DNA from: Undibacterium sp. Jales W-56
GTDB lineage: Bacteria; Pseudomonadota; Gammaproteobacteria; Burkholderiales; Burkholderiaceae_D
Assembly: GCF_025548535.1 (NCBI RefSeq)
Contig: NZ_JAJLQW010000001.1
Coordinates: forward strand, 372,001-436,000
Direction of reading: 5' to 3'
DNA: 64,000 nt
The translations under genes were made by a program, and so were the position numbers. Below are positions 1 to 64,000 of the stretch, piece after piece; the first letter of the stretch is position 1, and every line of letters starts with the position of its first letter. The notes below the pieces were generated by a model that saw nothing but the letters and a program-made list of their open reading frames with translations, had not been told where the DNA came from and did not search any database.

Positions 1-353
1 CTCTCCGAGGTACTCCCTTTGGCGCAGGCTATTCGACGGTACATGATTTGTGGCGGTTCACCTCCGCACTACTTGCTGGGAAATTGATTAAAAATGATAC
101 GCTTCAATTACATTGGACTGACTACAGCAATGGACAAAATCCCGGCGGTCGCCCTTATGGCCTTGGGTTTCAGGTCTGGAGTAGCGCTTTAGGGAAAGTG
201 GTCGGACACTCTGGTAGTTTGCGAGGCGTTGCGGGTAACATGGCGATGTACTTAGATAGCGCTTACACCGTTATTGTCTTGTCGAATTATGACTCGTCCG
301 GATATTTGCCCGAGCTGGTGGAGGACTTGATCAGTCAGGCGAACGGCAAATGA
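1..353 (+). CDS. Serine hydrolase (beta-lactamase/PBP4-like class C fold), C-terminal part
   Basis: The reading frame is open through the left edge of the window (codons from base 3), so only the last ~117 residues are present. The visible part has a GAGYSTVHDLWRF segment, typical of the 'YST.ED..RF' region of the Beta-lactamase (PF00144) superfamily. It is followed by YGLGFQVW and the HSGSLRG motif, which is the KTG/HxG-like active-site strand of these serine hydrolases. The nucleophile motif (SxxK) and the Tyr motif would lie upstream, outside the window. Substrate cannot be judged; family members include esterases, peptidases and beta-lactamases. The gene converges on the dehydrogenase gene on the other strand, with a hairpin between them. 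Confidence 0.75.
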   Translation, partial: LRGTPFGAGYSTVHDLWRFTSALLAGKLIKNDTLQLHWTDYSNGQNPGGRPYGLGFQVWSSALGKVVGHSGSLRGVAGNMAMYLDSAYTVIVLSNYDSSGYLPELVEDLISQANGK

Positions 354-398
354 GAGTGCTCCAGTACCTGAATCAAACCGAGTCAGCGCCATAACGAA

Positions 399-431
399 AA
401 AAGCCACTTGCGATCAATACAAATGGCTTTT
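399..431. terminator. Bidirectional hairpin terminator
   Basis: AAAAGCCA (399-406) pairs with TGGCTTTT (424-431). The A run before and T run after make it usable on both strands. It lies between the convergent serine hydrolase and leucine dehydrogenase genes. Confidence 0.6.
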
Positions 432-491
432 CAAAACTTTCGTTTTCACTGACTTACATTCGTCCAAATTCGCGGCGAACGATGCTCGTTA

Positions 492-1523
492 CTAACTCTT
501 AAATTTCGCCTCGGCGATCCGGTCCGCCACAACGCTGGTTGGCAAGCCCTCTGCATCGGCACGGGCAAATACTTCTGCCAGGGTGTCGCCGATACGACGT
601 ACATGCGCGTCCATGCCGTCTTCCGGCGTGTTCAGATATTCGTAGCAGACTTTGATGATGCCGCCGGCGTTGATGACGAAATCCGGTGCGTACAGGATGC
701 CCTTTTGGCGGCAGGCTTCGCCGATGTCGGCAGTGGCTAGCTGGTTGTTGGCGGCACCGGCGACGATCCTGGCTTTCAGGCGCGATAGGGTGTCCGGGTT
801 CAGGGTTGCGCCGAGCGCGCAGGGGGCGTAGATGTCGGCTTGCACATCGTAGATCGCATCGATACCGACGACGCTCGCTCCGAACTCTTCTTGCGCGTGT
901 TTGAGTGCGGCCTGATCGATGTCCGCGACCACGAGTTTAGCGCCGGCTTCATGCAGGCGGCGGGCGTAGTCGTAGCCTACATGACCGAGACCTTGCAGCG
1001 CGACTGTCAGGCCGTCAAAGCTGTCGCGTTTGAGCTGGTGCTTCACCGCCGCCTGCGCGCCGACGAAGCAGCCGAGTGCGGTGTACGGCGACGGATCGCC
1101 ACGGTCACCGAGACCGGCGACGAATTTGGTTTTGCTGGCGACATTGGCCATGTCGGCTGGGCTGGTGCCGACATCTTCTGCGGTGACATAACGGCCGCCG
1201 AGGCGCTCCAGGGCTTCTCCCAGGGCTTCAAACAGGGCCGGTGTTTTGCCGGTTTTCGGGTTGCCGATGATGACGCTCTTGCCGCCGCCGATAGGCAGGC
1301 CGGCTACGGCGTTCTTATAGGTCATGCCGCGCGACAGGCGCAGTACGTCGCGTACCGCTTCGGCTTCGCTGGCGTAGTTCCACATGCGGCATCCACCCAT
1401 TGCCGGGCCGAGTTTCGTGTTGTGGACGGCGATGATGGCTTTGAGGCCGGATTTGGCTTCTGAGGCAAAGACGACTTGTTCGTGGTCGTCAAAATTGATT
1501 TCGTTAAATACAAAAGCGGTCAT
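492..1523 (-). CDS. Leucine/Glu-Phe-Val dehydrogenase family protein
   Basis: 343 aa. NAD-dependent oxidative deamination of branched-chain amino acids (leucine dehydrogenase type) is the likely reaction; phenylalanine or valine specificity cannot be excluded. The N-terminal ELFV dimerisation domain carries [10 protein letters not shown] (about 39-48) and [17 protein letters not shown], with the substrate and catalytic lysines at about K70 and K82. The C-terminal Rossmann domain has [12 protein letters not shown], and the end has NAGGIIKV. Length fits leucine dehydrogenases (about 340-370 aa). The start at 1523 has a GGAG about 9 bases upstream. The gene is monocistronic and its promoter must lie in the 1524-1761 gap before the CRISPR array. 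Confidence 0.85.
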
Positions 1524-1761
1524 GCTTATGGCTCCGCGCGGTGGTGATCATGTGTCCCGATAAGGCGAATGATGACGTGCCGCAAAAAAGTTGAGTTAAA
1601 AAATGGTCAGTCAGTACAGCAAGGTCTTGCTGGTCATGGGCAGCGATGTGGTGCTGCCGACAACGGGCGGTGATTGTGTCACGCGGGTGCGAGTATAGGC
1701 GATAGGGGGCGGAAACTCAAATGGCGAAATTATTATGATAATGGTTATTATCTTAGCGGAA
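1524..1761. other. Intergenic gap between dehydrogenase gene and first CRISPR repeat
   Basis: 238 bp without a convincing gene. It must contain the dehydrogenase promoter (- strand). The last ~40 bp next to the first repeat are clearly AT-rich, with a GATAAT...ATTATC inverted pair at 1737-1752. This could be the CRISPR leader, but no conserved leader motif is recognisable, so which array end acquires new spacers stays open. Confidence 0.4.
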
Positions 1762-1788
1762 GTTCCGGTCAGAGCACATATCCCAATC

Positions 1789-1797
1789 TGCTAAACT
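1789..1797 (+). promoter_or_regulatory. Repeat-embedded extended -10 promoter (first of 53 copies)
   Basis: Repeat positions 28-36 read TG-C-TAAACT, an extended -10 (TGn plus a hexamer with 4/6 match to TATAAT). It sits exactly where Neisseria meningitidis II-C repeats carry TGCTACAAT, which is known to drive individual crRNAs. If the last T is -7, transcription would start at spacer base 7 and leave 24 nt of guide, the length known for Neisseria crRNAs. The motif is present in every copy except repeat 29. Activity is inferred from this analogy. Confidence 0.6.
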
Positions 1798-3610
1798 TCT
1801 TTTGTTCGCCGTTCTCGGATGGTTCAGGTTCCGGTCAGAGCACATATCCCAATCTGCTAAACTTTTGCTCTTTGCCGTGTCGATGCTGCGTCGGTTCCGG
1901 TCAGAGCACATATCCCAATCTGCTAAACTTGATGCTCGCCACGGAAGATCGTGACCTCAGTTCCGGTCAGAGCACATATCCCAATCTGCTAAACTATCCA
2001 GTCAGAACAAGCGGCAAGCCGATCGGTTCCGGTCAGAGCACATATCCCAATCTGCTAAACTTTAACTCATGATCTATGGCTTCATGCATGCGTTCCGGTC
2101 AGAGCACATATCCCAATCTGCTAAACTAGAGTGTCTTGGCGGAGTTTGAGCGATGACGTTCCGGTCAGAGCACATATCCCAATCTGCTAAACTTTGCTTT
2201 TACTTCTTCCATGCTACCCCCTCGTTCCGGTCAGAGCACATATCCCAATCTGCTAAACTCTTTATTCATATTTGGACGATCACCACGTAGTTCCGGTCAG
2301 AGCACATATCCCAATCTGCTAAACTTTATTCCACCAATTATCGTTCGCCTGAAGAGTTCCGGTCAGAGCACATATCCCAATCTGCTAAACTTCAATGAGT
2401 TTATGAGAAAACATTCCCATTGGTTCCGGTCAGAGCACATATCCCAATCTGCTAAACTTCTGATCGTGGGCGGCGGCATCGCGGCGATGTTCCGGTCAGA
2501 GCACATATCCCAATCTGCTAAACTATCAAGCTGTTTAATCACATCTACCTCCCAGTTCCGGTCAGAGCACATATCCCAATCTGCTAAACTTTGAATCGCG
2601 TGCCGCATTGTACAAATCGAGTTCCGGTCAGAGCACATATCCCAATCTGCTAAACTATGGGGTCGCACCTACAGCTTGCCGGACAAGTTCCGGTCAGAGC
2701 ACATATCCCAATCTGCTAAACTACTCTCTCCTTGCTGCGCTTCTTCGTCAAAGTTCCGGTCAGAGCACATATCCCAATCTGCTAAACTAAAAACTACAGC
2801 AACAACAAAGTCAGCAGGGTTCCGGTCAGAGCACATATCCCAATCTGCTAAACTCATTGTACCGATTGGCTTTATCGCGGGCAGGTTCCGGTCAGAGCAC
2901 ATATCCCAATCTGCTAAACTATCCCAGATTAAGAGTAGTTCCTTGAATCCGTTCCGGTCAGAGCACATATCCCAATCTGCTAAACTCCACACGGTTATAA
3001 AGCAAGTGGTGGACGAGTTCCGGTCAGAGCACATATCCCAATCTGCTAAACTTCATCGCTTGAGTGAGGCTTCACGATTCTCGTTCCGGTCAGAGCACAT
3101 ATCCCAATCTGCTAAACTTGAATTACGCAGTACAAAAGAACCCACCAAGTTCCGGTCAGAGCACATATCCCAATCTGCTAAACTCTCAACGATCAGGCAG
3201 TTTCTCCAGCGATAGTTCCGGTCAGAGCACATATCCCAATCTGCTAAACTGCGCGACATGTTTTCGGTTGCTAATGACTAGTTCCGGTCAGAGCACATAT
3301 CCCAATCTGCTAAACTACAGGGTGCGCGCGCGATTGCTGCTGGCGGGTTCCGGTCAGAGCACATATCCCAATCTGCTAAACTTCGGCTATGCAGTAACAA
3401 GGGTGTCACCAGGTTCCGGTCAGAGCACATATCCCAATCTGCTAAACTTGTCTTGGTGTTCAGGTCCGCACCAAGCTGGTTCCGGTCAGAGCACATATCC
3501 CAATCTGCTAAACTCAAGTCAGCAATACAGCAAATGCAGTCGCAGTTCCGGTCAGAGCACATATCCCAATCTGCTAAACTCAATTCCGTCAACGATGTAT
3601 CGATCTCATT

Positions 3611-3646
3611 GTTCCGGTCAGAGCACATATCCCAATCTGCTAAACC
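3611..3646 (+). repeat. Variant CRISPR repeat number 29 (last base T to C)
   Basis: This is the only repeat that departs from consensus: it ends TAAACC instead of TAAACT. The change hits the most conserved T of the embedded -10 and the base bordering spacer 29 (3647-3676). It lies in mid-array, so it is not the usual degenerate terminal repeat. Confidence 0.85.
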
Positions 3647-5240
3647 GTACCTCTGTGTAGACAGTGGCCGCGATTGGTTCCGGTCAGAGCACATATCCCA
3701 ATCTGCTAAACTTATTGTCGCTGCTGCTAACGTCGTGCTCACGTTCCGGTCAGAGCACATATCCCAATCTGCTAAACTAGAACGGAGATTGATACCTTCG
3801 GCATGACCGTTCCGGTCAGAGCACATATCCCAATCTGCTAAACTTTCAAAGGGACTGTCTCAGTCGATGGCGCCGTTCCGGTCAGAGCACATATCCCAAT
3901 CTGCTAAACTTTGCACAATACCCACAGTATCGATATATTGGTTCCGGTCAGAGCACATATCCCAATCTGCTAAACTAAGTTATCCAGGCGATATTTCAAT
4001 CTAATGGTTCCGGTCAGAGCACATATCCCAATCTGCTAAACTCCGCATCGTAAACATGACCTGCGTTGCATGGTTCCGGTCAGAGCACATATCCCAATCT
4101 GCTAAACTGCTCGGCGAAGAAGATCAAGTAACCTTCGAGTTCCGGTCAGAGCACATATCCCAATCTGCTAAACTTTGATACAAATAATCAAATATCACAA
4201 TCCTGTTCCGGTCAGAGCACATATCCCAATCTGCTAAACTCATTTCTGTTTTTCCTTTATCACCCGAAAGGTTCCGGTCAGAGCACATATCCCAATCTGC
4301 TAAACTTAAAGGAGAATTATCATGAAATCAATTATCGTTCCGGTCAGAGCACATATCCCAATCTGCTAAACTTACAGCGACTTAGACCGCATCGTTGAAG
4401 AGTTCCGGTCAGAGCACATATCCCAATCTGCTAAACTCAGATCGCGTCGGCAGAGCAATGGATAGGAGTTCCGGTCAGAGCACATATCCCAATCTGCTAA
4501 ACTCTCGTCGCGGAATTCCACGTGGCGGAATCCGTTCCGGTCAGAGCACATATCCCAATCTGCTAAACTTGCAGTACCAACCACTACCTTATCTGCGCCG
4601 TTCCGGTCAGAGCACATATCCCAATCTGCTAAACTCCATTACCATGCAACGTATCGAATATTTGCGTTCCGGTCAGAGCACATATCCCAATCTGCTAAAC
4701 TTCCATCTGCATGCACGAAAGAGGGAAACATGTTCCGGTCAGAGCACATATCCCAATCTGCTAAACTTGATGCTAGCCACGGAAGATCGTGACCTCAGTT
4801 CCGGTCAGAGCACATATCCCAATCTGCTAAACTCGTCCTCGATCGCCTCACGGCGGCGGTTACGTTCCGGTCAGAGCACATATCCCAATCTGCTAAACTA
4901 TTCACCCCAAGTTCAATAGAACCAGTTAAGTTCCGGTCAGAGCACATATCCCAATCTGCTAAACTTAATTCGAAATACTTAGCTATGTTGGAACAGTTCC
5001 GGTCAGAGCACATATCCCAATCTGCTAAACTTAATCGTGCGTGGCAATTCAACTTCCTGCAGTTCCGGTCAGAGCACATATCCCAATCTGCTAAACTATA
5101 TACGTGTTTTTGTGGCAGGTAGTAAAGGTTCCGGTCAGAGCACATATCCCAATCTGCTAAACTGCAATCCGTCAATATCAACAGGCGGTAACAGTTCCGG
5201 TCAGAGCACATATCCCAATCTGCTAAACTCGTAACACCAT

Positions 5241-5276
5241 AAGCCCCTGATTATTCAGGGGTTTATGCTTTTTTGA
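5241..5276 (+). terminator. Rho-independent terminator of the CRISPR array
   Basis: CCCCTGA (5244-5250), loop TTAT, TCAGGGG (5255-5261), followed by TTTATGCTTTTTT. It starts 11 bp after the last repeat. The T tract lies only on the + strand side, supporting + strand array transcription that stops before cas2, which converges from the other side. Confidence 0.75.
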
Positions 5277-5299
5277 GGCGGGGGAAATGCGTTTTTTTA

Positions 5300-5626
5300 T
5301 CAAAATAAGTCGAATTGATCTGGGGATTTATTAGGGGCTTGTTTCGCTTTTCCACGAAAAGTGATGATACGTTCGTATTGTTTGTCCGTAAATTGTAGGA
5401 TATTCACTTTGCCGCCGCTAGGTAAGTTTTGCTCTACCCGTTTGCAATACGTATCTACTTGAGTTTGGCTGGTACAAAAGCGCATGTACACAGAAAATTG
5501 CGACATTTCAAACCCCATGTCGAGTAAGGAGTTGCGAAATTCGCTTGCTGCTTTACGCTCAGATTTTTCTATCACAGGTAAATCAAACATCACCACAATC
5601 CACATGATGCGATATCCGGTAAGCAT
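5300..5626 (-). CDS. cas2: CRISPR-associated endonuclease Cas2 (type II)
   Basis: 108 aa from the ATG at 5626, or 101 aa from the in-frame ATG at 5605, which gives MWIVVMFDLPV, the usual Cas2 N-terminus with the DLP motif of the first ferredoxin-like strand. The rest (FRNSLLDMGFEMSQFSVYMRF, then ILQFTDKQYERII) matches type II Cas2. With Cas1 it forms the integrase that inserts new spacers. It starts 6 bp after the cas1 stop codon and is the last gene of the cas9-cas1-cas2 operon. The upstream ATG lies closer to a weak GACGAG, so the true start is undecided. Confidence 0.93.
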   Translation of the reverse strand: MLTGYRIMWIVVMFDLPVIEKSERKAASEFRNSLLDMGFEMSQFSVYMRFCTSQTQVDTYCKRVEQNLPSGGKVNILQFTDKQYERIITFRGKAKQAPNKSPDQFDLF

Positions 5627-5632
5627 GGCGCA

Positions 5633-6562
5633 TTACTCGTCTTGCAGAGCTGAGGCCAAATTGAGGGGCAGGCCAGGTAAAGGCAAATCCAGCTTATCTT
5701 TTTCACCGATAAATATTTGAGCCAACGATATTGCAAGTTTTTGTGTGCAGACAATAACAGGTGTGACACCGACATTAGTTTGCATATCGTCATACATGGT
5801 GCGAACTAATGCGCGCTTACTTTCCGGTGTGATAGAACTCTCGCCTTGCTTATGCAACTGCCAAACTTTGAGATCAATCATTGGGCGAAAGGGTTCCATC
5901 AAATCATCGACTAGGCGCATTGCGTTACCTTGATTACTATGATGTAGTCCCATCGTCGGATGCAGACCCGCAGCGACAACAGCACGCGCTGTTGTCGCAC
6001 GCAAGACGGTGTAGCCATAGTTGAGCATGGAATTCAAACCAGTAGATTGCTGGTCACGCCTAAAGTCGTCACCAAATAAAAGGCTCCAATAACGACGTGC
6101 TCCTTGCGCTTCAAAATTGTCTGGGTCGCCCGAACGCACTTTGCGCACCAAGGACGATAAAGGGATGCTGGCAACGTTGGCCGCTTCTAAGGCTGTTGCT
6201 TGTTGCTGTAGTTTTGATTTAACGATATCTGCCCATAATCGTTTGATAGTGGGTTGAGATGCAGCAAGTTGTGCGTCAAAACGTTTGGCTTGCTGGAAGT
6301 TACCTTCGATTGGTAATAGCATACCAGCGGCATTATGGTTCGCTGCACACAGCACAAAAGGTGCGCAGCGTTCCGCTAAGGCGATCAGTAAATTATTGGT
6401 ATAACTCAAGCCATGTGCATTTGCAATGACCGCAGCGATATCATCCAATGGCACTTGTCCTAGCTCTTTACGTTGGCCTTCAGTATCCTGCACCACCATA
6501 AAGCCGCGTGATAGAAATAAATGTCGGCGGTCATCAGCTATTTCTACTATGCGGCCTATCAT
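5633..6562 (-). CDS. cas1: CRISPR-associated endonuclease Cas1 (type II)
   Basis: 309 aa, normal for type II-C Cas1. The N-terminal beta domain is followed by an alpha-helical catalytic domain. The expected metal ligands are visible: Glu at about 151 in NFEAQGARRYW, His at about 207 in HPTMGLHHSNQGN, and the acidic pair in LVDDLMEPFRP (about 219-223). Cas1 is the spacer-integration nuclease and works with Cas2; in type II, Cas9 and tracrRNA help select PAM-flanked spacers. It starts 5 bp after the cas9 stop, so it is translated from the same message. All catalytic positions look intact. Confidence 0.96.
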   Translation of the reverse strand: MIGRIVEIADDRRHLFLSRGFMVVQDTEGQRKELGQVPLDDIAAVIANAHGLSYTNNLLIALAERCAPFVLCAANHNAAGMLLPIEGNFQQAKRFDAQLAASQPTIKRLWADIVKSKLQQQATALEAANVASIPLSSLVRKVRSGDPDNFEAQGARRYWSLLFGDDFRRDQQSTGLNSMLNYGYTVLRATTARAVVAAGLHPTMGLHHSNQGNAMRLVDDLMEPFRPMIDLKVWQLHKQGESSITPESKRALVRTMYDDMQTNVGVTPVIVCTQKLAISLAQIFIGEKDKLDLPLPGLPLNLASALQDE

Positions 6563-6567
6563 GGTAT

Positions 6568-9500
6568 TTATACCTTAAAACCGGGATCACGAAGCTCACC
6601 TAGTGGAGATATTTTCACCATTCTTCCTTTTGCTTTTTGTAGTGAGCCTGCATACTTAGATATGTAACCAAAAGCCTCTTCTTTGCTCCTGTTTCTAGCA
6701 TCAACATTAGCCTCATTAATACCAGCCATAAAAATTTGCCCATTGGTACTAATGGTTACAACTCTAGCCGATTGTTGAACGCCATCTATTTCTAACCTAA
6801 CAAAGTCATCTATCATTAATCGCATTACCAACGGTTTTCCGGAAAGACTTTGAGTCAAATCACGCAGTCGCTTAATTCCTGAATTACGTACAAGTTGGTA
6901 AGCGTCAAATGTTGATACAACCTCTCCTTCCCATTTACCTTTTTCATTGCGAATTATCTCAATGCAATAGTTACTATCTCCTTTATATCCTTTGTAAGGC
7001 TTAGGTTCTCCATTAGGTTTTACTCCGTGCCGATCACTTACCTTGATATCAGTAAATTCAATGACCTTGAGCTTATCTTCAATGCGAGTGCGTTTGCCAT
7101 CAACTATCTTATGTACTCGAACTTTGCCATTGCCGAGTAAACTGTAAGCAGTATCATTATGCATCGCGCCCTCGTGGCTATGATCCGGTTTGTGGCTCAC
7201 CCAAATTCGTTGTATCGCACGTTCAACATGTTCGCGATAAGTATCCCAAGGTAAAGGCATATTCTCGACAAGCCGATTGAGTTGTTTTTCTCTTGCACTG
7301 GCACTTGCTTGCGCAAACCGTTGCATTAAACTTTGATCTGTAACCCCGATAACACAAGCATCAACTGCGTGATGTCGATGGTCGTTACGATTTTTTTCGC
7401 CATTGAGCCCAAGTACATTATTCAAACCAAATTTTGCACGCAACATGGCAGTCATTTGTCCAGGTATAACACGTGTATTTGGGCAAATCAATTGAACATA
7501 TTCACGTGCTATTTTGCTGAGATAGCGTGTATCATTAAGTGCCCTAGCCAAAAATCCCGCATCATCCTTTAGCCATCGTTGATAACCATCCTCTGCAAAG
7601 CGATATCGCTTCGCTTTAGGCATTTGTTCTGCTCGGGCGAGTATGTCGGCATAAGAAAATCCTGCTATCTCTTGTTTGCCAAACGCATCCCAAGGAGTAT
7701 TGTTGCCTTTAACTCGGTTAGCCTGGCGAAGTGCCACAGTCTTATTGTTGAGACTGTCATCTAGCGTGATAGAGAATGGCAATATATGCTCAATTTCAAC
7801 TTCGTTGCTGAGCAACATGTGAGCGCTGATTTGAACGCCTGAGTATGGACAGCGACGATCTGCTGGATCAAAACTGAGCTCTTCCCACAGAAGCATTTTT
7901 TGTAAATCAGCACCTTTTACTTGTTCTTCGTTGATCTGTAAAATTTTCGCGACGTCGGTACGCAAGCGTGCATTACGTTTTTGATTTTCTGCTTGACGTT
8001 TGTTGGCGTCGTCCCGCTGATCTCTACTTTGCTTAAGATCGCGTGCGACTTCCACGATAATTTCATTAGGGTGCCCATAGCGTTTAATTAGTGCATTAAC
8101 GACTAATCTGACCTGGTTCAGTCCTATATGAACAGTTGGGTTTGCTATACGTCCATAACGTTTTTCATCAGTATCATTTGGATTGCCTGTACCGAATCCT
8201 ACATGGCGTTGTAGCGGCTGCCCGTAATAAGGAAGCTCTAATAAAATCTCACCTGTGGCTGATGCACTAATATTGCTATGGTGTGCGAAGCCTGCTGCCA
8301 ATACCGCTTTGTCGTAAGTTATAACGTTTTTTCTTAACTCTGGAAGTATGCGGTTCAGCGCTTGTATACTAAGACTTCCATATCCCTCTGGTAAACCAAC
8401 GTTGGCAATGACTTCCGCACGTTCTTCGTCTATACCCGTTTCAGCAACAAGCCAGCGCATTAATTTTGCGAGATTTTCTTCCGTCACCAATTGATGCACT
8501 ATAGCGTCTTGTTTGTTTTCGTCGAGAGAAAACCATACTTTTCCAAAGTGATCAGATTTGCTGAGAATCGCGCTTGTAGTATTGCCTTTAAGTTCCTGGC
8601 GTTTCGCATCTTCAATATTAAATATAATGGAGCCTAAGCCAAGCAATTTCGTTATTTGGGTGAATGAACGTTTGCTGTTCTCTTCTAGAGCCGCCACAAT
8701 CACGTCTCGTTGCTGAATAGTTAAAGATTCTTCTTTGAGACCTGCACGCAATATTCTAAGGTTATTTACTTCTTGATAGATACGGAAGCGCTGTGTACTT
8801 GGTAGTGCGAGTGGCGCGCGCATCTCGTCTGGCAGCAGCGTGCAGCGACCAGGTTTGACAGGTTTGAGTGGACGCTGAAATAACAACGCATCTTTCAAAT
8901 CTACTTTAGCTGTTTCGTTAAAAAGTGTCGGGTTGAATATGGTTTGTTTTTGCCATAATGCTTCAAATTCAGTCTCAATCATAGCTCTGTCGATATATAG
9001 ATCGTAGCTTTTATCGATGCGAGTTTTTCCGTCATCCCTTGTGACTTTATTTTCACGTAAGCGGGCACGCACAGTTTTGCCTAAGCTGTCTCGTTTATGT
9101 AGCCATTCACCTACTGTGCGACAGTTTTCTTCAATAAGCGTTGACCGCAATTTATTAATTGCAGTTTTTAGAGATCCGCTGTCATTATCTTTTTTATCGG
9201 TCTTACGATTACTTTTAAAGCCACGTCGCTGATTGATATGAAAGAGTGCGCGAGCAAATTCTTCTGGTCTTAGCATTTCATCCAAGCCCTTGGCTCGCAG
9301 TGTATAAGGGTTGAGTGTTTCTAATTCTTTACGTGATTGTTCGTCAGTTGGAAAGAATCCATGTTCAATGAGTGATTTGGTCATTCGTGCTTTTCGTTTC
9401 AATAAACGATCGCGACGACGACGCATGGCACGTGCCTCGCGGCGAGTAACTGCAAGCGATGATCCATCTTTGGGGCTGCGGCCATCTGAGAAAATACGAA

Positions 9501-9621
9501 CGCCCGCTTTGATAACAGCTATCGGAGAAGGCGGGGTCTCATTATTCAGCCTGATCATTGCCCAACCCAAAGAAGTTGATCCTAAATCTAGTGCCAATCG
9601 ATAAGCCATTTTGCCGAGCAT
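6568..9621 (-). CDS. cas9: Cas9 endonuclease, type II-C
   Basis: 1017 aa, a compact Cas9 in the II-C size range. RuvC-I: LALDLGSTSLGWA with Asp12. An Arg-rich bridge helix follows (RREARAMRRRRDRLLKRKAR). RuvC-II: IIVEVARDL with Glu524. HNH: CPYSGVQI, then VEIEHILPFS with His612, and NKTVALRQANRVKGN. RuvC-III: DHRHHAVDA with His751 and Asp754. All nuclease residues are present, so double-strand cleavage is expected. The start at 9621 has AAAGGG about 6 bases upstream; a second ATG at 9609 (MAYRLALDLG) is possible. The C-terminal PAM-interacting part cannot be read for PAM preference. The region looks more AT-rich than its neighbours, which suggests acquisition by transfer. Confidence 0.97.
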   Translation of the reverse strand: MLGKMAYRLALDLGSTSLGWAMIRLNNETPPSPIAVIKAGVRIFSDGRSPKDGSSLAVTRREARAMRRRRDRLLKRKARMTKSLIEHGFFPTDEQSRKELETLNPYTLRAKGLDEMLRPEEFARALFHINQRRGFKSNRKTDKKDNDSGSLKTAINKLRSTLIEENCRTVGEWLHKRDSLGKTVRARLRENKVTRDDGKTRIDKSYDLYIDRAMIETEFEALWQKQTIFNPTLFNETAKVDLKDALLFQRPLKPVKPGRCTLLPDEMRAPLALPSTQRFRIYQEVNNLRILRAGLKEESLTIQQRDVIVAALEENSKRSFTQITKLLGLGSIIFNIEDAKRQELKGNTTSAILSKSDHFGKVWFSLDENKQDAIVHQLVTEENLAKLMRWLVAETGIDEERAEVIANVGLPEGYGSLSIQALNRILPELRKNVITYDKAVLAAGFAHHSNISASATGEILLELPYYGQPLQRHVGFGTGNPNDTDEKRYGRIANPTVHIGLNQVRLVVNALIKRYGHPNEIIVEVARDLKQSRDQRDDANKRQAENQKRNARLRTDVAKILQINEEQVKGADLQKMLLWEELSFDPADRRCPYSGVQISAHMLLSNEVEIEHILPFSITLDDSLNNKTVALRQANRVKGNNTPWDAFGKQEIAGFSYADILARAEQMPKAKRYRFAEDGYQRWLKDDAGFLARALNDTRYLSKIAREYVQLICPNTRVIPGQMTAMLRAKFGLNNVLGLNGEKNRNDHRHHAVDACVIGVTDQSLMQRFAQASASAREKQLNRLVENMPLPWDTYREHVERAIQRIWVSHKPDHSHEGAMHNDTAYSLLGNGKVRVHKIVDGKRTRIEDKLKVIEFTDIKVSDRHGVKPNGEPKPYKGYKGDSNYCIEIIRNEKGKWEGEVVSTFDAYQLVRNSGIKRLRDLTQSLSGKPLVMRLMIDDFVRLEIDGVQQSARVVTISTNGQIFMAGINEANVDARNRSKEEAFGYISKYAGSLQKAKGRMVKISPLGELRDPGFKV

Positions 9622-9647
9622 GTCAGTCCCTTTGTTGTTATAACAAA

Positions 9648-9676
9648 TTGACTCTACAATAAGATCAGGCTATTAT
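9648..9676 (+). promoter_or_regulatory. tracrRNA promoter
   Basis: TTGACT (9648-9653), a 17-bp spacer, then TATTAT (9671-9676), each 5/6 to the sigma-70 consensus. The predicted start is near 9683, five bases before the anti-repeat. The promoter lies inside the 5' region of cas9 and is divergent from it, so the two promoters probably overlap. Confidence 0.75.
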
Positions 9677-9682
9677 TCAAGC

Positions 9683-9770
9683 ACTATCAGATTGGGATAT
9701 GTGCTTTGGACGCTAACAAGCTGAAAGATGCACCAAATGAAAAGGCCACTATATGTGGCCTTTTGCTTTT
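9683..9770 (+). ncRNA. tracrRNA
   Basis: Bases 9688-9705 (CAGATTGGGATATGTGCT) are the exact reverse complement of repeat positions 12-29. Pairing extends a few more bases through G-U pairs. A short linker with small hairpin potential follows (GCT-AACA-AGC at 9712-9721), then a strong terminator hairpin. Predicted length is about 88 nt. The RNA pairs with the 5' part of the repeat in the pre-crRNA and is bound by Cas9. Position next to cas9, at the opposite end from the array, is common in II-C loci. The exact 5' and 3' ends are predicted. Confidence 0.9.
9740..9770 (+). terminator. tracrRNA terminator
   Basis: Perfect 10-bp stem AAAAGGCCAC (9740-9749) / GTGGCCTTTT (9755-9764) with loop TATAT, followed by GCTTTTT. 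It serves both as 3' hairpin of the tracrRNA and as a stop before the exonuclease gene. Confidence 0.88.
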
Positions 9771-9827
9771 TAAATGCCACAAAAAATTCGCTCTTATGTC
9801 GCCAATATGCCCTGTATCATAGGACGC

Positions 9828-10469
9828 ATGAGCTCAACATTTACCGACCAGCAAGAATCCGCCCATGCAGAACTGGATGAGGCCGTGCCCGCAACGCTGG
9901 TAGCGGCCTTGCCTGCTTACCAGGGCGTGAGTGCGGCACGCATTCACATCGTCACCAATGAGGCAGCGGCTGAACGGGCGCAACAGGCCTTGCTGGCAGC
10001 CGATGTGCTCGGTTTCGATACCGAATCGCGCCCGACTTTTGTGAAAGGTCAGAGCTCGGGCGGGCCGCATTTGATCCAGCTGGCAACCGACGATCAGGTG
10101 TTTCTTTTTCCGGTGATGGATCCTGTGTATCTGGCAACTGCCAAAGCAGCCTTAGAGGCGCAGCACATACTCAAAGTCGGTTTTGGTTTGGGCGACGACC
10201 AGAGTCGCCTGCGTACCCGCCTGGCGATTCATCCTGCGAATATTCTGGATCTGGCGCGCGCCATGCGCGAACGCAAGGGCAGCGATATGGGCGCAAAAGG
10301 CGCTGCGGCGCGGTTTTTGGGGATGGCTTTGCAAAAATCCAAAAAGACCTCGACCTCGAATTGGTCGCTGGCACCACTGAGCGAGCGGCAGATTCGCTAT
10401 GCGGCAGATGATGCGCATGTGGCCTTGCTGACGTATCGGCGCTGGCTGGCGCTGAAAAATAAGCCTTGA
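9828..10469 (+). CDS. 3'-5' exonuclease, DEDDy (RNase D-like) family
   Basis: 213 aa from the ATG at 9828. The three exonuclease motifs are visible: ExoI GFDTESRP (Asp and Glu), ExoII region KVGFGLGDDQSRL with DLARAM, and ExoIII RYAADDAHVALL (Y-x3-D), making it DEDDy. This is the single-domain type without the HRDC domains of true RNase D. Substrate (RNA or DNA) is unknown. The frame is open up to an ATG at 9774, but that lies against the tracrRNA terminator. AGGA directly before 9828 (spacing 3) and an ATG at 9807 are the practical choices. It is not known as a CRISPR partner; its place beside the tracrRNA is probably chance. Confidence 0.8.
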   Translation: MSSTFTDQQESAHAELDEAVPATLVAALPAYQGVSAARIHIVTNEAAAERAQQALLAADVLGFDTESRPTFVKGQSSGGPHLIQLATDDQVFLFPVMDPVYLATAKAALEAQHILKVGFGLGDDQSRLRTRLAIHPANILDLARAMRERKGSDMGAKGAAARFLGMALQKSKKTSTSNWSLAPLSERQIRYAADDAHVALLTYRRWLALKNKP

Positions 10470-10477
10470 CCGCGAGT

Positions 10478-11080
10478 TCAGGCAGCCAGCGCACAATGAT
10501 GTGCCTGCTGTAGCAGTAGGGCGAGTTCTTTCAAAAATCTGGCCTGGGTCTTGACGCAAAAGCCGCCTGAGTAAGGATTCATAAATCCATGCGCGGTGTT
10601 GGTGACCAGTTCGGCAGATTGCGCTTGTCGGCGCAGTTGTTGCACCAGTTGGAACGGATCGAAGGCCGCTTCACGCGCCGCAAAGATCAGCCGGGCCGGG
10701 CATACAGGCCGCAGATGCGTGTAGTCGCGGATACGCGAGCCATAGAACAAGATCATCTGATGGATCCGGTGCGCCGTCTCGGTCGCCGCCAGCATCCAGA
10801 GTGCGCTGGCACCAGCGCTGAAGCCGATCGCGATGCAAGGCTCGCGGCTAGGTTTTTCCGCATGTTCCCGTATTGCACGATCGAGTGTGTCTATATAGCG
10901 TGCCAGACCACCCTGAGCGATAAAGGCTTGATACGCGATTTGTTCAGAACGGTAGTTGCTACGCGCATTATCGTCGTCATCGTAAGGTGAGACGATCAGA
11001 CATTCATGCCCCAAACTGCGGACCAGGCTGGCGAGCGCCGGAGTATTTCCAAATACATCGGTGGCGATAATGACTGTCAT
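10478..11080 (-). CDS. Dienelactone hydrolase-like alpha/beta hydrolase
   Basis: About 200 aa from the ATG at 11080 (MTVIIATDVFGNTPAL). The longer frame to 11260 adds a low-complexity N-terminus unlike the family. The nucleophile elbow is GFSAGAS (G-x-S-x-G); FYGSRIRDY and the late TAHGFMNP supply the expected context and the catalytic His. Such proteins hydrolyse esters or lactones, but the substrate here is unknown. The gene converges on the exonuclease gene with only 8 bp between the ends. No good Shine-Dalgarno is visible for any start, so the start is tentative. Confidence 0.7.
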   Translation of the reverse strand: MTVIIATDVFGNTPALASLVRSLGHECLIVSPYDDDDNARSNYRSEQIAYQAFIAQGGLARYIDTLDRAIREHAEKPSREPCIAIGFSAGASALWMLAATETAHRIHQMILFYGSRIRDYTHLRPVCPARLIFAAREAAFDPFQLVQQLRRQAQSAELVTNTAHGFMNPYSGGFCVKTQARFLKELALLLQQAHHCALAA

Positions 11081-11444
11081 AGATAAAGCATGGATAAAGC
11101 CTCGACCCGTCAAGACACGACAAGCGGTCAATTGCACGGTAAAACCAGAAAGAGGGCGCAGACTACTGGAGTTGCACGCAAACTTCAAGTAAATCCTGAA
11201 AGGCGGTTGAAAAATGATGCCGTCGCCGTGGTGCTGAGCAGATTCAATCTTCTCCAGCACAGCGTGATTTTTTTATTCAGCGGGATTACTGAGTGAAAGC
11301 AAGTCGGCCTGGATCTCACTCACATTATCCGATTGACATCATGCAGCAAGCTGGCGATACTCTGGCGCGTGAAGATTGTAAGAACTCGTTACAAAATGAT
11401 TGATCAAATGCTTTGTCCTCTTTCAATATATCCGGAGATAGTCT

Positions 11445-12644
11445 ATGTTGCGTCGTACTTTACTTGTCATCGCCATTGCAACCACACTTGTTGCCTGTAG
11501 CAAAGGCGCTAAGACCGATAAAGACAGTGCCTCCGCCGGCAGCAAGGCGAGTGCTTCAGAAGAAGTGACTTTGCAGATTACCGCCGAGGATTTGATTACG
11601 GTGCAGAGTAATTCTCTGGCATCGGGACCGGTGATTACCGGTTCGGTGCAGCCGGAGCGTCGTGCCGATTTACGCGCTGAAATTTCTTCTGTCGTTTTGC
11701 AAGTCCTGAAAGAAAACGGCGATGTCGTCAAGCGCGGCGATTTGCTGGTGCGCCTGGACGATACCTCGATTCGCGATAGCCTGACTTCGGCTGAGGAAGC
11801 CGTGCGCGCCGCTGCGCAATCGTTTGACCAGGCCGAGCGTCAATTCCAGCGTTTAAAAACTTTGCGCGCCTCCGGGATGGCTTCGACCCAGCAATTAGAG
11901 GATGCCGAGATTCGCCGGAATAATTCCCAAAGCGATCTGGTCGCCGCCAAAGCGCGTTCTGCGCAAGCCCGCCAGACCCTGCAGCGCACCGAAGTGCGCG
12001 CCCCGTTCGACGGCATCATCAGCGAGCGCAAAGTGTCCGCAGGCGATACCGCGCAGATAGGTAAAGAGCTGGTCAAAGTGATCGACCCGAATAGTATGCG
12101 CCTGCAAGGTCTGGTCTCGGCCGATCGCGTCAAGGATGTCAGGACGGGCATGCCAGTCAGTTTCCGTGTGAACGGCTATGGCGAGCAGGATTTTATTGGC
12201 AAGGTGCGCCGCGTCGATCCGGCGGCAAATGCGACTACGCGTCAGGTTGAAGTATTAGTCGATTTCGTGGACAGCAATCAGCCACGCGTGTCCGGTCTGT
12301 ATGCGGAAGGCCGGATTGAAGCAGGCAGCACACAAAACCTGATGATCAAGAGCAGCGCCCTGGTACGTGACGGCGATAAGGCCTATGCATGGCGCGTCAA
12401 GGACGGCCTCTTGAAAAAAATCAGCATCGTCTTGGGCGAGCGCGATCCGCGGCGTGGCGATTTCGTGGTCAGTGCCGGTCTAATGGATGGCGATAGGGTG
12501 GTACGCAATCCGGTATCGACTTTGAAGGACGGCCAGAAAGTCAGTCTGGTCGCCTCGGCCGGTGCGGCGAAAGCGGCTGTCGTGAGCGCGTCTGCCAGCA
12601 AACCAGTCGTCACTTCAGCAACGACTTCAGCAGCGGGAAAATAA
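11445..12644 (+). CDS. RND efflux pump periplasmic adaptor (membrane fusion protein)
   Basis: 399 aa with a lipoprotein signal, TLLVIAIATTLVACSKG; the Cys at about 18 would be lipidated. The order is: barrel-sandwich half (VLKENGDVVKRGDLLVRLDD), an alpha-helical coiled-coil hairpin (SLTSAEEAVRAAAQSFDQAERQFQRLK through LVAAKARSAQARQTLQ), and the second lipoyl half (RTEVRAPFDGIISERKVSAGD). Beta-barrel and membrane-proximal domains follow, with an Ala/Ser-rich tail. It links the inner-membrane pump to an outer-membrane TolC-type channel. GGAG lies 8 bases before the ATG. The RND gene follows after 2 bp. No outer-membrane channel gene is nearby. Confidence 0.9.
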   Translation: MLRRTLLVIAIATTLVACSKGAKTDKDSASAGSKASASEEVTLQITAEDLITVQSNSLASGPVITGSVQPERRADLRAEISSVVLQVLKENGDVVKRGDLLVRLDDTSIRDSLTSAEEAVRAAAQSFDQAERQFQRLKTLRASGMASTQQLEDAEIRRNNSQSDLVAAKARSAQARQTLQRTEVRAPFDGIISERKVSAGDTAQIGKELVKVIDPNSMRLQGLVSADRVKDVRTGMPVSFRVNGYGEQDFIGKVRRVDPAANATTRQVEVLVDFVDSNQPRVSGLYAEGRIEAGSTQNLMIKSSALVRDGDKAYAWRVKDGLLKKISIVLGERDPRRGDFVVSAGLMDGDRVVRNPVSTLKDGQKVSLVASAGAAKAAVVSASASKPVVTSATTSAAGK

Positions 12645-12646
12645 TC

Positions 12647-15600
12647 ATGTTCCTATCTGACTTTAGTATTAAACGCCCGATTGCGACGGTCGTCATCATC
12701 ATTGCGATGATGTGCCTGGGTTTGCTGGCGCTCAAAAAACTGCGCGTCAACCAGATTCCGGATGTCGAGCAGCCCGTGATGGTGATCAATATCCCGTATC
12801 CGGGGGCATCGCCCGATACGGTAGAGCGCGAGATTATCAATCGCGTTGAAAAATCCCTGCAAAGTATTACCGGGGTCTACCAGATCCGGGCGACCGCCAG
12901 CGAAGGCAATGCCAGCATCGTGATCATCTTCAATTTTAAGAAGAACATGATCGAAGCCTCGGACGAGATCCGTAATTCGATTGCCTCGGTGCGCTATAAA
13001 TTGCCGGCTGAAATGCGTGAGCCGATTTTGCAGCGCATCGATCCTGCTGCGCAACCGATCATGCAACTGGCGCTGTCGTCCAGAACCATGTCGCATGCGG
13101 AAATCTCGCGCAAGGCCGAAGACGAATTGTCCGATAAATTCCGCGCAGTCGATGGAGTTGCGGTAGTCAGCGTGAATGGCTCTTTGCGGCGCGAATTGAG
13201 CGTCTTATTGAACGCGCAAAAACTGCGCGAATACAATGTCTCGGTGACCGAAGTAGTGACTGCTTTGCGCAGTCAAAATACCACCGCACCTGTCGGCAAG
13301 GTGCGCGGCATCCTGGATCAGCAAAGTATTCGCCTGGTCGGGCGGATTGAATCGCCTGCCGAATTCGAGCAGATCGTGATCAAGCGCCGCGGTACCGAAG
13401 TCATCCGTCTGGCACAGGTCGCCAAGATCGCCGATGGTTTCGCCGAGCTGAATAGCTTTAGCATCCGTAACGGCAATCCTAACGTCGGTATTTCAGTCAC
13501 CCGTTCCCGTGATGCGAGTACGGTATCGGTTGCCAACAAGATTCGCAGCCTGGTCGATGAGATCAATAAAACGCTGCCAGACGGGACTAAGCTCGAAATC
13601 ACGCAAGACGGCGGCAAGGATGCCGAGAACAGCCTGAACAACGTGATTGATTCACTGATGTTCGGCGCCGTGTTGACGATTTTTGTAGTGTATGTATTCC
13701 TCAATTCATGGCGCTCGACCCTGATTACGGCGCTGAGCTTGCCGACCTCGGTGATCGCTGCGTTTATCGCGGTATGGCTGTGCGGCTTCACCTTGAACTT
13801 CATGACCTTGCTCGGCCTGTCGCTGGCGATCGGTGTGCTGATCGATGATGCCATCGTGGTGCGCGAAAACATTGTGCGGCATATGGAAATGGGCTCGGAT
13901 CGCCGCACCGCAGCCAGCAACGGTACCAGGGAAATCGGCCTGGCAGTTGCCGCCACCACCTTCTCGATTATTGCGGTATTTATTCCGGTGGCGTTTATGC
14001 CGGGCGGCGCGGGTGAATGGTTCCGTCCGTTTGCCTTGACTGTTGCCAGTTCGGTGCTGGTCAGCTTGTTTATCTCCTTCACGCTCGACCCGATGTTGTC
14101 CGCTTATTGGGGCGACCCGGTTGGACATCATTTAGAGAAGAAGACCGGCATCAGTCTGTTGCTTTCCAGATTCAATTACTGGTTCGATCATCAGGCCGAT
14201 CGCTACGGTAAAGTCATCGCCTGGGCGCTGCATCACCGGATCTGGATGGCGATCATTGCCGTGCTCAGCCTGGTCGGCGCGCTGACTTTGCATGTCGTGT
14301 ACGGCGGCTCCAGTTTCTTGCCGGCCTCTGATTATGGCACCATCATTATTGATATCCGCACGCCATCGAGTTCCAGCCTGGATTATGCGCGGCTCAAGGT
14401 AGAAAAAGCCGCAGAAATTGCGCGAACCTTGCCCGAGACCGAAGCCACCAACAGCAACGTCAATGCGAGCGGCGGCCGGGTATACGTCGATCTCGGCAAG
14501 AGCACCAAACGCAAGCGCTCGGCGGAGCAAATTGCGGTGGAGTTGCGGAAAAAAGTGGCAGGTGTGATCGGTGCCGAATACGTGGTGCTGGACGATCTGA
14601 ATAACGGCGCACGCAAGCCGGTGCAGATTCAATTCTCTGGCCCTGATTCGCGCAAGTTGATGGCGATTACCACCGCGTTTATGGAAAAGTTGCGCAGCGT
14701 GCCGGGGGCAGTTGATGTCGGTTTGTCCGAGCAGGATCCGATTGATGAATTGCAGATTGAACTCGATCGTGGCCTGGCCAATTCGCTGGGTATTTCGGTC
14801 GGGGATGCGGCGCAATCCCTGCGGGTCGCATTTGCTGGCGTCGAGGTCGGCGACTGGGTTGATCCTACCGGCGAAGCGCGCGACGTTGCGGTGCGCCTGC
14901 AGCCTGAGGACAGGGTCAATGCCGAGAATATCGAGCATTTGCCGATTGCGGTGAGCGGTACGGACAAGATGGTACCGCTGGACCAGATCGCGAAGATCAC
15001 CATGGGCAAAGGTCCATCGCAAATTCAGCACTCCGACGGTAAGCGCATGATTGCCGTGTCTGCCAACGCGCAGGGACGTTCGCCGGGTGAAGTCACTGCG
15101 GATGCCATGAAGATTGCGAAGGCAATTGACTTCCCTAACGGTTACGGGATTGAACTCGGCGGCGCCGCGCGTGACCAGAAAGAATTGTTCACGGAAATGG
15201 GGATCGCGCTCATCATGGGGATCGGCTTGATGTACCTGATTCTGGTGATGCAATTCGGCTCTTTCACCGCACCGATTGCGGTGATGCTGTCCTTGCCCCT
15301 GAGCCTGATCGGCGTGGTGTTAGCGTTGCTGCTGACGCGCGGCACGCTGAACCTGATGAGCTTCATCGGTGTGATCATGCTGATGGGACTGGTCGCCAAA
15401 AATGCGATTCTGTTGCTCGACTGTGCCCGCAAGCGTGAGGCCGAAGGCTTTGAGCGGGAAGAGTCCCTGATGTATGCAGGCCGCATGCGGCTGCGCCCTA
15501 TCCTGATGACCACGTTTGCCCTGATCGCCGGCATGATGCCGGTCGCGATCGGGCTGGGTGAGGGCGGTGAATTCTATCGCCCTCTGGCAGTCGCGATCAT

Positions 15601-15847
15601 CGGCGGCACGATCACCTCGACTTTGCTGACCTTGCTGGTGGTGCCGACTTTCTATGACAGCATAGAAATCGCGAGGGATCGCATGTTTGCCAAGTTCAAG
15701 GCGCGTGATGCGCGTTGGAATACCTTGTTTGCGTTTGTGACGACCTTTGTGGAAGCCTTGCTGACCTTGACCTTGCTGCGTTTTATTTATCGCCGCATGC
15801 TACGTTTAGGCGCGTTTGCATTGGGACGTGGGCGTCGCGCTGTCTAG
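12647..15847 (+). CDS. RND family (HAE1-type) efflux transporter, inner-membrane permease
   Basis: 1066 aa, full length for AcrB/MexB-like pumps. It begins MFLSDFSIKRPIATVVIIIAM, giving the usual TM1 after a short cytosolic helix. The duplicated plan is visible: TM1, a large periplasmic porter loop, a TM2-6 bundle with GVLIDDAIVVREN (the TM4 proton-relay acidic pair), then TM7, a second loop, and TM8-12 with GLVAKNAILLLDCARKREAEG. It would exchange protons for drugs or other amphiphiles together with the adaptor encoded just upstream. Substrate and expression conditions cannot be read from the sequence. Confidence 0.92.
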   Translation: MFLSDFSIKRPIATVVIIIAMMCLGLLALKKLRVNQIPDVEQPVMVINIPYPGASPDTVEREIINRVEKSLQSITGVYQIRATASEGNASIVIIFNFKKNMIEASDEIRNSIASVRYKLPAEMREPILQRIDPAAQPIMQLALSSRTMSHAEISRKAEDELSDKFRAVDGVAVVSVNGSLRRELSVLLNAQKLREYNVSVTEVVTALRSQNTTAPVGKVRGILDQQSIRLVGRIESPAEFEQIVIKRRGTEVIRLAQVAKIADGFAELNSFSIRNGNPNVGISVTRSRDASTVSVANKIRSLVDEINKTLPDGTKLEITQDGGKDAENSLNNVIDSLMFGAVLTIFVVYVFLNSWRSTLITALSLPTSVIAAFIAVWLCGFTLNFMTLLGLSLAIGVLIDDAIVVRENIVRHMEMGSDRRTAASNGTREIGLAVAATTFSIIAVFIPVAFMPGGAGEWFRPFALTVASSVLVSLFISFTLDPMLSAYWGDPVGHHLEKKTGISLLLSRFNYWFDHQADRYGKVIAWALHHRIWMAIIAVLSLVGALTLHVVYGGSSFLPASDYGTIIIDIRTPSSSSLDYARLKVEKAAEIARTLPETEATNSNVNASGGRVYVDLGKSTKRKRSAEQIAVELRKKVAGVIGAEYVVLDDLNNGARKPVQIQFSGPDSRKLMAITTAFMEKLRSVPGAVDVGLSEQDPIDELQIELDRGLANSLGISVGDAAQSLRVAFAGVEVGDWVDPTGEARDVAVRLQPEDRVNAENIEHLPIAVSGTDKMVPLDQIAKITMGKGPSQIQHSDGKRMIAVSANAQGRSPGEVTADAMKIAKAIDFPNGYGIELGGAARDQKELFTEMGIALIMGIGLMYLILVMQFGSFTAPIAVMLSLPLSLIGVVLALLLTRGTLNLMSFIGVIMLMGLVAKNAILLLDCARKREAEGFEREESLMYAGRMRLRPILMTTFALIAGMMPVAIGLGEGGEFYRPLAVAIIGGTITSTLLTLLVVPTFYDSIEIARDRMFAKFKARDARWNTLFAFVTTFVEALLTLTLLRFIYRRMLRLGAFALGRGRRAV

Positions 15848-15877
15848 CCGTATGGAGTTGGTTCCATAGCAGCATAA

Positions 15878-15908
15878 AAAAGCCGTTCAGGTTTTCTGAA
15901 CGGCTTTT
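15878..15908. terminator. Bidirectional terminator after RND operon
   Basis: Perfect 13-bp stem AAAAGCCGTTCAG (15878-15890) / CTGAACGGCTTTT (15896-15908) with loop GTTTT. It lies between the convergent RND and DUF3016 genes. Confidence 0.88.
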
Positions 15909-15942
15909 AATTTAGTGGCGTATACACGCCTGCCAGCAACAA

Positions 15943-16455
15943 TTACGATTGTTCCCTGGAGGGGAATACTTTACTGTGCTGCATATGCCTGAACCAATCC
16001 TTGAGCATTTGTTCTTCATATTTGTACGAGCTGGTGCTTAAATTTGCTTTCGATAAATAATACATATCCCGGAGTTCTTCCTTGCCGGAAGCGATTACTT
16101 CCTGTTGCGGATTTTTCAGCGTGTAGGACAGCGACATTTTAGGCCAGTCGATGTCTTTCAGCACCCGTATATCTCGCATGGTCCGGGCAAAGTTATAGCG
16201 TATGCTGCCTGCCAGGTCGATGTCCGTTATCTGGACTTCCAGGGTGTAACCGTTGGGCAGTTTTTTTGCCAGGTCTGAAAAATAAAAACTGAATTCCTTG
16301 CCGACCCTGGCCTGCGCATCTTCTGCGCTCTCGTTGACATTACGGATGTCGGTGAATTTTTCAGGGTGAATCAACTCGGTTCTGGCTTCGCCTGCGAAGG
16401 CATTGGGGATAGTCATCGCGCAAAAAAGCGCAGTGATCAGTGAACGTCGCATCAT
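15943..16455 (-). CDS. DUF3016 family exported protein
   Basis: 170 aa with a signal peptide (MMRRSLITALFCAMTIPNAFAGEA, cleavage near AFA-GE). The core LEVQITDIDLAGSIRYNF..RVLKDIDWPKMSLSYTL is characteristic of DUF3016 as I know the family. No function is established. The C-terminus carries an amphipathic WFRHMQHSKVF segment. It is a periplasmic protein, probably monocistronic. Confidence 0.75.
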   Translation of the reverse strand: MMRRSLITALFCAMTIPNAFAGEARTELIHPEKFTDIRNVNESAEDAQARVGKEFSFYFSDLAKKLPNGYTLEVQITDIDLAGSIRYNFARTMRDIRVLKDIDWPKMSLSYTLKNPQQEVIASGKEELRDMYYLSKANLSTSSYKYEEQMLKDWFRHMQHSKVFPSREQS

Positions 16456-16572
16456 ATTGACTCCTTACTTGTGGACACGCCTTCGTCGGCAGGAAGGTGT
16501 TGTAGTGATTCTGGCAAACGGGAATGGGTTTGCCATAGTGTGAGTGTCCTTGGATATCTCAGTTCGCCGAGA

Positions 16573-16753
16573 CCCTCACCCTAACCCTCTTCCACATGCG
16601 GGAGAGGGGATTATGTGGCGTATGGTTTGCTTCTACATAAATACCCGGAGTAATTTTTGATTCATTACTGATAAACGCCATTCAATGCATGCCGCAATGC
16701 CAGGTTATTTCATGCACCTTCTCCCGCATGCGGAAGAAGGTCGGGGTGAGGGC
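16573..16753. repeat. Inverted pair of C-rich REP-like repeats in a 468-bp gap
   Basis: The first arm starts ACCCTCACCCTAACCCTCTT and ends GCGGGAGAGGG (about 16573-16608). The second arm (about 16717-16753) is its near-complement, starting CCTTCTCCCGCATGCGGAAG and ending GGGGTGAGGGCG. The arms are about 108 bp apart and could fold into one large hairpin. Related single units occur near 37290 and 41902. The rest of the gap (16456-16923) shows no gene. Confidence 0.65.
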
Positions 16754-16923
16754 GTTTGCAAATATTCGTATCTAAGCAAACTATAGGCTACATGATCATT
16801 TTAGCCAGATTCGCCATTTGTTAAAGAGGACTTACAAACTGATGCTAAATCGCTTCCGGAGGCGCTTTTTTGTTACAAAAGGACATACAACGAGGTAATC
16901 GTATTCGCGTATCAGGAGCGCAA

Positions 16924-18657
16924 TCAGCGCACTGAATCCGCTTTGATGATCTCCATCAACACCCGTCCTTCACTCGCGCTGGGTGGGCGTACGTGCAGCA
17001 GATGCGCCAGCGTTGGCGCGATGTCCACCACTTCTGCATATTGTCCGTAAGCACCTGGCCTGATCCAGTTTTTACCCATCACGATCAGCGGCACATTGGT
17101 GTCATACGCATACGGTGAACCGTGTGAAGTTCCTGTGGTGCCGCTGCCGAAATACCAGAAAGGCTTGCTCACTACCATGATATCGCCGGACAATTGCTGG
17201 TTCCAGCCGCGCTGCATCAACTTGCCCTGGCGGGTATCGGGAAGCGTACCTGATTCGAATTGCGTACGGGTATAAGTGCGCGCGATGCCAGGATAAGTGG
17301 ACAGGAAACGGGCGACGCTATTTTCAACTTCATCGCGTTTCAAGCCCTTTTGTTCAATCGCCGGATAGTTCAGCATGACGGCGGGAGACGACCATTTGGC
17401 TGCCAGATTGGCGACGCCGAATTTTTGCGCTAAGTGTGCATTGACATCGTCCATCAGTTTTTTGGTATTCAGGCGCTGTGCATCGATTTTGCGGGTTTGC
17501 GAAAATTCCGGCACATTCGGAAACCCATGATCGGCGGTCAGTACGACCAGCGTTTTATCCAGGCCAATGCGTTTTTCCAGATCGTCAAAAAACTTTGCCA
17601 GCAGGCGATCCAGGCGTTGCAGATGGTCATGCGACATGCGGCTCTCAGGACCAAAACTATGATTGATGTAATCGTGACTGGATAAGCTGACACCGATCAC
17701 ATCGGTCACGCCGGCAGGGTTGCGGCCGAGTTGTTCGCCATCAATCGCTGCCCGGGCGAAATCCAGAGTCAGTTCATCAAGGAAAGGCCCGGTGAAAATT
17801 CTGCCGTAATATTCTGCGTCGGGTTGGCCGGATTTGCTGTCGTACACGAACGGAAAACCGGCCTGATTGTCGAGCTTGCCCATGCCAGGCGAGCCGTCGG
17901 GCGCATCGTTCTGGTAGGCTGTTTCAGGCAATAGCAATTCCCATTTTTTACCGTAAAACTTGTCCTCCGGTTTGCCTGCATTAAAGTTCTTATACCAGGC
18001 CGGGTAGTCTTGCATGTAGTAAGTGCTGCTGGCGAAATGACCTGATTTATTCATGTACATGTACGCCGTACCTGACTTGCCTGCCAGCAGGATCGCGCCG
18101 CGGTCTTTGCCTGATACGGTGACGACTTTCGACTGGCCGCCGTTGCTATAGCGGAGTTCATCGCCCACCGTGCTGACCCGCAAATTCGCCGGTGAGGTGC
18201 CGTCGCTCGGCTTGGTGCTTTCATTGAGGTAAGTATGCGCGGTGTCCTGAGTGCAGTACATTGATGTCATCGTGCTGCGATCGATCCAGTCGTTGCCGAT
18301 GATACCGTGTTGATACGGATAAGCGCCAGTCAACACCGCGGCATGACCGACCGCCGTGACCGTGACGCCATGCGCCTGATGCGCGTCGCTAAACCATGCA
18401 CCCTGATCCAGCAGGCGGCGGAAGCCGCCTTGAGCAAATTGATCGCGATAGCGTTGTACCTGTTCTTGCGGCAAGCCATCGACCACCAGCACCACGACCA
18501 ATTTCGGTGCCGCCGCAGGCGCATTCACAGAGGCATTAGCTGCGACGGCAGAAAAAGAGTATGCGGCACTGCTGGCGATGCAGCTAATGAGAAGACTTGA
18601 TAACAGGCGGCGACGCATTGCCGCAGCGGATTTTGATGGCGTAAAAGGATAGGTCAT
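16924..18657 (-). CDS. PafA-like alkaline phosphatase / phosphodiesterase (alkaline phosphatase superfamily)
   Basis: 577 aa from the ATG at 18657, chosen because GGAG lies 5 bases upstream; longer frames to 18789 add unlikely sequence. A secretion signal follows (RRRLLSSLLISCIASSAAYSFS, cleavage near AANA). Superfamily metal motifs are VLVVDGLP, the nucleophile region HGVTVTAVGHAAVLTGAYP (probable Thr), SLSSHDYINHSFGPES, LTADHGFPNVPE and TSHGSPYAYD. The Thr nucleophile and NDW motif point to PafA-type phosphate-irrepressible monoesterases; nucleotide phosphodiesterase activity is the alternative. It is probably co-transcribed after the S9 peptidase gene (147-bp gap). Confidence 0.82.
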   Translation of the reverse strand: MTYPFTPSKSAAAMRRRLLSSLLISCIASSAAYSFSAVAANASVNAPAAAPKLVVVLVVDGLPQEQVQRYRDQFAQGGFRRLLDQGAWFSDAHQAHGVTVTAVGHAAVLTGAYPYQHGIIGNDWIDRSTMTSMYCTQDTAHTYLNESTKPSDGTSPANLRVSTVGDELRYSNGGQSKVVTVSGKDRGAILLAGKSGTAYMYMNKSGHFASSTYYMQDYPAWYKNFNAGKPEDKFYGKKWELLLPETAYQNDAPDGSPGMGKLDNQAGFPFVYDSKSGQPDAEYYGRIFTGPFLDELTLDFARAAIDGEQLGRNPAGVTDVIGVSLSSHDYINHSFGPESRMSHDHLQRLDRLLAKFFDDLEKRIGLDKTLVVLTADHGFPNVPEFSQTRKIDAQRLNTKKLMDDVNAHLAQKFGVANLAAKWSSPAVMLNYPAIEQKGLKRDEVENSVARFLSTYPGIARTYTRTQFESGTLPDTRQGKLMQRGWNQQLSGDIMVVSKPFWYFGSGTTGTSHGSPYAYDTNVPLIVMGKNWIRPGAYGQYAEVVDIAPTLAHLLHVRPPSASEGRVLMEIIKADSVR

Positions 18658-18804
18658 GGCGCTCCAAGAGAAGTTGGTTAAACAGGACGGAAAGGGTGAA
18701 GCAGAAAATACGGACCAAGTATATTGTGGGCCAAGTCGCAGAGCACTCTCATCATGCGCCACAGATAATCGAAATTCGCCGCGGCGCATTGATCAGCTGA
18801 GTTG

Positions 18805-21027
18805 TTAAGGTTTGCCGGCGACGGGATGATTCAGATGCTTGGCAAAGAAGGCTTCTATCGTATGGAATACATGCTTCTGTTTGGCCGCTCCAGCAATCCC
18901 GTGCTTACCGCCGGGATAAGTCATCAGGTCAAATAAGACCCCGCGGGTAGTCAGATCATCGATCAGTTTGGTGGTGTTCGTGAACAAGACATTGTCATCG
19001 GCCATGCCGTGCATCAACAGCAGCGGCGATTTCAAGCCATCGAGGTGCGCGAACACGCCGCTCTGGCGATAACCTTCGGGATTGTCTTTGGGCTGATTGA
19101 TAAATTGTTCAACATAGTGGGTGTCGTACAGCGCCCAATCGGTGACCGGCGCTACCGACACGCCCGCCGCGATTTTGTCGGAGGCGGCGGACAATAAACG
19201 CAGGCTCATGAAGCCGCCGTAACTCCAGCCGAAGACGCCGATACGTCTGGCATCGACGAAGCTTTGCTGGCTCAGCCAATGAATCCCGGCCAGTTGATCC
19301 GCGACTTCATGTTTGCCCAGAGTGTTGTAGATCGTATTCGTGAATTGGCGTTCACGGCGGGCCGAGCCGCGGTTGTCGAGCTTGAAGACGATATACCCTT
19401 GTTGCGCCATGAATTGTTCGAACAGGCTGCCCCAGTGTCTTTGCACGGTTTGCGCGCCCGGACCACCATACACCTGCAGGAATACCGGATAGCGCTTGGC
19501 GGCGTCGAAATTCAGCGGTTTCTTGATCGAGTAGTACAAGGTCTGACCGTCTTCCGCCTTCAAGCTGCCGTACTCGGTCGGCACATGCGCATCGCGATAG
19601 CGCGCATACGGATGTTTGGCATCGAGTTCGTTATGTTCTATCCAGGCAATCAGAGCGCCATCGGGTTTGCGCAAACTGACTTGCGGCGGCGTATTGTCGT
19701 CGGACCAGGTATCGATAAAAATCTCTGCCTTGTCAGAGAAATGGACTTCGTGCCAGCCATCGTCCCCGGTCACCCGTTGCGGCTGATCGGCGCTACTGCC
19801 ATCGAGTTTGAGCGCATACACTTGCTTGTCGGATACCGCATCGCGATTGGACGCGACATATACGGTCTGCGACTGTTCATCGACCGCGAGCAGGCCGTCG
19901 ATACCCCATTCGCCCTGACTCACGGAGCGGATCAATGTGCCTTGCAGGTCGTACAGATACAGATGCTTGCGACCGCTACGCTCGGACATCCACAAGAATT
20001 GCGGCGCTTGTTTCAGGAAGTAAGGCTTGCCCAGAATGCTGACCCAGGTATCCGCTGTTTCTGTGATCAAGGTCCGTTGCGCCAGGCTTTGCGTATCGAC
20101 CGCGACCAGGTCGAGTCGTTTTTGATTGCGGCTTTGGCGTTGAAACACCAGGGTGCCGGCATCTGCGCTCCAATCGGCCCTGACCAGGTAAATATCTTTT
20201 TCTTTACCGAGATCGATCGTTTTGACATTGCCATTATCCGGGTTTACCAGGGCCAGGCCAACCAGCACATTCGATGCACCGGCATATGGGTAGCGTTGCT
20301 CGACGACTTCGGTGCGATTCGCATAAATCTCAAAGCGACGGGCGACTGGTACCGGACTTTCATCAAAACGTTTAAACGCAATGCTGGAATCATCGGGCGC
20401 CCACCAATAGCCGCTGGTCTGCGCCATTTCTTCCTGAGCGACAAATTCCGCTTCGGCATTATGTATCGTGCCGCCGCCATCTTTAGTCAGTTGACGCTCA
20501 GTGCCGCTACTGAGTTCAACTACGAATAAATTCTGGTCGCGTACATACGAGACATAACGCCCCTTGGGCGAGATTTGAGCCGACATCACCTGGCCGGATG
20601 CGATCTTGCGCGCCTTCGCGGTATTGGCCATGTCGATCAGATACAGCTCGCCGGCCAGAGGCACCAGCAGTTGCTTGCCGTCGGGTGACCAGCTGTAGTC
20701 GACGATGCCGCGCAGATTGGCGATCCGTTCGCGCTCGCGCCGGGCTTTTTCCTGATCCGAAATATTTTCTTCGGCTTGCAGAATTTTGCTATCGACCAGA
20801 CGGCGCATGCTTTGATCTTTGACATTGAACTCCCACAGATCCAACTGGAACTGATCCTGCTCGCGACCGCGCAAAAAAGTCACGCGACTGCCATCGGGCG
20901 AGACTTGCAGGTTGCGCGGCGCACTGCCGGATAAATTGGCATTATCGTAAATGCGGTCTATGGTGAGGCGTTCTGCGGAAGTAGTAAGTGACATGGCGGT
21001 TAGTAGAGTAAACAACAAAATTCGCAT
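18805..21027 (-). CDS. S9 family peptidase, dipeptidyl-peptidase IV-like
   Basis: 740 aa with a signal peptide (MRILLFTLLTAMSLTTSA). An N-terminal DPPIV-type beta-propeller (NLQVSPDGSRVTFL, YSWSPDGKQLLVPL, WWAPDDSSIAFKRFDE) precedes an alpha/beta-hydrolase domain. The catalytic Ser is in GVFGWSYGGFMSL, Asp in MHGMADDNVLFTNT and His in YPGGKHGIAG. EAEFVAQEEMAQTSGYWW contains the Glu pair that binds the substrate N-terminus in DPPIV enzymes. It would remove X-Pro or X-Ala dipeptides from periplasmic peptides. A GGGA precedes the start. A 25-bp palindrome lies about 40 bp upstream. Confidence 0.9.
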   Translation of the reverse strand: MRILLFTLLTAMSLTTSAERLTIDRIYDNANLSGSAPRNLQVSPDGSRVTFLRGREQDQFQLDLWEFNVKDQSMRRLVDSKILQAEENISDQEKARRERERIANLRGIVDYSWSPDGKQLLVPLAGELYLIDMANTAKARKIASGQVMSAQISPKGRYVSYVRDQNLFVVELSSGTERQLTKDGGGTIHNAEAEFVAQEEMAQTSGYWWAPDDSSIAFKRFDESPVPVARRFEIYANRTEVVEQRYPYAGASNVLVGLALVNPDNGNVKTIDLGKEKDIYLVRADWSADAGTLVFQRQSRNQKRLDLVAVDTQSLAQRTLITETADTWVSILGKPYFLKQAPQFLWMSERSGRKHLYLYDLQGTLIRSVSQGEWGIDGLLAVDEQSQTVYVASNRDAVSDKQVYALKLDGSSADQPQRVTGDDGWHEVHFSDKAEIFIDTWSDDNTPPQVSLRKPDGALIAWIEHNELDAKHPYARYRDAHVPTEYGSLKAEDGQTLYYSIKKPLNFDAAKRYPVFLQVYGGPGAQTVQRHWGSLFEQFMAQQGYIVFKLDNRGSARRERQFTNTIYNTLGKHEVADQLAGIHWLSQQSFVDARRIGVFGWSYGGFMSLRLLSAASDKIAAGVSVAPVTDWALYDTHYVEQFINQPKDNPEGYRQSGVFAHLDGLKSPLLLMHGMADDNVLFTNTTKLIDDLTTRGVLFDLMTYPGGKHGIAGAAKQKHVFHTIEAFFAKHLNHPVAGKP

Positions 21028-21063
21028 AAAAATCCCAGGGTTTTTTAATAATCCAAATCGCCG

Positions 21064-21088
21064 TCAGTCACACTCATGATGTGACTGA
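21064..21088. promoter_or_regulatory. Palindrome upstream of S9 peptidase gene
   Basis: TCAGTCACA (21064-21072), loop CTCATGA, TGTGACTGA (21080-21088): a perfect 9-bp inverted repeat, 37 bp upstream of the peptidase ATG. It may be an operator. It has the halves of a CRP site in inverted order, so it is not a standard CRP site. The rest of the 21028-21371 gap shows only AT-rich promoter-like sequence for the divergent cyclase gene. Confidence 0.4.
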
Positions 21089-21371
21089 TACGGAGGTCAA
21101 TCTTGGGGGTGTGTGGAGGATATCCAGAGAGCAACACGATACCAAATTATGGGCAATTTTGGTGATTTGTCCTGCGATGCCTCAGACGGTACCTATGAAT
21201 TTTTTACACTGCACAAATTCAACACAAGTTGTTGACCGTATTCGGGTAGAATTTATTTTATGTTGCCCAAGTGATTTTTTAGGAAGCAGCAATATAGATA
21301 ATGGACTCCGCAATAAGTTCAGCATCAAATTTGTCCTCTAAGCAGAATCAGAATAACGACCAGAGGTTGGC

Positions 21372-22619
21372 ATGTTTACAGATGCATTTTCGCGTTACCT
21401 GATTGACATTATGCCAGTGTCGTTGGCGATCTTGATTGATAACCAGATTGCTTATGCCAACAACGCCGCTGCGATTTTGTTGGAGGTCGAGGACACTAGC
21501 GCATTGATAGGTCGTCCGGTCAGCGATTTTGTCCATCCGCTTGACATTACGCGTTCGAATAATCGTCTGAACCGTCAGGGCCGCGAATGGTCTAATGCAC
21601 CGCAGCAATTTCGTTTGCGTAGCGTCAAACATAATTTACGCATGCTGCTGGTCGCCAGTCTGACCATCGAATTCGATGGTAAAAGCGCTATTTTATTAGT
21701 CGGCATGGATATGACGGCGCAAAACGAAATCTCGGAACAACTCCGTATCAGCGAGCAAAATTTCCGGCGTCTGTTCGACAATATGCAAGACGTGTATTAC
21801 CGCACCGATGCCAAAGGTGTGGTGCTGATGGTCGGCCCCGGCGTGCGTACCGTGCTCGGCTATGAACCGGAGGAGATCGTCGGTAAAACTGCCGAATCGT
21901 ATTATCCTAATGTCGCCGATCGCGATGCCCTTAAGCAGACCATTGCGCGCGAAGGTAAGGTCACCGATTTTGGCGGACAGATGGTGCGCAAGGATGGGCG
22001 GGTCATCGATATCTCGATCAGCAGTCAGGCCATCTATGACGACGCCGGAATATTTGCCGGCGTTGAAGGGATCTACCGCGATGTAACCCAGCGCAAAATG
22101 CTGGAACGTGAACTGCAGCGTCTGGCAACGATAGACACGCTGACCTGTATCCAGAACCGGCGCGCTTTTCTGGAAAACGCAGAGCAATTATTCAAAAGCA
22201 GCCAGCGCTACGACACCAGCATTACATTGCTGATGCTGGATCTGGATTTCTTCAAGGCGATCAATGACCGGTATGGTCATTTGGGCGGCGACAAAGTCCT
22301 GGTCAGATTTGCGCAAACGGTAGGACAGGAGCTGCGTGAATCCGATTTATTTGGACGCATAGGAGGCGAAGAGTTTTGCATCATGTTGCAACAGGCTACC
22401 CGCGAGGATGCATTGATCGCCGCCGAGCGCATACGCGAACGGGTGCAAGAGCTGGTTTTCGACGGCCCGGCGGGTGAACTGTTCACATTGACGGTCAGCA
22501 TAGGCGTATCGACCAATCGCGCCGACGATGAACGCTTAGGCAAACTGCTGGAGCGTGCCGATAAAGCGCTGTACCAGGCCAAGCGCAGCGGCAGAAACTG
22601 CGTGATCTGGGAAGATTGA
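21372..22619 (+). CDS. Diguanylate cyclase with two PAS domains (PAS-PAS-GGDEF)
   Basis: 415 aa, soluble. The first PAS-like domain (about 8-115) and a second PAS with PAC (about 125-240, FRRLFDNMQDVYYRTDAKG to EGIYRDVTQRK) sense an unknown signal. The GGDEF domain (about 250-412) has IDTLTCIQNRRAF and an intact active site IGGEEF. An inhibitory I-site is present: RESD lies five residues before GGEEF, so product feedback is expected. It would make c-di-GMP from two GTP. The start at 21372 has AGAGG upstream. It is monocistronic and followed by a mobile repeat. Confidence 0.92.
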   Translation: MFTDAFSRYLIDIMPVSLAILIDNQIAYANNAAAILLEVEDTSALIGRPVSDFVHPLDITRSNNRLNRQGREWSNAPQQFRLRSVKHNLRMLLVASLTIEFDGKSAILLVGMDMTAQNEISEQLRISEQNFRRLFDNMQDVYYRTDAKGVVLMVGPGVRTVLGYEPEEIVGKTAESYYPNVADRDALKQTIAREGKVTDFGGQMVRKDGRVIDISISSQAIYDDAGIFAGVEGIYRDVTQRKMLERELQRLATIDTLTCIQNRRAFLENAEQLFKSSQRYDTSITLLMLDLDFFKAINDRYGHLGGDKVLVRFAQTVGQELRESDLFGRIGGEEFCIMLQQATREDALIAAERIRERVQELVFDGPAGELFTLTVSIGVSTNRADDERLGKLLERADKALYQAKRSGRNCVIWED

Positions 22620-22787
22620 GTGATTCTGTCTTTAAAAGACCTGTAAGGTATCGCTATCTTATTCGACTAACTGGTGTTAAGCCGATTGTAGCGTGCCTTA
22701 AATTTTCAATAAATGAGACCGCAGCTTACACGCGCCTTGCAGGGCAAAATAAGGCTGACAGGCGCATAAAACCTGCGTGCTGCTAAA

Positions 22788-22930
22788 GGAGAAGCTTCTA
22801 AAGCTCTTAAGCGAGATGCAGCGCCAGGCGCACGATGGTGCAATACGTCGGTATTGCGAGGCCTTGTAACGACGCGCTGCGCTCGAGTATGGCGTTGGTA
22901 GAAATTCTTAAAGGGTATTTAGAAGTTACC
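22788..22930. mobile_element. MITE-like interspersed repeat, copy A (~143 bp)
   Basis: Read on the - strand this copy starts GGTAACTTCTAAATACCC and runs through a block shared with copy B (CATACTCGAGCGCA, GTTACAA, the hairpin GCAATAC-CGAC-GTATTGC, GCGCTGCATCTCG). The outer ends are imperfect terminal inverted repeats of about 17 bp. No transposase is encoded. It occupies most of the 22620-22991 gap, upstream of an exported-protein gene. No clear target duplication is seen. Confidence 0.7.
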
Positions 22931-22991
22931 TTGTACTCAAACCCAATTTTTATCCATACATCATTCATCGATTTACTCTCAGGAGACTTCC

Positions 22992-23597
22992 ATGTCGTTT
23001 GCCGTCAAATTCAGATCGATCCAAGTGCAGGTGTGGGCGATCACCTGCTCTGCGATGTTATTGCTCAGTGCCAGCGTCGACGTATGGGCAACTGACACCA
23101 CTGCAAAAGAACTCGACAAGCTCAGCGACACTTCCGTCGCGACGGTGGAGTTGCCTTTACACGCAGGCTGGTACGAAGGTCAACTAGTGCACTACATCTC
23201 GACCGATATGTCGGATCAGGCCATGGCGCAGAAAGCCGGCACCAATTATGTGTCGCGTCTGGCGCATGTGTTGCGCGCGCCGGTTCCAGGTCAACCGTCC
23301 GCGGTGGATCGCGTGTATAAATTTAGCAACTTCAAGCAAGGCAGCGTGTTTCCGTCCGCGCCGCACAGGCTCGGCTACCAAAATGCCAGCGAGGCGTATA
23401 CGCCTTTGTGGGTGGTCTACATGGTGACCTGGCAGGGCGGTGCAGCAGCGCGCACCCTGCGCTCGGAAGAAGAGGTTCTGGCTGCGGTTGAGCAACAGGA
23501 AGTCAAACTCACGCCGACCAGTATCGTCGTCAATTGCCCGATTATTTATTCAGCCAAAGACGGTATCTTGGGCGGTGCGAAAATACACATCAAGTGA
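22992..23597 (+). CDS. Exported protein of unknown function
   Basis: 201 aa. A long signal peptide is visible (about 1-33, with VWAITCSAMLLLSASVDVWA, cleavage near VWA-TD). The mature part has GWYEGQLVHYISTDMSDQAMAQKAG and a tail SIVVNCPIIYSAKDGILGGAKI. I do not recognise the family with certainty. It resembles periplasmic proteins of about 200 aa seen in other proteobacteria with metal or redox genes, but no metal-binding cluster is visible. AGGAG lies 6 bases before the ATG. MITE copy A lies just upstream and may influence transcription. Confidence 0.6.
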   Translation: MSFAVKFRSIQVQVWAITCSAMLLLSASVDVWATDTTAKELDKLSDTSVATVELPLHAGWYEGQLVHYISTDMSDQAMAQKAGTNYVSRLAHVLRAPVPGQPSAVDRVYKFSNFKQGSVFPSAPHRLGYQNASEAYTPLWVVYMVTWQGGAAARTLRSEEEVLAAVEQQEVKLTPTSIVVNCPIIYSAKDGILGGAKIHIK

Positions 23598-23688
23598 TGT
23601 TGATCAGAATGGTGCAGGATGTCCTGGGCCACGCTGTGGATTGCGGTCAACCGACCCCGATCTGATCGCAATCCGCAGGCAAATCATC

Positions 23689-24990
23689 CTAAACGGATTT
23701 TCTGGCGTTGTTCTTCGGTGCGTCAATAAAGTAAGACATGCGCTTGCGCGGACTCAGGTATTCATACACTTCAGGAGCAAGCTGTTTCGGCTTCAGGCTC
23801 TCGCTGATGTCGAGTTCCGGTTCGCTGCTCAGGTCCAGAATGATCGCCTCGGTCTTGGGGATATTCGGATCATAAATCAAGACCCCGGGACGTAGCGGCT
23901 GGCCTGAATTCACCGACACCACCATTCCCAAAGTACCGTCCGACAGACGCACGATGGTACCTGGCGGATAGATGCCAAGGCAGCGAATAAACAAATTCAG
24001 CGGACCCAGGTCGAATAGTTTGCGCTGCTGCGCAAACATATATGACAGCGCCTCGTAAGGGCTCAGCGAATCGACCGGATTGGGGCGGTTACAGTGGTTG
24101 TCATAGGCGTTGACAATGGCGGCGATGCGCGCCAGCGGCGAAATTTGCTCGCCTTTGAGTTGTTTCGGATAGCCGCTACCGTCGACATGCTCGTGATGCT
24201 GTAGCAAAATATCCAGCGCGGCTTTTGGCAGGCCAATTTTGTTGGCAATCGGTTCACCGTACTGGCAATGTTGCTGCAGCAGGTTTTGCTCGGCACGGGT
24301 CAAGGCTTCGGTCTTGTTGACCACCCGGTCCGGGATCTCGACTTTACCGATATCGTGAAACAGGCAACCCATTCCGAGTTGTTTGATGTCGGCTGGAGGC
24401 AAGCCCATCTCCTTGGCCAGCATCATCGCTAGCACCGAGACATTCAGTGAATGGTAATAAACATCTTCGCCGCCTATCTTGTCGTTCATCAGATGTATCG
24501 CGATATCTTTGTCGCGCAGCAGCGAATCGAGCATTTGATCGACCAGCTGATCGGCGTCGCGGAACACCTCTTGCGGGCGCGAAAACAGATTGCGCGTGAT
24601 ATTTTTCAGCGCGCCGGCCGCTTTCAGGAATTGTTTTTCGCATTCGGCAATCGCCGCGCGTTCTGCTACCAGTCTGTCGATACGGGCTTTTTTAGCATCG
24701 ATACGCGCTTGTTCTTCTGCCGAGATAGGTTCTGTTGCGCCAGAATCATCTGCCGGAGCAGGTGTTTCCGGATTTTTAGGTGGCGGCAAAGGCCGGCAGT
24801 CGGATTTGGAAGGGCTGACCCGTATGGTTTTCAATCCCAATTTTTTGAGCGCCAGCAATTGCTCCTGATTGCTGATCTTAAAACTATTACGCGCAAACGA
24901 ATGATCCAGCCAGGGGATATCCAGATGGATGTATAAGCCTATGCAGAGTTGTTCTACCGGGATATTGACAGTAATATTGGGGACATTCAT
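23689..24990 (-). CDS. HD-GYP domain c-di-GMP phosphodiesterase
   Basis: About 433 aa from the ATG at 24990 (MNVPNITVNIPVEQLCIGLYIHLD). The upstream extension to 25131 is Cys-rich and unlike the family. An N-terminal DUF3391-like domain carries the usual 'GLKTIRVSPSKSD' end, then a Pro-rich linker and a helix. The HD-GYP domain has HSLNVSVLAMML, FHDIGKVEIP (HD pair), EPIANKIG and HHEHVDGSGYPKQLKGEQI (HHExxDGxGYP). All metal and GYP residues are present. It hydrolyses c-di-GMP and would oppose the GGDEF enzyme encoded 1 kb away. No strong Shine-Dalgarno fixes the start. Confidence 0.88.
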   Translation of the reverse strand: MNVPNITVNIPVEQLCIGLYIHLDIPWLDHSFARNSFKISNQEQLLALKKLGLKTIRVSPSKSDCRPLPPPKNPETPAPADDSGATEPISAEEQARIDAKKARIDRLVAERAAIAECEKQFLKAAGALKNITRNLFSRPQEVFRDADQLVDQMLDSLLRDKDIAIHLMNDKIGGEDVYYHSLNVSVLAMMLAKEMGLPPADIKQLGMGCLFHDIGKVEIPDRVVNKTEALTRAEQNLLQQHCQYGEPIANKIGLPKAALDILLQHHEHVDGSGYPKQLKGEQISPLARIAAIVNAYDNHCNRPNPVDSLSPYEALSYMFAQQRKLFDLGPLNLFIRCLGIYPPGTIVRLSDGTLGMVVSVNSGQPLRPGVLIYDPNIPKTEAIILDLSSEPELDISESLKPKQLAPEVYEYLSPRKRMSYFIDAPKNNARKSV

Positions 24991-25281
24991 GTTGGTAGAT
25001 TGCGATGAAAACCGCTTTATTCTATCAGTGCAGGCACTATCCTTGCAGCTTCTTTTGCAATCGCCTGTCCGGGAGGTGTTCATAGCGCATATCTGGCAAA
25101 ATTTTCTCTCAAACACGTGTGGGGTCAACACTTCCTTATTTATAACTCATTGAAACTATTAAAAAGGCAAGCCGAATTCAGTACGTTGAAAAAACGATAT
25201 GGATTTCTTTATCGCCCCGGTCAAAATGGGTATAGTGCAAGTGCAAGCCCTCTTTTTTATGTACAAATAAGGCACTTCAAA

Positions 25282-25449
25282 TTGACTACATGCATTGTTT
25301 TTGGCAGTTCAAAGAATCAGGGAAATACCTATCAACTGGCGCACGCCGTAGATAAAGACATGCTTTATGTGAGCTGCCAGGATCATTTTGAATTGCCGGC
25401 CAACAGTGCCGCCATTCAGACATTCTCGATAGGCTTGTATGCTGACTGA
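25282..25449 (+). pseudogene. Remnant of an NADPH-dependent FMN reductase/flavodoxin-like gene
   Basis: The stretch TTCIVFGSSKNQGNTYQLA reads like the FMN phosphate-binding N-terminus of flavodoxin-fold NAD(P)H oxidoreductases (FGSSR..GNT). It continues as LPANSAAIQTFS and stops after about 55 residues, while the family has about 180-200. It probably starts from TTG at 25282 and overlaps the NAT start by 11 bp. It could be a 3'-truncated remnant or, less likely, a short leader peptide for the next gene. Confidence 0.4.
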
Positions 25450-26263
25450 AGCGCAAGTACGCGCCTATCTGCAAAGACTGGGATGCAGTAACCATATTCT
25501 GGATCAAGGTCTTGGAAGAACGGCAAGTAAAGAATTATTTTTCGCCTTGCATCTAGCGCATTTGCATACCATTCCGTTTGAAAATCTCGATATTGCCTTA
25601 GGAAAAAAAATCTCGCTGCATGCCGATGACGTGTTTCGCAAATTGATCACGAAGCGGCGCGGCGGTTTTTGTTACGAATTGAATTATGCGTTTTTCCTTT
25701 TACTAACAAGCCTGGGGTTCGGATGCCGTTTGCTGTCCGCTCGCGTATACAACGGCACAGATTATGGACTCCCATTTGATCATCTGCTGCTCTCGGTGGG
25801 TTGTGAAGAGGCGCTATGGATTGCCGATGTAGGTTTCGGCGATTGTTTCAGGACACCCTTGAGATTGAATGCGGAGGGTACGGAAGAATTAGGCGTGACT
25901 TATAGAGTGTCGACCGCGGATGATGCTGTTTATGTGCTGGAGCGAAAATCCACCATGCAGGATTGGCAAGCTCAATATCAATTCACCTTGGCCGGACATG
26001 AGATTGGCGATTTTGCAGAGATGTGCACCCATCAGCAAACTTCTGAGTCATCGCATTTTACGAAGAAATCGATTTGCTCGATGGCGACCAAGGCGGGCCG
26101 AACATCGCTATCGAATGATGCATTGATTATTACCGAACATGGAGTGAAACGTTCGCATCAGATAGCCGATGCCGATGACTACATCCGGACGCTGCAGGAG
26201 GTATTCCAAATTGCGTTGCCGGAAGATGTCATGGCAGAGAAATTATTTAAACTGAATTGTTAG
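25439..26263 (+). CDS. nat: Arylamine N-acetyltransferase
   Basis: 274 aa, normal size. It transfers acetyl from acetyl-CoA to arylamines or hydrazines. The catalytic triad is visible: Cys78 in RRGGFCYELN, His115 in LPFDHLLLS and Asp130 in WIADVGFGDC. The N-terminal helical bundle (LHLAHLHTIPFENLDI) also fits. The C-terminal third (STMQDWQAQYQFTL, FTKKSICSMAT) matches the lid domain. The ATG at 25439 overlaps the end of the flavodoxin-like remnant. The next gene downstream is convergent. Confidence 0.92.
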   Translation: MLTEAQVRAYLQRLGCSNHILDQGLGRTASKELFFALHLAHLHTIPFENLDIALGKKISLHADDVFRKLITKRRGGFCYELNYAFFLLLTSLGFGCRLLSARVYNGTDYGLPFDHLLLSVGCEEALWIADVGFGDCFRTPLRLNAEGTEELGVTYRVSTADDAVYVLERKSTMQDWQAQYQFTLAGHEIGDFAEMCTHQQTSESSHFTKKSICSMATKAGRTSLSNDALIITEHGVKRSHQIADADDYIRTLQEVFQIALPEDVMAEKLFKLNC

Positions 26264-26328
26264 TATCTTTGAATTGCCCTATGAATCGTGTTGGCAACAG
26301 GTGACTTAGCCAACACGACCCTAGTCCG

Positions 26329-29169
26329 TCAAGCCCTCAGATCTTTCACCTTCTCAACCCGCCGCTGCAATACAAAGATCGGCTGCGCCCATTCGGTGTC
26401 TTTCTTTTTCTTGCTGGTAATCAGCGTCAGTTCCGAGGGATCGTAGACGTCGGTGTTGTGCGTCAGCGGCGTGGTCATCAGGTATTGCGCGTCGGTGTTT
26501 TTCAGGAACTCGCCAACCAACTGAATGTTCCGGATATCCAGATGCGCAAACGGTTCGTCGATGAAGACGAAACCGCCGGAACCGTCTTCGGATTTCAGCA
26601 AGCCGATCAGCAGGATCAGCGATTTCATGACCTGCTGGCCGCCCGAGGCTTCGCCGTCGTTCATGCCGATCGGACCCTTGCCGTCGAACTTGAAGCGTAC
26701 GTGCAGACCCGCTTGCGATAACTGGATGTCGTCGTTCTCGAGTTTGACCGGATCGGTGTGGACTTCGATGCCTGCCAGTTCGCCGAGCTGCCTGATGTTC
26801 TTGCTATAGGTCTTGATCGTGAAGCGCAGCCGGTCCATGTAGGCGGCGCGGGCATTGACGGTCGCTTCTGAAGCGCGGTTATTCTGGTAGCGGCGCTCGT
26901 CGGTCTCGGCCTGGCGTCCTTGCAGCAAGGCGTTCAGGCGTACGAACTGATCGACCACGGTTGAGTCGGTTTCCCAATCTTCGCGCGCCAGATTGTTGCC
27001 CAGGCTGCGCAGGCGCAGTTCGATCTGGTGCACATTTTCATGTTCGGCGACCAGCGCTTGTCTGTGCCTGGCGCGCTTCCAGTTGACCGGTAATTGATGC
27101 CAGGTCTGGCGCATGCCGGTGAGTGTGTCGAAATGGTCTTTGCGCTCTTCCGCCAGACGTTTTTCCGCGCTGCGTAATTGCGATTCTGCATCTGCAATCG
27201 CAGCTTTGGCCTGTTCCCATTTCAGATGGGCGACGGTGCGTTGTTCGGTGGCCGATTTAAGCAAAGGCGAAATCTCACCGAGACGGCTGCCGACTTCGAT
27301 TCTTTGCTGCCTGAGCGGCTGGATGTGGCGGCTGGCTTCTTCAAATTCGGCATGGCGGGCGCTGAGTTCTTTTGCCGCATCGACACCGGCCAGACGTGCT
27401 TTGAAGGCGCTGATTTCACCGGCGAGTTTGCTGATGGTGATGGTGAGCTGATCTTCTTGCGATTGCAGGCGCGGTAAAGAGCGTTGCAGCGCCTCCAGCC
27501 TTTGGGTGCGGCCTGCGCTGCCGAAGCGATAGCGCGATGCTTCGACAAACAGCGAGCGGCCACCGCGGCGTTCGCCATGATAGGCATCGGGGGTGATCCA
27601 TTCTTGCGACTTCGATGACAATTTGTTAAAGCTGAGTCCTACCTCAACAGAGTCGACCATTTCGATGCGCTGCAATTGCTCGATCAGCCAAGCTGGTGCA
27701 GCGGCAGTAAAATTCACTACCGACAGCAGACTCTTATCTTTGACGGTCGGTGCATGGATGCGGTCCGGCACGATGAAATGGCCATAGCGCTGCTTCTCAC
27801 CGACCCGATAGGCGGCGCTGGCGTCGCTGGCTTTATCCAGCAAAATCACCGAGGTATAACCGCGCAGGACACCTTCGACGGCGCCTTGCCATTTGGGATC
27901 GCTGACTTCGACGATCTCCGGCAGCATGCTGTGCGCAATACCCGCGTCGTTCAGGGCGCGGCGCATATTGCGCACGTTCTCCGGGTCGGGCAGGGCGGCC
28001 TTGCCTTGCAATGCGGCGATGGTTTCCAGTTCAGCGGCGATGCGGCTGGACAGTGTGTCGCGCTCTTGTTTGTGGCGCGAAAGCTCAGCTTCTTTCTTCT
28101 CTAAATCGTCAGCGACATTGGCAACATCGGCATCGGCTTCGGCGGCGAGTTTTTGCAGGCGCGCTTTTTGTTCGAGCAAACTTTCTTGCGGCTTGAGTTT
28201 GGCGTTGATGTGCTGCAGTTTCTCGCGCAGTTGCGATTCTTCCGCTTCCAATGCCGCCTCGTGCTGCTGCGCTTCGCTATGGCTTTGCGCTTGCATGGCG
28301 AGATTGCCGCGCCGCTCGGACAGACCGTCTTCCTGGATCTTTAATTGGCGCTTGCCGTTACGCAGACTCTGGCTGGTGGCGGACGCGTGTTGCAGCGCTT
28401 CGTGATATTGCAAGGTCGGTAAAATCTCTTCCTGCAAATCGCGCTTTTCCTTGTTCAGGCTTTCCCATTGATGGTAGTTCGCGACGCGCAGGCGCAGACC
28501 TTCGAGATTGGTTTTCGCGCCTTCGAGTTCGGTCTCGAAGCGCTGTAATTCGGTTTCAGTATCGCGCTGATGACGCTTGGCATCGTCGTAGGCATCGAGC
28601 ACTTCCTTGTCGCCGAATACCTGGAAGACCAGGTCCAGTAATTGACGCGGTGCGTATTCGCACAGCTTGTCGGTCTCGCCTTGCTCCAGCGCCAGTACTT
28701 TACCCATCGCAGTCGATAAACCCGCATGGGATAAGCGTTTGCGGTAGGTTTCTACGCCTAGCCAGTCGTTCGCTTCCTGGATATCTTCGATCTCGACTTT
28801 ACCGCTGCGCATCAGGTATTGACGTTTCCAGTCGCCGCCGTTTTTCTGGATCTGGCAAAACAAGGTGACTTCATCTTCGTACAGGCCGGACATGCGGAAA
28901 GGCCGGTTCGAAATTTGCGGCCCGACGGCGCTGTTGTCGACCACGGCGCGGATCCAGGCGGTTTGCTGGCCGGAGTGGCGCGCATAATGCTTGTACGAAC
29001 GCCCCATCGAGCATTCGAGTCCGAACAGGGTGCGCAAGGCGTCCAGTAACGTGGTTTTACCCGAGCCGTTTTGACCCGCAATCGTGATGATCTTGGCATC
29101 CAGCGGGATGTTCTTGATACGTTGCCAGTAGTCCCAATGGACCAGCTCTAGTGATTTGATATGGAACAT
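26329..29169 (-). CDS. mksB: MksB-type SMC condensin ATPase
   Basis: 946 aa, the size of MukB-like MksB proteins and shorter than Wadjet JetC as usually reported. Walker A GQNGSGKTT is at 32-40. The first coiled coil (about 200-390) has long Glu/Gln/Lys/Leu heptads, a hinge-like globular part (about 400-560) contains GVLRGYTSVILLDK, and a second coiled coil follows. The C-terminal head has the ABC signature EASGGQQVMKSL and Walker B GFVFIDEPFAHLD. It is the motor of a condensin that organises chromosomes or acts on plasmids. It is the third gene of the operon, 5 bp after mksE. No JetD/MksG nuclease gene follows; the next gene is the convergent nat. Confidence 0.85.
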   Translation of the reverse strand: MFHIKSLELVHWDYWQRIKNIPLDAKIITIAGQNGSGKTTLLDALRTLFGLECSMGRSYKHYARHSGQQTAWIRAVVDNSAVGPQISNRPFRMSGLYEDEVTLFCQIQKNGGDWKRQYLMRSGKVEIEDIQEANDWLGVETYRKRLSHAGLSTAMGKVLALEQGETDKLCEYAPRQLLDLVFQVFGDKEVLDAYDDAKRHQRDTETELQRFETELEGAKTNLEGLRLRVANYHQWESLNKEKRDLQEEILPTLQYHEALQHASATSQSLRNGKRQLKIQEDGLSERRGNLAMQAQSHSEAQQHEAALEAEESQLREKLQHINAKLKPQESLLEQKARLQKLAAEADADVANVADDLEKKEAELSRHKQERDTLSSRIAAELETIAALQGKAALPDPENVRNMRRALNDAGIAHSMLPEIVEVSDPKWQGAVEGVLRGYTSVILLDKASDASAAYRVGEKQRYGHFIVPDRIHAPTVKDKSLLSVVNFTAAAPAWLIEQLQRIEMVDSVEVGLSFNKLSSKSQEWITPDAYHGERRGGRSLFVEASRYRFGSAGRTQRLEALQRSLPRLQSQEDQLTITISKLAGEISAFKARLAGVDAAKELSARHAEFEEASRHIQPLRQQRIEVGSRLGEISPLLKSATEQRTVAHLKWEQAKAAIADAESQLRSAEKRLAEERKDHFDTLTGMRQTWHQLPVNWKRARHRQALVAEHENVHQIELRLRSLGNNLAREDWETDSTVVDQFVRLNALLQGRQAETDERRYQNNRASEATVNARAAYMDRLRFTIKTYSKNIRQLGELAGIEVHTDPVKLENDDIQLSQAGLHVRFKFDGKGPIGMNDGEASGGQQVMKSLILLIGLLKSEDGSGGFVFIDEPFAHLDIRNIQLVGEFLKNTDAQYLMTTPLTHNTDVYDPSELTLITSKKKKDTEWAQPIFVLQRRVEKVKDLRA

Positions 29170-29174
29170 GTGGC

Positions 29175-29930
29175 TTATTCTTCTTCTGCGGGGTGATTAT
29201 TATCGACGGTGTTTTGGCTTCTGGCGTCGCTATCCGTGTCGCTTTCAGCGTCGACGACCGGTTCCTCAGGTTCTGTGCTTGCTGGCGCGATGATAGCCTG
29301 TGTCCGCACGGGAATTTTGAAGATATCGGACAGCGCGCCGTTGATGATGCGGTCTTTCAATGTGTCGGTATCCATCATCAGGTCGAGCAAGGGGCCTTCG
29401 ACGATCAGGTCGGCTTTACGCTCGACAAAACCGTAACGCACAAGCTGGCCCAGATTCATGTCCATACGGGTTTTTTTGCCCAGCTTCTCGCCAAAATCGG
29501 CGAGCAAGGCGCGGTAAGAAATGCCGATCGAAGTGTCTTCGGCGCGTGGCATAGGTTTGTCTTTACCGAACATATCGTTCTGATTTTCTTCGGCCAGCTG
29601 GTGCGCTTCTTGCCGTTCGCGTTTCGGCAAAATGATCAGCGACCACAACACGACCAGCAGTGCCACGCCATCGCGCGCCAGGCTGAAATTATTGTTCTGC
29701 CAGGTCTCTCTGGTACCGAATACTTTGGATTCGCTGTCGCGGGTCAGTGCCAGCGTGACGTGATCGGCATACACGTTGTCGATGAATTTCATGCCGCAGG
29801 CTTTCAGTCGGGCATCGACATCGGCGCGAAATAATTCGTCGGAGAGTGCGCGTTTGACGAGCTTGTCTTCGCGGCGCAGGGTTTGATGCGCGAGCAGGCG
29901 GGCGATCAGGAATTGTGCGTCTTCTGTCAT
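29175..29930 (-). CDS. mksE: MksE-type condensin subunit
   Basis: 251 aa, Asp/Glu-rich with an acidic disordered C-tail (EPEEPVVDAESDTDSDAR). The N-terminal two thirds look like tandem winged-helix folds (EDAQFLIARLLAHQTLRRED; MNLGQLVRYGFVERKADLIVEGPLL), as expected of KITE subunits of the MukE/MksE/JetB group. It binds the kleisin-like MksF and gates the SMC ATPase. Its ATG overlaps the mksF stop (ATGA, 29927-29930) and its own stop lies 5 bp before mksB, indicating coupled translation. The assignment rests mainly on operon position and size. Confidence 0.78.
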   Translation of the reverse strand: MTEDAQFLIARLLAHQTLRREDKLVKRALSDELFRADVDARLKACGMKFIDNVYADHVTLALTRDSESKVFGTRETWQNNNFSLARDGVALLVVLWSLIILPKRERQEAHQLAEENQNDMFGKDKPMPRAEDTSIGISYRALLADFGEKLGKKTRMDMNLGQLVRYGFVERKADLIVEGPLLDLMMDTDTLKDRIINGALSDIFKIPVRTQAIIAPASTEPEEPVVDAESDTDSDARSQNTVDNNHPAEEE

Positions 29931-31261
29931 GCTTTTTTACTCAATGCGGTGAGGGTGGCGACCGAGATAGCGCAGACGTGCGGGTCAGACACGCGTTGCA
30001 TTTTGTCTTTCGAGTTGAATTCAAGCGGCAGCCGCGCCAGTGCGGCGGTTGCGCCTTGCAAGGCGGATTCGTTGACGTCGCCCAGCAGGGGCAGCAAGGA
30101 GGCGCGGTACGAGGCGATGGCGAAACTCGAGGGTAGCAACAAATCCTGCAGCGGCATCGGTTTGTCGGCCTGCAGGTGTTCGATATTCGTCAAGCGGTCC
30201 AGCCAGTGATCGAGTTCCAGCAAGGCGTCACTGTCTTCATTTGCGATCTCCGGTGCGTTTTCGCCGGTTGGCAAAATATTCGCGACGGCGGACTGACGAT
30301 TGCTGAGTAGTTCGCTCTCTGCCACGTCGATCATTTCTGACGGCGTGATAAACAGCGGCGTCATCGGATATGCGAGCGCATCATCGGCCAGCGACGCCAG
30401 ATCGGCGTATTGCAGCAGCCAGGTCTTGATATCGGTGGTGGATAAGCCCGATTGCCCGAGATGCACGCGCTGGCGTTCGATCTGGTTCAGCGCGCGTGAG
30501 AACATGCCTTGCATATTCAGCAGCGCACTCTGGGCACGGCCGATGGCTTGCGCCGCTCGGTGCGTCGCGGAATCGGCGCGGCTGTCGTTGGTGATGGCGT
30601 GAATGATCTGCGAACCTTTTTCTACCCAGTCGCAAGCGGTGTGCCATTTTTGCTGGGCGGTGCGCAGCTGGAATTCGGAGCCGGACGCAATCGCATCGGA
30701 AAATTCTTCGGTCAGTTCAATCAGGCGGCCGAGCAGATGATGCAACTGTTCAACCGACACGCCGCCGACCGCTTGTGCGCCCGCGACCTGGGTCAGCATG
30801 TAGCTCATCTCGGCTTCGTCACCTTGCTGCTCGGCCTGATGTTCGGCTTGCAACAAGGAGGATAGCGCCGCCAGCACATTCCTTGCGGTCGGCGTGATGC
30901 GATACACAGATTGGGCGGCATCCCATGCCAGCAAATTATTCGAGCGCAAACGCGTCAGGATAGTTTCCAGCCGATCCGGATCAATGTAGCCGAGCTTGGC
31001 ATTGATATCGGCGCGGGTCAGGGACGGCGTATCGACATCGGCGGCCAGTTCGCGCAAGACCAGCAGGCGGAGCATGACATTATTGAAGCCGCCGTGGAAT
31101 AGCGCGGTGAAGGCCTGCAACAGCGGCTGCGCACGTTTTAAAGGAAAGATAGGTGCAACATCGTCAGGGCTGATGCCCGGACGAAAAAACGACTGTAGTG
31201 CGTCGTCATCCTCGTTACTCTGCTCAATTGCTTTGGGTAGTTCGTTAGTAAAATTTTGCAT
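29927..31261 (-). CDS. mksF: MksF-type kleisin-like condensin subunit
   Basis: 444 aa. The N-terminal half has winged-helix-like helices (AQPLLQAFTALFHGGFNNVMLRLLVLREL; DRLETILTRLRSNNLLAWDAAQSVYRITPTARNVLAAL), then long helical stretches (about 160-300). The C-terminal WH-like segment is HWLDRLTNIEHLQADKPMPLQDLLL. Size, helix-rich plan and gene order mksF-mksE-mksB match the Pseudomonas Mks operon. It would bridge the SMC heads and bind MksE. It is the first gene of the operon, so the promoter should lie in 31262-31640. Confidence 0.75.
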   Translation of the reverse strand: MQNFTNELPKAIEQSNEDDDALQSFFRPGISPDDVAPIFPLKRAQPLLQAFTALFHGGFNNVMLRLLVLRELAADVDTPSLTRADINAKLGYIDPDRLETILTRLRSNNLLAWDAAQSVYRITPTARNVLAALSSLLQAEHQAEQQGDEAEMSYMLTQVAGAQAVGGVSVEQLHHLLGRLIELTEEFSDAIASGSEFQLRTAQQKWHTACDWVEKGSQIIHAITNDSRADSATHRAAQAIGRAQSALLNMQGMFSRALNQIERQRVHLGQSGLSTTDIKTWLLQYADLASLADDALAYPMTPLFITPSEMIDVAESELLSNRQSAVANILPTGENAPEIANEDSDALLELDHWLDRLTNIEHLQADKPMPLQDLLLPSSFAIASYRASLLPLLGDVNESALQGATAALARLPLEFNSKDKMQRVSDPHVCAISVATLTALSKKA

Positions 31262-31645
31262 GCGGCATTTTACCTGCTTGCAAGGGGATTGAGTATTGTC
31301 GGGAAGTTAATGTGGCATGATATCGAGTGATATTGCCAGCGTCCCCTGGTTTCTTGACGTGGCGCTAAAACGGCGATTGCGCTTGTTCGCGAAATTTTGA
31401 CGGATTAAATATACTGGGGTGGAGTAAATTTATATATCGCCATAAAGATTGCGGTAGCAAGCTTGTTTTTACCTATACTCCCTTCATTATCTGGTTTCAT
31501 CCTTGCCCTGCAATATGGCGGCAGGATAAATCAGCCTGGCCAGTACGGCGATCTGGAATTTGTAAGAAAATACGTTAAAGTTCGACTAATCAGGGTGGAT
31601 CATCGCTGCTCTACAGTCGGACGTCAGGCAAATCAGGGGGGCAAT
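31262..31645. other. Gap holding divergent mksF and msrA promoters
   Basis: 384 bp between the mksF start (- strand) and the msrA start (+ strand). No gene, hairpin or known operator stands out. A long open frame runs into msrA from 31463 but has no start signal or family-like sequence and is treated as non-coding. Confidence 0.4.
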
Positions 31646-32179
31646 ATGACGCAATTACAAACTGCAACGTTGGGCGGAGGCTGTTTCTGGTGTACTGAGG
31701 CGGTGTTTCAACAAATTCGCGGCGTGCTGAAGGTGGAGTCCGGTTACAGCGGCGGCAGCGTGCCTAACCCTACTTATGAGCAAATCTGCACCGGACGCAC
31801 CGGACATGCAGAAGTGGTCAGGCTGAGTTTTGATCCGACGATCATCGGTTACCGCGAATTGCTGGAGATTTTTTTCACGATCCACGATCCGACTACCCTG
31901 AACCGCCAGGGCAATGACACCGGCACACAATATCGCTCGGTGATTTATTTCCATGACGAGCAGCAAAAAACGATTGCCAGGGAAGTGATCAAGGCGATGG
32001 CCTTGGTGTGGGACGGTCCTATCGTGACCGAACTGACGCAGGCGCCGATCTTTTATATCGCCGAGGACTATCACCAGAATTATTTCCGGCAGCATCCGGA
32101 TCAGGGTTACTGCTCTATCGTGGTAGCGCCGAAAGTCGCCAAGGCGCGCAAACTGTTTGCCGGCAAGCTTGCGGGCTAG
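31646..32179 (+). CDS. msrA: Peptide methionine-(S)-S-oxide reductase MsrA, copy 1
   Basis: 177 aa from the ATG at 31646, which has a GGGGGG tract just upstream. The catalytic motif is GGCFWC with Cys13, and the conserved GYSGG, TGHAEVV and HDPTTLNRQGNDTGTQYRS follow. A resolving Cys lies in the C-terminal GYCSIVVAPK. It reduces Met-S-sulfoxide in oxidised proteins, using thioredoxin. A second MsrA of nearly equal size lies 1 kb further on, with a regulator gene on the opposite strand between them. The two are clearly similar throughout, so a local duplication or recombination is likely. Confidence 0.93.
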   Translation: MTQLQTATLGGGCFWCTEAVFQQIRGVLKVESGYSGGSVPNPTYEQICTGRTGHAEVVRLSFDPTIIGYRELLEIFFTIHDPTTLNRQGNDTGTQYRSVIYFHDEQQKTIAREVIKAMALVWDGPIVTELTQAPIFYIAEDYHQNYFRQHPDQGYCSIVVAPKVAKARKLFAGKLAG

Positions 32180-32201
32180 GATTTCTTAATGTGGTGCAGC
32201 T

Positions 32202-32234
32202 AAAAGTGAAGCTGGCGGGGTCACTTTTTTTTGC
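32202..32234. terminator. Terminator between msrA-1 and convergent regulator gene
   Basis: AAAAGTGA (32202-32209), an 11-nt loop, TCACTTTTTTTT (32221-32232). On the - strand the same bases cover the stop codon and the Lys-rich end of the regulator gene, so this tract is both coding and terminating. Confidence 0.7.
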
Positions 32235-32994
32235 TTTTTTTCTGTTCATGCTGCTCGATATAGTCTTTGCGCACCAGCGATTTAAATTGTTTGGGTAGCC
32301 AGGGACGGGCGGCCAGCATGAAGCTGATTCTGTGTTTTTCTTCAAACGGCAGTTTTGCATCTTCCTGATGCTGCTCGGAAAATTCGCGGGCGACTTGTTT
32401 GAGACGGGTAATCAGCGCCGCGACCGATTGTCGGGACAGCATCACGTTCACCAGGCGCATGATTTCATGTTCGCCGTCAAAATTCGATTCCAGATATTCG
32501 GCATACGCCTGGTCGCGGAAGCTGCTCTGGATAGGGCCGTTCGGTATCCAGCGGAAAGTCCGTGACACCAGCAGTTTCACCCGGTTGTTGGGCAACAATT
32601 CCAGGAAACCAATTTTATCCAGTCGCAACAAATGTTTGACGACTTCGATTTCGCTGATGTCGTAGATGCGGATGATTTGCTCGACCGTCAGCAGATTCAG
32701 TACCGAGACTGCAACGATGAATTTTTTCGGGTCGCTGATGATTTCTTTTTCCTGATCGAAAGTCAGCTCGGAAATCAGGGTGTCTTCGTTCGATGCCAGC
32801 GCCAGGTCGCGCAGGCTGATCTCGGTGGCATTCAGAATTTCATCCAGTCGCTGTAGCGTGAAATTCTTTTGTGAAAACATGCGCTTGACACTGGCCTCGG
32901 ACATGCCGATCCGCACCGCCAGATCGGCATAGGTGATGTTTCTCGCCTTCAATTCGCGCTTCAGGGCGTCGATCAAAATAGTTGCTTTCAGCAT
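32221..32994 (-). CDS. XRE-type helix-turn-helix transcriptional regulator
   Basis: 257 aa from the ATG at 32994, which has AGGA 7 bases upstream; the longer frame to 33117 lacks a ribosome site. The N-terminal HTH reads ITYADLAVRIGMSEASVKRMFSQKNFTLQRLDEIL (about 20-55). The remainder (about 75-250) is an alpha-helical sensor-like region without a recognised domain. The C-terminus is KKSKKK, encoded by the terminator T tract. It lies between two msrA genes and may control one or both, possibly in response to oxidants, but no shared operator was recognised. Confidence 0.8.
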   Translation of the reverse strand: MLKATILIDALKRELKARNITYADLAVRIGMSEASVKRMFSQKNFTLQRLDEILNATEISLRDLALASNEDTLISELTFDQEKEIISDPKKFIVAVSVLNLLTVEQIIRIYDISEIEVVKHLLRLDKIGFLELLPNNRVKLLVSRTFRWIPNGPIQSSFRDQAYAEYLESNFDGEHEIMRLVNVMLSRQSVAALITRLKQVAREFSEQHQEDAKLPFEEKHRISFMLAARPWLPKQFKSLVRKDYIEQHEQKKSKKK

Positions 32995-33186
32995 TAGCCA
33001 TCCTAAAATGTCAAAAAGTATTAAAAAATAATACACTAAGCCACCTGGTATGCGACTCTTTGTTTGTTGATTGATCACATTTTTGTTTGATTTGATAATC
33101 CATTCCGCCGCAGACATTGCGGATATGTCAGACGAAATACAGTCAATCAGGCAGATCAGATTGCTGACGAAACAGGGAGAAATACG

Positions 33187-33717
<531 letters not shown>

Positions 33718-33785
33718 ACGGTGTTCGATCATGAAGATCCAGCACGCATCTGACAAAAACCACGCCCTGAATATGGCGCTCAGAT

Positions 33786-34421
33786 TTAAGGCTGTAAGCG
33801 GCTAATTAACCATGTGCCGTCTGCCTGCCTGGTGTACACGATACGATCATGCAGGCGTGAACTGCGCCCCTGCCAGAATTCCAGCCGCTCAGGAATCAAA
33901 CGATAGCCGCCCCAATGTGCCGGTCGCAGCGGTTGATCACCGTATTTTGCGACTACTTCGGATAAGCGTGTTTCCAATAAATGGCGATTTGCAATGACTT
34001 CGCTTTGCTGCGAGGCGATCGCGCTCTGGCGACTGCCCAGTGGACGGCTATTGAAATAACGATCGTTCTCCTGCTCCGTCATCTTTTCTACGCGACCTTC
34101 TATCCTCACCTGGCGCTCCAGCGCAAGCCAATGAAATAGCAAGGCAGCATACGGATTGCTCTCCAGGTCATGTCCTTTGCTACTCGCATAATTGGTGAAC
34201 CAGCAAAATCCGCGCTGATCGAACTCCTTGATCAAGACTATCCTTGAGCTGGGGCGCCCCTCGGGGCTCACCGTTGCCAGACTCATGGCATTGGGCTCCG
34301 TCACATCGGCTTTGATCGCCTGCTGAAACCAGATCGCAAATTGCTGGACGGGATCGCTGGCAACGTCGGATTCTGACAAACTCGCCTGTAGATAATCTTT
34401 GCGTAAATTGGCTAATGACAT
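33786..34421 (-). CDS. pdxH: Pyridoxamine/pyridoxine 5'-phosphate oxidase
   Basis: 211 aa, typical size. FMN-dependent oxidation of pyridoxine or pyridoxamine 5'-phosphate to pyridoxal phosphate, the last step of vitamin B6 synthesis and salvage. Markers are [53 protein letters not shown] (FMN site), [21 protein letters not shown] and the C-terminal [27 protein letters not shown] with WISRLQP. The gene follows the hemerythrin gene by 21 bp and probably shares its message. Confidence 0.96.
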
Positions 34422-34442
34422 AGTAAATTTCTTTAATTTTCT

Positions 34443-34985
34443 TTAGTGGCTGGAAGGTGGAATGCCGCGGCGCGCTTGCATGGCAGCGCCTAGTTTCTGC
34501 ATCTGCGCCTCACTGAAAAGCCGCTTCGCCATCGGGGCGATATGGGTTTCTTCGGTTTGCATATGCTGTTGATATATTTCGCTGAATTGCCGGACGTCGT
34601 GTTGCGAGAGTTGGGCAGAACTACCATCCTGAATCTGCTTTAATTGTTTTTCCAGATGAGTCCATTGCGCTGTCATCTGCAGATGCTGCTTCAGAATTTC
34701 CGGTAGCAGCTTGTTCAGCAGCTCGGCATCTTCTGCCTTGGCGGTCGTTTCCAAAGTCGGGAGTAAATCCATCTCTTCATCTTCATGATGCAATGGCGCC
34801 GCCTGAGTGAAATACTTCAGTAGCGCTTGCGCCGCCTGTTGCGCTTCCTGGTCTGCGCCGTGTACCGGCAGATGTGCCAGCAATTTTTCCAAGGTGGCGA
34901 GCTGTTTGCGAATGCGATCATGGCAATGCTTCAGTACGGCGATCGGCTGATCAAATCCTGGTGCGCTGTCGAATAAGGTAGTCAT
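34443..34985 (-). CDS. Hemerythrin HHE domain protein
   Basis: 180 aa. A four-helix bundle with metal-ligand histidines: HCHDRIRKQL (H-x-x-x-D), PLHHEDEEMDLLP (HHxDE), KQHLQMTAQW and QHMQTEETHIAPMA (HxxxExxxxxP). Such proteins bind a di-iron centre and take up O2 or NO, or buffer iron. It lies upstream of pdxH, whose enzyme uses O2; a link is possible but unproved. The gene seems to head the two-gene operon. Confidence 0.85.
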   Translation of the reverse strand: MTTLFDSAPGFDQPIAVLKHCHDRIRKQLATLEKLLAHLPVHGADQEAQQAAQALLKYFTQAAPLHHEDEEMDLLPTLETTAKAEDAELLNKLLPEILKQHLQMTAQWTHLEKQLKQIQDGSSAQLSQHDVRQFSEIYQQHMQTEETHIAPMAKRLFSEAQMQKLGAAMQARRGIPPSSH

Positions 34986-35238
34986 GATGCCTCAAGGTCT
35001 TTGGCTGAAGTGTGACTGAACGCTGGTTCAGAATAATAGGATGGACGCAAAATAAAAAAACTACTGTCGCTTTGTATCTCTGCGCGTATTTTTTGTTTTT
35101 TGCATAAGTCCTGAATAATTAAAATTATCGATGATTTATCGCAATGCTGCTTGACCCATATCAGGCAATCGGCAGCCGGAGAGGCCGGTCTTGTAAAATA
35201 GCGCCAAATGAATAGCGAGAAATGCTGAGTAAAACCTT

Positions 35239-36057
35239 ATGCAAGATGAATTAGACATCGATTTTGAGCGTCGTTTCGGCGGTATTGCGCGCTTATATGG
35301 CGCTGCGGCTCTGGAGCGTTTTAAAGCCGCCAACGTTTGCGTGATCGGCGTCGGCGGAGTCGGCTCCTGGGTGGTGGAAGCGCTGGCGCGCAGCGCGATT
35401 GGGCATATCACGATGATTGATCTCGATAATGTTGCCGAATCGAATATCAACCGACAGATTCAGGCGACTAGCGACACCATCGGCAAAGCCAAGGTAACGG
35501 CTTTGTCTGAGCGCATCGCGCAAATCAATCCGTTTTGCCAAGTCACCGAAGTCGAGGACTTTATTGCGCCGGATAATCTCGACCAGATGCTGGGTCGCCA
35601 ACGGTTTGATTATGTGATCGACGCCATTGATAATGTGAAGGCAAAAACTGCCTTGATCGCGTATTGTCGAGAACATGCGATCAAGTTGATTACGATTGGC
35701 GCGGCGGGTGGACAAACTGATCCGGGCAAGATTGAGATCCGTGATTTGTCGCGCACCGAGCAAGAACCTCTGCTGGCTCTGGTACGCAAACGTCTGCGCC
35801 AGAATCACGGCTTCCCGCGCGGCGCAAAAAGTAAATTCGGTATCGATGCGGTATTCTCGATGGAGGCGTTGAGCATGCCGGAGACTGCTGAAGTATGCGA
35901 GGTGGCCGGAGATAGTAACAATAGCGGTGCTACCGGTATCAGCGGTTTAAATTGCGCCGGGTTCGGTTCATCGATTGTGGTGACAGCCTCATTTGGCTTG
36001 ATGGCGGCAGCGCATGTATTGCGGCAATTAGCGCTGCAAGCTGCGCAGCCCGCATAA
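35239..36057 (+). CDS. tcdA: tRNA threonylcarbamoyladenosine dehydratase
   Basis: 272 aa, E1/ThiF-like. It cyclises t6A37 in tRNA to ct6A using ATP. It begins with DFERRFGGIARLYGAAALERF, and the nucleotide site is VIGVGGVGSWVVEALARSAI with DLDNVAESNINRQ. VIDAIDNVKAKTALI, KSKFGIDAVFSME and the C-terminal GATGISGLNCAGFGSSIVVTASFGLMAA follow. Also known as CsdL/YgdL. It converges on guaC, with a strong hairpin between. Confidence 0.93.
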   Translation: MQDELDIDFERRFGGIARLYGAAALERFKAANVCVIGVGGVGSWVVEALARSAIGHITMIDLDNVAESNINRQIQATSDTIGKAKVTALSERIAQINPFCQVTEVEDFIAPDNLDQMLGRQRFDYVIDAIDNVKAKTALIAYCREHAIKLITIGAAGGQTDPGKIEIRDLSRTEQEPLLALVRKRLRQNHGFPRGAKSKFGIDAVFSMEALSMPETAEVCEVAGDSNNSGATGISGLNCAGFGSSIVVTASFGLMAAAHVLRQLALQAAQPA

Positions 36058-36088
36058 AATTTGCGCTGCTACTGGCGCAAATTTTATG
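36053..36088. terminator. Hairpin between tcdA and guaC
   Basis: Perfect 14-bp stem CATAAAATTTGCGC (36053-36066) / GCGCAAATTTTATG (36075-36088). It begins inside the tcdA stop region. The stem base is A/T-rich rather than followed by a T run, but the location between convergent genes suggests a bidirectional stop. Confidence 0.6.
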
Positions 36089-36103
36089 TCGATCTCAGCT
36101 CAA

Positions 36104-37144
36104 TTAAGATTTTCCGAATACTTCGTTGAGCTGCTGCGTCACGCGGATGAAAGTCGTCCGTTTGGTGAGCTCCTTGAGTTTGTGCGCACCGACATAGGTA
36201 CACGCAGACCGCACGCCGCCCAGGATGTCGAGCAAGCTCGCTTCGACCGGACCGCGATACGGGATCAAGACTTCTTTGCCTTCCGATGCGCGGTATTTAG
36301 CGACGCCGCCCGCATATTTTTCCATCGCGGCCTTACTGCTCATGCCGTAGAAACGCTTGTATTGTCTGCCATCCCGCTCGATCAGATCGCCGGCGCATTC
36401 ATCATGACCTGCCAGCATGCCGCCCAGCATAATGAAGTCGGCACCGGCGCCAAAGGCCTTGGCTAAATCGCCGGGCACCACGCAACCGCCGTCCGCACAA
36501 ATTTGTCCGCCGAGTCCATGCGCCGCATCAGCGCATTCGATCACGGCCGAGAGTTGCGGATAGCCGACTCCGGTCATCTTGCGTGTGGTACACACTGAGC
36601 CTGGTCCTATGCCGACTTTTACAATATCGGCACCGGCTAAAATCAACTCCTCGGTGATGTCGCCGGTCACCACATTGCCTGCCATGATGGTCAGATGCGG
36701 GTAGGCAGTACGCACTTTTTTGACGAAATTGATAAAACCTTCGGTGTAACCATTGGCGACATCGATGCACACATATTCAATCGCATTTTGCGCGCGTGCC
36801 ATGACGGCGGAAAATTTTTCGAAATCGGCTTGCGTGATGCCCATCGAATAAAACGCCGTCGATTTTTTTTGCAGGCCGGTGAAATAATTTACCAGTGCGC
36901 CTTCATCATAATGCTTGTGCAGGGCCACGGATAATTCATGCTGACCCAATGCGTGCGCCATCTCCAGCGTGCCGGTTGAGTCCATATTGGCCGCGATAAT
37001 CGGAATGCCGTGATAGGTTTGGCGGGAATGATGAAACACGAATTCACGTTGCAATTCGACCTGGGAACGCGAGGTGAGAGTGGATCGTTTAGGACGGATC
37101 AGCACGTCCTTAAAATCGAGTTTGAGCGGTTCTTCTATGTGCAT
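36104..37144 (-). CDS. guaC: GMP reductase
   Basis: 346 aa, matching GuaC length. NADPH-dependent deamination of GMP to IMP in purine salvage. Signatures are [16 protein letters not shown] at the start, the FMN/NAD-less IMPDH-like barrel with [13 protein letters not shown], and the loop [21 protein letters not shown] with the catalytic Cys-Thr. [33 protein letters not shown] and the flap [28 protein letters not shown] also match. No CBS insert is present, unlike IMP dehydrogenase. A probable -10 TATACT lies upstream near 37210. Confidence 0.96.
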
Positions 37145-37289
37145 TACGACTCCTGTAGCCGCTTGGCGGGCGACCTGGATGGTGGGAAAGCTTTGAGCCG
37201 TAATTGAGTATAGTTAATTTATTTGCGGATACCGATCTTATTTTTACATAGGGACTATCAGCGCGGCGATATGTCGTGAAAATTTTGCC

Positions 37290-37325
37290 GGCAGGCCCCC
37301 TCTCCCGCGAGCAGGAGAAGGGGGA
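37290..37325. repeat. C-rich REP-like repeat
   Basis: The unit starts GGCCCCCTCTCCCGCGAGCA and ends GGAGAAGGGGGATCGAG. CCCCCTCTCC pairs with GGAGAAGGGGG to form a hairpin. It belongs to the same family as the pair near 16573-16753. It lies in the gap between the metallophosphatase stop and guaC. Confidence 0.55.
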
Positions 37326-37381
37326 TCGAGTTTGACTTGATTAAACTTATACGTTTGCACATAGCTAAAAGCGCTTCGCCC

Positions 37382-38341
37382 TTAATGACAAGTAGCGCTG
37401 CCCTTGTCAGTAAAAGTCTGCCCGGCAACCGGTAAAAATTCCCAGTCATAGCTTTTCTCATGCAAGCTGAGTTTCAATACGCCATAGGTCGCGTTATCAC
37501 GAATTTCGGTGATGATTTTAGGGAAAAACATCGGCGTCAGTCTGGCGCCGCCAGTGCCTACCACAAAGCTGCGCAGGCCATTTTTTTGATCGATATTGCC
37601 GTGCTCATCGAGCGGCACAAAACGCTCGTAGTCATGGTCGTGCGATGCCAATACGATGTCGGCTTTGGCATCGACCAATAATTTCCAGGCGGCTTGCATG
37701 ATGTTATTGCTGCCGTGTCCGCCGGTGCTGAAAACCGGATGGTGCCAAAACGCCAGCGTGCAGCGACTGGGATTATTGCTGAGTTCTTCTTTCAGCCATT
37801 GCAGTTGCGCCTGCATCTGCGCACCGTCGATATTGCTGTTCAAAGAGAGTACCTGCCAGTGACCGACTTTTCTGCTGTAGTAACCCCGTCTCTCAGGGCC
37901 TGCCAGGTCGCCAAAATAATTGTAATAGCCATGCGCCGATGGCATGCCGTAATCATGGTTGCCGGGTGAGGGCAGGGTGCGCGCTTTAAACCGGCCCCAG
38001 GTCGGGTCATAGCATTGGCTGAATTCTTCGGGTTTGCCGATCGGGTAGGTATTGTCGCCCAGTGTCAAGGCAACTGCTTTAGGATCATTTGCCAGACCCG
38101 CTTCAATCAGCTCAGCGGTTTTCTCGGCCATGCTTTCGGTGTAGGGCTTCTTGCGGCAGTCGGCGATGTCGCCTGCGACATACACGGTGACCGATTTAGG
38201 TGCCGGCGATTTTGCTCTGGACGGATGTGCAGTTTCCGCAGCCGGTGCTAAGGAGGCGAGCGATAGCGCGGAGCAGGCGGTCAGCGTTGCAATGAATGAA
38301 TGCAGGGCGCAAGCTGGCGCGGGAATACGGATGATAGACAT
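37382..38341 (-). CDS. Exported metallophosphoesterase (calcineurin-like, purple acid phosphatase type)
   Basis: 319 aa with a signal peptide (about 1-35, cleavage near PAAETA). Metal-binding motifs in order are YVAGDIADC, TLGDNTYPIG (GDxxY), PSPGNHDYG (GNHD), LAFWHHPVFSTGGHGSN and LASHDHDYERF (GHxHxYER type). These fit a periplasmic dinuclear-metal phosphatase. The substrate is unknown. It lies downstream of the P-type ATPase gene (90 bp) but has no evident functional link to it. Confidence 0.85.
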   Translation of the reverse strand: MSIIRIPAPACALHSFIATLTACSALSLASLAPAAETAHPSRAKSPAPKSVTVYVAGDIADCRKKPYTESMAEKTAELIEAGLANDPKAVALTLGDNTYPIGKPEEFSQCYDPTWGRFKARTLPSPGNHDYGMPSAHGYYNYFGDLAGPERRGYYSRKVGHWQVLSLNSNIDGAQMQAQLQWLKEELSNNPSRCTLAFWHHPVFSTGGHGSNNIMQAAWKLLVDAKADIVLASHDHDYERFVPLDEHGNIDQKNGLRSFVVGTGGARLTPMFFPKIITEIRDNATYGVLKLSLHEKSYDWEFLPVAGQTFTDKGSATCH

Positions 38342-38431
38342 GGATAGGTGGATGAGAGTGATGCGTGCCGGAGCGGTATTCTAACCGCTTCCAGCATTTT
38401 CTATCTGCCCCACTCCGGGTATTGACAGACC

Positions 38432-41092
38432 CTAGAGTCTGGCACGACGCAGGCGTAAGGCATTTGCAATGACCGAGACTGAACTCAGACTCATCGCGGC
38501 GCTGCCTATCATCGGACTTAATACAATCCCGAACCAGGGATATAACACGCCCGCCGCTACCGGCACGCCGATGAAGTTGTACGCAAACGCAAAAAACAAA
38601 TTTTGCCGGATATTTTTCATCGTGTTTTGACTCAGGATGCGTGCCTTGACGATGCCGCGTAAATCGCCTTTGACCAGAATCACTTGCGCGCTATTCATCG
38701 CGATATCGGTACCGTTACCCATCGCGATACCCACGTCGGCTTGCGCCAAAGCGGGTGCGTCGTTGATGCCGTCACCGGCCATCGCGACGATACGACCCTG
38801 CGCTTGCAGTTGCTGGACAAAGCGGTATTTATCGGCCGGCAGTACATCGGCATGCACCTCATTCAAGCCGAGCTGGGCCGCAACGGCTTTGGCGGTAATG
38901 ATGTTATCGCCGCTGAGTACGATTACCCGCAATCCTGAGTTTTGTAATTCCTGGATGGCTTGCAGACTGGTGGTTTTGATACTGTCGGCAACGCTGATCA
39001 GTCCGGCAAGCTGTTGATCAATCGCCAGGAACATGACGGTATGACCCAGGGCCTGCAATTCGGCGCAGCGCTGGTCCAGCTCTGTCGTCTGAATCCGGTG
39101 ATCTTGCATCAGTTGCCGGTTGCCGAATAAGACGGCTTTACCATTGGCGTTGGCACTCACGCCCTTGCCTGTCACCGAGGTAAAGTCGGTCACCGATGTC
39201 GCTGCGATCCGGTGCTGTTCGGCATACGTCAAAATGGCGCGCGCCAGCGGATGTTCACTCGATTGTTCAATCGCGCTGGCGATTTCCATGATCTGTTGTT
39301 CGGTGTAAGCATTTGCGCAGACGATTTGCTGTAAGGCGGGTTTGCCTTCGGTCAGCGTGCCGGTTTTATCGATCAGCAGCGTATCGACTTTTTCTAATTG
39401 CTCTAATGCCTGGGCGTCTTTGATCAGGATGCCTTCCGTCGCGCCGCGTCCTATGCCGACTGTGACCGATATCGGTGTCGCCAGTCCCAGGGCGCACGGA
39501 CAGGCAATGATCAGTACTGAGACGCCGGCCATCAGGGCATTTGCCAGAGCCGGAGTCGGGCCGACCAGCGCCCAGACGATGAACGCCAATACCGCAACCG
39601 CAATCACGCCCGGGACAAACCATCCCGAGACCTGATCCGCCAGGCTCTGTATCGGTGCGCGGGAGCGTCCGGCCTCGTTGACAAGCTGGATAATTTTCGA
39701 CAACAAGGTGTCGCGACCGATGCGCTCGGCACGCATGCTAAAGCTGCCTTGCTGGTTAATCGTACCGGCGCTGACGTGATCGTTGACTTGTTTGACCACG
39801 GGTAAAGCCTCACCGGTGATCATCGATTCATCGACATTCGAGCGGCCATCGATAATCACGCCATCCACCGGAATATGTGCGCCGGGTTTGACGCGCAAAT
39901 GATCCTTGAGCTGGACCTGGTCGAGCTCAATCTCACTTTCCTTACCAGAAGCATCAATTCGTATTGCAGTTGCGGGGGTCAAGGCCAGCAAGGATTTCAG
40001 TGCTGCATTGGTACGCGAACGGGCGCGCAATTCAAGCACTTGCCCCAGCAGCACCAGGGTAATGATGACAGTCGCCGCCTCAAAATACAGCGGTGCCATG
40101 CCATCCATCAGGAAGGCCGGCGGCAAGCTGGCTGGCAACAGCAGTGCCACCAGGCTGAATACATACGCCGTCGCAGTACCGACGCCGATCAGGCTGAACA
40201 TATTCAAATGACGTGTTTTAAACGAGGCTAGCGCGCGCTCAAAGAACGGCATGCCAGCCCACAGCACGACCGGTGTGGCCAGCGCGAATTGCAGCCAGTT
40301 GAATAAGCTCATGCCGAGACGATCGTGCAGGCGCAGGCTGGGTAACATATCGCCCATACTCAACATGAGCAAAGGCAGGCTGAGCGCCACGCTGAACTTA
40401 AAGCGGCGCGTCATGTCATCGAGTTCGCCGGTATCTTCTTCGGCGCTGGCTTCCATCGGTTCTAATGCCATGCCGCATTTAGGGCAGGTGCCTGGCCCGA
40501 CTTGCTGAATTTCCAGATGCATGGGGCAGGTATACATCGCATCTTTGGCTACCGGTTTCGGCACAGGCCGCAATGCCGGGTTGAGCCAGCTCTGCGGATT
40601 ATTGCGAAACTTTTCCAGACAAGCGGCGCAGCAAAAATAATAGGTTTGTCCATCAAGATTGAATTGATGCGGACTATTCTCATCGACCGTCATACCGCAG
40701 ACCGGATCGACTTGCTTGCCTTCCTTGGGCGATCCGCCGCCACAGCATGAATTGGTTGATTCCACGGTCATTGCCGCTTCAGTCGTTGCTGCGGCTGCTA
40801 TCACGACTTTGGGTGTGATGAGTTTTTTCGCTTTAACGTAGTTCCCAGGTGCCGCGTTGAATTTGGCAAGGCAGGAACTGCTGCAAAAATAATAAGCGAC
40901 ACCCTGATAGCGCGCCATCTTGTCGGGATTTTTTGTCACTTGCATGCCGCAGACCGGATCGATATACACTTTCTCTTCAGCGGTTGCTGCAACGGGGCTG
41001 GCCTGTGGCGTCGATCCGCAGCAAGATCCGGCGCTATGCTCGTGTTGCTGCTGATTTTGTGGATTAGTTGGATGCATCGTAAGTTCTCCCAT
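38432..41092 (-). CDS. Copper-type P1B ATPase with YHS domains
   Basis: 886 aa. Two N-terminal YHS metal-binding domains (DPVCGMQV..YYFCSSSC and DPVCGMTV..YYFCCAAC) are followed by a heavy-metal-binding domain (YTCPMHLEIQQVGPGTCPKCGMALEPM). An eight-helix P1B core carries ACPCALGL (CPC metal site), DKTGTLTEG (phosphorylated Asp), SEHPLA and MAGDGINDAPALAQADVGIAMG. The C-terminal helix has SMSSVSVIANALRLRRARL-like sequence, the Cu+ signature. It lacks the common GMTCxxC domain. It would export Cu+ or Ag+ from the cytoplasm. The divergent MerR-family gene and the 20-bp-spacer promoter indicate metal induction. Confidence 0.93.
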   Translation of the reverse strand: MGELTMHPTNPQNQQQHEHSAGSCCGSTPQASPVAATAEEKVYIDPVCGMQVTKNPDKMARYQGVAYYFCSSSCLAKFNAAPGNYVKAKKLITPKVVIAAAATTEAAMTVESTNSCCGGGSPKEGKQVDPVCGMTVDENSPHQFNLDGQTYYFCCAACLEKFRNNPQSWLNPALRPVPKPVAKDAMYTCPMHLEIQQVGPGTCPKCGMALEPMEASAEEDTGELDDMTRRFKFSVALSLPLLMLSMGDMLPSLRLHDRLGMSLFNWLQFALATPVVLWAGMPFFERALASFKTRHLNMFSLIGVGTATAYVFSLVALLLPASLPPAFLMDGMAPLYFEAATVIITLVLLGQVLELRARSRTNAALKSLLALTPATAIRIDASGKESEIELDQVQLKDHLRVKPGAHIPVDGVIIDGRSNVDESMITGEALPVVKQVNDHVSAGTINQQGSFSMRAERIGRDTLLSKIIQLVNEAGRSRAPIQSLADQVSGWFVPGVIAVAVLAFIVWALVGPTPALANALMAGVSVLIIACPCALGLATPISVTVGIGRGATEGILIKDAQALEQLEKVDTLLIDKTGTLTEGKPALQQIVCANAYTEQQIMEIASAIEQSSEHPLARAILTYAEQHRIAATSVTDFTSVTGKGVSANANGKAVLFGNRQLMQDHRIQTTELDQRCAELQALGHTVMFLAIDQQLAGLISVADSIKTTSLQAIQELQNSGLRVIVLSGDNIITAKAVAAQLGLNEVHADVLPADKYRFVQQLQAQGRIVAMAGDGINDAPALAQADVGIAMGNGTDIAMNSAQVILVKGDLRGIVKARILSQNTMKNIRQNLFFAFAYNFIGVPVAAGVLYPWFGIVLSPMIGSAAMSLSSVSVIANALRLRRARL

Positions 41093-41106
41093 GGCTATTT
41101 CAATTT

Positions 41107-41138
41107 ATCATAGACGCTGTACCCAGGAACGGAGTCAA
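41107..41138 (-). promoter_or_regulatory. MerR-type promoter/operator of the P-ATPase gene
   Basis: On the - strand, -35 TTGACT (41133-41138), a 20-bp spacer and -10 TATGAT (41107-41112). The over-long spacer contains an imperfect dyad (GACTCCGTTCC / GACGCTGTACC in opposite senses), the arrangement known for MerR/CueR activators that untwist the promoter. It lies 15 bp upstream of the ATPase start and within the 5' region of the merR-like gene. Confidence 0.85.
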
Positions 41139-41145
41139 GGACTAG

Positions 41146-41592
41146 ATGAAAAATAATGTGCAGACCGCTTACACCATAGGGCAACTGGCGCGTGCCGCGA
41201 ATGTCGGTGTCGAGACCATACGTTATTACCAGCGCCGCGCTTTGTTGCCTGTCCCACATACCGATACGGGATTCCGCACTTATCCGGTGGTCTTGGCAGA
41301 TCGCATCCGTTTTATCAAGCGGGCGCAGGAGCTGGGGTTTTCTCTCGATGAAATTGCGCATCTGTTGCTATTGGAGGATAGCGACGACAGGGCGGCTATC
41401 CGCGATATCGCCAGCGAGAGGCTGGAGCAGGTGCGGACCAAGCTCAACGACCTGCACAAGATGGAGCACATGCTGTCGCATCTGATCCATCAGTGCGAAA
41501 CAAGCTCCGCGCAGGCCAAATGTCCGATTATCAGCGCGCTGGGAGCTACGCAAGCATCGCAACCGCCACAGCCAGGCTCACACTGTCCATAG
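41146..41592 (+). CDS. MerR-family metal-responsive regulator
   Basis: 148 aa. The winged HTH (YTIGQLARAANVGVETIRYYQRRALLP) and a dimerisation helix (ASERLEQVRTKLNDLHKMEHMLSHL) are standard. The metal loop has Cys117 and Cys126, the positions used by Tn501 MerR, followed by CPII. The third Hg ligand, Cys82 of MerR, is Arg here in an EDSDDRAAI segment. Loss of that Cys, and the divergent copper-type ATPase, suggest a monovalent metal (Cu or Ag) sensor rather than a mercury sensor. AAGGA lies 4-5 bases before the ATG. The His-rich end (GSHCP) adds one more Cys. Confidence 0.88.
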   Translation: MKNNVQTAYTIGQLARAANVGVETIRYYQRRALLPVPHTDTGFRTYPVVLADRIRFIKRAQELGFSLDEIAHLLLLEDSDDRAAIRDIASERLEQVRTKLNDLHKMEHMLSHLIHQCETSSAQAKCPIISALGATQASQPPQPGSHCP

Positions 41593-41647
41593 ATAAGATA
41601 AATGGCTGTGTTTTCTATGCGCGGTAGGGGCAGACTGGCTAATTGAT

Positions 41648-41849
41648 TAGGACTTACCCAAAACCCAAAACCTCTCACCACAGAGACACGGAGAAAAAGC
41701 AAGAGGAGCCGACTCCATCGAATGTGAGTATAAAAATGAATCCGCAATCTGGGTAAGCCTGTTGGCACGAAATGTCTCTGAAAACCGCATTCAGCCTGCG
41801 TGTTCCATACGAATAGTGGTAAGTAGCTTGCCGTTTTGCGTAAGTCCTA
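41648..41849. mobile_element. MITE-like element with terminal inverted repeats and TSD (202 bp)
   Basis: Left end TAGGACTTACCCAAAACCC, right end (reverse complement) TAGGACTTACGCAAAACGG. Both are flanked by a direct TTGAT (41643-41647 and 41850-41854), consistent with a 5-bp target duplication. No protein is encoded. Inside is an ACCACAGAGACACGGAG motif. It belongs to a different family from the GGTAACTTCT elements. Confidence 0.75.
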
Positions 41850-41901
41850 TTGATATTTTGAGTATGTAAAGTTTTTATCGGGCGCGTTGTTATTGCAATC
41901 G

Positions 41902-41946
41902 CCCTCATGCCCGACTCCTTTCCCACCAGCGGGCAGGGAGCTTGAG
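41902..41946. repeat. C-rich REP-like repeat remnant
   Basis: CCCTCATGCCCGACTCC...GCGGGCAGGGAGCTTGAG resembles the REP-like units near 16573 and 37290 but is more diverged. It lies in the gap between the MITE and the IS element; the gap contains no gene. Confidence 0.4.
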
Positions 41947-42082
41947 ACGATTAGACTCAGCTTATAAGTCGATCGTCATTTTGAGATGAATAGGGGGAGT
42001 ATTGCTTTAAATAGCGCTTATCCCGCATATTTTTCGGCGTGATTTAAAAATACTCAATAGGAGTATATTGCAGATAACAAAA

Positions 42083-42119
42083 ATGGCAGAAGACGTAAAA
42101 CGCCTTCTGCCATCAGATT
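42083..42119 (+). terminator. Terminator-like hairpin beside the IS element
   Basis: ATGGCAGAAG (42083-42092) pairs with CTTCTGCCAT (42104-42113), with two more G-C pairs inside, followed by CAGATTTT. It is 12 bp from the IS left end. It may be a terminator of chromosomal origin separated from its gene by the insertions. Confidence 0.5.
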
Positions 42120-42125
42120 TTCTAG

Positions 42126-42975
42126 GGCGTGTTGACATATCTATTTTGCATGAGGGCTGTTAACTTTTCCGAAAATGTGTTTACATTCTTGAATTTGGGC
42201 GAATCAAGGATGTCGAGAATGTTGTTGCGAGAAGATCAATGGGCAAGAATAGAGAGGCTGTTGCCAGGACGAACAGGAGGCGGAGGCCGGTCAGGTGGAA
42301 ATGACAGACTGTTTATAGAAGCAGTGTTGTGGATAGCCCGCACAGGTAGTCCATGGCGAGATTTACCGGTGGAGTTTGGCTACTGGAACACGGTCTATAC
42401 ACGCTTTGCACGCTGGTCTGAGCGAGATAGCTGGCAAAGTATTTTTTCTGTGTTGCGAGAAGAATCTGATTTTGAAGAAGTGTACCTCGACAGTACGGTG
42501 GTGAGAGCACACCAACATGCAGCGGGTGCTGCAAAAAAAAAGGAGAGCAAGCTCTTGGCCGTTCTCGCGGGGGATTGACTACTAAAATTCATGTATGCGT
42601 GGAAGGCTTGGGGCAGGCAACCCGATTCCTGCTTACTGGAGGTCATTGTCATGATGTGACGCAAGCAGAGGCATTACTCAAAGACCTACAGCCAGGAGCA
42701 GTACTGGCAGACAAAGCTTATGATGCAAATGCTTTGATTGCGCGCATTCAAGAGAGAAATGCGAAGGTTGTGATCCCGTCAAAATCGAACCGGAAAGAGC
42801 CAAGAGAAATTGATGCTTTTCAGTATCGCAACCGTAATGTAATCGAACGTTTTTTTGCGAGAATCAAACAATTCAGACGAATCGCAACACGCTATGACAA
42901 GTTGGCTTCTCGCTTCGCCTCATTCTTCGCTATTGTTGCTTCTTTTGAATGGCTAAAATGATATGTCAACACGCT
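42126..42975 (+). mobile_element. IS5-family insertion sequence (850 bp)
   Basis: Ends are GGCGTGTTGACATATC on the left and its complement GATATGTCAACACGC on the right, with one mismatch at the outermost base. CTAG flanks both sides (42122-42125 and 42976-42979), matching the YTAR-type duplications known for IS5-like elements. It encodes one transposase in two frames. The element appears complete. Confidence 0.88.
42219..42961 (+). CDS. IS5-family transposase, made by -1 frameshift
   Basis: The first frame (42219-42578; AAGGA 8 bases before the ATG) encodes LLREDQWARIERLLPG and VYLDSTVVRAHQHA, with the first catalytic Asp. A run of nine A (42533-42541) precedes a switch to the -1 frame, which continues GEQALGRSRGGLTTKIHV and carries VLADKAYDANAL (second Asp) and NVIERFFARIKQFRRIATRYDK (Glu). 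Together about 247 aa form a DDE transposase. The A run is a classical slippery site, so the shift is probably programmed rather than a disabling mutation. A sequencing error in the homopolymer is the alternative. Confidence 0.85.
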
Positions 42976-43008
42976 CTAGCGTACTAAAAGCAAATCAGTC
43001 CGTGACAA

Positions 43009-44130
43009 TTATGCAGCGATTTTTGACTCTTGCAGTGTTGGATAATCGGTATAGCCTTTTTCTTCACCGCCGTAATAAGTGGTGCGATCGCCTTGGTTGA
43101 GGCTTGCACCTGCGGCGAAGCGGGCCACCAGATCCGGGTTGGCGATGTAGGGGCGACCAAAGGCAACAGCATCCGCCAGGCCGCTGGCGATCAGTGCTTC
43201 TGCTTCATCGGCGGTATAGCCGCCGCAGCAAATCAAAGTGCCTTTGAAAGCCGCGCGTAATTGTGTGCGGAATTCGTCGGTCAAGACCGGGCCGCCGGCC
43301 CAATCCGGTTCGGCGATGTGCAGATACGCGATGCCGCGTTGGTTAAATGCGCTGGCCAGATACAGTGCCATGGCTTCGGCTTCAGTGTCGGCAATGCCAT
43401 GCGCGACGAAGTTCGGCGAGATGCGGACGCCGACCCGGTCAGCGCCGAGTCCGGCAATCGCAGCATCGACGGCTTCCAGCGTCAGGCGTGCACGGTTTTC
43501 GAGTGAGCCGCCATAGATATCGGTACGCACATTGCTGTTAGTGGACATGAATTGCTGCAACAGATAACCATTGGCGGCGTGGACTTCGACCAGATCGAAG
43601 CCGGCGTTTTTTGCACGGATGGCGGCGTGGCGGTATTGCGCGACGATGCCGGGGATTTCTTCCAGCTCCAGTGCGCGTGGTGTTTCAGTCGGGACATTGG
43701 CCGGCGTGCCGTCTTTTTGCACGACGAAACATTGGCTGTTGGCTGCGATGATGGCCGATGGTGCTACCGGGGCTGCGCCATTTTCTTGCAGGAGCGAATG
43801 AGAGATACGGCCGACGTGCCAGAGTTGCAGCGCGATGCGGCCGCCTTTTTCATGGACTGCGTCGACGACTTGTTTCCAGCCGGCTTCCTGTGCATCGGTG
43901 TAGATGCCCGGCGTCCAGGCATAACCCTGACCCTGGCGCGAAATCTGGCTGGCTTCGGTGACGATCAGGCCCGCAGTTGCGCGCTGTGCATAGTATTCGA
44001 CATTCAGTGCACGCGGCACATCACCGGGCTGCCCTGCGCGTGAGCGTGTCAGCGGCGCCATGACAACGCGATTGGTCAAATGGATATTGCCGGTACGGAG
44101 TGGCGAGAGTAAGTGCTTAAGCATGTTCAT
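43009..44130 (-). CDS. Old Yellow Enzyme family alkene reductase (NemA-like)
   Basis: 373 aa from the ATG at 44130. The ATG at 44124 has better spacing to AAAAGG and may be the real start. FMN-dependent NADPH reductase of activated alkenes, N-ethylmaleimide or nitro compounds. Markers are VVMAPLTRSRAG, LQLWHVGRISH, GFDLVEVHAANGYLLQQFM (H-x-x-N), DIYGGSLENRARLTLE and CCGGYTADEAEALIASGLADAVAFGRPYIANPDL. The tetR-like gene lies upstream on the same strand; both carry the same operator, so NemR-style derepression by electrophiles is likely. Confidence 0.93.
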   Translation of the reverse strand: MNMLKHLLSPLRTGNIHLTNRVVMAPLTRSRAGQPGDVPRALNVEYYAQRATAGLIVTEASQISRQGQGYAWTPGIYTDAQEAGWKQVVDAVHEKGGRIALQLWHVGRISHSLLQENGAAPVAPSAIIAANSQCFVVQKDGTPANVPTETPRALELEEIPGIVAQYRHAAIRAKNAGFDLVEVHAANGYLLQQFMSTNSNVRTDIYGGSLENRARLTLEAVDAAIAGLGADRVGVRISPNFVAHGIADTEAEAMALYLASAFNQRGIAYLHIAEPDWAGGPVLTDEFRTQLRAAFKGTLICCGGYTADEAEALIASGLADAVAFGRPYIANPDLVARFAAGASLNQGDRTTYYGGEEKGYTDYPTLQESKIAA

Positions 44131-44140
44131 CCTTTTAAAA

Positions 44141-44159
44141 ATTAGACCAGTCGTCTAGT
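44141..44159. promoter_or_regulatory. TetR (NemR-like) operator upstream of the reductase gene
   Basis: ATTAGACCAGTCGTCTAGT, with the imperfect palindrome TAGACCAGTCGTCTA. It is identical over 19 bp to the site before the tetR-like gene. On the - strand it lies between TTGAAT and TCTAAT, plausible -35 and -10 elements, only 11 bp from the ATG at 44130. Confidence 0.85.
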
Positions 44160-44206
44160 CCGTGATTCAAAAAAAGGGCAATTGCTTGCCCGTCTTGCAA
44201 AGTGTT

Positions 44207-44806
44207 TCAGCCTGGTTGTTTCAACATCTGTTCGGTCTGTTTATATGCCAGATCCAGAGCAGTCATGCTGTGACTGACCTTAGTCAGCAGGGAGGCGCCT
44301 ACCCACATGCTGTATAAGGATTCAGCCAATTGATTGGGATCAAGGTCGCTGGCCAAGCTGCCATTTTGCTGAGCGGTGCGCAGGGCAGCGGCGATCTGGG
44401 CGGTAATGCCGGCCATGCCCCGGCTCAGCGCAACGCGCATGGGCTCGGACAAGTCGGCAACTTCGGCGGCCAGCTTCACCGCCAGGCACATATTCTGACA
44501 CTGGCTACTGGCCGCCACCTCGCGCCAATGGCTGAAATAGGCGAACAAACGCTCGCTGATACTCAGTTGTTCGTTGGTGAATAGTTGTCGGGTGCGCAGG
44601 TGGTAGGCATCGAAGTAGCGCTCCAGCATGGCCACGCCGAAACCTTCTTTCGATTGGAAATAATGATAGAACGACCCTTTGGGGACTTCGGCCTTGGTCA
44701 AAATCTCATTCAAGCCAATCGCGCTGAAGCCGCGCCCAAGTATCAAGCTCTCGCCTGTTGCAAGGATGCGTTCACGGGTATCTTGATGATGGTCTATCTT
44801 TTCCAT
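44207..44806 (-). CDS. TetR-family repressor (NemR-like)
   Basis: About 199 aa from the ATG at 44806; a further ATG at 44812 adds two residues. The N-terminal HTH is DTRERILATGESLILGRGFSAIGLNEILTKAEVPKGSFYHYFQSKEGFG. The ligand domain has SQCQNMCLAVKLAAEVADLSEPM, including two Cys (CQNMC) that fit thiol-based sensing as known in NemR (Cys106). It would repress its own gene and the reductase until an electrophile modifies the Cys. Its promoter leaves no room for a ribosome site (see the promoter entry), so the mRNA may be leaderless. Confidence 0.88.
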   Translation of the reverse strand: MEKIDHHQDTRERILATGESLILGRGFSAIGLNEILTKAEVPKGSFYHYFQSKEGFGVAMLERYFDAYHLRTRQLFTNEQLSISERLFAYFSHWREVAASSQCQNMCLAVKLAAEVADLSEPMRVALSRGMAGITAQIAAALRTAQQNGSLASDLDPNQLAESLYSMWVGASLLTKVSHSMTALDLAYKQTEQMLKQPG

Positions 44807-44812
44807 TAGCAT

Positions 44813-44841
44813 ATAATATTAGACCAGTCGTCTAGTGTCAA
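44813..44841 (-). promoter_or_regulatory. Promoter of the tetR-like gene with operator in the spacer
   Basis: -35 TTGACA (44836-44841), exactly 17 bp, -10 TATTAT (44813-44818). The 19-bp operator copy (44818-44836) fills the whole spacer, so a bound repressor would block polymerase. If the -10 ends at -7, position +1 is 44806, the A of an ATG: a leaderless transcript is predicted. Confidence 0.85.
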
Positions 44842-44976
44842 GTAATAACCTCAAATATTCAACCTTAGACCTGAACATTCTGACCAAATTCTGGGTCATA
44901 TATGCGACAGACACCAATCTCTAACTAGTATCGGGTCAAGTTGACGATAGAGATTGCCCTATTCTGTGGAATAATA

Positions 44977-47337
44977 ATGGTTTCTTTGTGGAAATTAAAT
45001 CAACAGGCATGCCTTGCACTCAACAAGCAAACAACTTTATTCATGATGTTTCGCTGGTTTTCTCTTAGCGAAAGCGCATTCGACCCGTCTGACGATGCCG
45101 CCTGGAAGATAAGCGCCTTGCGCATGGTCTTGATGTCGGGATTGTTGCTTCAGACAATTGTCGCCATTGATAGTTCGCGCAATGCGGTTGCTGTCGGGAC
45201 TTATTACGTCTTATCGATTGTGGGCTTGTTCTATGCGATTTTGAGTTTGGCTTTGTATTATTCTGCACATCATCTGCGTCTCAGTGCGGGCATCCTGATC
45301 GCGACCGTTTATGCCGCCGCGTTTTTTATGATTGGCTTTATAGATCAGCCTGAGATCACCGGGTTCGCGTTTATCTTTATTTATACCACACCGCTCCTTG
45401 CCAGATTGTTCTTCACTAGCAGACTGGCGGTGATCCTGATGGCATTTAACACGCTGCCTTTCTTTTTCCTGTTACGCACTCAGTCTATCTCCAACTTCCC
45501 TGGCATACATATCGGTTTGCAGGACAGCCATATCTATGTCCCGACATTGTTGTTTTTGTTTTTTAATATCGGCATACCGCTTGCCGTGTTCCGGGTTTTG
45601 CAGGTATTCGATGCGTCCGCATTACGTCAGCGCAAAGCAACGACGGAGCTCGAAATCAGTCGCGATCAGTATTATGAGATCTTTCAAAATGCCGGTAGCG
45701 CCTTATTGTTAACCGACCCGCACGGGATCATCCTGCAAGCGAATAATCTCGCAAATACTCTGTTAGGCCGCGCGATGCAACACGATGCCTCATCCAGCGT
45801 TGGCGAAGCGGCATTATTTGACTGGCTGTCGCTGGATAACAGCATTCGTCTTAAAGGAGGCAATCCGGAAGACGGTGCAAACCTCCGCATGTCTGCCTAT
45901 CGTACCCGTGATGGCAAACTGGTCGCCATGGAAAACATCGCGCAAACCAAGAATGAACATTACATCGTGGCTTTACGCGATGTCTCGAATCTGTATTCGA
46001 TTCACAATGCCTTGGAACTGAGTCAGGAGCGCGAAAGCTATTTGAGCAATCACGATAAGCTGACTCGCTTGCCTGATCGCGACATGCTGCGTAAGCATCT
46101 CAAGGACGTCCTGGCAAAAACAGATCAGGGTAAGGTAACTGCCCTGGTGTCGTTTCGTCTGAATAGCATTCGCCATGCGAACCAAAAACTCGGCATCTAC
46201 ATCGGCGATATATTGTTGCGTCGTTTTGCCGAAGAATTGACAGCGGCTTTGCCGCAAAATAGTTTTTGCGCACGCTTGCGCAGCATTGTTTTCTCGTTTG
46301 TCGTTGATCAATTCACTACTCCGGGCGAGATCATTAAAATGGTCGAGCATGTACGCCATGCTTTGCCTAAAGAAATCGATATCGATGGCGAAAACTTGTT
46401 GATCCAGTTTTCAGCAGGGATTGCCCTGGTGCGGCCAGGTGAGAGCGAGCCCGATGACCTGATACGTCGCAGTGAAGTCGCGCTCGACACCGCAAGGCGT
46501 TCCAGCGATCCCGGCGCGACCTTATTCGATGAAGAGGACGAGGCCGAAATACGGCGTAGCGTGGAAATCGAAATGGGGATCGTTAGCGGCCTCAAACAAA
46601 AAGAATTCCGGCTCGTATATCAGCCCAAAGTGACCCGGGACGGTACCTTGGCAGGCGTCGAGGCATTGCTGCGCTGGCGCTCGGCAAGCTTGGGCAATGT
46701 AAGTCCGGTCGAGTTCATTGAGATCGCGGAGCGCACCGGCCTGATCCGCGACATCAGCAATTTTGTTCTCGACAATGCCTGTGCACAAATTCGCAGCTGG
46801 CTGGATCAATTCGGTTTCAGTCCGGTCGTTGCGGTGAATCTGTCGGCATCCGATATGGCGCGCAATGATCTGCTGGTGCTGATAGACGGCATTTGCGCAC
46901 AACATGGGGTGGCGCCTGAATACCTCGAATTTGAAATTACGGAGACTGGGCTGATTGCGAACGAAGGGCAGGCCATCACTTATCTGAACCAACTCAAAGA
47001 GCGCGGTTTTGGGATCGCGATTGACGACTTTGGGACGGGTTATTCGTCCTTATCCAAGCTCAGCCATTTCCCGGCGCGCAGCGTCAAAATCGATCGCTCA
47101 TTTGTTGCCCAGATCGGTCATAACCAGAAGAGTGAAATGATCATTAAAGCGATCGTCTCGCTGGCCACTATTTTGTCCTGCAAGACAGTGGCTGAGGGGG
47201 TTGAGAATCTGGCGCAAGAAACTTTCCTCAAAGATATCGGGTGCGACTATTTTCAAGGCTATTTATATTACCGGCCTTTGGAAATAGCTTCCATGAACCA
47301 GTTGCTGGAAACAAATACCGTTTTTGCGATGACCTGA
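44977..47337 (+). CDS. Membrane-bound c-di-GMP phosphodiesterase (PAS-degenerate GGDEF-EAL)
   Basis: About 786 aa from the ATG at 44977; a TTG at 44941 and an ATG at 45043 are alternatives. Six or so N-terminal TM helices span about 30-210. A PAS domain follows (YYEIFQNAGSALLLTDPHGIILQANNLANTLLG). The GGDEF domain has the frame HDKLTRLPDRDMLRKHL, but the GGDEF site reads RSIVF, so it cannot be a cyclase. The EAL domain is intact: FRLVYQPKV, GVEALLRWR (EAL), NLSASDM, FEITETGL, IDDFGTGYSSL, VKIDRSFV and EGVENLAQ. It would hydrolyse c-di-GMP, perhaps with GTP sensed by the degenerate domain. Confidence 0.88.
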   Translation: MVSLWKLNQQACLALNKQTTLFMMFRWFSLSESAFDPSDDAAWKISALRMVLMSGLLLQTIVAIDSSRNAVAVGTYYVLSIVGLFYAILSLALYYSAHHLRLSAGILIATVYAAAFFMIGFIDQPEITGFAFIFIYTTPLLARLFFTSRLAVILMAFNTLPFFFLLRTQSISNFPGIHIGLQDSHIYVPTLLFLFFNIGIPLAVFRVLQVFDASALRQRKATTELEISRDQYYEIFQNAGSALLLTDPHGIILQANNLANTLLGRAMQHDASSSVGEAALFDWLSLDNSIRLKGGNPEDGANLRMSAYRTRDGKLVAMENIAQTKNEHYIVALRDVSNLYSIHNALELSQERESYLSNHDKLTRLPDRDMLRKHLKDVLAKTDQGKVTALVSFRLNSIRHANQKLGIYIGDILLRRFAEELTAALPQNSFCARLRSIVFSFVVDQFTTPGEIIKMVEHVRHALPKEIDIDGENLLIQFSAGIALVRPGESEPDDLIRRSEVALDTARRSSDPGATLFDEEDEAEIRRSVEIEMGIVSGLKQKEFRLVYQPKVTRDGTLAGVEALLRWRSASLGNVSPVEFIEIAERTGLIRDISNFVLDNACAQIRSWLDQFGFSPVVAVNLSASDMARNDLLVLIDGICAQHGVAPEYLEFEITETGLIANEGQAITYLNQLKERGFGIAIDDFGTGYSSLSKLSHFPARSVKIDRSFVAQIGHNQKSEMIIKAIVSLATILSCKTVAEGVENLAQETFLKDIGCDYFQGYLYYRPLEIASMNQLLETNTVFAMT

Positions 47338-47567
47338 TTTATTTGCCAGCAGACTCTGCGTCAGGCGGGATCAGTTGATGAGAATTTAAATTTATTTCCG
47401 AAGAGCATTATTTTTGAACGCGAAACAGATAATTCATCACTTCAATGTTTTTCATGAATCAGTTTCGATTTTGACAGAAACACCACAAAATTAGAGTAAA
47501 ACGCATTATTTAGATCATCTTGTCCGCAGATAATCTACAATGTTTTTTTCTCTAATTCAGCTAAAAA

Positions 47568-47915
47568 ATGAACGCTTTCCTCAAGACCTTTACCTGTTGC
47601 GTCATTCTTGCCGTAATGACTGGCTGCGCCTCCATTACCGGCGCAAGCTCTGGTAAGCCAGCTCCAGTTGCAGCATTAGCGCCAGCGGTCAGCCAGACAA
47701 CAGAAACAGGCTCATATAAAGTCCAGACCATCGAATTCGTTACTGGCGTATCTTCGACTTCGGTAGAAAGAATTGCAAAAGAATATGGTTGTGCGGGCGG
47801 CAAAGGTGCCGGCCTCATTACCTCAAGCGGACCGGTAGAGGTCTATCGTATGCTGTGTGAAAGCGGGAAGACATTTCTTGCGAAGTGTGAATTACGTCAG
47901 TGTAAAGCGATGTAA
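47568..47915 (+). CDS. Small lipoprotein of unknown function
   Basis: 115 aa. The lipobox is LAVMTGC-AS at about 15-21, preceded by a hydrophobic FTCCVILAVM. The mature part has an Ala/Pro/Ser linker, then VQTIEFVTGVSSTSVERIAKEYGC and four more Cys (AGG.., YRMLCESGKTFLAKCELRQC), possibly forming disulphides. I do not recognise the family. A terminator follows, so the gene is transcribed alone. Confidence 0.65.
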   Translation: MNAFLKTFTCCVILAVMTGCASITGASSGKPAPVAALAPAVSQTTETGSYKVQTIEFVTGVSSTSVERIAKEYGCAGGKGAGLITSSGPVEVYRMLCESGKTFLAKCELRQCKAM

Positions 47916-47934
47916 TCCTTGCTCAAAAACAGAA

Positions 47935-47966
47935 AGCCGCCAGTTCATACGCTGGCGGCTTTTTTC
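47935..47966 (+). terminator. Rho-independent terminator
   Basis: AGCCGCCAG (47935-47943), 8-nt loop, CTGGCGGCT (47952-47960), then TTTTTC. It follows the small lipoprotein gene. Confidence 0.85.
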
Positions 47967-48314
47967 ATTATTGGCGACGCACAAAAATCCGGTTTGATGT
48001 CAAGGAACTTGAACGCATCTCATGAAGAAAAAACAGCTTCCAAAAATATCTTCTTTTTATGAGGATACAAATTTTTCAGAAGCGGACAAAACTCTAGCCT
48101 GAATTTATCTTTCCGGAAAGATCATTCATTTATCTCTGCGGGTCAATGTCTTTTTTCGATACAAATAAAACCGGAAATTCTCAACATTCTCTTCAATTTC
48201 ACCTACACTAAAGTTGTCAGGTGCAGCAGAGCAAGATTCAACGTGGCCGTTCACTCTATTCTTGTCGTGCTTTCGGGTCGGTTGGTCGGTTAATCGCTTT
48301 CAAAGGAGATCAAG
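47967..48314. other. Upstream region of prkA operon
   Basis: About 350 bp without a gene. CTACACT at 48203-48209 is a possible RpoS-type -10; the E. coli homologue yeaGH is known to be RpoS-controlled. No good -35 or sigma-54 site is visible. The ribosome site is AAAGGAG at about 48302-48308. Confidence 0.35.
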
Positions 48315-50237
48315 ATGAAAATCTTTGACAACTATACAGCGCGTTATGAACGGACTCGAGAAGAAGAGTATTCGATGCAAGAGTTCTTGGAGTTGTGCAA
48401 AAAAGAACCTCTCGCTTATGCTTCTGCTGCCGAACGCATGTTAGCTGCAATCGGTGAACCTGAGCTGATCGATACCCGTCACGACTCCCGGCGTTCCCGG
48501 ATTTTTTCGAATAAAGTCATCAAAATCTATCCGGCATTCCGTGAGTTTTATGGCATGGAAGAAGTCATAGAACAAGTTGTTTCTTACTTCAGGCATGGGG
48601 CGCAAGGCCTGGAAGAGCGCAAACAAATCCTGTATTTATTAGGACCGGTCGGCGGCGGTAAATCGTCGATTGCAGAGAAATTGAAATACCTGATGGAGAA
48701 AATTCCTTTCTATTGCATCAAGGGATCGCCGATCAATGAGTCGCCGCTCGGACTATTTAACGAAGACGAAGACGGTACTATCCTCGAAGAGGATTTTGGT
48801 ATCCCACGACGCTACTTACGCAATATTCCGAGCCCCTGGGCGGTAAAAAGACTGCATGAGTTTAATGGCGACATCAATCAGTTCCGCATCGTCAGACGCT
48901 ATCCATCGGTATTGAAACAGATCGCAATTTCTAAAACCGAACCGGGTGATGAAAACAACCAGGATATTTCTTCGCTGGTGGGTAAAGTCGATATCCGTAA
49001 GCTGGAAGACTATGCGCAGGACGATCCCGATGCCTATAGTTACTCAGGCGGCCTGTGCCTGGCAAATCAGGGCTTGATGGAATTCGTTGAGATGTTCAAG
49101 GCGCCAATCAAAGTCCTGCATCCATTGTTGACCGCGACACAAGAAGGTAATTTCAAAGGCACCGAAGGTTTTGGCGCAATTCCGTTTGAAGGGATTATTC
49201 TGGCGCACTCGAATGAATCGGAATGGAAAGCCTTTAAAAATAATAAAAATAACGAAGCCTTTCTGGACCGGATTTATATCGTCAAAGTACCGTATTGCCT
49301 GCGGGTCAGCGATGAGATCAAAATTTATGAAAAACTGGTGCGGACCTCGTCTCTGGATCAGGCTCCCTGTGCCCCCGGTACGCTAAAAATGATGGCGCAG
49401 TTTTCGGTTCTGTCCCGTCTCAAGGAACCGGAAAATTCGAGTATCTACAGCAAGATGCTGGTGTATGACGGCGAGAATCTGAAAGACACCGATCCCAAAG
49501 CAAAATCGCGTCAGGAATACATCGATTATGCCGGTGTGGATGAAGGCATGAATGGTTTGTCCACACGTTTTGCGTTCAAGATTTTATCCAAAGTATTTAA
49601 CTTCGATACCACTGAAGTGGCGGCGAATCCGGTGCATCTATTGTATGTACTTGAGCAGCAAATCGAGCGTGAGCAATTTGCGCCAGAAACCGAGCAAAAA
49701 TATTTCTCGTATATCAAAGAATATCTGGCGCAACGCTATGCAGAATTTATCGGTAAAGAAATTCAAACGGCGTATCTGGAAAGTTATTCCGAATACGGTC
49801 AAAATATTTTTGACCGTTATGTCACCTTCGCCGATTTCTGGATACAGGACCAGGAGTTCCGCGATCCCGATACAGGAGAAAGCTTTGATCGCGATGCGCT
49901 GAATAATGAGTTGGAGAAAATAGAAAAACCCGCAGGCATCTCGAATCCTAAAGATTTCAGAAATGAGATCGTCAATTTCGTTTTGCGGGCCAGGGCACAA
50001 AATGCCGGAAAAAATCCGGCATGGACCAGCTATGAAAAACTGCGTACGGTGATTGAGAAAAAAATGTTCTCTAATACGGAGGAATTATTGCCTGTGATTT
50101 CGTTTAATGCCAAAGCAAGTGCAGATGACGCGAATAAGCATCAGGAATTTGTTTCGCGCATGGTTGCCAAAGGCTATACCGCGAAACAAGTGCGCCTGCT
50201 GTGCGAATGGTATTTGCGTGTCAGGAAATCCTCCTGA
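48315..50237 (+). CDS. prkA: PrkA family serine protein kinase / AAA+ protein
   Basis: 640 aa, matching PrkA/YeaG. An N-terminal AAA+-like PrkA domain has Walker A LLGPVGGGKSS (about 109-118) and GLMEFVEMFKAPIKVLHPLLTATQEGNF; the C-terminal PrkA domain contains NGLSTRFAFKILSKVFN. In enterics YeaG/YeaH respond to nitrogen starvation and sustained stress. It heads the prkA-yeaH-spoVR cluster, which is conserved across proteobacteria and acts as a functional unit. AAAGGAG lies 6-7 bases before the ATG. Confidence 0.95.
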   Translation: MKIFDNYTARYERTREEEYSMQEFLELCKKEPLAYASAAERMLAAIGEPELIDTRHDSRRSRIFSNKVIKIYPAFREFYGMEEVIEQVVSYFRHGAQGLEERKQILYLLGPVGGGKSSIAEKLKYLMEKIPFYCIKGSPINESPLGLFNEDEDGTILEEDFGIPRRYLRNIPSPWAVKRLHEFNGDINQFRIVRRYPSVLKQIAISKTEPGDENNQDISSLVGKVDIRKLEDYAQDDPDAYSYSGGLCLANQGLMEFVEMFKAPIKVLHPLLTATQEGNFKGTEGFGAIPFEGIILAHSNESEWKAFKNNKNNEAFLDRIYIVKVPYCLRVSDEIKIYEKLVRTSSLDQAPCAPGTLKMMAQFSVLSRLKEPENSSIYSKMLVYDGENLKDTDPKAKSRQEYIDYAGVDEGMNGLSTRFAFKILSKVFNFDTTEVAANPVHLLYVLEQQIEREQFAPETEQKYFSYIKEYLAQRYAEFIGKEIQTAYLESYSEYGQNIFDRYVTFADFWIQDQEFRDPDTGESFDRDALNNELEKIEKPAGISNPKDFRNEIVNFVLRARAQNAGKNPAWTSYEKLRTVIEKKMFSNTEELLPVISFNAKASADDANKHQEFVSRMVAKGYTAKQVRLLCEWYLRVRKSS

Positions 50238-50329
50238 TGGCCGACAAAGAATGAAGGCGTGGATAATCCAATGCCAGCTCATCGCAGCGTAATTAGTGCT
50301 TGTTGATACTTATATTGCAGGAGAGCGCT

Positions 50330-51610
50330 TTGGTTCATCTGATTGATCGACGTGTTCAGGGTAAGAACAAATCAGCTCCAAATCGTGAACGATTTTTGCG
50401 ACGCTATAAAGGCCAGATTAAAGAGGCGGTAGCCAGAGCAATCAAGGGGCGATCCATCACCGATTTTGAGAGCGGTGAGAGTATCCGCATCCCTGTCAAA
50501 GATGTCAATGAGCCGACGTTTGGCCACGACCGGGGAGGTATCTGGGAAACCGTGCAGCCGGGTAATAAAGAATATCTGAAAGGCGATCAGGTTGCGCGCC
50601 CCAAAGGAGGTGCCGGAGCAGGCAAAGGGCAGGCCGGCAATAGCGATGAGCTGAGTGAGGACGATTTCATTTTTCAGTTGAGTCGCGAAGAATTCATGAA
50701 TTATTTTTTTGAAGACCTGGAATTACCTAATTTGGTTAAAACACAACTCGCTTCGACCACCGATTTTAAAAGCCAGCGAGCGGGTTACAAAACATCCGGC
50801 ACCACCTCTAGCCTGCATGTATTACGCTCCTTGCGCGGCGCTCTGGGACGACGGATTGCGGTCGGCGGCAAATCCGCGCGGCGTTTGAAGCAGGCTGAGC
50901 TGGAGATGGCTGAGCTGTTGCACACGGCATCCGACTCGAATCCGGACTCCCATGACGAACGCATCGCGATGCTCAAGCATGAGATCCATCATTTACGTAC
51001 CCGGCTGCTGGCGATCCCGTTTATCGATCCGTTTGACCTGCGCTATAGCAACCGTATCAAGGTACCGAAACCTTCGGCTCAGGCGGTCATGTTTTGCCTG
51101 CTTGACGTGTCCGGTTCTATGGATGAACAAAAGAAAGAAATCGCCAAACGCTTTTTCATTCTCTTGTATTTATTCCTGACCAGAGCCTATGACAAGATCG
51201 ACGTGATTTTCATTCGTCATCACACCGCTGCATCTGAGGTCGATGAAAACGAATTTTTTCATTCGCGGGAATCGGGCGGCACCATCGTGTCATCGGCATT
51301 GAATTTGCTCACGCAGATCATACAGGAGCGCTATCCCAGCGGTGACTGGAACGCTTACGTAGCGCAGGCATCGGACGGCGATAACTGGGACAATGATTCG
51401 GTCACTTGCCGCCAGTTGCTGATTAATACGATTATGCCGCTGGTTCAATACTATGCTTACGTCGAGATTACTGAAGGCGAACCGCAAAATCTGTGGCAAG
51501 AATATACCCAGGTACCCGAGCATCACTCGCACTTTGCGATGCAAAAAATCCGCACGCCGGCAGAAATCTATCCTGTGTTCCGTGAACTGTTTAAAAAACA
51601 AGCGAAGTGA
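50330..51610 (+). CDS. yeaH: YeaH/YhbH family protein (UPF0229, DUF444) with VWA-like domain
   Basis: 426 aa from a TTG at 50330. AGGAG lies 6 bases upstream, and the N-terminus VHLIDRRVQGKNKS aligns with known YeaH starts; the longer frame to 50300 lacks these. The middle is Gly-rich and charged (RPKGGAGAGKGQAG). The C-terminal half is a von Willebrand A-like fold with a MIDAS motif, CLLDVSGSMDEQ, and IVSSALNLLTQI. It is thought to work with PrkA and SpoVR in stress survival; the molecular role is unclear. It lies 92 bp after prkA and overlaps or abuts spoVR. Confidence 0.92.
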   Translation: MVHLIDRRVQGKNKSAPNRERFLRRYKGQIKEAVARAIKGRSITDFESGESIRIPVKDVNEPTFGHDRGGIWETVQPGNKEYLKGDQVARPKGGAGAGKGQAGNSDELSEDDFIFQLSREEFMNYFFEDLELPNLVKTQLASTTDFKSQRAGYKTSGTTSSLHVLRSLRGALGRRIAVGGKSARRLKQAELEMAELLHTASDSNPDSHDERIAMLKHEIHHLRTRLLAIPFIDPFDLRYSNRIKVPKPSAQAVMFCLLDVSGSMDEQKKEIAKRFFILLYLFLTRAYDKIDVIFIRHHTAASEVDENEFFHSRESGGTIVSSALNLLTQIIQERYPSGDWNAYVAQASDGDNWDNDSVTCRQLLINTIMPLVQYYAYVEITEGEPQNLWQEYTQVPEHHSHFAMQKIRTPAEIYPVFRELFKKQAK

Positions 51611-53157
51611 GTATCGAGATGAACAGCCCGATTGCAACTTCCAAAAATCCGAACAGATTGCCGGAGCAATCCGAGTGGACCTTTGAGCTGATCGAGCAGG
51701 CGCATGAGGAGATTCGTCGCGTTGCGCAGAATTTCGGCCTGGATACCTACCCGAATCAATTGGAAGTCATCACCGCTGAACAGATGATGGATGCCTATGC
51801 GTCCGTAGGGATGCCGGTCTCGTACCACCATTGGTCATTCGGTAAGCATTTTTTATCCACTGAAAAAAGCTACCGGCGCGGCCAGATGGGATTGGCCTAT
51901 GAAATTGTGATCAATTCCAATCCTTGCATTGCCTACCTGATGGAAGAAAATAGTCTGACCATGCAAGCGCTGGTGATCGCCCATGCGGCTTACGGACATA
52001 ATTCTTTTTTTAAAGGAAATTATTTATTCCGTACCTGGACCGATGCTGATGCCATCATTGATTACATGGTGTTTGCGCGCAATTATGTGACCGATTGCGA
52101 GCGGCGCTATGGAATTGAGGCCGTCGAATTATTACTCGATTCCTGCCATGCCTTGCAAAATTATGGCGTTGACCGATACAAGCGTCCCGCTAAATTATCG
52201 CTCTCGGAAGAACGTGAAAAACAGGAAGATCGCGAGCGTTATTTACAATCGCAAGTCAATGACTTATGGCGTACCTTGCCGCGCCGGGATGAAACCGTAG
52301 AGGATCAGGAGATTCTGCGCTTCCCCCATGAGCCGCAAGAAAATTTACTGTATTTCATCGAAAAATATTCGCCTTTGTTAGAGCCATGGCAGAGAGAAAT
52401 CGTCCGCATTACGCGGAAAATTTCCCAGTATTTCTATCCGCAGCGACAAACCCAGGTCATGAACGAAGGCTGGGCTACTTTCTGGCATTACACGATTTTG
52501 CATCAGCTATTTGATGAGGGAATTGTCGGCGACGGATTCATGATGGAATTTTTGCAGAGTCATACCAACGTGGTGTATCAGCCGCCGGTCACCAGCCGCT
52601 ATTTTAACGGGATCAATCCCTATGCTTTAGGATTCGCGATGATGCGCGATATCCGCCGGATCTGCGAAGCTCCCGATGATGAAGACAGGAAATGGTTCCC
52701 CGATATCGCGGGTAGCGACTGGCTGCAAACCTTGAACTTCGCTATGCGCAATTTCAAGGATGAGAGCTTTATTGCGCAATACCTGTCGCCGCGATTGATA
52801 CGCGAGTTTCACTTTTTTTCCGTGCTGGATGACGATCAGCAGGACAAGCTGAGTATCTCGGCGATCCACGATGAAAGCGGCTATCAATATCTGCGCCAAC
52901 AATTGGCCGGCCAGTACAATCTCGGTAATCGTGAGCCGAATATCCAGATCTGGTCGGTCGATATGCAAGGGGACAGGGCGCTGACTCTGCGGCATAACGA
53001 ATATTTACGCCGGCCGCTGAATAAGCAGACAGAAGAAGTCCTGAAGCATGTCGCACGGCTGTGGGGATTCGACGTCTATCTGGAAACGGTCGATCAGCAC
53101 AACAATATCCTGCATACCCAGGAATGCAAATGGGAAAAACGCAGCCGTATCCGCTAG
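51607..53157 (+). CDS. SpoVR family protein (YcgB-like)
   Basis: 516 aa from a GTG at 51607 that overlaps the yeaH stop; the ATG at 51619 is the alternative (512 aa). SpoVR markers are WTFELIEQAHEEIRRVAQNFGLDTYPNQLEVITAEQMMDAYAS, MPVSYHHWSFGKHF, HAAYGHNSFFKGN, MNEGWATFWHYTI and INPYALGFAMMRDIRRIC. The HExxH-like NEGWATFWHY looks metalloenzyme-like, but no activity is established. It is the last gene of the trio. Confidence 0.93.
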   Translation: MSIEMNSPIATSKNPNRLPEQSEWTFELIEQAHEEIRRVAQNFGLDTYPNQLEVITAEQMMDAYASVGMPVSYHHWSFGKHFLSTEKSYRRGQMGLAYEIVINSNPCIAYLMEENSLTMQALVIAHAAYGHNSFFKGNYLFRTWTDADAIIDYMVFARNYVTDCERRYGIEAVELLLDSCHALQNYGVDRYKRPAKLSLSEEREKQEDRERYLQSQVNDLWRTLPRRDETVEDQEILRFPHEPQENLLYFIEKYSPLLEPWQREIVRITRKISQYFYPQRQTQVMNEGWATFWHYTILHQLFDEGIVGDGFMMEFLQSHTNVVYQPPVTSRYFNGINPYALGFAMMRDIRRICEAPDDEDRKWFPDIAGSDWLQTLNFAMRNFKDESFIAQYLSPRLIREFHFFSVLDDDQQDKLSISAIHDESGYQYLRQQLAGQYNLGNREPNIQIWSVDMQGDRALTLRHNEYLRRPLNKQTEEVLKHVARLWGFDVYLETVDQHNNILHTQECKWEKRSRIR

Positions 53158-53347
53158 GCGATTTTTTTTCATGTTGCGATAAACCACAGCATCCAGCAAA
53201 AAAACCTTCATTAACGCGGTACTGAGCAAGGCTATCGGATAGAATAAGTAAAGCAATCTAACTTAATGTGCGCCGCAGCAAGGATCATCTGTTGCGACCT
53301 GATGAGCAGATTTTTTCCACCTGACCAATTCCGCCGGAGTGTGCACG

Positions 53348-53662
53348 ATGTACCTCGATCATCCAAAAATTTCTGCAACCCATAGTGAAACTGAACCGGA
53401 TCGCCTGGATCGGCTATACCGTGTCTATGGCTATGCGATAGGTTTGGCGGATGCCGATAACAACGTCGACTGCATCACCAAACTGGCGAAAATTCACGAC
53501 CATAAAGGTACGCTGATGGTGATCTGGTATGTTGCGCCGAGCGAAAAAGAGAAAACTTATTTTGTGCGGGCCTGGCAAAGTAAAATCGGCGATGAATCAT
53601 CCCAGGTTGAGCATGCCCTGATGTTAATGGAAGCGCCAATACAAGAGGCCACAGAAGCCTGA
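53348..53662 (+). CDS. Hypothetical protein, 104 aa
   Basis: Start at ATG 53348, with GGAG 8 bases upstream. Soluble, mixed alpha/beta: RLDRLYRVYGYAIGLADADNNVDCITKLAKIHDHKGTLMVIWYV, then a charged helix. No domain is recognised. A strong terminator follows. It lies 190 bp after spoVR and may have its own promoter. Confidence 0.6.
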   Translation: MYLDHPKISATHSETEPDRLDRLYRVYGYAIGLADADNNVDCITKLAKIHDHKGTLMVIWYVAPSEKEKTYFVRAWQSKIGDESSQVEHALMLMEAPIQEATEA

Positions 53663-53679
53663 TTGACATCTTCCTTATA

Positions 53680-53718
53680 AAAAAAGCGTCATTCAATTTA
53701 CCTGAATGACGCTTTTTT
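53680..53718. terminator. Bidirectional terminator
   Basis: Perfect 16-bp stem AAAAAAGCGTCATTCA (53680-53695) / TGAATGACGCTTTTTT (53703-53718), loop ATTTACC. It lies between the 104-aa gene and convergent marC. Confidence 0.9.
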
Positions 53719-53791
53719 ATTTGCCGGATGTCAGCTGCTTATCTGCTGCTTATTTACTGTTTATATGTTGCAATCCATAAGGCCGGATGAC

Positions 53792-54475
53792 TTAATGGAA
53801 TTTTAAACCTTCGACTAATTCCGAAAGGCCGGTCCAGCCAATTTCAATCCCGATACACAGCAAAATAAAGGCGGACAATCGCATTAATACCGTTGCACCG
53901 ACATCGCCTAAGAAGCGCTCCATATTGCGGGCAAAGCGGTAGCACAGATAGATCACCAGGGTCGTCAACAAGACGCCTAAGGCCGAGGCAATGCTGGTGA
54001 TCAGCCAGTCGACCGGCTTATGCGGCATCTGCGTGCCGAGCGTCACCGATGCAGCGATCGTGCCGGGCCCCACCGTCAATGGAAAACTAAAAGGATAAAA
54101 ACTGCGGCGGCGTAATTCATCTTTGCTCCAGGTGCCGCCATGCGATTGCGCGACGGAAGTCCGTAATTTGTCCTGGCCCTGATCGTTCAGCAATTTCCAG
54201 CCCGCCATCGCTACTACGATACCGCCAGCGACCCGGACGATCGGCAAGGAAATACCAAAAAAGTCGAGTACATAAGAGCCAATAAAAATCGCCCCCATCA
54301 ACAGGAAAAAGCAATTCAGCGCAATCCGCTTAGCCAGACGCCCGGCTACACTTGATTCAACCGGGCCTGTCATCGACAAAAAAATTGGCGCAATCGCAAT
54401 CGGATTCAGGATAGGCAGCAAAGTAATCGGCACGACGATCAAGGCCTTAAAGAAAATAATCATCGATATACTCAT
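53792..54475 (-). CDS. MarC family integral membrane protein (UPF0056)
   Basis: 227 aa from the ATG at 54475, which has AGGAG 6 bases upstream; the longer frame to 54676 is rejected. Six TM segments are visible (FFKALIVVPITLLPILNPIAIAPIFL; CFFLLMGAIFIGSYVLDFFG; VAGGIVVAMAGWKLL; PLTVGPGTIAASVTLG; ASALGVLLTTLVIYLCYRFA; VLMRLSAFILLCIGIEIGWTGL). NPIAIAPIFLSMT and PLTVGPGTI are MarC signatures. The transported substrate is unknown; the early link to multiple antibiotic resistance was not upheld. Confidence 0.9.
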   Translation of the reverse strand: MSISMIIFFKALIVVPITLLPILNPIAIAPIFLSMTGPVESSVAGRLAKRIALNCFFLLMGAIFIGSYVLDFFGISLPIVRVAGGIVVAMAGWKLLNDQGQDKLRTSVAQSHGGTWSKDELRRRSFYPFSFPLTVGPGTIAASVTLGTQMPHKPVDWLITSIASALGVLLTTLVIYLCYRFARNMERFLGDVGATVLMRLSAFILLCIGIEIGWTGLSELVEGLKFH

Positions 54476-54772
54476 GCCAGCTCCTGAAAAATCCGAGAGC
54501 CTGATTATAAAGTTGTATTGAGGTTTGCGGCGAGTTTGCGTGTTTTGAAGTCGGGGAGTGGAAAAAGGAAAAAACAGGCATTCAATAAAATCAAGCCTTT
54601 CAGGCCGATAATGGCTGGAAAGGCGCATGGATATTGCGGGTATTCTTTCTCGCGTGCCGGCGAGAGGGATGGTCACTTTTAAACGCCTATTTAAAAATCA
54701 ATCCGCACGGCGGATGCGCCTTCCGGCATCAAATGCCTCGGGAAGCCGCATCCATCTTGCGCGTTCAATTCA

Positions 54773-54893
54773 GGTAACTTCTAAAAACCTCATACTCGAG
54801 CGCATCGCGTAGTTACAAAGCCTCGCAATACCGACGTATTGCTGCGTTTGTGCCTAGCGCTGCATCTCGATTAAAGGGTTTTTAGAAGTTCCC
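54773..54893. mobile_element. MITE-like interspersed repeat, copy B (121 bp)
   Basis: Starts GGTAACTTCTAAAAACC and ends GGGTTTTTAGAAGTTCCC, giving near-perfect terminal inverted repeats of about 17 bp. It is flanked by direct TTCA (54769-54772 and 54894-54897). The internal hairpin is GCAATAC-CGAC-GTATTGC (54825-54842). It matches copies A and C. It encodes nothing. The preceding ~300 bp (54476-54772) shows no gene. Confidence 0.8.
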
Positions 54894-54930
54894 TTCAGGG
54901 CTGTGGCTCTGTCACGCTTAAAAATCAAAT

Positions 54931-55179
54931 TTAATAATCAAATTTCAATTCGCCGACAAGGCTGCGTTGCAAATAAGGAGGGAAGGCCCAATATTTTGTG
55001 GCGGGGGGATACATGGAAATATCATAGGGCGCGACTATCGCACACGGATTGCGCCACATAAAGTCAGATAAGTCCGTGGGGCGGTAAGCCGGGTGGGTGC
55101 AATAACGCGGATAAACCAACAGTATGAGCGGCAAAACAGTCAATTTATGCAATTCCGCAGCGCTTGAAACAAAATACAA
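54931..55179 (-). CDS. Possible small protein or gene remnant, 82 aa
   Basis: The frame has a hydrophobic stretch (LTVLPLILLVYPRYC) and an aromatic C-terminus (YPPATKYWAFPPYLQ). No family is recognised, and the Shine-Dalgarno is poor. It may be a decayed gene next to the MITE, or a random frame. Confidence 0.2.
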   Translation of the reverse strand: MYFVSSAAELHKLTVLPLILLVYPRYCTHPAYRPTDLSDFMWRNPCAIVAPYDISMYPPATKYWAFPPYLQRSLVGELKFDY

Positions 55180-55307
55180 CGGACAGCTTTTTTCAGCGCA
55201 GCTAGAATGCGTGGCATAAGTTCATCTTCAGGTCACAAAGCGATGGTAGAAAAAACGGCTTGTACTGAACTACTTACGATTTCTTTTGATTAGCCACAAG
55301 GGTTTTT

Positions 55308-56633
55308 ATGCACAAGCGTCGTCCATCAATCTCATTACTCTCACTTCTCGCCGCCAGTCTTGCATTCACCACGCTGCAAGCAGCGAATGCCGCGGTTGAT
55401 GAAAAATCAACGAAGACGGTGGCAATCAAGGCCGGCAGATTAATCGATGTAGAAACGGCACAGGTACTGAGCGATCAGGTCATCATCGTCAAGGGCGAAC
55501 ATATTATTGCGGTTGGATCCATCAAGAGCACGGCAATTCCTGCCGGTGCGCAGATCGTGGATTTGTCCAACGCCACTGTGTTGCCGGGCTTGATCGATGC
55601 GCACACGCATCTGACGAGCAATCCGCATGAGCATGGTTATGCCGGTATGGGCACCTCGAATATCCGCGCCGCCTTGTACGGTGTGCGCGCTGCGCGCGAT
55701 ACCCTGAATGCGGGCTTTACCGCAGTCCGTAATGTCGGTGCCGATGGGTATGGCGACGTGGCTTTGCGCGACGCGATCAATGACGGCGACATCGTCGGTC
55801 CGCGCATGCTGGTCTCGGCTTATGCCATCGGTATCATGGGTGGTCATTGCGATAATAATTTATTGCCGGCCGACTACAACGATGTCGGCAAAGGTGTGGC
55901 CGACGGTCCCTGGGCGGCCCGTGCCAAAGTCCGCGAAATGGCGAAATTCGGTGCCGACCTGATCAAAATCTGTGCCACCGGCGGTGTGTTGTCCAAAGGC
56001 GATGCCGCCGGGGCGCAGCAATATACGCTGGAAGAAATGCAGGCGATTGTGTCCGAAGCGCATAAGCTGGGTCGTAAAGTCGCCGCGCATGCCCACGGCG
56101 CCAGCGGCATTAACGATGCTTTGCGTGCCGGTGTCGATTCCATCGAACACGCCAGTCTGATCGACGCAGAAGGCATGCGCCTGGCCAAAGAGAAGGGCAC
56201 CTGGCTGGTGATGGATATTTATAACGATGACTATATTCTCGGTGAAGGTGAAAAAGCCGGGTTCCTGCCAGAATCGCTCGCCAAGGAAAAAGAGATCGGC
56301 CAGTTACAGCGCGATAATTTCCGCAAGGCGTTTGAATACGGCGACAAAATGGCTTTCGGCAGCGATGCCGGCGTGTATCCGCACGGCGACAATGCCAGAC
56401 AATTCTTTTACATGGTCAAATACGGCATGACGCCGATGCAGGCCATCCAGGCTGCGACCATCAATGCCGCCGATTTATTGGGATGGAAAAAAACCATAGG
56501 CAGTATAAAAGCCGGAAAGTTTGCGGATATCATTGCGGTTTTCGGCGATCCTTTGCGCGATGTCACCACCTTGACCAAGGTGGAGTTCGTGATGAAGGGC
56601 GGCGAAATGGTCAAAGTACCTGCGGCACAATAA
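55308..56633 (+). CDS. Exported amidohydrolase (Xaa-Pro dipeptidase / imidazolonepropionase-like)
   Basis: 441 aa with a signal peptide (about 1-28, LLAASLAFTTLQAANA). Amidohydrolase superfamily metal motifs are VLPGLIDAHTHLTS (HxH), a carboxylated-Lys candidate in LIKICATGGVLSKGD, KVAAHAHGASGINDALRAGVDSIEHAS (two His) and MAFGSDAGVYPHGDNARQF (Asp). The C-terminal DIIAVFGDPLRDVTTL segment is the beta-sandwich return. It probably hydrolyses dipeptides or related amides in the periplasm. The APC permease gene follows by 79 bp, suggesting cleavage of a peptide outside and import of the amino acid. Confidence 0.87.
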   Translation: MHKRRPSISLLSLLAASLAFTTLQAANAAVDEKSTKTVAIKAGRLIDVETAQVLSDQVIIVKGEHIIAVGSIKSTAIPAGAQIVDLSNATVLPGLIDAHTHLTSNPHEHGYAGMGTSNIRAALYGVRAARDTLNAGFTAVRNVGADGYGDVALRDAINDGDIVGPRMLVSAYAIGIMGGHCDNNLLPADYNDVGKGVADGPWAARAKVREMAKFGADLIKICATGGVLSKGDAAGAQQYTLEEMQAIVSEAHKLGRKVAAHAHGASGINDALRAGVDSIEHASLIDAEGMRLAKEKGTWLVMDIYNDDYILGEGEKAGFLPESLAKEKEIGQLQRDNFRKAFEYGDKMAFGSDAGVYPHGDNARQFFYMVKYGMTPMQAIQAATINAADLLGWKKTIGSIKAGKFADIIAVFGDPLRDVTTLTKVEFVMKGGEMVKVPAAQ

Positions 56634-56712
56634 TCCTGGCCAGGTAGCAGAACATGGCCGCGATCAGCGGTTTTGCCGGACATCCCTTATTTATAAAAAA
56701 AAGGACATTCTT

Positions 56713-58188
56713 TTGAGACAGCAAACATTTGGGCAGCAACTGATACGCACCAAGCCAGTTGACAGCAGCAAGGAAGGCGAGGAACGTAACAGCAACGGCT
56801 TGCATCGTTCGCTGGGATTGTTTTCGCTCACCATGATCGGCGTCGGCGCCACCATCGGCACCGGGATTTTTTTCACAATGGTGGAAGCGGTGCCTAAGGC
56901 CGGACCATCGGTGATCCTGTCTTTCATCCTGGCGGCTGTGACGGCGGGTTTGACGGCATTGTGCTACGCCGAACTGTCATCGCGGATTCCGGCATCGGGT
57001 TCATCGTATTCGTATGCGTATGCGACTGTCGGTGAGTTTGCTGCATATATCGTGGCGGCATGCCTGCTGCTCGAATACGGACTGGCGGCCAGCGCCACGG
57101 CGGTCGGCTGGTCGGCTTACCTGAATAACTTCCTGAGCAATGCGGTCGGCTGGCAAATTCCCGAGATGCTGCGTTCACCGATGATCGTGGCGGGCGCCAA
57201 AGGCGTCGAGATTCATTCGGGGCAAATCAATCTGCCGCCGATTATCCTGGTAATTGTGTGCGGCTTCCTGCTATTGCGCGGTACCAAAGAATCGGCGACG
57301 GTCAACGCCATCATGGTGATGATTAAACTGGTGATCCTGAGCTTCTTCGCGTTTATCGCTTTCTCCGGTTTTAATCCTGAACATTTCACGCCTTTCTTTA
57401 ATCAGGACAACAGCAAGGGACTGGCGGGCATGGCGGGCGTGACTGCGGCAGCCGGCACCGTGTTCTTTTCGTTCATCGGTCTCGATACCGTCGCGACGGC
57501 GGGCGAAGAAGTGAAGAACCCTAAGCGCAATGTACCGCTGGCGATCCTGGCCGCGCTGGTGATCGTGACGGTATTTTATTTACTGGTCGCAGTGGCGGCC
57601 TTGGGGGCGCAGCCTGCTAGCATGTTTGAAGGCCAGGAGGCGGGTTTATCCGTGATTTTGCAAAACGTCACCGGTAAGGCGTGGCCGGCACTGATCTTGT
57701 CGGCGGGGGCGGTGATCTCGGTATTCAGCGTGACTCTGGTGACGATCTACGGCCAGACCCGTATTCTGTATGCGATCAGCAAAGATGGCTTGATTTCACC
57801 CTCCTTCCAAAAAGTCAGTGCACGTACCCAAACGCCAGTCAGCAATACCGTCATCGTCTGTCTGGTCGTCGGTATTGTGGCCGGACTGGTCGATGCCACC
57901 TTCTTATGGGACATGGTCAGCATGGGAACCCTGGTCGCCTTCATGGTGGTTTCGGTCGCGGTGCCGGTGATGCGTAGTAAAGGCATCGGCGCGGACAGCA
58001 ACGGATTTCGGGTGCCGCTCGGTCCTTACCTGTTGCCCGGTTTAAGTATTCTGGCTTGTCTGTACATCGTCAAAGATTTGCCGCCAACGACGTACTGGGT
58101 ATTTTGTATCTGGATGACGATTGCGGTAGCGATTTATTTTTTGTACGGGATGCGTCATTCGCGACTGCATCCCGACCGCAGAAAATAA
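56713..58188 (+). CDS. APC family amino acid permease (cationic amino acid transporter type)
   Basis: 491 aa from a TTG at 56713 with AAGGA 7 bases upstream. About 12 TM segments are visible, beginning SLGLFSLTMIGVGATIGTGIFF, which contains the GxGxGIF substrate motif. SFIGLDTVATAGEEVKNPKRNVP is the conserved APC TM6/loop signature. It probably imports amino acids; exact specificity is unknown. It follows the exported amidohydrolase gene and may share its transcript. Confidence 0.88.
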   Translation: MRQQTFGQQLIRTKPVDSSKEGEERNSNGLHRSLGLFSLTMIGVGATIGTGIFFTMVEAVPKAGPSVILSFILAAVTAGLTALCYAELSSRIPASGSSYSYAYATVGEFAAYIVAACLLLEYGLAASATAVGWSAYLNNFLSNAVGWQIPEMLRSPMIVAGAKGVEIHSGQINLPPIILVIVCGFLLLRGTKESATVNAIMVMIKLVILSFFAFIAFSGFNPEHFTPFFNQDNSKGLAGMAGVTAAAGTVFFSFIGLDTVATAGEEVKNPKRNVPLAILAALVIVTVFYLLVAVAALGAQPASMFEGQEAGLSVILQNVTGKAWPALILSAGAVISVFSVTLVTIYGQTRILYAISKDGLISPSFQKVSARTQTPVSNTVIVCLVVGIVAGLVDATFLWDMVSMGTLVAFMVVSVAVPVMRSKGIGADSNGFRVPLGPYLLPGLSILACLYIVKDLPPTTYWVFCIWMTIAVAIYFLYGMRHSRLHPDRRK

Positions 58189-58207
58189 TCTGGTTTTAAA
58201 TTGAAGA

Positions 58208-58230
58208 AGGCTCTTGTAATGCAAGAGCCT
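58208..58230 (+). terminator. Weak hairpin after the permease gene
   Basis: AGGCTCTTG (58208-58216), loop TAATG, CAAGAGCCT (58222-58230), followed only by TTGC, so termination may be partial and creA may be read through. Confidence 0.5.
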
Positions 58231-58276
58231 TTGCTGCATCTGAGGCTGGAATTTCTATTTTATATAAGGGAATATC

Positions 58277-58765
58277 ATGATGATGAAAAATCTATGTGCG
58301 CGGTTTTTATTACCTCTAGGTTCGGCAATGCTGCTGGCAAGTGTCGCGCATGCTGAAGTGATCGGCAGTGTCGATACGGCGTTCATCCTGATCGGCCCGG
58401 ATCACAAGATCGTGGTCGAAGCCTATGACGACCCCAAGGTAGATGGCGTGACCTGCTATGTGTCGCGCGCCAAGACCGGCGGCATCAAAGGGGCATTCGG
58501 TCTGGCGGAGGACAAGGCGGAAGCATCGATCGCCTGTCGTCAGGTCGGGCCTATCAGTTTTCCCAAACCCTTAGCGCAACAGGAAGAAGTGTTCAGCGAA
58601 CGGCTCTCCGTCCTGTTCAAAAAATTACGCATCGTCAGGGTGGTGGACAGTAAGCGCAATGCGCTGGTGTATTTAACTTACTCCGATCGTTTGGTGGATG
58701 GCTCGCCAAAGAATAGCGTGACAGCGGTTCCCATAGATAAGGCGATTGCGATTCCGTTGAAATAG
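58277..58765 (+). CDS. creA: CreA family protein
   Basis: 162 aa, the usual CreA size, with a signal peptide ([22 protein letters not shown]). The family core is [65 protein letters not shown]. Function is unknown. GGGAATATC precedes the ATG. A long-armed hairpin (CCCGCAAGC at about 58790, GCTTGCGGG at about 58844) lies after the gene. Confidence 0.92.
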
Positions 58766-58916
58766 GGAGCGATCTTTCGGCAGAAAGGAACCCGCAAGCC
58801 GGATGCGGCTTTCAGAGGCATTTCGTGCCAACAGACGCACCCAGCTTGCGGGTTCATTTTAATATCAAACGCCATCGCGCCAGTTATTCTCTTGCTTTTT
58901 CTCTGTGCTTCGGTGG

Positions 58917-60425
58917 TTATTTATACGGAATTGGGGGGGCGCTCTGCGTGGTTCCTGGTCTGGCCAGCAGGCAGGTCGAGAAATCTTCAAAGGCGCCATA
59001 ACTCGGTGTTGGCGGGCGTGTACTGTCGCATAAGTCCGGCAGATCTGCCAGAGTGACAGAGCGATGCGGCAGCTTATCTTTGGACATGAAATTGGCTGCC
59101 TCGGCTTGCAGAAACAGGCTGCGCAGCGGATGGTAACCGAGATACAGCAGCGCAATCGGGGTTTCCCTATTGTCCTTGCTGCGTAACAAGCCGTCGTCCC
59201 GGCTACGGATCGGCCCATCGACCAGATTGCCTTCTACGTCTGCGCTGCTCTCGGGGAACCGTATCGTCACTCCGGCGGTATCGATCACGGTATTGTGCAA
59301 AATCACACTGGCTGCAGCGCGATTCAGATAAATCCCATCGTCAGAGCATGAGGCAATCAGATTCGCCTGGACGATACTTTTATCTTGTTCGGTGATGCAC
59401 CTGCGGTCGCGGCAATAGTCTTTTCCCGTGCCGCCGCCGCCGAGCGATAAGCCGACACGTTGTCCGGCAGCGCCTCGTAACAGGTGTTCGCACAAGACGA
59501 TATTTTGTTCAAACTTATTCCCCGAGCCGGCACCTTTGGCAAACGCGCCATAGCTGATCCTGTCGCCCTGATCCTTGATAAAGTCGGTAATCAGATTGCG
59601 CCGTATCACCCAGTTGCTGGCTGCAACCAGGTCAATCAAGGTCACCGGTGCGCTGGTTTTTCTGGCGCTGGTATTGCTCAGGGTATTTCCCTCAATCAGG
59701 CCAAAATCCGGCATGCGGCCGTCGCTGCCGTTGATTTTAAAATGCGCGTTGAAGTCCCGTATCGTATTGTTCGAGGCGGTAAAATGGTTGGCGCCGCCAG
59801 TCACATGAAACGCATGTTCGCAGTTTTCATGGTGCTGGCAGACACCGCGGATAGACAGGTTTTCAAACGTCCAATAAGGTGCCGAGACTTGAAATCCTTC
59901 CCCCAGATTAAATTCCAAAAATACCGTGCCAGCTTGTATTGCCCGCACCGTGATGCGGTTGCCCGCCGTGCCTGGACGATTGGCGATCAAAGGTGTCCCG
60001 ACCACATGGTAGGTGCCGGGCATGATCGTAATCAGGTCGCCGGCATTGGCCTTGCTCAGCGCAGCGACTAATTGCGCGCTGGATGTCACCAGAATATCGC
60101 TACGGTTATCTACAGATCGATCTGCCTCATGCCGCGCAGCATGGCGTTGATCCCGTGGGCTTGTCTGGGCGCCGATGATGGTCGGGCTGTTCTGATGCGG
60201 CTTGCTGGCACCGCGATCTAACAGCATCAAGGCCTTGCCTACCCACTCCCCGGTTTTGATGATGAGAGGATTGTGATCAGAGGTCCTGCGCTCAACATAG
60301 GGGGACAGCGCGCGCGGCGTTACTCCCGACTTTTGCAGATAATAAATGACGGCGCCGCCCACCAGCATCGTCAAGACGACCAGTGCAATCACATAGCGAA
60401 GGTAAGAACGGATTTTGCTACGCAT
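58917..60425 (-). CDS. Membrane-anchored parallel beta-helix protein (polysaccharide lyase-like)
   Basis: 502 aa. One TM anchor lies at about 9-30 (YVIALVVLTMLVGGAVIYYL), then a Ser/Arg-rich linker. A right-handed beta-helix follows: TSSAQLVAALSKANAGDLITIMPGTYHV, then repeated strands with Asn/Thr turns (FTASNNTIRDFNAHFKI, GLIEGNTLSNT, WVIRRNLITDFI, IVQANLIASCSDDGIYLNRAAASVILHNTVID). It resembles PL6/chondroitinase B-like or pectin-lyase fold proteins, but no lyase catalytic residues can be confirmed. Cys pairs (CQHHENC, CRDRRC) may form disulphides. The substrate is unknown. Confidence 0.7.
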   Translation of the reverse strand: MRSKIRSYLRYVIALVVLTMLVGGAVIYYLQKSGVTPRALSPYVERRTSDHNPLIIKTGEWVGKALMLLDRGASKPHQNSPTIIGAQTSPRDQRHAARHEADRSVDNRSDILVTSSAQLVAALSKANAGDLITIMPGTYHVVGTPLIANRPGTAGNRITVRAIQAGTVFLEFNLGEGFQVSAPYWTFENLSIRGVCQHHENCEHAFHVTGGANHFTASNNTIRDFNAHFKINGSDGRMPDFGLIEGNTLSNTSARKTSAPVTLIDLVAASNWVIRRNLITDFIKDQGDRISYGAFAKGAGSGNKFEQNIVLCEHLLRGAAGQRVGLSLGGGGTGKDYCRDRRCITEQDKSIVQANLIASCSDDGIYLNRAAASVILHNTVIDTAGVTIRFPESSADVEGNLVDGPIRSRDDGLLRSKDNRETPIALLYLGYHPLRSLFLQAEAANFMSKDKLPHRSVTLADLPDLCDSTRPPTPSYGAFEDFSTCLLARPGTTQSAPPIPYK

Positions 60426-60490
60426 AAGAGTTGACTATGGTGACTGCCAGATCATGAAGATGGATGATTTAATCGGTTCGATGAATTTGT

Positions 60491-61267
60491 TTAACTGAGT
60501 AAGGACTCGATGCGATATCTGAGTAAGCCCAGCCATTCATATAAAGCATAGTGCGAGCGGCGCATATTTTCCGCTGTAGCGAACAGGTTCCAGGATTCAC
60601 CTTCGGAATCCGCCAGAAACATGGTCGGTGCCGGCACCACTTGTAAGCCGCTTCGCTCAAACGCGATGCGCGCTCTTCGCATATGCATCGCATCGGTGAC
60701 GAGCAGGATCCGCTTTACGCCTGCTGGCTTTAAGATTGCCGCCGAGTAGCGGGCATTTTCTTCGGTGTTTCTCGCATGGTTTTCCGCCCATTGCACAGGG
60801 ATCAAAAAATCCTGTTCCAGCGCACGCTGCATACCGGCGGCGAGTGTTTCCGTATTGCCGCTGTCCTGACCCAGTCCCCCTGTCACCAGAATCGGCAAGC
60901 CAGTAGCGTGATACAGGTGCGCACCGTATCTGATACGCGCCAGTGCGATGTGATCAGGAATATCCTGGCCGTTATACTCGGGGCTATGCGCTACCCTGCC
61001 GGCGGTCAAAATAACAATGGCATCCGCCTGTGTATTTTTGCCCGATGAGAGCGCCGCCTCCAGCGACTCCAATGGCCGCACCAGCAGCCAGGAGCCGAAT
61101 CCGGTACTGATAAAGAATAATAAAAATACCGCGCTGATACGCAAAATCTGCCCCAAACGCGGACGCCATTGACTGAGCAGCATGCCGATCAGATAGATTA
61201 AAAACAGACTGAATGGCGGTAACACAAGAATTTTTGCGAAAGTCGCTAGTATTACGCTGATGTGCAT
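60491..61267 (-). CDS. YdcF/ElyC family protein (DUF218) with two TM helices
   Basis: About 258 aa from the ATG at 61267 (MHISVILATFAKILVLPPFSLFLIYLIGMLLS); the longer frame to 61399 has no ribosome site. Two N-terminal TM helices precede a DUF218 domain with DAIVILTAGR, LARIRYGAHLYHATGLPILVTGGLGQDSGNTETLAAGM, ENHARNTEENARYSAAIL and ILLVTDAMHMRRARIAFERSGLQVVPAPT. Such proteins (ElyC, SanA) act in envelope integrity; the reaction is unknown. Confidence 0.87.
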   Translation of the reverse strand: MHISVILATFAKILVLPPFSLFLIYLIGMLLSQWRPRLGQILRISAVFLLFFISTGFGSWLLVRPLESLEAALSSGKNTQADAIVILTAGRVAHSPEYNGQDIPDHIALARIRYGAHLYHATGLPILVTGGLGQDSGNTETLAAGMQRALEQDFLIPVQWAENHARNTEENARYSAAILKPAGVKRILLVTDAMHMRRARIAFERSGLQVVPAPTMFLADSEGESWNLFATAENMRRSHYALYEWLGLLRYRIESLLS

Positions 61268-61519
61268 AGGATCTTTAAGTGATGATAAGCATATTAAGAC
61301 TTGCACAAAAAATAACCGCAGTACCGTAAAGGGTATAGAAGAGCTATTTTCTTGATTTTGCGCCAATCCAAAATATATACAATGTGTGCAAATTGTCACT
61401 GAGATTTGATTTGAGTGACAAGAAAAAATACACTCGTTCAGGTGAAATCGGCTTTGGCGTGCGTAATTACCTCAAATAATGCATGAAGGAAATGATTGCG
61501 CCTTAGAATAGAGGATTGC

Positions 61520-62404
61520 GTGATAAATTTGAAGAATTCAATGAACACATCCATTGCGCCGGGTAAAACCACGGAACAGTCTGTCGATGCTTTGCTAAAG
61601 ACCATACGTATTCCGCCGCGACCCAGCCTGCTCGCCGATGTACAGCAAGAAATGGCCTGCCCGGATCCCAGCCCCCGGCGCCTGGCAAAAATTATTGCCA
61701 ACGATGTCGCACTGGCGGGTTCCCTGATGAAATTAACGAATTCGTCTTTTTTCGGCTTGCGCTTGAAAGCGACATCGGTGGATCATGCCGTGGATTTGCT
61801 GGGGCTTGGACAGTGCGGTTTGCTGATGACCGGCATCATCGCGCGTCAGGCCGTCGTGGTGCAGGGCCACTCTCTGGTCAAGTTCTGGGATTTTTCCAGC
61901 AAGCGGGCGCAGGCGATGGTGTATCTGGCAAGCCGTATCCGTGTATGTCCGATTGATCTGGCGCATACTTTTGGCTTGTTTTGCGATATCGGCATCCCCT
62001 TGATGCTGGAGCGTTTTCCCGATTATTCGACCACTCTGGCATTGGCGAATAATGAATTTGTCCAGCGATTTACCGATATAGAAGACGAAAAACATGCCTG
62101 CAATCATGCCGCCATTGGTTCGCTGATGGCGCGTACCTGGGGTTTGCCCGAACATGTCTCAACGGGCATTTTGCTGCATCACGATTATGCCGTGCTCGAA
62201 GACACAGCAACGCCGGAAATCGTGCGTTCTCTGATTGCGCTGGCCCTGATGTCTGAATACGGAATTCAGAAATATCACGGACAAGAGTTGTCGGTGGAGT
62301 GGGAAAAAGGCGGTGCGCTGGCCTGCGGCTTTTTAGGTCTGTCGATGGACGAGGCCGCCGACAAGTTCGATGAATTGAACGAGATATTTAATACGGCAGG
62401 CTAG
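61520..62404 (+). CDS. HDOD domain protein
   Basis: 294 aa from a GTG at 61520 with GAGG 5 bases upstream; the ATG at 61541 is the alternative. HDOD is a degenerate HD relative. RIPPRPSLLADVQQEMACPDPSPRRLAKIIANDVALAGSLMKLTNSSFFGL is the typical opening, followed by VDHAVDLLGLGQC and HTFGLFCDIGIPLMLERFP. The metal-binding HD pair is not kept, so it is probably a signalling or scaffold protein rather than an enzyme. It fits the signalling-rich content of the window. Confidence 0.85.
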   Translation: MINLKNSMNTSIAPGKTTEQSVDALLKTIRIPPRPSLLADVQQEMACPDPSPRRLAKIIANDVALAGSLMKLTNSSFFGLRLKATSVDHAVDLLGLGQCGLLMTGIIARQAVVVQGHSLVKFWDFSSKRAQAMVYLASRIRVCPIDLAHTFGLFCDIGIPLMLERFPDYSTTLALANNEFVQRFTDIEDEKHACNHAAIGSLMARTWGLPEHVSTGILLHHDYAVLEDTATPEIVRSLIALALMSEYGIQKYHGQELSVEWEKGGALACGFLGLSMDEAADKFDELNEIFNTAG

Positions 62405-62435
62405 GACACTCGATGTGTCAGACGACCATAATACC

Positions 62436-62630
62436 TTATGGCCGTCCGCCAAATAATCGTGCTGGCAACATGACAATGGCACGCAACAATTCAAAGACGC
62501 CTTCGACTGCGATGCCGAGCAATCTGAATGGCAAACAAAGCAGCCAGACCAGCGGGTACAGCAGCAGCGCCAGCAAGGCCAGTGGCCAGCACACGATAAA
62601 TAAAAGTATCCAGAGTAAAAAGCTCATCAT
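62436..62630 (-). CDS. Small hydrophobic membrane protein, 64 aa
   Basis: Start at ATG 62630 with AAGG 7 or so bases upstream. Nearly the whole chain is hydrophobic (MSFLLWILLFIVCWPLALLALL; LVWLLCLPFRLLGIAVEGVFELLRAIVML), giving two TM or membrane-lying helices with an end LPARLFGGRP. No known function. It lies 13 bp after a 29-aa membrane-protein gene, so the two are probably an operon. Confidence 0.65.
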   Translation of the reverse strand: MMSFLLWILLFIVCWPLALLALLLYPLVWLLCLPFRLLGIAVEGVFELLRAIVMLPARLFGGRP

Positions 62631-62643
62631 CAGGTAGCCTTGA

Positions 62644-62733
62644 TTATGCGAGTAATTGGTGTAACAGACTGCTGATCATGACCAGAGCGATAGAGGCGAT
62701 AACCACGCCATCCATATTTTCTGCAAGTTTCAT
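62644..62733 (-). CDS. Tiny single-TM membrane protein, 29 aa
   Basis: The ATG at 62733 is preceded by AAAGGA with 7-base spacing (AAAGGAAATCGTATG). The peptide starts MKLAENMDGVVIASIALVMI and ends SSLLHQLLA. It has one hydrophobic helix with a short polar start, like known small regulatory or subunit membrane proteins. It stops at 62644, 13 bp before the 64-aa gene. The ribosome site, TM composition and tight spacing support translation. Confidence 0.6.
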   Translation of the reverse strand: MKLAENMDGVVIASIALVMISSLLHQLLA

Positions 62734-62768
62734 ACGATTTCCTTTCAGGGGCGGTTGATGTGACGGTA

Positions 62769-62837
62769 GGTAACTTCTGAAAACCCCATACTTTGCGCCT
62801 GGCGCTGCATCTCGATTAAAGGGTTCTTAGGAGTTCC
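62769..62837. mobile_element. MITE-like interspersed repeat, copy C (internally deleted, ~69 bp)
   Basis: Left end GGTAACTTCTGAAAACCCC, right end GGGTTCTTAGGAGTTCC, and the shared block GCGCTGCATCTCGATTAAA. The central hairpin and CTCGAGCGC segment of copies A and B are missing. It lies only 36 bp upstream of the 29-aa gene and may form part of its promoter. Confidence 0.7.
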
Positions 62838-62958
62838 TGTACTGTAGTCATATCGTCTGATGAGCGCCAACTGCTTGCGACGAAATGCAAATTCTCAGGT
62901 TTAATCGAGCGGATTTACAGGATGGGTGGCGAGCGTCTTGTATGAGTCGATCTTGGTT

Positions 62959-62980
62959 ATAATGCCGGCTCCGGCATTAT
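62959..62980. repeat. Near-perfect palindrome
   Basis: ATAATGCCGG-CT-CCGGCATTAT: 10-bp arms with only 2 bases between. It may serve as terminator of the kinase gene read on the - strand, or as a protein-binding site. Confidence 0.4.
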
Positions 62981-63022
62981 GGCGGCGATCATCGTCAAGA
63001 GTGGTTTCAAGCTTGACAGACC

Positions 63023-64000
63023 CTAAACTTTCATTGCTGGCGATACGGTAGGGATGGTCACCAGAATTTGCGTACCCTGGTTGACCGTGCTGGAGACAGC
63101 GATCGTACCGCCCAGGATTCTGACGACGATGCCGTGGACAATATTCATGCCCAGCCCGGTTCCACCGTTGCCCATTTTTGTCGTGAAAAAAGGATCGAAG
63201 ATTTGTTTTCTGACGTCCTCCTCCATGCCCGATCCATTGTCACTGACTATCAGTTGCACATAATCTGCATTGAGTCGTTTAACGACCACCTGAATCACAC
63301 CATCGGCGCGATTGTCGAATGCGTGCAGTATCGCATTCATGATCAGGTTATTCAGTACCTGACCGTACGGCCCAGGGTAGCTATCGCAAAGCAGATCGGG
63401 CTCTGCCTGCAAATTGACGGTGCAGCCGGTTTTGCGGATTGCCGGATTGAGCATGGTGAGAATTTCGCCGCTGACATTGCCTAAATCAAATTTTCTGCGT
63501 TGCTCGCTGGTCTGATCTACCGCCACTTGCTTGAAATCGCCGACGATGCGGGCGGCGCGTTCGAGATTGCTAAAGAAGATATCAAATCCCGCCTGAGAAT
63601 GATTCAATACCTTGGACAGTGTGCTGCGGCGGATATTGCCGGAGTCGACTTCAGCGCGTAATTCTCTCAGGTCGCCATTGATGGTGGAGGCCACCAGCAG
63701 GGCATTGCCGATCGGCGTATTGAGTTCGTGTGCGACACCGGCGACCACGCGCCCCAGGGACGCGAGCTTTTCGGTTTGTATCATGTCGTGCTGAGCACGA
63801 TTCAGCGTCTGCAAGGTTTCTTCCAGCGACCGGGTGCGCTCTTCTACCCTTTGTTCCAGATGCTCGTTGACATCCTTGAGTTCGGCGTTGCGCTGTTCCA
63901 CTTTGCTGAACAGGTCGAGCAAGGATTTACGGGTTTCTTCCAGACTCTGCGCCAGGATGCCGAGCTCATCATGGCGTATGGCTTTAATCGGTATTTCCAA
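63023..64000 (-). CDS. Sensor histidine kinase, C-terminal part
   Basis: At least 325 aa; the frame runs through the right edge of the window, so the N-terminal sensor and membrane part are missing. The visible order is a HAMP end (AIRHDELGILAQSLEETRKSL), a coiled coil (VEQRNAELKDVNEHLEQRVEERTRSLEETLQTL), the H-box AGVAHELNTPIGNALL with the phosphorylated His, the N box NNLIMNAILHAFDN, G1 VSDNGSGME, F box IFDPFFTTK and G2 GGTGLGMNIVHGIV. The kinase core is complete. No response regulator is seen on this side. Confidence 0.93.
   Translation of the reverse strand: MEIPIKAIRHDELGILAQSLEETRKSLLDLFSKVEQRNAELKDVNEHLEQRVEERTRSLEETLQTLNRAQHDMIQTEKLASLGRVVAGVAHELNTPIGNALLVASTINGDLRELRAEVDSGNIRRSTLSKVLNHSQAGFDIFFSNLERAARIVGDFKQVAVDQTSEQRRKFDLGNVSGEILTMLNPAIRKTGCTVNLQAEPDLLCDSYPGPYGQVLNNLIMNAILHAFDNRADGVIQVVVKRLNADYVQLIVSDNGSGMEEDVRKQIFDPFFTTKMGNGGTGLGMNIVHGIVVRILGGTIAVSSTVNQGTQILVTIPTVSPAMKV

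Follow-up and report, generated by a model that had tools for sequence, protein, structure and literature searches.

A complete type II-C CRISPR-Cas9 locus with a predicted PAM in Undibacterium sp. Jales W-56

Within the window, i.e., the whole stretch of 64,000 nucleotides analysed here, Undibacterium sp. Jales W-56 carries a type II-C CRISPR-Cas9 locus, complete and of an ordinary kind, that belongs to a widespread bacterial family. The parts of the locus, a conserved leader hairpin, signs of array polarity and a motif flanking spacer targets are directly observed, and we infer that the locus is transcribed, adapts, uses a PAM and cuts. The best joint explanation, to which we give a probability of about 0.8, is an intact II-C locus in which Cas9 is loaded with tracrRNA, new spacers enter on the cas2 side and the array is spared by its own guides. 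The features, in positions of the window, are:

1762..5229, plus strand: CRISPR array (52 spacers between 53 repeats)
5098..5193, plus strand: spacers 51 and 52 and the intervening repeat; these two spacers are likely the youngest, and both have matches in one phage group
5238..5274, plus strand: leader hairpin and predicted array terminator adjoining cas2 (stem 5238-5267, followed by a T run ending at 5274)
5300..5626, minus strand: cas2, 108 aa (TIGR01573)
5633..6562, minus strand: cas1, type II (NMENI), 309 aa (TIGR03639)
6568..9621, minus strand: cas9, 1017 aa (TIGR01865; D12, E524, H612, N635, H750, D754)
9648..9676, plus strand: predicted promoter-like boxes of the tracrRNA, TTGACT (9648-9653) and TATTAT (9671-9676), spaced by 17 nt
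9682..9771, plus strand: tracrRNA with predicted ends; anti-repeat core 9682-9705, conserved core, terminator 9740-9771

The repeats are 36 nt long (GTTCCGGTCAGAGCACATATCCCAATCTGCTAAACT), and 52 of the 53 are identical, the sole deviation being the last base of repeat 29. Fifty spacers measure 30 nt, one 31 nt and one 29 nt. A search of the whole genome finds the array once, which together with 53 near-perfect repeats argues against a chance pattern. The tracrRNA, identified by sequence, is divergent from the cas genes; its core recurs in relatives, and its anti-repeat pairs with the repeat over about 20 bp and thereby fixes the plus strand as the crRNA sense. Through this pairing it would load Cas9.

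The reading frames of cas2, cas1 and cas9 are all uninterrupted, and TIGR01573, TIGR03639 and TIGR01865, respectively, score above their curated cut-offs. Neither csn2, cas4 nor any other cas family was found in or beside the locus (NCBIfam on seven proteins, Pfam on six). Six Cas9 residues (D12, E524, H612, N635, H750 and D754) are invariant across an alignment of 30 sequences; their catalytic roles are presumed from known Cas9s. In the Cas9 tree, which included four II-A rows and no II-B protein, the window Cas9 separates from II-A with support 100/100. One of these rows has an annotated csn2, and we take the other three to be II-A as well. Gene content and this tree support placing the locus in type II-C. 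The Cas9d model (NF049971) scores 109.9 bits, below its curated cut-off of 375. With 5537 homologues the clade is large, which makes the class an ordinary one. The preliminary description had claimed a complete II-C locus with 52 spacers in a long, uniform array, a tracrRNA, absence of csn2 and cas4, and a 1017-aa Cas9 with all nuclease residues; each of these claims stands, the class resting on gene content and on the tree as composed above.

The array probably grows at its 3´ end, beside cas2, in agreement with the published polarity of II-C arrays. Among 49 complete arrays, the more degenerate repeat is distal to cas2 in 29 and on the cas2 side in one, the two ends being equal in 19. The lone array with a degenerate cas2-side repeat (L145) is likely a script artefact; arrays occur at two places in that genome, G046. 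The flank on the cas2 side is conserved in 63 loci, whereas the distal flank is not conserved in the 47 loci compared. Beside cas2 lies a covarying hairpin that keeps a fixed distance from the last repeat, without a gap, in all 63 loci. Acquisition at the last, cas2-side repeat is thus indicated by signs that are all comparative. Cas1-Cas2 would insert new spacers between this repeat and the hairpin, which would make spacer 52 the most recent. The hairpin itself is somewhat more probably an intrinsic terminator alone, with no role in spacer insertion, since a run of at least four T follows its stem in 52 of the 63 loci; yet 11 loci have no such run, and the constant, gapless distance to the last repeat also speaks against this reading.

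Matches of both spacer 51 and spacer 52 fall on L128, L130, L168 and L171, viral contigs of one phage group. For spacer 51 the matches carry 5-6 mismatches, none being better, and the 18 sites of spacer 52 all lie in one conserved gene and therefore count as one observation. The recent activity proposed earlier is indirectly supported by these two spacers, likely the newest. For 48 of the 52 spacers no match was found in the viral and prophage stretches searched. Adding 80 viral loci gave, besides a spacer 20 match in L371 with six mismatches that is probably chance, a second spacer 30 site with five mismatches. No viral contig matched spacer 3/46. Across 392 genomes of the family, the matches outside arrays and anti-repeats were all short, including that of spacer 30 in Undibacterium sp. 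RTI2.1 (G036). Apart from the Limnohabitans array, seven plasmid records match window spacers, none convincingly: six match spacer 11, which judged by eye encodes a common glycine-rich motif, and one matches around spacer 18. Also set aside were weak matches to spacers 11 and 41 in cellular DNA (L099 and L107), taken as chance, and Klebsiella phage matches to spacer 38, whose alignment spans 22 bases. A repeat-like flank at phage matches of spacer 52 is explained by an alignment with a 2-base gap. The arrays of RTI2.1 and Diaphorobacter caeni gave no match when searched against phages.

The flanks of matched sites point to NGCNNT as the likely PAM of the window Cas9, a prediction drawn mainly from RTI2.1, whose Cas9 is 93% identical. 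In that strain 17 of the 42 spacers match the strain's own genome with 0-4 mismatches, and the flanks have C at +3 in 16 of 17, T at +6 in 16 of 17 and G at +2 in 14 of 17. Sites of spacer 52 agree (C+3 in 17 of 18, T+6 in 18 of 18), as do those of spacer 51 (4/4 for both). Two spacer 30 sites have C+3 and not T+6, a perfect match of RTI2.1 spacer 42 is flanked by the off-motif AGTGGG, and spacer 27 has a one-mismatch site in a third genome whose flank, GGTGTT, was counted against the motif. The repeat starts with GTTCCG, in which both C at +3 and T at +6 are missing; the array's own guides would therefore spare it. For Acidovorax sp. MR-S7 a different PAM, about NNRNTT, is predicted; the predicted PAMs differ within the clade, whose Cas9s have about 1,000 residues. 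No paper pairing these PAM strings with Cas9 was found in the literature.

Own-genome matching of spacers covered five genomes with complete arrays. Sixteen of the 17 self-matching RTI2.1 spacers fall in one prophage-like region, and spacers of MR-S7 likewise match a prophage-like region of their own genome. Perfectly matched prophages persist in two relatives, and as an unhindered Cas9 should not allow them, their survival behind apparently good PAMs suggests undescribed anti-CRISPRs. Each of the two hosts, which belong to different families and have different predicted PAMs, keeps a prophage to which 13 to 16 spacers of its own array match. On this ground we consider it possible, at slightly under even odds, that phages of Betaproteobacteria carry an undescribed anti-CRISPR set that disarms the whole clade of compact II-C Cas9s. 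There is weak support for one operon of the RTI2.1 prophage as a candidate. It matched no named anti-CRISPR in PHROGs, Pfam, NCBIfam or PDB, libraries that may lack many such families, and nothing named it in searches of all four proteins against PDB, of the 84-aa and helix-turn-helix (HTH) proteins against viral contigs, of the HTH protein against family genomes, of the 84-aa and 76-aa proteins against phages or of the 84-aa protein against a protein database.

A somewhat more tentative explanation is that Cas9 is simply off in these hosts, through weak expression or a missing factor, and no anti-CRISPR is involved. It would fit the failure to match a named anti-CRISPR in these libraries, the occurrence of relatives of the HTH protein in genomes without cas9, and the lack of a convincing small protein shared by the RTI2.1 and MR-S7 prophage regions. 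However, the cas genes and tracrRNA of RTI2.1 are intact, and its spacers nearest to the prophage sequence sit toward the presumed new end of the array (Spearman -0.66, p 0.004), from which adaptation seems to have continued. Two natural hosts with spacers against their own prophages could be places to look for inhibitors.

Since targets persist in the genome whose spacers yielded NGCNNT, the motif might report how spacers are chosen, with a looser or different PAM for cutting. We find this unlikely. In type II systems acquisition is guided by Cas9's own PAM reading, and perfect chromosomal self-matches have off-motif flanks (GCCTAC in U. hunanense, CATCGA in MR-S7), as if motif-bearing ones had been lost. 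The possibility, raised earlier, that this Cas9 has a PAM of its own is retained as a prediction. Least probable is a relic, complete in sequence, whose expression and acquisition have ended and whose array records old encounters only: the many unmatched spacers would suit it, but uninterrupted genes and tracrRNA, near-identical repeats, intact catalytic residues and two spacers against one phage group make it very doubtful.

Among known systems, no close solved relative of the window Cas9 is present in PDB; RuvC and HNH stretches of Cas9 chains (e.g., 21dz, 9ar4, 6jdq, whose entries are labelled simply Cas9) align with it, the top score being 230 bits over separate stretches. Judged by title, none of the papers found on Undibacterium and CRISPR concerns such a locus, and the four genera queried are absent from the main text of a Cas9 catalogue. 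According to the accessible portions of two studies (PMC8092290, PMC12080349), II-C arrays are transcribed from their repeats toward the variable end, acquire at the last repeat and have a mutated oldest repeat; hairpins and terminators are placed there at the old, upstream end, whereas the fixed hairpin of the window is at the leader end. The II-C locus of Bordetella pseudohinzii, as far as described in the excerpts of PMC4624362, shares the order cas9-cas1-cas2, a divergent tracrRNA, 36-nt repeats and 29-30-nt spacers, and its terminal repeat with three changes is a further likeness; a tentative WGR PAM was proposed for BpsuCas9 from eight protospacers, a Cas9 likened to ours by description and not by sequence. 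The compact Cas9 is less novel than the preliminary description implied: the protein has thousands of homologues, and the layout was published in 2015 for Bordetella. Limnohabitans sp. TEGF004 has the same layout and a 71% identical Cas9, but its locus is on a 149-kb plasmid (pTEGF4). The RTI2.1 locus resembles that of Jales W-56 in gene order, repeat, tracrRNA and leader hairpin, with Cas9 93%, Cas1 97% and Cas2 100% identical, and differs in its 42 other spacers, including the 17 directed at its own genome.

The preliminary description of the locus, as complete and compact with 52 spacers, is right: the array, cas1, cas2, cas9 and the parts of a tracrRNA were all found in the window, which belongs to a genome of 4.19 Mb. 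The genes follow the array in the order cas2, cas1, cas9 on the minus strand, are uninterrupted, and each exceed their own NCBIfam cut-off.

1762-5229, crRNA sense on the plus strand because the anti-repeat fixes it: CRISPR array, 53 repeats of 36 nt and 52 spacers; repeat 29 differs from the rest in its last base only

Divergent from cas9, promoter-like boxes, an anti-repeat, a core recurring in relatives and a terminator are recognizable by sequence; Rfam gave no match in the window at gathering scores. Residues D12, E524, H612, N635, H750 and D754 are invariant across 30 aligned Cas9s, and we take their catalytic roles over from known Cas9s. Assignment to type II-C also stands: the proteins scanned from the locus and its surroundings include neither a csn2 nor a cas4 family (n=7 with NCBIfam, n=6 in a second scan), and the Cas9 is set apart from II-A in a tree that holds no II-B row. 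This tree, built by maximum likelihood from 20 Cas9s, places the window protein among nine rows of its own clade (support 100/100), eight of them betaproteobacterial plus gammaproteobacterium HdN1, with three alphaproteobacterial rows adjoining. The four rows of type II-A cluster apart from it (100/100); csn2 is annotated beside one, and the other three are taken to be II-A. The window Cas9 scores below the cut-off of the Cas9d model.

Array growth is likely beside cas2, just ahead of the array's own terminator-like hairpin, because the distal repeat is more often the degenerate one, the cas2-side flank is conserved and the hairpin covaries.

5238-5267: 13-bp leader hairpin in the cas2-side flank of the array

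Among 49 complete arrays the more degenerate repeat is the 5´, cas2-distal one in 29 and the 3´ one in a single array (L145), probably an artefact; neither end is more degenerate in 19, the window array included. The cas2-side flank aligns without gaps over 63 loci, and the distal flank shows no conservation across 47. Standard pairs fill 80.3% of hairpin cells against at most 72.8% over 1000 shuffles, and 81 cells are double-changed against at most 42, counts that relatedness among the loci inflates; all six slid versions of the hairpin score lower. A run of at least four T past the stem is present in 52 of the 63 loci and absent from 11. Four Nitrosomonas loci (L011, L012, L046, L070) keep the cas2-side hairpin without such a run. 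In the available parts of the published accounts, II-C transcription starts in the repeats and runs toward the variable end, new spacers entering at the last repeat (PMC8092290, PMC12080349), and Riemerella inserts spacers beside cas2 (PMC6008519).

Spacer 52, nearest cas2, matches a primase/helicase gene of Septimatrevirus-like phages with at least two mismatches (18 distinct sites, 2-6 mismatches), and spacer 51 matches four viral loci in common with it (5-6 mismatches). Should the inferred polarity hold, they would be the latest two additions to the array, as from a single phage encounter. Spacers 3 (1930-1959) and 46 (4768-4797), 43 units apart, differ by one base, and their target was not found in viral contigs. 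A parallel occurs in Acidovorax sp. MR-S7, where spacers 23 and 89 share one target site.

The suggestion that the Cas9 might have a new PAM has gained a predicted motif, NGCNNT, read mainly from spacer flanks of a relative, Undibacterium sp. RTI2.1 (G036), whose Cas9 is 93% identical; it stands as a prediction. At least 17 of the 42 G036 spacers match stretches of their own genome with 0-4 mismatches, a lower bound from 6 of 23 candidates scored and selected stretches searched base by base. Their 3´ flanks carry C at +3 and T at +6 in 16 of 17 each, G at +2 in 14 and G at +5 in 10; at two mismatches or fewer, C+3 and T+6 each hold in 13 of 14. Exceptions are a perfect match of G036 spacer 42 (flank AGTGGG) and, in a third genome, a site that spacer 27 matches with one mismatch (GGTGTT). 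Window spacers 51 and 52 fit, with C+3 and T+6 at 4/4 sites each for spacer 51, and at 17/18 and 18/18 for spacer 52; the two sites of spacer 30 (4-5 mismatches) have C at +3 but also C at +6. The motif is absent from the repeat start, GTTCCG. For MR-S7, 13 spacers with at most three mismatches, taken from selected stretches (two sharing a single site, one chromosomal), have a purine at +3 in 12, T at +5 in 9, T at +6 in 10 and a pyrimidine at +7 in 13. The PAM predicted there, about NNRNTT, is unlike NGCNNT; as the MR-S7 flanks differ from those of G036, position +3 appears to have changed within the clade.

Arrays were compared with their own genomes in five cases (window, G036, U. hunanense, MR-S7, Diaphorobacter aerolatus), and prophage self-matching was seen in two, G036 and MR-S7. 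The window genome gave nothing above chance (eight matches outside the array, E at least 0.149, the best being the anti-repeat), and D. aerolatus gave nothing at E up to 0.001. U. hunanense has one self-match outside the array and anti-repeat, perfect, with flank GCCTAC (6 of 9 candidates scored).

L243 (homologues L227-L231, L233, L234, L238): U. hunanense target gene, NrdA-like by eye, genus-conserved, chromosomal; flank lacks the PAM
MR-S7 contig C7, 209533-251878 (L282-L284): self-matched 42-kb region
L216, 9687-13079: 1130-aa NrdA-like ORF of G036, its intein-like part matched perfectly by G036 spacer 29; flank TTCAAT
G036 1,210,289-1,211,267 (L183 10290-11268), minus strand: four-gene operon encoding proteins of 80, 84, 76 and 72 aa; the 72-aa product is an HTH protein

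In MR-S7 at least 14 of 98 spacers self-match with up to five mismatches (30 of 73 candidates scored), 13 in the 42-kb region, which we take for a putative prophage; the remaining one falls in a regulator-like gene of the chromosome. Of the seven perfect matches, six lie in the region, with NNRNTT at four, and the chromosomal one has flank CATCGA. In G036, 16 of the 17 fall within a prophage-like region (~1.174-1.210 Mb; genes named by eye except the integrase, a profile match) and the seventeenth at 1.091 Mb, inside the intein-like portion of an ORF resembling NrdA (by eye); five of the six perfect matches are in the region. Mismatches become fewer with proximity to cas2 (Spearman -0.66, p 0.004), which fits the expectation that newer spacers derive from the same prophage or close kin. 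The G036 cas genes and tracrRNA are intact by sequence, and the simplest reading would be that some factor shields the prophage. Between lysis-like and integrase-like genes of that region lies the four-gene operon, which resembles an acr-aca operon and is a lead only to a candidate inhibitor: named inhibitors in PHROGs, Pfam, NCBIfam and the PDB match none of its proteins, relatives of its HTH protein were found in four further genomes of the family, at least three of which have no cas9 match, and a comparison of the G036 and MR-S7 regions brought up no small protein convincingly common to both. The protein database contains, besides the 84-aa protein itself, one other member of its family.

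As a class the window locus is ordinary. Of 7998 candidates scored, 5537 are Cas9 homologues at an E threshold of 0.001, and the 78 distinct loci retained from species genomes are, by titles, mostly betaproteobacterial; one relative is plasmid-borne. Seven of 43 genus genomes have a cas9 match, two as fragments only. The G011 locus (L097, L127), which retains a cas9 tail of 36 residues and a repeat-like fragment, is apparently decayed; G042 (L096) has a single repeat-like stretch and no cas9 match. What is gained beyond the ordinary class is the leader hairpin, a prediction of the PAM, and a pair of hosts with self-matching spacers in which inhibitors of the clade's Cas9s could be sought directly. 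The layout is that of a Bordetella locus described in 2015, as far as the available text goes (PMC4624362). The II-C hairpins treated in the accessible portions of PMC8092290 and PMC12080349 were studied at the old end, whereas the window-type hairpin stands at the leader end; and self-targeting II-C spacers of Flavobacterium columnare, in the excerpted account of PMC8092290, nearly always lack the PAM, in contrast to the G036 case.
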